This document shows positions 1 to 10,185 of a DNA stretch of 10,185 nt, in pieces. The DNA comes from CBDUXP01 sp965371225 [NCBI: uncultured bacterium] (GTDB lineage: Bacteria > Abyssobacteria > SURF-5 > CBDUXP01). Made by a program: the position numbers and the translations under genes. The DNA is taken from positions 1 to 10,185 of the forward strand of contig CBDUXP010000099.1 of the NCBI GenBank assembly GCA_965371225.1. Direction: 5' to 3'. Numbering within the stretch: the stretch's first letter is position 1; each line of letters starts with the position of its first letter. The notes under the pieces were generated by a model that did no database searches, was not told the origin of the DNA, and was given only the letters and a program-made list of their open reading frames with translations.

Positions 1-729
1 TTCGACGAGTCCCTGGAGATCATCCGCCAGGCCTGGACCCAGGAGACGGTCGAGTTCGACGGGAAGCACTACAGCTTCCACGGGATCAAGCCCCGGCCCC
101 AGCCGATGCAGCAGCCGACCCCCCCCCTGTTCGGCGCCTCCTTCAATCCGGACACGATCAAGTATCAGGCGATGAAGAAGATGAACCTGATCTTCACACC
201 CATCGGGGCCCTGCCGGAATCCGTCGCGGAGTACCGCGCCATCCTGAAAGCCGATGGCGAGGACCCCGACGCGTACCGCATCGGCGGACTGGTCTTCGTG
301 TACGTGCACGAGGATCGCGAGCAGGCGTACGCGGAGTTCGCCGATCCGTGCATGTGGTATTACCGCACCCTCGCCGGCCTCGTCCCCGCGCGCCTGTATG
401 GGCCGACGGACGAGTTCTACCGCACGCTCAGCGGCAGCCTCACCGAAATGGTGGCGGGCTACGACAGCGGTGAGCTGTCGTTCAAGGACATCGTCGAGCA
501 GGGGCCGAGCAGCCATGCTTTTCTCGTGGGCGACCCCGAAACGGTGACGCAGAAGCTGAAGACCCTGCTGGACATGTATGAGGGCCTGACGGACGTCATG
601 TGCTGGACACGGCTCGGCGGCCTGGATCACACGAAAGTCATGCACTCCATGGACCTGTTCGTGAACAAGGTCACGCCCGCCGTCAAGCACGCGCCCGCCT
701 CGCCGGCCCCCGCCGGGCCGCCCGCCTAG
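1..729 (+). CDS. LLM-class flavin-dependent oxidoreductase (luciferase-like), 5'-truncated
   Basis: The reading frame is open from base 1, so the start lies upstream of the window; 242 C-terminal residues remain of a family that is usually about 330-380. The segment reading FDESLEIIRQAW, then a Phe-Asp-Gly-Lys-His-Tyr stretch, then a KPRPQP turn and a PPLFGAS strand is the usual order in the second half of bacterial luciferase-like (PF00296) enzymes. Near the C-terminus, FLVGDPETVTQKL is the typical 'G(D/T)PE-V' helix start. These enzymes are cytoplasmic and use FMN or F420; the cofactor and substrate cannot be told here because the N-terminal half is missing. The last ~15 residues are a Pro/Ala tail. 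A run of nine C lies at 119-127 inside the gene. The next gene starts 84 nt downstream with no obvious promoter, so co-transcription is possible. Confidence 0.85.
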   Translation, partial: FDESLEIIRQAWTQETVEFDGKHYSFHGIKPRPQPMQQPTPPLFGASFNPDTIKYQAMKKMNLIFTPIGALPESVAEYRAILKADGEDPDAYRIGGLVFVYVHEDREQAYAEFADPCMWYYRTLAGLVPARLYGPTDEFYRTLSGSLTEMVAGYDSGELSFKDIVEQGPSSHAFLVGDPETVTQKLKTLLDMYEGLTDVMCWTRLGGLDHTKVMHSMDLFVNKVTPAVKHAPASPAPAGPPA

Positions 730-813
730 CACCTTTAGCTGAATCGCGCGCCGCGACCGCGCGCGCCGGCCGATGCGTTGGCAGTCACGCGCAACCTGTG
801 GGAGACTATTCTT

Positions 814-1980
814 ATGCGTCTCGTGTACCTGGATGCCAACGCCACCACGCCCGTGCCCGACCCGGTGCTGGAGGCGATGCTGCCGTTCCTCCAGGGGCGG
901 TTTGGGAACCCCAGCAGCGGACATGTTCTGGGCCGCGAGGCGCACGACGCCATGGAGACCGCGCGGGAGCAGGTCGCGGGGTTGCTCGGCTGCCGGTCGC
1001 ACGACGTCAGCTTCACCGCGGGAGGCACCGAGGCGAACAACACCGCCCTCTATGCCTGGCTCGCCCAGGCGCCGGCGAAGCGCCACATGGTCATCAGCGC
1101 CGTAGAGCATGCGAGTGTGCTCGAGTTTGCCGCGGCGCACGAGCGGTTGGGTTACGAGATCACCCGCGTCCCCGTGGACGGGGAATGCCGCCTCGATCCG
1201 GCCGCGGTCGCCGACGCCCTCCGGCCGGACACGGTCTGCGCCGCGATCATGTGGGCGAACAACGAAACCGGCGTGGTCAACCCCATCGCCGACATTGCCG
1301 ACCGCTGCCGGGCGGCCGGGGTGCCGCTGCACGTGGACGCGGTCCAGGTGGCGGGCAAGGTGCCCCTGCGCGTGCGCGACGTGGCCATCGATTCCCTGGC
1401 CATCGCCGGCCATAAGATGTACGCGCCCAAGGGGACCGGCGCGCTCTACTTGCGGAGCGGCCGCCGCTACCGTCCCCTCATGTGGGGCGGCAACCAGGAG
1501 CACGGGCGCCGCGCGGGCACGGAGAACGTCGCCGGCATCGTGGCCCTCGGCGCCGCCGCTGCGTTAGTCGAACGCGAACTGGCGACGGAACCCGCGCGCC
1601 AGGCGGCGCTCCGGCAGCAGCTCGAACGGCGGCTCGTCGAAGCGGAGCCCCAGCTGCGCCTCCACGGAGCGGCGGCGGAGCGTCTCGGCAACACGAGCAG
1701 TTTTCACGTCCCCAATCTGGAAGGGGAAGCGATGGTGCGCTTGCTGAGCGAGGTGGGTATCTGCGTCAGCACCGGCGCCGCGTGCGAGGCGGGCACGGGC
1801 GAACCGTCGCACGTGATGCAGGCCATGGGCCTGACGAAGGAGGCGGCCCACGGCGCGCTGCGCGTGAGCCTCGGGCGTTCCACGGGAGCGGAGGACATTG
1901 CGGCGTTCTGCGACGCGCTGCCGGCGGTGGTCGCGCGGCTGCGGGCAATCATCCCGGCCGTGCCGGCGGCAACGGCCTAG
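814..1980 (+). CDS. Cysteine desulfurase (NifS/IscS-type, class V aminotransferase fold)
   Basis: A 388-residue PLP enzyme of the family that takes sulfur from L-cysteine, giving alanine and an enzyme persulfide for Fe-S cluster or thio-cofactor synthesis in the cytoplasm. The N-terminus VYLDANATTPV matches the family's opening 'YLD-AATTP' strand, and FTAGGTEANN is the PLP phosphate-binding loop. HVDAVQ carries the Asp that contacts the pyridine nitrogen. The Schiff-base lysine is K201 in HKMYAPKGTG and the catalytic cysteine is C324 in STGAACEAGTGEPSH, close to K206 and C328 of E. coli IscS. I chose ATG 814 because GGAG (801-804) lies 9 nt upstream and the conserved strand begins right after it; an in-frame TTG at 778 would add 12 unconserved residues. 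The spacing and loop length suggest group I (IscS/NifS) rather than SufS, but no iscU, iscA or iscR is nearby, so the sulfur acceptor is unknown. The 'CEAGTG' after the catalytic Cys differs from the common 'CTSASL/CTSGSL'. Confidence 0.92.
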   Translation: MRLVYLDANATTPVPDPVLEAMLPFLQGRFGNPSSGHVLGREAHDAMETAREQVAGLLGCRSHDVSFTAGGTEANNTALYAWLAQAPAKRHMVISAVEHASVLEFAAAHERLGYEITRVPVDGECRLDPAAVADALRPDTVCAAIMWANNETGVVNPIADIADRCRAAGVPLHVDAVQVAGKVPLRVRDVAIDSLAIAGHKMYAPKGTGALYLRSGRRYRPLMWGGNQEHGRRAGTENVAGIVALGAAAALVERELATEPARQAALRQQLERRLVEAEPQLRLHGAAAERLGNTSSFHVPNLEGEAMVRLLSEVGICVSTGAACEAGTGEPSHVMQAMGLTKEAAHGALRVSLGRSTGAEDIAAFCDALPAVVARLRAIIPAVPAATA

Positions 1981-2002
1981 GCCCGAGTCGCAAGGGGGAC
2001 CT

Positions 2003-2452
2003 ATGTTGGACCGGAAGAAAGTCAAAGTGTTCACGCTCGCCGAGGCGAACCGCCTCTTGCCGGGCCTGCGGCGCGCGCTCGGCGAACTGCGGCAGATTCG
2101 CGGGGAGATGCTGCGGCTGCAGGCGAGGCTCGAGGTGCTCCACCTGTTGCACGGGGACGCGGTGCGCGAACCGGGGAACGTGGATTACCACGAGTATCTG
2201 GCGCAGCGCCGCAACCTGCGTGGGCTCGTGCGCGCGTTCAACGACGTGGTCGAAGAAATGACCCGCACCGGGGCCGTGCTCAAGGATCCCGACCGGGGGT
2301 TGGTCGATTTCTACGGTGAGCTCAACGGGGACATCGTCTTTCTCTGTTGGCAGTCCAGCGAAGAGCGGATCGGGTTCTGGCACCCCATCGACGGTGGCTT
2401 TGCCGCGCGCCGCCCGCTCGGCACCATCGAGTTCCCCGGCCGGGACGACTAG
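2003..2452 (+). CDS. DUF2203 family protein
   Basis: A 149-residue soluble protein without signal peptide or membrane segment. It begins KVFTLAEANRLLPGLRRAL, the family's 'FT-EAN-LLP' opening, followed by a long amphipathic and probably coiled-coil helix (roughly residues 20-50). The C-terminal half carries the family's diagnostic block: a KDPDRGLVDFYGEL segment, then FLCWQSSEERIGFWH, then a GFAARRPL ending. The function of DUF2203 is not established, and I do not assign one. ATG 2003 is chosen because AGGGGGAC lies just upstream (1993-2000). The 22-nt gap after the cysteine desulfurase gene suggests one transcript. Downstream, the palindromic CGCGCG-N6-CGCGCG at 2453-2470 could fold but has no T-tract. 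Confidence 0.85.
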   Translation: MLDRKKVKVFTLAEANRLLPGLRRALGELRQIRGEMLRLQARLEVLHLLHGDAVREPGNVDYHEYLAQRRNLRGLVRAFNDVVEEMTRTGAVLKDPDRGLVDFYGELNGDIVFLCWQSSEERIGFWHPIDGGFAARRPLGTIEFPGRDD

Positions 2453-2489
2453 CGCGCGTCGTCCCGCGCGACACCGTCGCCCCGCTCCG

Positions 2490-2518
2490 TTGACCGGGTT
2501 TGGGGCCGGTGCTAGACT
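2490..2518 (+). promoter_or_regulatory. Sigma70-type promoter for tRNA-Val
   Basis: TTGACC (2490-2495) and TAGACT (2513-2518) are separated by 17 nt, the ideal spacing. The -10 box ends 12 nt before the first base of the tRNA, so transcription would start just upstream of the mature 5' end. Both hexamers are close to consensus and almost identical to the promoter in front of the cobalamin riboswitch, which supports the call. No other promoter is evident before thrS, so it may also drive the thrS operon. Confidence 0.75.
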
Positions 2519-2530
2519 GCCAAATTCGCT

Positions 2531-2604
<74 letters not shown>

Positions 2605-2765
2605 CCCACGCTGGAGAGCGAGACCGGCTCCCGCCGCCCCGCTAGGGCCCGGGGGCCGGAGACACCGCACACGACACTGGAGGGGCGGCGCATGCGTCGC
2701 CCGTGCCTGTCGGCACCTGGGGTGCGGCGCGGGCGCCGGGCCCGGGCGCCACGAAGGAGGACCAC
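2605..2765 (+). other. GC-rich thrS leader with consecutive hairpins
   Basis: This stretch between tRNA-Val and thrS has no convincing ORF. It holds a stem GGGCGGCG/CGTCGCCC with loop CATG (2683-2702, 8 pairs including one G-T). A second stem, GTGCC/GGCAC with loop TGTC, follows directly (2703-2716). A GGCGCC...GGCGCC palindromic element (2732-2750) ends a few bases before the Shine-Dalgarno AAGGAGG at 2754-2760. No T-tract follows any stem, so none looks like a classical intrinsic terminator. The region may be a processed spacer of a tRNA-thrS transcript or a structured 5' UTR; the sequence alone cannot decide. I do not see a T-box. Confidence 0.4.
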
Positions 2766-4718
2766 ATGAGTGCTGCGAGCGAATACGTTGTGACCCTACC
2801 CGATGGCTCCACCCGGACGGTGGCCGCGGGCACGACGTATGCCGACCTCGCGGCGGGGATCGGCCGCAGCCTGGCGCGCGACGCGCTCGTGGCGAAGATC
2901 GACGGGGCGACGCTGGTGGACCTGGACCGGGAAATCGACCACGACGGCCCCGTGGCGCTCTGCACCTTCGATTCCCCGGAGGGCGAAGAGGTGTTTCGCC
3001 ACAGTTCCGCCCACCTGATGGCGCTGGCGATCCACGAGATGTTTCCCGAGAGCAAATTCGGCGTCGGGCCGGCCGTCGCCAATGGCTTCTACTACGACAT
3101 CGACCGGCCGGGCGGCTTCACCGAGAGCGACCTGGAAGCGCTCGAGCAGAAGATGAATGCCCTGGTGAAAGGGAAGCACCCGTTCGCGCGCGAAGTCATG
3201 TCCCGCGACGACGCCCTGCGCCACTTTCAGGAGATTGGCGACCAGTACAAGGTGGAACTCCTGGAGGCGATCCCGCCGGATGAAGAGGTGACCTTCTACA
3301 CCGTCGGGTCGTTCGTGGACCTCTGTCGCGGGCCGCACGTGCCCCACACGGGCGCCATCAAGGCGTTCAAGCTCACGAGCCTCGCCGGCGCGTACTGGCG
3401 CGGGGATGAGCACAACGTCATGCTCGCGCGCATCTACGGCACCAGCTTTCCGAAGAAGTCCCTGCTGGACGGACATCTGCAGCGGCTGGAAGAGGCGAAG
3501 AAGCGCGACCACCGCCGCATCGGCAAGGACCTGGGCTTGTTCAGTTTCCATCCGGAAGCGCCGGGGTTCCCGTTCCTGCATCCCAATGGCACGATCGTGT
3601 GGAACGCCCTGATGGACTATTGGCGGGAGCTGCACCGGGACGCGGGGTACGAGGAAATCCGGACGCCCATGATGCTCAACGAGGAACTCTGGCATCGGAG
3701 CGGGCACTGGGAGAATTACCGGGAGCACATGTACTTCACCGCGATCGATGACCAGACGTACGCCGTGAAGCCCATGAACTGTCCCGGCTGCAACCTCATC
3801 TACCAGGACCTGCGGCACAGCTACCGCGAGCTACCCCTGCGCCGCGCCGAACTGGGCGTCGTGCATCGCCACGAGATGAGCGGCGTGCTGCACGGCCTCT
3901 TCCGCGTGCGGATGTTCACCATCGACGACGCCCACATCTACTGCATGCCGGAGCAGCTCACGGACGAGATCCTCGGGGTCATGGCGATGGCGGATCGCTT
4001 CTACTCCACCTTCGGCTTCCCGTACCACGTGGAGCTGAGCACGCGGCCCGAGAAGTCCATCGGCTCGGACGCCATGTGGGAAGCTGCAGAAGAGGCGCTC
4101 CGGGACGCGCTCGAACGCAACGGAACGGTCTACGAACTCAACGAGGGTGACGGCGCCTTCTACGGGCCGAAGATCGACTTCCACATCGAGGACTGCCTGC
4201 AGCGCACTTGGCAGTGCGGCACGATCCAACTGGATTTCACGATGCCCGAACGGTTCGATCTCACGTACGTGGGCGCGGACAACGAACGGCATCGGCCCGT
4301 CATGGTGCACCGCGCGATCTTCGGCAGCGTGGAACGCTTCCTCGGCATCCTGATCGAACATTGCGCGGGACTCTTCCCCACGTGGCTCGCGCCCGTGCAA
4401 GCCATCGTGCTGCCGGTCAGCGCCAAGTTCCTGACGTACGCGCAGGGAGTGGCCGACGCCGGCCGGCACGCGGGGCTGCGCGTGCACGTGGATGATCGGG
4501 ACGAGAAGCTGGGCGCGAAGATCAGCCGCGCGCGCCTGCAGAAGATCCCGTACATGCTGGTCGTCGGCGAACGGGAACAGGAGGCGGGCACCGTCGCGGT
4601 GCGCTACCACGGGACCGAGCAGCTCGGCGTGTGGCCGACGGCGGCGTGGCAGGAAGCCGTGTGCGCCGCGGTGGCGGAGCGCCGGCCGGACGATGGGCTG
4701 GCGGCACGCGATGGCTAA
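2766..4718 (+). CDS. thrS: Threonine--tRNA ligase (ThrRS)
   Basis: A 650-residue class II aminoacyl-tRNA synthetase, the usual bacterial length, which charges tRNA-Thr in the cytoplasm. All domains are present in order. A TGS domain spans about residues 5-65. The editing domain carries HSSAH (H79, H83) and CRGPH (C187, H191), the metal-site residues that clear Ser-tRNA-Thr. The catalytic core has the zinc ligands C339 (MNCPGC), H390 (DDAHIY) and H515 (VHRAIFG), matching C334, H385 and H511 of E. coli. Motif 2 (VHRHEMSGVLHGLFRVR) and motif 3 (HRAIFGSVERF) are intact. The C-terminal anticodon-binding domain starts near residue 540. ATG 2766 has a strong AAGGAGG 5 nt upstream and directly precedes the TGS domain. 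Unlike many bacteria, infC-rpmI-rplT do not follow; instead a small zinc-finger gene overlaps the last 8 nt. Confidence 0.98.
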   Translation: MSAASEYVVTLPDGSTRTVAAGTTYADLAAGIGRSLARDALVAKIDGATLVDLDREIDHDGPVALCTFDSPEGEEVFRHSSAHLMALAIHEMFPESKFGVGPAVANGFYYDIDRPGGFTESDLEALEQKMNALVKGKHPFAREVMSRDDALRHFQEIGDQYKVELLEAIPPDEEVTFYTVGSFVDLCRGPHVPHTGAIKAFKLTSLAGAYWRGDEHNVMLARIYGTSFPKKSLLDGHLQRLEEAKKRDHRRIGKDLGLFSFHPEAPGFPFLHPNGTIVWNALMDYWRELHRDAGYEEIRTPMMLNEELWHRSGHWENYREHMYFTAIDDQTYAVKPMNCPGCNLIYQDLRHSYRELPLRRAELGVVHRHEMSGVLHGLFRVRMFTIDDAHIYCMPEQLTDEILGVMAMADRFYSTFGFPYHVELSTRPEKSIGSDAMWEAAEEALRDALERNGTVYELNEGDGAFYGPKIDFHIEDCLQRTWQCGTIQLDFTMPERFDLTYVGADNERHRPVMVHRAIFGSVERFLGILIEHCAGLFPTWLAPVQAIVLPVSAKFLTYAQGVADAGRHAGLRVHVDDRDEKLGAKISRARLQKIPYMLVVGEREQEAGTVAVRYHGTEQLGVWPTAAWQEAVCAAVAERRPDDGLAARDG

Positions 4719-5058
4719 ACCGAAGGCGAGTCGCGTCGCCCGCGTCTGCCTGACCCATCCGGACCGGAATGCGGTTGCGCGCTGCGACCAGTGCGCCAAG
4801 CCCATGTGCGCCACCTGCGTGGTCACCCGCGCCGGTGAACGCTTCTGCAGCGAAGCCTGCGTGACCGCGCGCGAGACCTACCAACAGCGGGAGGAACACA
4901 CACAGCACCGCGGCAAGGCGGAACGCACGAGCCTGGGTGAATGGGCCGTGCGGGCGACCCTGCTCCTGCTGTTCGGCGCAATCCTGTATTATGTACTCGT
5001 GACGCAGCACGTGCGCAGCGTCGGGGACTTCGGGGACATGCTGCGCAGGATGTTCTGA
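4711..5058 (+). CDS. Small B-box-like zinc-finger protein with one membrane helix
   Basis: A 115-residue protein of unknown function. The N-terminal ~50 residues hold regularly spaced metal ligands: C13-x2-H16, C25-x2-C28, C33-x2-C36 and C46-x3-C50. This resembles the B-box/treble-clef zinc fingers found at the N-terminus of many bacterial membrane proteins and probably binds two Zn. A charged Gln/Glu/Lys/Arg-rich linker (about 54-74) leads to one hydrophobic helix (about 79-98), followed by a short basic tail. The finger is most likely cytosolic. The start codon lies inside thrS, with an 8-nt overlap in another frame, so translation is probably coupled to thrS; no good Shine-Dalgarno precedes it. 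The TPR membrane protein follows after 20 nt, suggesting the two act together, but no pathway can be named. Confidence 0.8.
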   Translation: MAKPKASRVARVCLTHPDRNAVARCDQCAKPMCATCVVTRAGERFCSEACVTARETYQQREEHTQHRGKAERTSLGEWAVRATLLLLFGAILYYVLVTQHVRSVGDFGDMLRRMF

Positions 5059-5078
5059 GCGTCGCAGGGAGACCGGAC

Positions 5079-5492
5079 ATGGGCAAGTTTGTCAAATTCG
5101 CCGTCGCGGGGGTCATTCTCCTGGTGATCTACATCGTCTTCAGTACCGCGGGGCTGCGGCGGATGGAGGCCTGGGCGCGCGAGCGGCCCGACACATCGGT
5201 CGGCCAAAGTCTGCCCTACACGTTGGGCAACCTCGCCTACTTCACGTTCCGGTACAGCGTCTGCAAGGACATCTTCGAAGAGAACGTCGCCACGTGGCCG
5301 AACCATCCGAAGAACGCCAGCGCGTACTTCCGGATCGCCATGGCTCTGGAGAAGATGGGGCAATACGGCGAGTCGGTTGCCGCGTACGAAGCCTTCGCCT
5401 TGCGGTATCCGAATGATCCACGGGCGGACTCGGCCCTGAGTCGGGCGGGGAAGATCAAGGCGGTCCAGCTCGACGATCCGTTTGGCGGGTAG
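5079..5492 (+). CDS. Small membrane-anchored TPR protein
   Basis: A 137-residue protein with an N-terminal uncleaved membrane anchor (about residues 4-24, FAVAGVILLVIYIVF). After a linker, about one and a half tetratricopeptide repeats span residues ~62-120. The core AYFRIAMALEKMGQYGESVAAYEAF followed by YPNDPRA is the TPR form seen in periplasmic BamD/CpoB-like scaffolds, suggesting a protein-protein interaction role at the membrane. The chain ends LDDPFGG. ATG 5079 has AGGGAGA (5066-5072) 6 nt upstream. It sits 20 nt after the zinc-finger membrane protein and 27 nt before aroA, so it is probably part of the thrS-aroA transcript. The specific function is unknown. Confidence 0.8.
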   Translation: MGKFVKFAVAGVILLVIYIVFSTAGLRRMEAWARERPDTSVGQSLPYTLGNLAYFTFRYSVCKDIFEENVATWPNHPKNASAYFRIAMALEKMGQYGESVAAYEAFALRYPNDPRADSALSRAGKIKAVQLDDPFGG

Positions 5493-5519
5493 CCGCCCCC
5501 CGGGACATCCCCGCGCCCC

Positions 5520-6851
5520 ATGAGCGGCAGCCTGCCCCCGGCCGGGATTCCGGAGCCGCTCACCGTCCGGCCGGTGGAGACCGTCTCCGGTGCCGTTACC
5601 GTGCCGGGGGACAAGTCCATTTCCCACCGTGCGCTTTTCTGCGGCGCGCTCGCCGACGGCGTCACCCGCGTGACCGGCTGGCTTTCGGCGGAGGACTGCC
5701 AGGCGTCGTTGGCCGCCGTGCGCGCGCTCGGCGCGGAGGTGGAGTGGGACGGCGCCGACCGGCTCGTCATTCACGGCGCGGGCCGCCTGACCGCTGCCGG
5801 GCCGCTGACGCTCGACTGCGGGAACTCCGGCACCACCATGCGCCTGCTGCTCGGCCTGGTGGCCGGCCAAGCTATTCCGCATCCCGTCACCCTCGCGGGG
5901 GACGCGTCGCTCACGCGGCGGCCCATGGAACGGGTGGTGAGCCCGTTGCGGGAGATGGGCGCCGTGGCGGAGAGCAGCGGCGGGCGGCCGCCGGTGGTCG
6001 TACGCGGCGAACGGCTGCACGCGACGCTCTACCGGTCGCCCATCGCCAGCGCGCAAGTGAAGTCCGCCGTGCTGTTCGCGGGGCTCACGTGCGAGGGCGC
6101 GACCACCGTGATCGAGCCCGCGCCGTCGCGGGATCACACGGAGCGCATGCTGCGCGCGTTCGGGGTTCCGGTCGAACAGGACGGAACGACGGTTCGCCTG
6201 ACCGGCCCGGCGACGTTGACCGCCACGGACCTGGACATCCCCGGGGACATTTCGTCCGCTGCGTTTCCCCTGTGCGCCGCCGCCGGCCGGCCGGGCTGGC
6301 GCGTGTCCGTATCCGGGTGCGGCTGCAACCCGACGCGCACGGGAATTCTGGAGGTGTTGCAGGCCATGGGCTGCACGGTCGAACGCGAAGCGAACGGCGA
6401 CGAGGACGCGTGGGAGCCGCGCGCGACCGTCACGGTCACGGGCCCGGAGCGGCTGACGGCCACCACGGTCGAGGGCACCGTCGCGCTCAGTGCGATGGAC
6501 GAGCTGCCGATGGTCGCGGTCCTCGCTACGCAGGCGCACGGGCGCACGCACATCAAGGACGCACAGGAATTGCGGGTGAAGGAGAGTGACCGCATCGACC
6601 AGGTGGTGCGCGCGCTCGCAGCATGCGGCGTCACCATCGAGGGAACCGAGGACGGATTCGCGATCGACGGACCGCAACAGTTCCACGGGGGCGTGGTCGA
6701 GAGCGACGGTGATCACCGCATCGCCATGAGCATGGCCGTCGCCGCGCTGTGGAGCGACGGCCCCATCACGATTCACGGCACGGCGTGCATCGCCACCAGC
6801 TTCCCCACCTTTCTCGACGTGCTCCGCACCATCGCGCCCGGCAGCGTGTAA
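5520..6851 (+). CDS. aroA: 3-phosphoshikimate 1-carboxyvinyltransferase (EPSP synthase)
   Basis: This 443-residue enzyme transfers the enolpyruvyl group of PEP to shikimate-3-phosphate, the sixth step of the shikimate pathway in the cytoplasm. The signatures are intact: PGDKSISHR (K32), CGNSGTTMRLLLG (G101-G104), LTRRPMERV, and SAQVKSAVLFAGL (S177-K181). Further on come RDHTERM (R204-E208), PGDISSAAF, NPTRTG (N270-R273), DELPMVAVLATQA (D327), KESDRI (E355) and DHRIAMS. GDK-S, S-A-Q-x-K, R-x-H-x-E and N-x-T-R together are the motif set of class II EPSP synthases, and the sequence resembles the Bacillus type more than E. coli AroA. Position G104 keeps glycine, where the CP4 enzyme has alanine. 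The start is tentative: ATG 5520 begins about 13 residues before the first strand, and the nearest GGGA (5502-5505) is 14 nt away, so translation may be weak or coupled to the TPR gene. Confidence 0.96.
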   Translation: MSGSLPPAGIPEPLTVRPVETVSGAVTVPGDKSISHRALFCGALADGVTRVTGWLSAEDCQASLAAVRALGAEVEWDGADRLVIHGAGRLTAAGPLTLDCGNSGTTMRLLLGLVAGQAIPHPVTLAGDASLTRRPMERVVSPLREMGAVAESSGGRPPVVVRGERLHATLYRSPIASAQVKSAVLFAGLTCEGATTVIEPAPSRDHTERMLRAFGVPVEQDGTTVRLTGPATLTATDLDIPGDISSAAFPLCAAAGRPGWRVSVSGCGCNPTRTGILEVLQAMGCTVEREANGDEDAWEPRATVTVTGPERLTATTVEGTVALSAMDELPMVAVLATQAHGRTHIKDAQELRVKESDRIDQVVRALAACGVTIEGTEDGFAIDGPQQFHGGVVESDGDHRIAMSMAVAALWSDGPITIHGTACIATSFPTFLDVLRTIAPGSV

Positions 6852-6856
6852 TTTCG

Positions 6857-6953
6857 AACCACCAAGACACCACGGACACCGAGAGGCTGATACGCCGCCC
6901 TCGCGCAATGACCGGGGGTGTCTTTCCTTCGTGTCCTTCGTGCCTTGGTGGTT
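6857..6953. repeat. Long imperfect inverted repeat (dispersed CACCAAGACAC-type element)
   Basis: The left arm at 6857-6880 starts AACCACCAAGACACC. The right arm at 6930-6953 ends CGTGCCTTGGTGGTT. Read as complements, they match at 20 of 24 positions, enclosing a 49-nt centre. The element lies 6 nt after the aroA stop codon in a non-coding gap. Its arms are of a kind I recognise from many GC-rich and environmental genomes, where it recurs between genes and yields spurious short ORFs. No transposase or target-site duplication is visible. As RNA it would form a long hairpin after aroA and might act as a transcript end or stabiliser, which is inference. Confidence 0.8.
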
Positions 6954-7022
6954 GAGGTCTCTTGGCGTTCGTGGCGGCCGGGCGGCTTGGCGGTTGAATT
7001 CCCTGTCGGGCGCACGCCGCGA

Positions 7023-7028
7023 TAGAAT
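7023..7028 (+). promoter_or_regulatory. Putative -10 box for ridA
   Basis: TAGAAT is one base from the TATAAT consensus and lies 27 nt before the ridA start codon. It resembles the two TAGACT -10 boxes elsewhere in the window. The -35 side is poor: TTCCCT (6999-7004) is at 18 nt and TTGAAT (6994-6999) is too far at 23 nt. The call rests mainly on the -10 box and the position. Confidence 0.4.
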
Positions 7029-7055
7029 CCCCGGAGCCAGGGAAGGAGCCGCATC

Positions 7056-7448
7056 ATGACCGAACGCCGAGCCATCGTGACCGACGCTGCCCCGCGCGCC
7101 GTGGGGCCCTACAGCCAGGGCATCGCGGTGGGAGACTTGATTTTCTGCGCCGGCCAAGTGCCCCTCGACCCGGAGACGGGCCAGCTCGTGGACGGCGACA
7201 TTGGCGCGTGCGTCGACCGCATCATGCTGAATCTCGCCGGCGTGCTCGCCGCCGCGGGAGCCACGCTCAACGACATCGTGAAGACCACGGTGTTTCTCGC
7301 GGACATGAACGACTACCGCGCGGTCAACGAGGCGTACGGCAAGCACTTCACGGGTACTCCACCCGCCCGCTCCGCCGTGCAAGTCGCAAAGTTGCCCCTC
7401 GGTGTGGCCGTGGAAATCGAAGCCATCGCCGTCCGCCGGGCGGGCTGA
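7056..7448 (+). CDS. ridA: RidA-family reactive enamine/imine deaminase
   Basis: A 130-residue protein of the YjgF/YER057c/UK114 family, the typical length. RidA hydrolyses reactive 2-aminoacrylate and related enamines released by PLP enzymes such as threonine dehydratase, protecting other PLP enzymes in the cytoplasm. It forms a trimer with active sites between subunits. The residues defining the true RidA subfamily are present at canonical numbers: R105 in PPARSAVQV, which binds the substrate carboxylate, and E120 in AVEIEAIA. The N-terminal GPYSQG, the FCAGQVPLDPETG segment, VKTTVFLADMNDY and VNEAYGKHF are also family hallmarks. ATG 7056 has AAGGAG (7043-7048) 7 nt upstream. It appears monocistronic, between an inverted repeat and a strong stem. 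Confidence 0.95.
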   Translation: MTERRAIVTDAAPRAVGPYSQGIAVGDLIFCAGQVPLDPETGQLVDGDIGACVDRIMLNLAGVLAAAGATLNDIVKTTVFLADMNDYRAVNEAYGKHFTGTPPARSAVQVAKLPLGVAVEIEAIAVRRAG

Positions 7449-7455
7449 GGGGGAG

Positions 7456-7486
7456 GCCACCCGCGGCACCTGTCGCCGCGGGTGGC
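7456..7486 (+). terminator. Perfect 11-bp stem after ridA, possible terminator
   Basis: GCCACCCGCGG (7456-7466) and CCGCGGGTGGC (7476-7486) are exact complements around a 9-nt loop, starting 8 nt after the ridA stop. The stem is stable and well placed to end the ridA transcript, but it is followed by GGTTGACAGG rather than a T-tract, so it would be a U-less terminator or a processing stem. It ends 2 nt before the -35 box of the next promoter, so an operator role at the DNA level is an alternative. Confidence 0.5.
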
Positions 7487-7488
7487 GG

Positions 7489-7518
7489 TTGACAGGGTCT
7501 CGGGCGCTGGCCTAGACT
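7489..7518 (+). promoter_or_regulatory. btuB: Sigma70-type promoter for the cobalamin riboswitch operon
   Basis: A perfect TTGACA (7489-7494) and TAGACT (7513-7518) are separated by 18 nt. Transcription would start about 7525, a few bases before the first helix of the riboswitch. The -10 hexamer and flanking GCCTAGACT closely match GCTAGACT in the tRNA-Val promoter at 2511-2518. Confidence 0.75.
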
Positions 7519-7530
7519 CCGAGTCGAATA

Positions 7531-7665
7531 GCCACTTCACCCGTGGCGGGAACGCGTGGGAAGGCGGTGTAAGTCCGCCACTGTCGCGCAGCGGTAACCG
7601 GAACCGTTTCCGGAAGTCCGAAACCACGCCCCGCCCGACCTGACTCTTTCGCGTCATAAGGAGTC
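7531..7665 (+). ncRNA. Cobalamin riboswitch with SD-sequestering hairpin
   Basis: The RNA leader of the receptor gene carries the cobalamin aptamer hallmarks. GGCGGG (7545-7550) plus GCGTGG (7554-7559) pair with CCACGC (7624-7629) plus CCCGCC (7630-7635), forming a 12-bp closing helix with an AAC bulge. GGGAA precedes the helix GGCGG/CCGCC (7563-7567/7575-7579) with loop TGTAAGT, the usual 'CGGTGTAAGTCCG' signature. It is followed by CACTGTCGCGCAGCGGTAAC and a CCGGAA/TTCCGG hairpin (7598-7613). The B12 box is AGTCCGAAACCACGCC (7615-7630). Immediately downstream, GACTC (7642-7646) pairs with GAGTC (7661-7665) and covers half of the Shine-Dalgarno AAGGAG (7658-7663) of a short ORF. This suggests translational control: bound adenosyl- or hydroxocobalamin would close the hairpin and lower uptake-gene expression. 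I could not identify a clear loop-loop kissing partner. Confidence 0.9.
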
Positions 7666-7669
7666 CGTC

Positions 7670-7702
7670 ATGGCCGGCATCTACTTCTTCCTGCTCCTCT
7701 AA
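7670..7702 (+). CDS. Decapeptide micro-ORF between riboswitch and receptor gene
   Basis: ATG 7670 opens a ten-codon ORF, MAGIYFFLLL, ending at TAA 7700-7702. It has a strong Shine-Dalgarno AAGGAG (7658-7663) at a 6-nt spacing, as good as any start in the window. This ribosome site is the one sequestered by the hairpin directly after the cobalamin aptamer. It is in the same frame as the receptor gene (111 nt between the two ATGs) with no other stop between. The peptide is hydrophobic and could be a leader peptide coupling riboswitch state to the downstream gene, or a tiny membrane peptide. I know of no described family. Chance occurrence is possible, but the SD, spacing and position argue for translation. 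Confidence 0.55.
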   Translation: MAGIYFFLLL

Positions 7703-7713
7703 GTCCTTCGTCA

Positions 7714-7752
7714 CCCAGGTCCGTCTGTCTGGGCGCCACATGTGGTGCGCCC
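7714..7752 (+). promoter_or_regulatory. Two overlapping hairpins before the receptor start
   Basis: CCCAG (7714-7718) can pair with CTGGG (7729-7733). The same GGG instead begins GGGCGC (7731-7736), which pairs with GCGCCC (7747-7752) around CACATGTGGT. The two folds share bases and cannot both form. The second stem ends 15 nt before the receptor Shine-Dalgarno. No T-tract follows, so a terminator is unlikely; a role in coupling or in blocking ribosome entry is inference. Confidence 0.35.
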
Positions 7753-7780
7753 GGCGTCAATCGAGCCAAGGAGGCGAAGG

Positions 7781-9799
7781 ATGCGTTGTCGTACTGTGTC
7801 TGGATATCTGTTGTTCACGGTCGCGGTCGCCGCATGGTCCGGCCCGGCCCGGGCCCAAACGTCGGCGGACGACCCGCCGGCACCCGACATCGAGTTGGAC
7901 GCCGCCGCGTCGAACGGCGATGACACGGAGCCGGCGTTCGTACTGGATCCCACCATCGTCAGCGCCACGCCCGTCCCCCAAGCCCAGTCCACGCTGGGCA
8001 GCAGCGTCACGGTCATCGGCGCGGCGGAGTTGGCGGAGCGGGGCATCACGGACGTGCGGGATGCGCTCGAAATCGCGCCCGGCACCCACGTGGGCCAGAC
8101 CGGGACCCGCGGCAGTCTCGCGTCCCTGTTCCTGCGCGGTGGCGAGAGCGATTTTACGCTGGTACTGATCGACGGCGTGCCCGTCAATCAGGTGGGCGGC
8201 TTCTTCGATTTCGGCCGGCTTACGCTGGATGACGTGGAGCGCATCGAGGTGTTGCGCGGTGCGCAGAGCGCGCTCTACGGGTCCGAAGCCATGAGCGGCG
8301 TCGTCAACATCATCACGAAACGCGGCGACGGGCCACCCACGTGGAGCTGGGATGCGGCCGCCGGCACGCGCCACACGTACCGCACCACCGGTACATTCAG
8401 CGGCGGCTCCGACCGGGGCCACTACCGCGTGACCGTGTCCCGGCACAGCACCACGAACCGGCAGCGGCTGAAGGATGACGCGTTCCGCCAGTACACGCTG
8501 AGCGGGCGTGCGGGCTTTCGGCCGGTGGACGACGTGGAGCTGGAGGGGACGTTCCGGGTGGAGAACGTGGATCGTGAGAATCCGGGCCAGCACAGCCGCC
8601 CGGGCTTCATCGAGGACCGCAACGATCATACGGACGACGATCAGGTCCTGCTCGGCGGCACAGTCACGCACCACCTGCGCGACTGGTGGGAACATCGCGT
8701 GCAGGTGTCTTTCTTCCGGGAAGAGTTGGCGAATGACGATCCGTCGCAGGAGAATCCGCCGGGCGCGCTCGCGTCCACCGACTTCATCACCACGGAATCG
8801 TTGGTGAAAACCGAACGCACCCTGGTGGATTACCGGCATTCGGTCACGCTACTCGAGGACCACATCGCCACGGTCGGCGTTTCGTACGAGCAGGAGTGGG
8901 CCCGGATAACGCGCCTGGCGCCCCCGTTCCCCGCGGGGTTCGGGAATTCGCACCTCTCGCGGACCATCGAGAACCGTGCCGTGTACGCCCAGCTGCAAGC
9001 CACGTTCCTGGACGACACCCTGCACCTGCAGGCCGGCGTGCGGCATGACAACAACAGCTTCTTCGATGAAGAGACTTCGCCGCGCGTGGCCGGGTCGTAT
9101 CGCGTCGAGCAGACCGACTCCCGGGTGCACGCCAGTTGGGGCCGGGGTATCAAGACGCCGAACCTCTTCGAGATGCTGAGCCCCGGCGGCCTGAACCTGG
9201 AGGCCGAGGAGACGGACCACTGGGACGTGGGCGTCGAACAACGCCTGTGGGACGACCGGCTGGTGCTGGACGTGACGTACTTCGCGCAGGACATCGACAA
9301 CATCGTGGAGTTCCAGTCCGTGTTCCCGTTCGGTGTCGACAACGGCGGTGAAGTGGAGACCAAGGGTATCGAGGTCAGCGGCACCGCGCGCCTGCGGCCG
9401 GACCTGCTCGCCTACCTGGCGTACACGTACCTGGAAACCGAGCGGAAGAGCCCGCCCCGGTTCCCCCGCGTGGGCAACGGCCAATCCCTCGACCGCCGTC
9501 CCAAACATCAGGCGACGGCGCGGGTCACCTACCGGCCGGACCCGTGGTCCGCGACCGTGGACGTGCGGTACGTGGGCGATTCGAACGAACCGGATGCGTT
9601 CGATCCGTTCACGTTCGCGTCGCTGCCGGTGGAGAATGAGGACTACTGGCTCGTGAACCTGAGCGGTGCGTACCAGGTCAATGACCATCTGGAGCTGTAC
9701 AGCGTGCTCACCAACCTCCTCAACGACAACTACGAGAACGTGTTCGGCTTCGAGGCGAACGGGCTGACCGCGTTGTTCGGCGCCCGGGGAAGCTTCTAG
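7781..9799 (+). CDS. btuB: BtuB-like TonB-dependent outer-membrane receptor (cobalamin)
   Basis: A 672-residue outer-membrane receptor that would import cobalamin or a related corrinoid into the periplasm using TonB energy. A signal peptide (residues 1-25, cleavage after ARA) is followed by an acidic linker and a TonB box around PTIVSAT (57-63). The plug domain (about 69-183) shows SVTVIGAAEL, LFLRGGESDFTLVLIDGVPVN, VERIEVLRGAQSALYGSEAMSGVVNIIT, the usual BtuB/FepA pattern. The rest is a 22-strand beta-barrel typical of the family, with the conserved GIKTPNLFE and ETDHWDVGVEQ segments and the terminal aromatic (…ARGSF) needed for outer-membrane assembly. The start ATG 7781 has AAGGAGG (7768-7774) 6 nt upstream and begins the signal peptide; an in-frame GTG at 7742 would put 13 basic residues in front. 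Cobalamin as ligand is inferred mainly from the riboswitch. The TonB-like gene follows after 3 nt. Confidence 0.9.
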   Translation: MRCRTVSGYLLFTVAVAAWSGPARAQTSADDPPAPDIELDAAASNGDDTEPAFVLDPTIVSATPVPQAQSTLGSSVTVIGAAELAERGITDVRDALEIAPGTHVGQTGTRGSLASLFLRGGESDFTLVLIDGVPVNQVGGFFDFGRLTLDDVERIEVLRGAQSALYGSEAMSGVVNIITKRGDGPPTWSWDAAAGTRHTYRTTGTFSGGSDRGHYRVTVSRHSTTNRQRLKDDAFRQYTLSGRAGFRPVDDVELEGTFRVENVDRENPGQHSRPGFIEDRNDHTDDDQVLLGGTVTHHLRDWWEHRVQVSFFREELANDDPSQENPPGALASTDFITTESLVKTERTLVDYRHSVTLLEDHIATVGVSYEQEWARITRLAPPFPAGFGNSHLSRTIENRAVYAQLQATFLDDTLHLQAGVRHDNNSFFDEETSPRVAGSYRVEQTDSRVHASWGRGIKTPNLFEMLSPGGLNLEAEETDHWDVGVEQRLWDDRLVLDVTYFAQDIDNIVEFQSVFPFGVDNGGEVETKGIEVSGTARLRPDLLAYLAYTYLETERKSPPRFPRVGNGQSLDRRPKHQATARVTYRPDPWSATVDVRYVGDSNEPDAFDPFTFASLPVENEDYWLVNLSGAYQVNDHLELYSVLTNLLNDNYENVFGFEANGLTALFGARGSF

Positions 9800-9802
9800 C
9801 CC

Positions 9803-10185
9803 GTGCGCCTCACCGCTTGGCAGGTCGCGCTCACCGTAAGCGCCACGACCCACGCGGTCGCAGCGTTGGGGTTGGCGACGGCCCGGCCGGGATCCCCCCC
9901 CGCGGGCCTGCCGGCCGCCCGGCGCGTCCAGCTCACGGTGGCGGCGCCGGCGCGCACCACCCACGCGGCGCGGATGGCTCGCCTCCTGCCGGAGCCCCCA
10001 CCGACTCCGACGCCCGAGACCTTCGCCGCGACCGTCCAGGCAGTCCCCCGCTTGCACGTGCCACCGGTTACTGACTTGCAGGCGTGGACACCGGAGGACG
10101 TGCCGGTCCGCCGCATGGGGTCGCGTAGCGCCACCGCCCTGCCGCGGGCCGCACGGGGTACGACGCGGTGGGGCGCGCACGTGGG
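9803..10185 (+). CDS. tonB: TonB-like energy transducer, N-terminal part (runs off the window)
   Basis: An open frame starts at GTG 9803, three bases after the receptor stop codon, and continues without a stop to the window's end (127 complete codons). The first ~25 residues (LTAWQVALTVSATTHAVAALGLA) form one membrane helix with S13-x3-H17, matching the Ser16-x3-His20 motif of E. coli TonB that is needed to couple to ExbB/ExbD. A periplasmic stretch rich in Pro, Ala and Arg follows, including PEPPPTPTPE at residues 64-73; this is the expected low-complexity spacer. The C-terminal domain that touches the TonB box lies outside the window. The GTG start has no close Shine-Dalgarno, so translation is probably coupled to the receptor. 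A run of eight C (9894-9901) lies within the gene. It could instead be another membrane-anchored periplasmic protein. Confidence 0.6.
   Translation, partial: MRLTAWQVALTVSATTHAVAALGLATARPGSPPAGLPAARRVQLTVAAPARTTHAARMARLLPEPPPTPTPETFAATVQAVPRLHVPPVTDLQAWTPEDVPVRRMGSRSATALPRAARGTTRWGAHV

Follow-up and report, generated by a model that had tools for sequence, protein, structure and literature searches.

The locus described here raises the question of which start codon a cobalamin riboswitch masks when a very short open reading frame lies between it and the gene for a BtuB-like receptor, and of how the receptor gene would then follow the switch. In ordinary translational B12 riboswitches, the Shine–Dalgarno sequence (SD) of the target gene occupies the position of the first hairpin after the aptamer. 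In the window, by which we mean the whole stretch of 10,185 bases that was analyzed, this position is instead followed by an upstream open reading frame (uORF) of ten codons, and btuB begins further downstream. The features of the locus are collected in Table 1.

Table 1. Features of the btuB leader in the window, with uORFs of other leaders that share a sequence block
Feature	Position	Strand	Basis
Terminator-like hairpin of 12 bp, 3' of the ridA stop and 5' of the promoter	7456..7486	+	fold
Sigma-70-like promoter TTGACA-18-TAGACT	7489..7518	+	10/12 matches; mean 0.0 in 50 shuffles
Cobalamin riboswitch aptamer, compact, with short P6 side	7528..7639	+	RF00174
L5 loop CGCGC, candidate for a kissing loop with hairpin loop 7650-7654	7585..7589	+	4-bp complementarity, short, weak
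P13-like expression-platform hairpin GACTCTTT/AAGGAGTC, 8 bp, loop 7650-7657	7642..7665	+	predicted fold
uORF SD AAGGAG, fully within the hairpin	7658..7663	+	sequence and predicted pairing
uORF MAGIYFFLLL with TAA stop, pyrimidine-rich 3' half	7670..7702	+	ORF, SD
Second lock, 5' arm GTCCTTCGTC, beginning one base after the uORF stop	7703..7712	+	10 bp with 7773-7782
btuB SD AAGGAGG	7768..7774	+	sequence; serves ATG 7781
Second lock, 3' arm GGCGAAGGAT: SD end, spacer, AU of the btuB start codon	7773..7782	+	predicted pairing
btuB-like TonB-dependent receptor gene, 672 aa	7781..9799	+	ORF and Pfam
uORFs with AAAACGCCATYCT	L111:1345-1479, L114:1342-1476, L110:3367-3509 (minus), L132:1362-1503		

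The leader runs from the ridA stop codon through the hairpin at 7456-7486, the promoter, the riboswitch, the first hairpin, the uORF and the second hairpin to btuB. The stem at 7456-7486 is without a T run, and a terminator scan gave no match at this hairpin. The RF00174 match, at 7528-7646, scored 36.7 bits, above the gathering score of 31.5. Both receptor domains are present in the product of 7781..9799 (Pfam TonB_dep_Rec_b-barrel, 1.7e-51; Plug, 1.9e-25), and the N-terminus at ATG 7781 resembles a signal peptide; from the riboswitch, we infer B12 as the cargo of this receptor. The idea that a nonsense mutation had interrupted a BtuB with a longer N-terminus was rejected on account of btuB's own SD and its signal-peptide-like start. 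Elsewhere in the window, the gap between aroA and ridA (6857-6953) holds an inverted repeat, AACCACCAAG ... CTTGGTGGTT enclosing CCTTCGTGTCCTTCGTGCC, which looks like a dispersed intergenic element.

In the predicted RNA, GACTCTTT at 7642-7649 pairs with AAGGAGTC at 7658-7665 over 8 bp, and the entire AAGGAG at 7658-7663 sits within this first hairpin. The preliminary description had stated that the hairpin covers part of this SD; masking is borne out, and the 8 bp span the whole of it. The SD lies 6 nt ahead of ATG 7670, and the frame that opens there reads MAGIYFFLLL and ends at TAA 7700-7702, as had been described. The start masked by the riboswitch hairpin is thus, as had been claimed, that of the 10-codon ORF, whose AAGGAG lies inside 7642-7665. 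A tertiary contact between aptamer and hairpin is conceivable through CGCG 7585-7588 in L5, which is complementary, over 4 bp only, to CGCG 7650-7653 in the first-hairpin loop.

The start signal of the uORF is of a kind that is rare in this DNA. On both strands of the window, the only ATGs with a 6-nt SD match at a distance of 5-9 nt are those of thrS (2766), ridA (7056), btuB (7781) and the uORF (7670), and a single GTG has such an SD, at 2770, where it opens a 7-codon frame beside the thrS start. Among 20,000 dinucleotide shuffles of 7640-7760, 9 yielded an ATG preceded by an SD match of this length and spacing. The SD of btuB lies 110 nt 3' of the uORF SD and 65 nt after the uORF stop.

The distance between the uORF and btuB is bridged by a second hairpin at 7703-7782, in which a predicted 10-bp helix, 7703-7712/7773-7782, connects the sequence right behind the uORF stop with the region of the btuB start. 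Both the first and the second hairpin appear in the MFE fold of 7528-7800. The preliminary description had placed the receptor's SD outside the hairpin; this is correct for the first hairpin, but the SD is not free, since it falls within the second. All shuffle tests of the second helix were post hoc, made after the helix had been noticed; in them, a helix of at least 10 bp at this position arose in 2/1000, 8/1000 or 19/1000 spacer shuffles, depending on the segments compared. The duplex energy is unremarkable, being reached in 45/1000 and 300/1000 shuffles for two segment choices, and we count this against coupling through the helix. In tests that were likewise post hoc, 9/1000 shuffles reached the leader MFE of -42.9, and 48/1000 had a btuB start that was no more accessible. 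This accessibility, 0.21, is the second lowest of ten window positions (range 0.07-0.46), four of which (cysteine desulfurase, DUF2203, thrS and the TPR gene) lie 2-6 nt off the start codon. With a ribosome parked at the uORF stop, the modelled accessibility of the btuB start rose from 0.20 to 0.41. A further pairing is available to this region: TCTTTCGC (7645-7652), which comprises 5'-arm and loop bases of the first hairpin, can pair over 8 bp with GCGAAGGA (7774-7781), and this alternative duplex may be a second possible mask of the btuB start.

The aptamer match, the two hairpins as predicted RNA, the two SD–start pairs and their geometry suggest a two-lock translational relay at this locus, from riboswitch to uORF to btuB, which we consider rather probable. 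As the first lock, bound B12 would stabilize the P13-like hairpin over the whole SD of the 10-codon uORF; as the second, the btuB spacer and start codon would be held in a helix with the bases right after the uORF stop. In the absence of B12, ribosomes would load on the uORF, and a ribosome terminating at TAA 7700-7702 would sit on the 5' arm, so that the helix would open. btuB would then be initiated at its own SD, either by a new ribosome or by the terminating one after scanning. With B12, the uORF would be silent, the second lock would remain shut and both starts would be closed; the untranslated C-rich leader may in addition become exposed to Rho. The relay assigns no role to the peptide itself.

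Exposure to Rho could also be the principal mechanism, the uORF serving mainly to protect the transcript, so that with B12 transcription would end before btuB and the second hairpin would be incidental. The 78 nt from 7624 are C-rich and G-poor (41% C, 19% G), an excess reached by 1.3% of plus-strand 78-nt windows, and Rho is active on the Mbox leader of M. tuberculosis, in which the switch governs a small uORF according to the available part of that report (PMC12810186). However, a helix running from the uORF stop into the btuB start is not needed for Rho protection alone, and an ORF of 33 nt shields little RNA. We regard Rho protection as an unlikely main role of the uORF.

The layout of the two starts admits another explanation, in which the riboswitch SD is a distant standby site for btuB and the uORF start codon itself goes unused. 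The uORF and btuB share a frame, with 111 nt between their ATGs, and the Sinorhizobium metA SAM-II leader likewise combines a riboswitch SD and AUG1 with an AUG2 in frame, in the portion of its report at hand (PMC9373788). There, however, AUG2 is preceded merely by SD-like GAG and GGA, whereas btuB has a strong AAGGAGG; moreover, the two starts of the window are set apart by an 80-nt hairpin and by an in-frame TAA. A standby site is accordingly improbable in our judgment, and the relay remains the preferred reading of the locus.

Relatives of the window locus were sought in genome, plasmid and viral collections, and a homologue of its leader was obtained from none of them, which we weigh against the relay. 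The BtuB search of genome contigs gave a single relative, from a Desulfobacca MAG, at 30% identity. The window ThrS reached at most 55% identity over full-length matches in 79 Desulfobacterota genomes, and 56% for one fragment, so that the window probably stems from a different phylum. BtuB matches on plasmids came from 1806 records, all below 60% identity, with 27.9-33.0% among the 20 listed. Scans of viral contigs gave no relative and no pattern match, and the leader search on plasmids gave, among the matches examined, chance or unrelated ones only. A Cupriavidus plasmid match was rejected as lying inside a 617-codon ORF and a Pannonibacter plasmid match as lying inside an annotated permease gene; on a Candidatus Manganitrophus plasmid, the gene right after the riboswitch encodes a short hypothetical protein.

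We then assembled btuB homologues and their leaders from Desulfobacterota, the phylum of the one distant BtuB match. A btuB match was found in 51 of 297 sampled genomes, and 27 of the best 30 loci had a riboswitch above the gathering score. A uORF was recorded when an ATG with an SD match of at least 5 nt lay within 60 nt of the aptamer end and opened an ORF of at most 60 codons, with btuB beyond. The order of riboswitch, SD, short ORF and btuB was present in 4 of the 27 (L107, L110, L111 and L114). In an enlarged sample, 7 of 45 riboswitch-bearing leaders showed riboswitch, SD and uORF in this order, with btuB at its own start (6 of 36 from a list printed by script and 1 of 9, L132, read by eye); as this sample is enriched in relatives of positives, 7/45 is not a frequency. 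Three further leaders, L097, L101 and L103, become candidates if 4-nt SDs are allowed. Among 75 riboswitch loci with any target gene (73 from Desulfobacterota and 2 from one Manganitrophus plasmid), a like criterion gave two candidates, L047 and L039, the latter being the G091 locus (L083) again. The btuB leaders of Desulfobacterota also include direct forms, in which the riboswitch SD stands immediately at btuB.

Two side observations came from the same leaders. Tandem cobalamin riboswitch matches occur upstream of btuB in L087, L089, L096, L105, L106, L108, L123, L135 and L138. In L103 (G066, ~1453-1500), the riboswitch-controlled ATG opens MGKSFFVTLACL and a stop follows, while in the relative L104 the BtuB signal peptide reads through without a break; the interruption in L103 is a frameshift that is either genuine or due to misassembly.

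Pairing of the uORF end with the btuB SD region is found in four of the seven uORF leaders, in one of them as a broken duplex, and not in the other three. The last uORF codons and UGA pair with the btuB SD region over 14 bp in G198 (MERGNNKTPFL) and 16 bp in G171 (MGRGNEKTPFL), each matched in 0/1000 shuffles, and a 10-bp pairing in G255 (MRKGKKKTPSLWG) was matched in 4/1000. In G469 (MKESEKKTPS), there is only an interrupted duplex, matched in 14/1000 shuffles by energy and 608/1000 by helix length. These values refer to segments that were widened after the first, narrower ones had cut off part of the four helices; by helix length, the narrower segments had given 7/1000 for G198, 2/1000 for G171, 142/1000 for G255 and 340/1000 for G469. 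We count against the relay that the MFE fold of G255 favours another hairpin and that in G091, G129 and G044, the last with an 8-codon uORF and without a masking helix, pairing of the uORF end with the btuB start is not beyond chance.

A ribosome parked in the model raised btuB accessibility from 0.42 to 0.63 in G198 and from 0.39 to 0.74 in G171. The rise was slight in G255, G469 and G044, accessibility was unchanged in G129, and in G091 it fell from 0.62 to 0.32. In G198 (L111) and G171 (L114), plain reinitiation would also be possible, because the uORF stop overlaps a btuB-frame ATG (ATGA) about 20 codons before the SD-bearing start; by analogy with ppe2 of Mycobacterium tuberculosis, this may be a second coupling route in these two leaders.

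In a four-sequence alignment of the G198-type helix, 83.9% of cells were paired, compared with 30-59% when the arms were slid; a shuffled-partner control with the four sequences was equally good, and there was no two-sided change, so that the alignment gave no covariation signal; this, too, weighs against the relay. A 17-base motif of these leaders, AAAACGCCATYCTWATG, was found in 3 of 395 genomes and only at known leaders, with one match for the reversed control; G469, which lies outside that sample, also has it. The idea of a DNA motif spread over many loci was rejected on these counts. The block AAAACGCCATYCT is common to four uORFs of two classes and lies partly beyond the btuB-masking helix.

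Taken together, the helix from uORF stop to btuB start and the seven leaders of the same order make coupling of the uORF to btuB the best reading of the locus. The earlier proposal that B12 switches a leader peptide and that the receptor follows is retained in this form.

The same survey bears on the possibility that the uORF is the leftover of an insertion between a riboswitch-controlled start and btuB, which would leave btuB largely or wholly outside B12 control. Among close Desulfobacterota relatives, uORF and direct forms occur side by side, in a manner that resembles gain or loss of a segment: in G056 and G018, whose btuB shares 87 and 88% identity with the G198 gene, the riboswitch SD is directly at btuB. 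Moreover, G091 and G129 (L083 and L084) have uORFs of 31 and 30 codons, followed by a spacer of 208 nt that lacks a masking helix. On the other hand, the window retains a perfect hairpin over a perfect SD, and the extra segment in G198, G171 and G255 holds a beyond-chance helix onto the btuB SD region. An inert leftover is thus a quite improbable account of the window uORF. As separate observations, the uORFs of G091 and G129 differ by a frame-keeping 3-nt deletion, and their spacers plus 40 nt fold at -122 (L083) and -111 kcal/mol (L084).

The preliminary description had also offered a tiny functional membrane peptide under B12 control, a suggestion that we consider very unlikely because peptides differ between lineages: 7 of the 10 residues are hydrophobic or aromatic (IYFFLLL), but ten residues are too short for a membrane span, the uORF peptides of other lineages are unrelated to MAGIYFFLLL and not hydrophobic, and the window peptide pattern had no exact match in viral contigs, the sole collection scanned. 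The FFLLL codons of the window form a pyrimidine run able to pair with either SD (6-7 bp). In the group of uORFs sharing KTP, the codons AAA ACG CCA are identical in 4/4 genomes, and since synonymous sites are identical too, this points to a constraint on the RNA rather than on the peptide; part of the block falls outside the helix.

On a wider scale, a riboswitch, a mini-ORF and a stop-proximal helix could together make up an expression platform that recurs in nature. This natural ribo-attenuator would have evolved separately before B12-receptor genes of two or more phyla, and would turn ligand binding into ribosome termination as its output signal. We put this forward tentatively, as a generalization that falls somewhat short of an even chance. 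In annotating translational riboswitches, one usually takes the start that is masked to belong to the gene itself; should a mini-ORF often be the direct target, then some targets and platforms of B12 (and other) riboswitches have been misread.

Both halves of such an arrangement have precedents: the B12-riboswitch/uORF relay is already known in nature from ppe2, and the masked-RBS hairpin is already known as a device from synthetic ribo-attenuators. In M. tuberculosis ppe2, the SD that is hidden by a compact B12 riboswitch belongs to a uORF (uPPE2), and ppe2 needs translation of this uORF, as stated in the available sections of Kipkorir 2024 (PMC11260477). The label of an undescribed expression platform given in the preliminary description was therefore too strong. 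In a literature search for B12 riboswitches with uORFs, the matches listed comprised, judging by titles and abstract openings, only studies of M. tuberculosis and one review of its cobamides. As in ppe2, the riboswitch hairpin of the window masks the SD of a uORF and not that of the main gene, here by predicted pairing. In contrast, the accessible part of the ppe2 report describes an AUGA stop/start overlap, no obvious ppe2 SD and mainly termination–reinitiation (PMC11260477), whereas btuB in the window has its own SD 65 nt past the uORF stop, and a helix beginning at this stop masks it. The Desulfobacterota leaders G198 and G171 combine both, with an ATGA overlap as in ppe2 and a helix.

Other natural systems share single elements of the proposed relay. 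In the Sinorhizobium meliloti metA SAM-II leader, the riboswitch SD is required and the start AUG2 lies 74 nt downstream; the ligand differs, AUG2 is without a strong SD, and the part of the report available describes no separate uORF with a stop (PMC9373788). The Mbox of M. tuberculosis pe20 (rv1805A) is likewise a riboswitch with a translational platform that directly controls a small uORF, but in the sections at hand its ligand is Mg2+, its uORF is highly conserved and Rho termination has been demonstrated (PMC12810186). The iraD leader ORF (PMC5574718) and mgtQ (PMC8092293) resemble the window in that translation of a short uORF is coupled to a gene with a sequestered SD or start region. 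They differ in that iraD is under CsrA control and mgtQ works through ribosome-destabilizing residues, and in the text available for each, neither has a riboswitch upstream of the uORF.

The closest likeness to the second lock is an engineered one. Synthetic ribo-attenuators have been built on addA and btuB riboswitches, and a stop-proximal hairpin works on the E. coli btuB riboswitch, as the available text of that report indicates (PMC5496857). As is proposed for the window, a riboswitch there drives a short upstream ORF whose ribosomes open a hairpin hiding the RBS of the gene; the synthetic version, as far as the same text goes, is designed, with a leader ORF of 150 bp and a TAATG junction after the hairpin (PMC5496857). 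The window arrangement is natural, has ten codons and places the stop 5' of the hairpin, with helix opening as modelled. A relay of this kind would let the switch set gain and noise apart from ligand affinity, as synthetic ribo-attenuators exploit, and if natural versions are real, evolution arrived at the same device as the synthetic designs.
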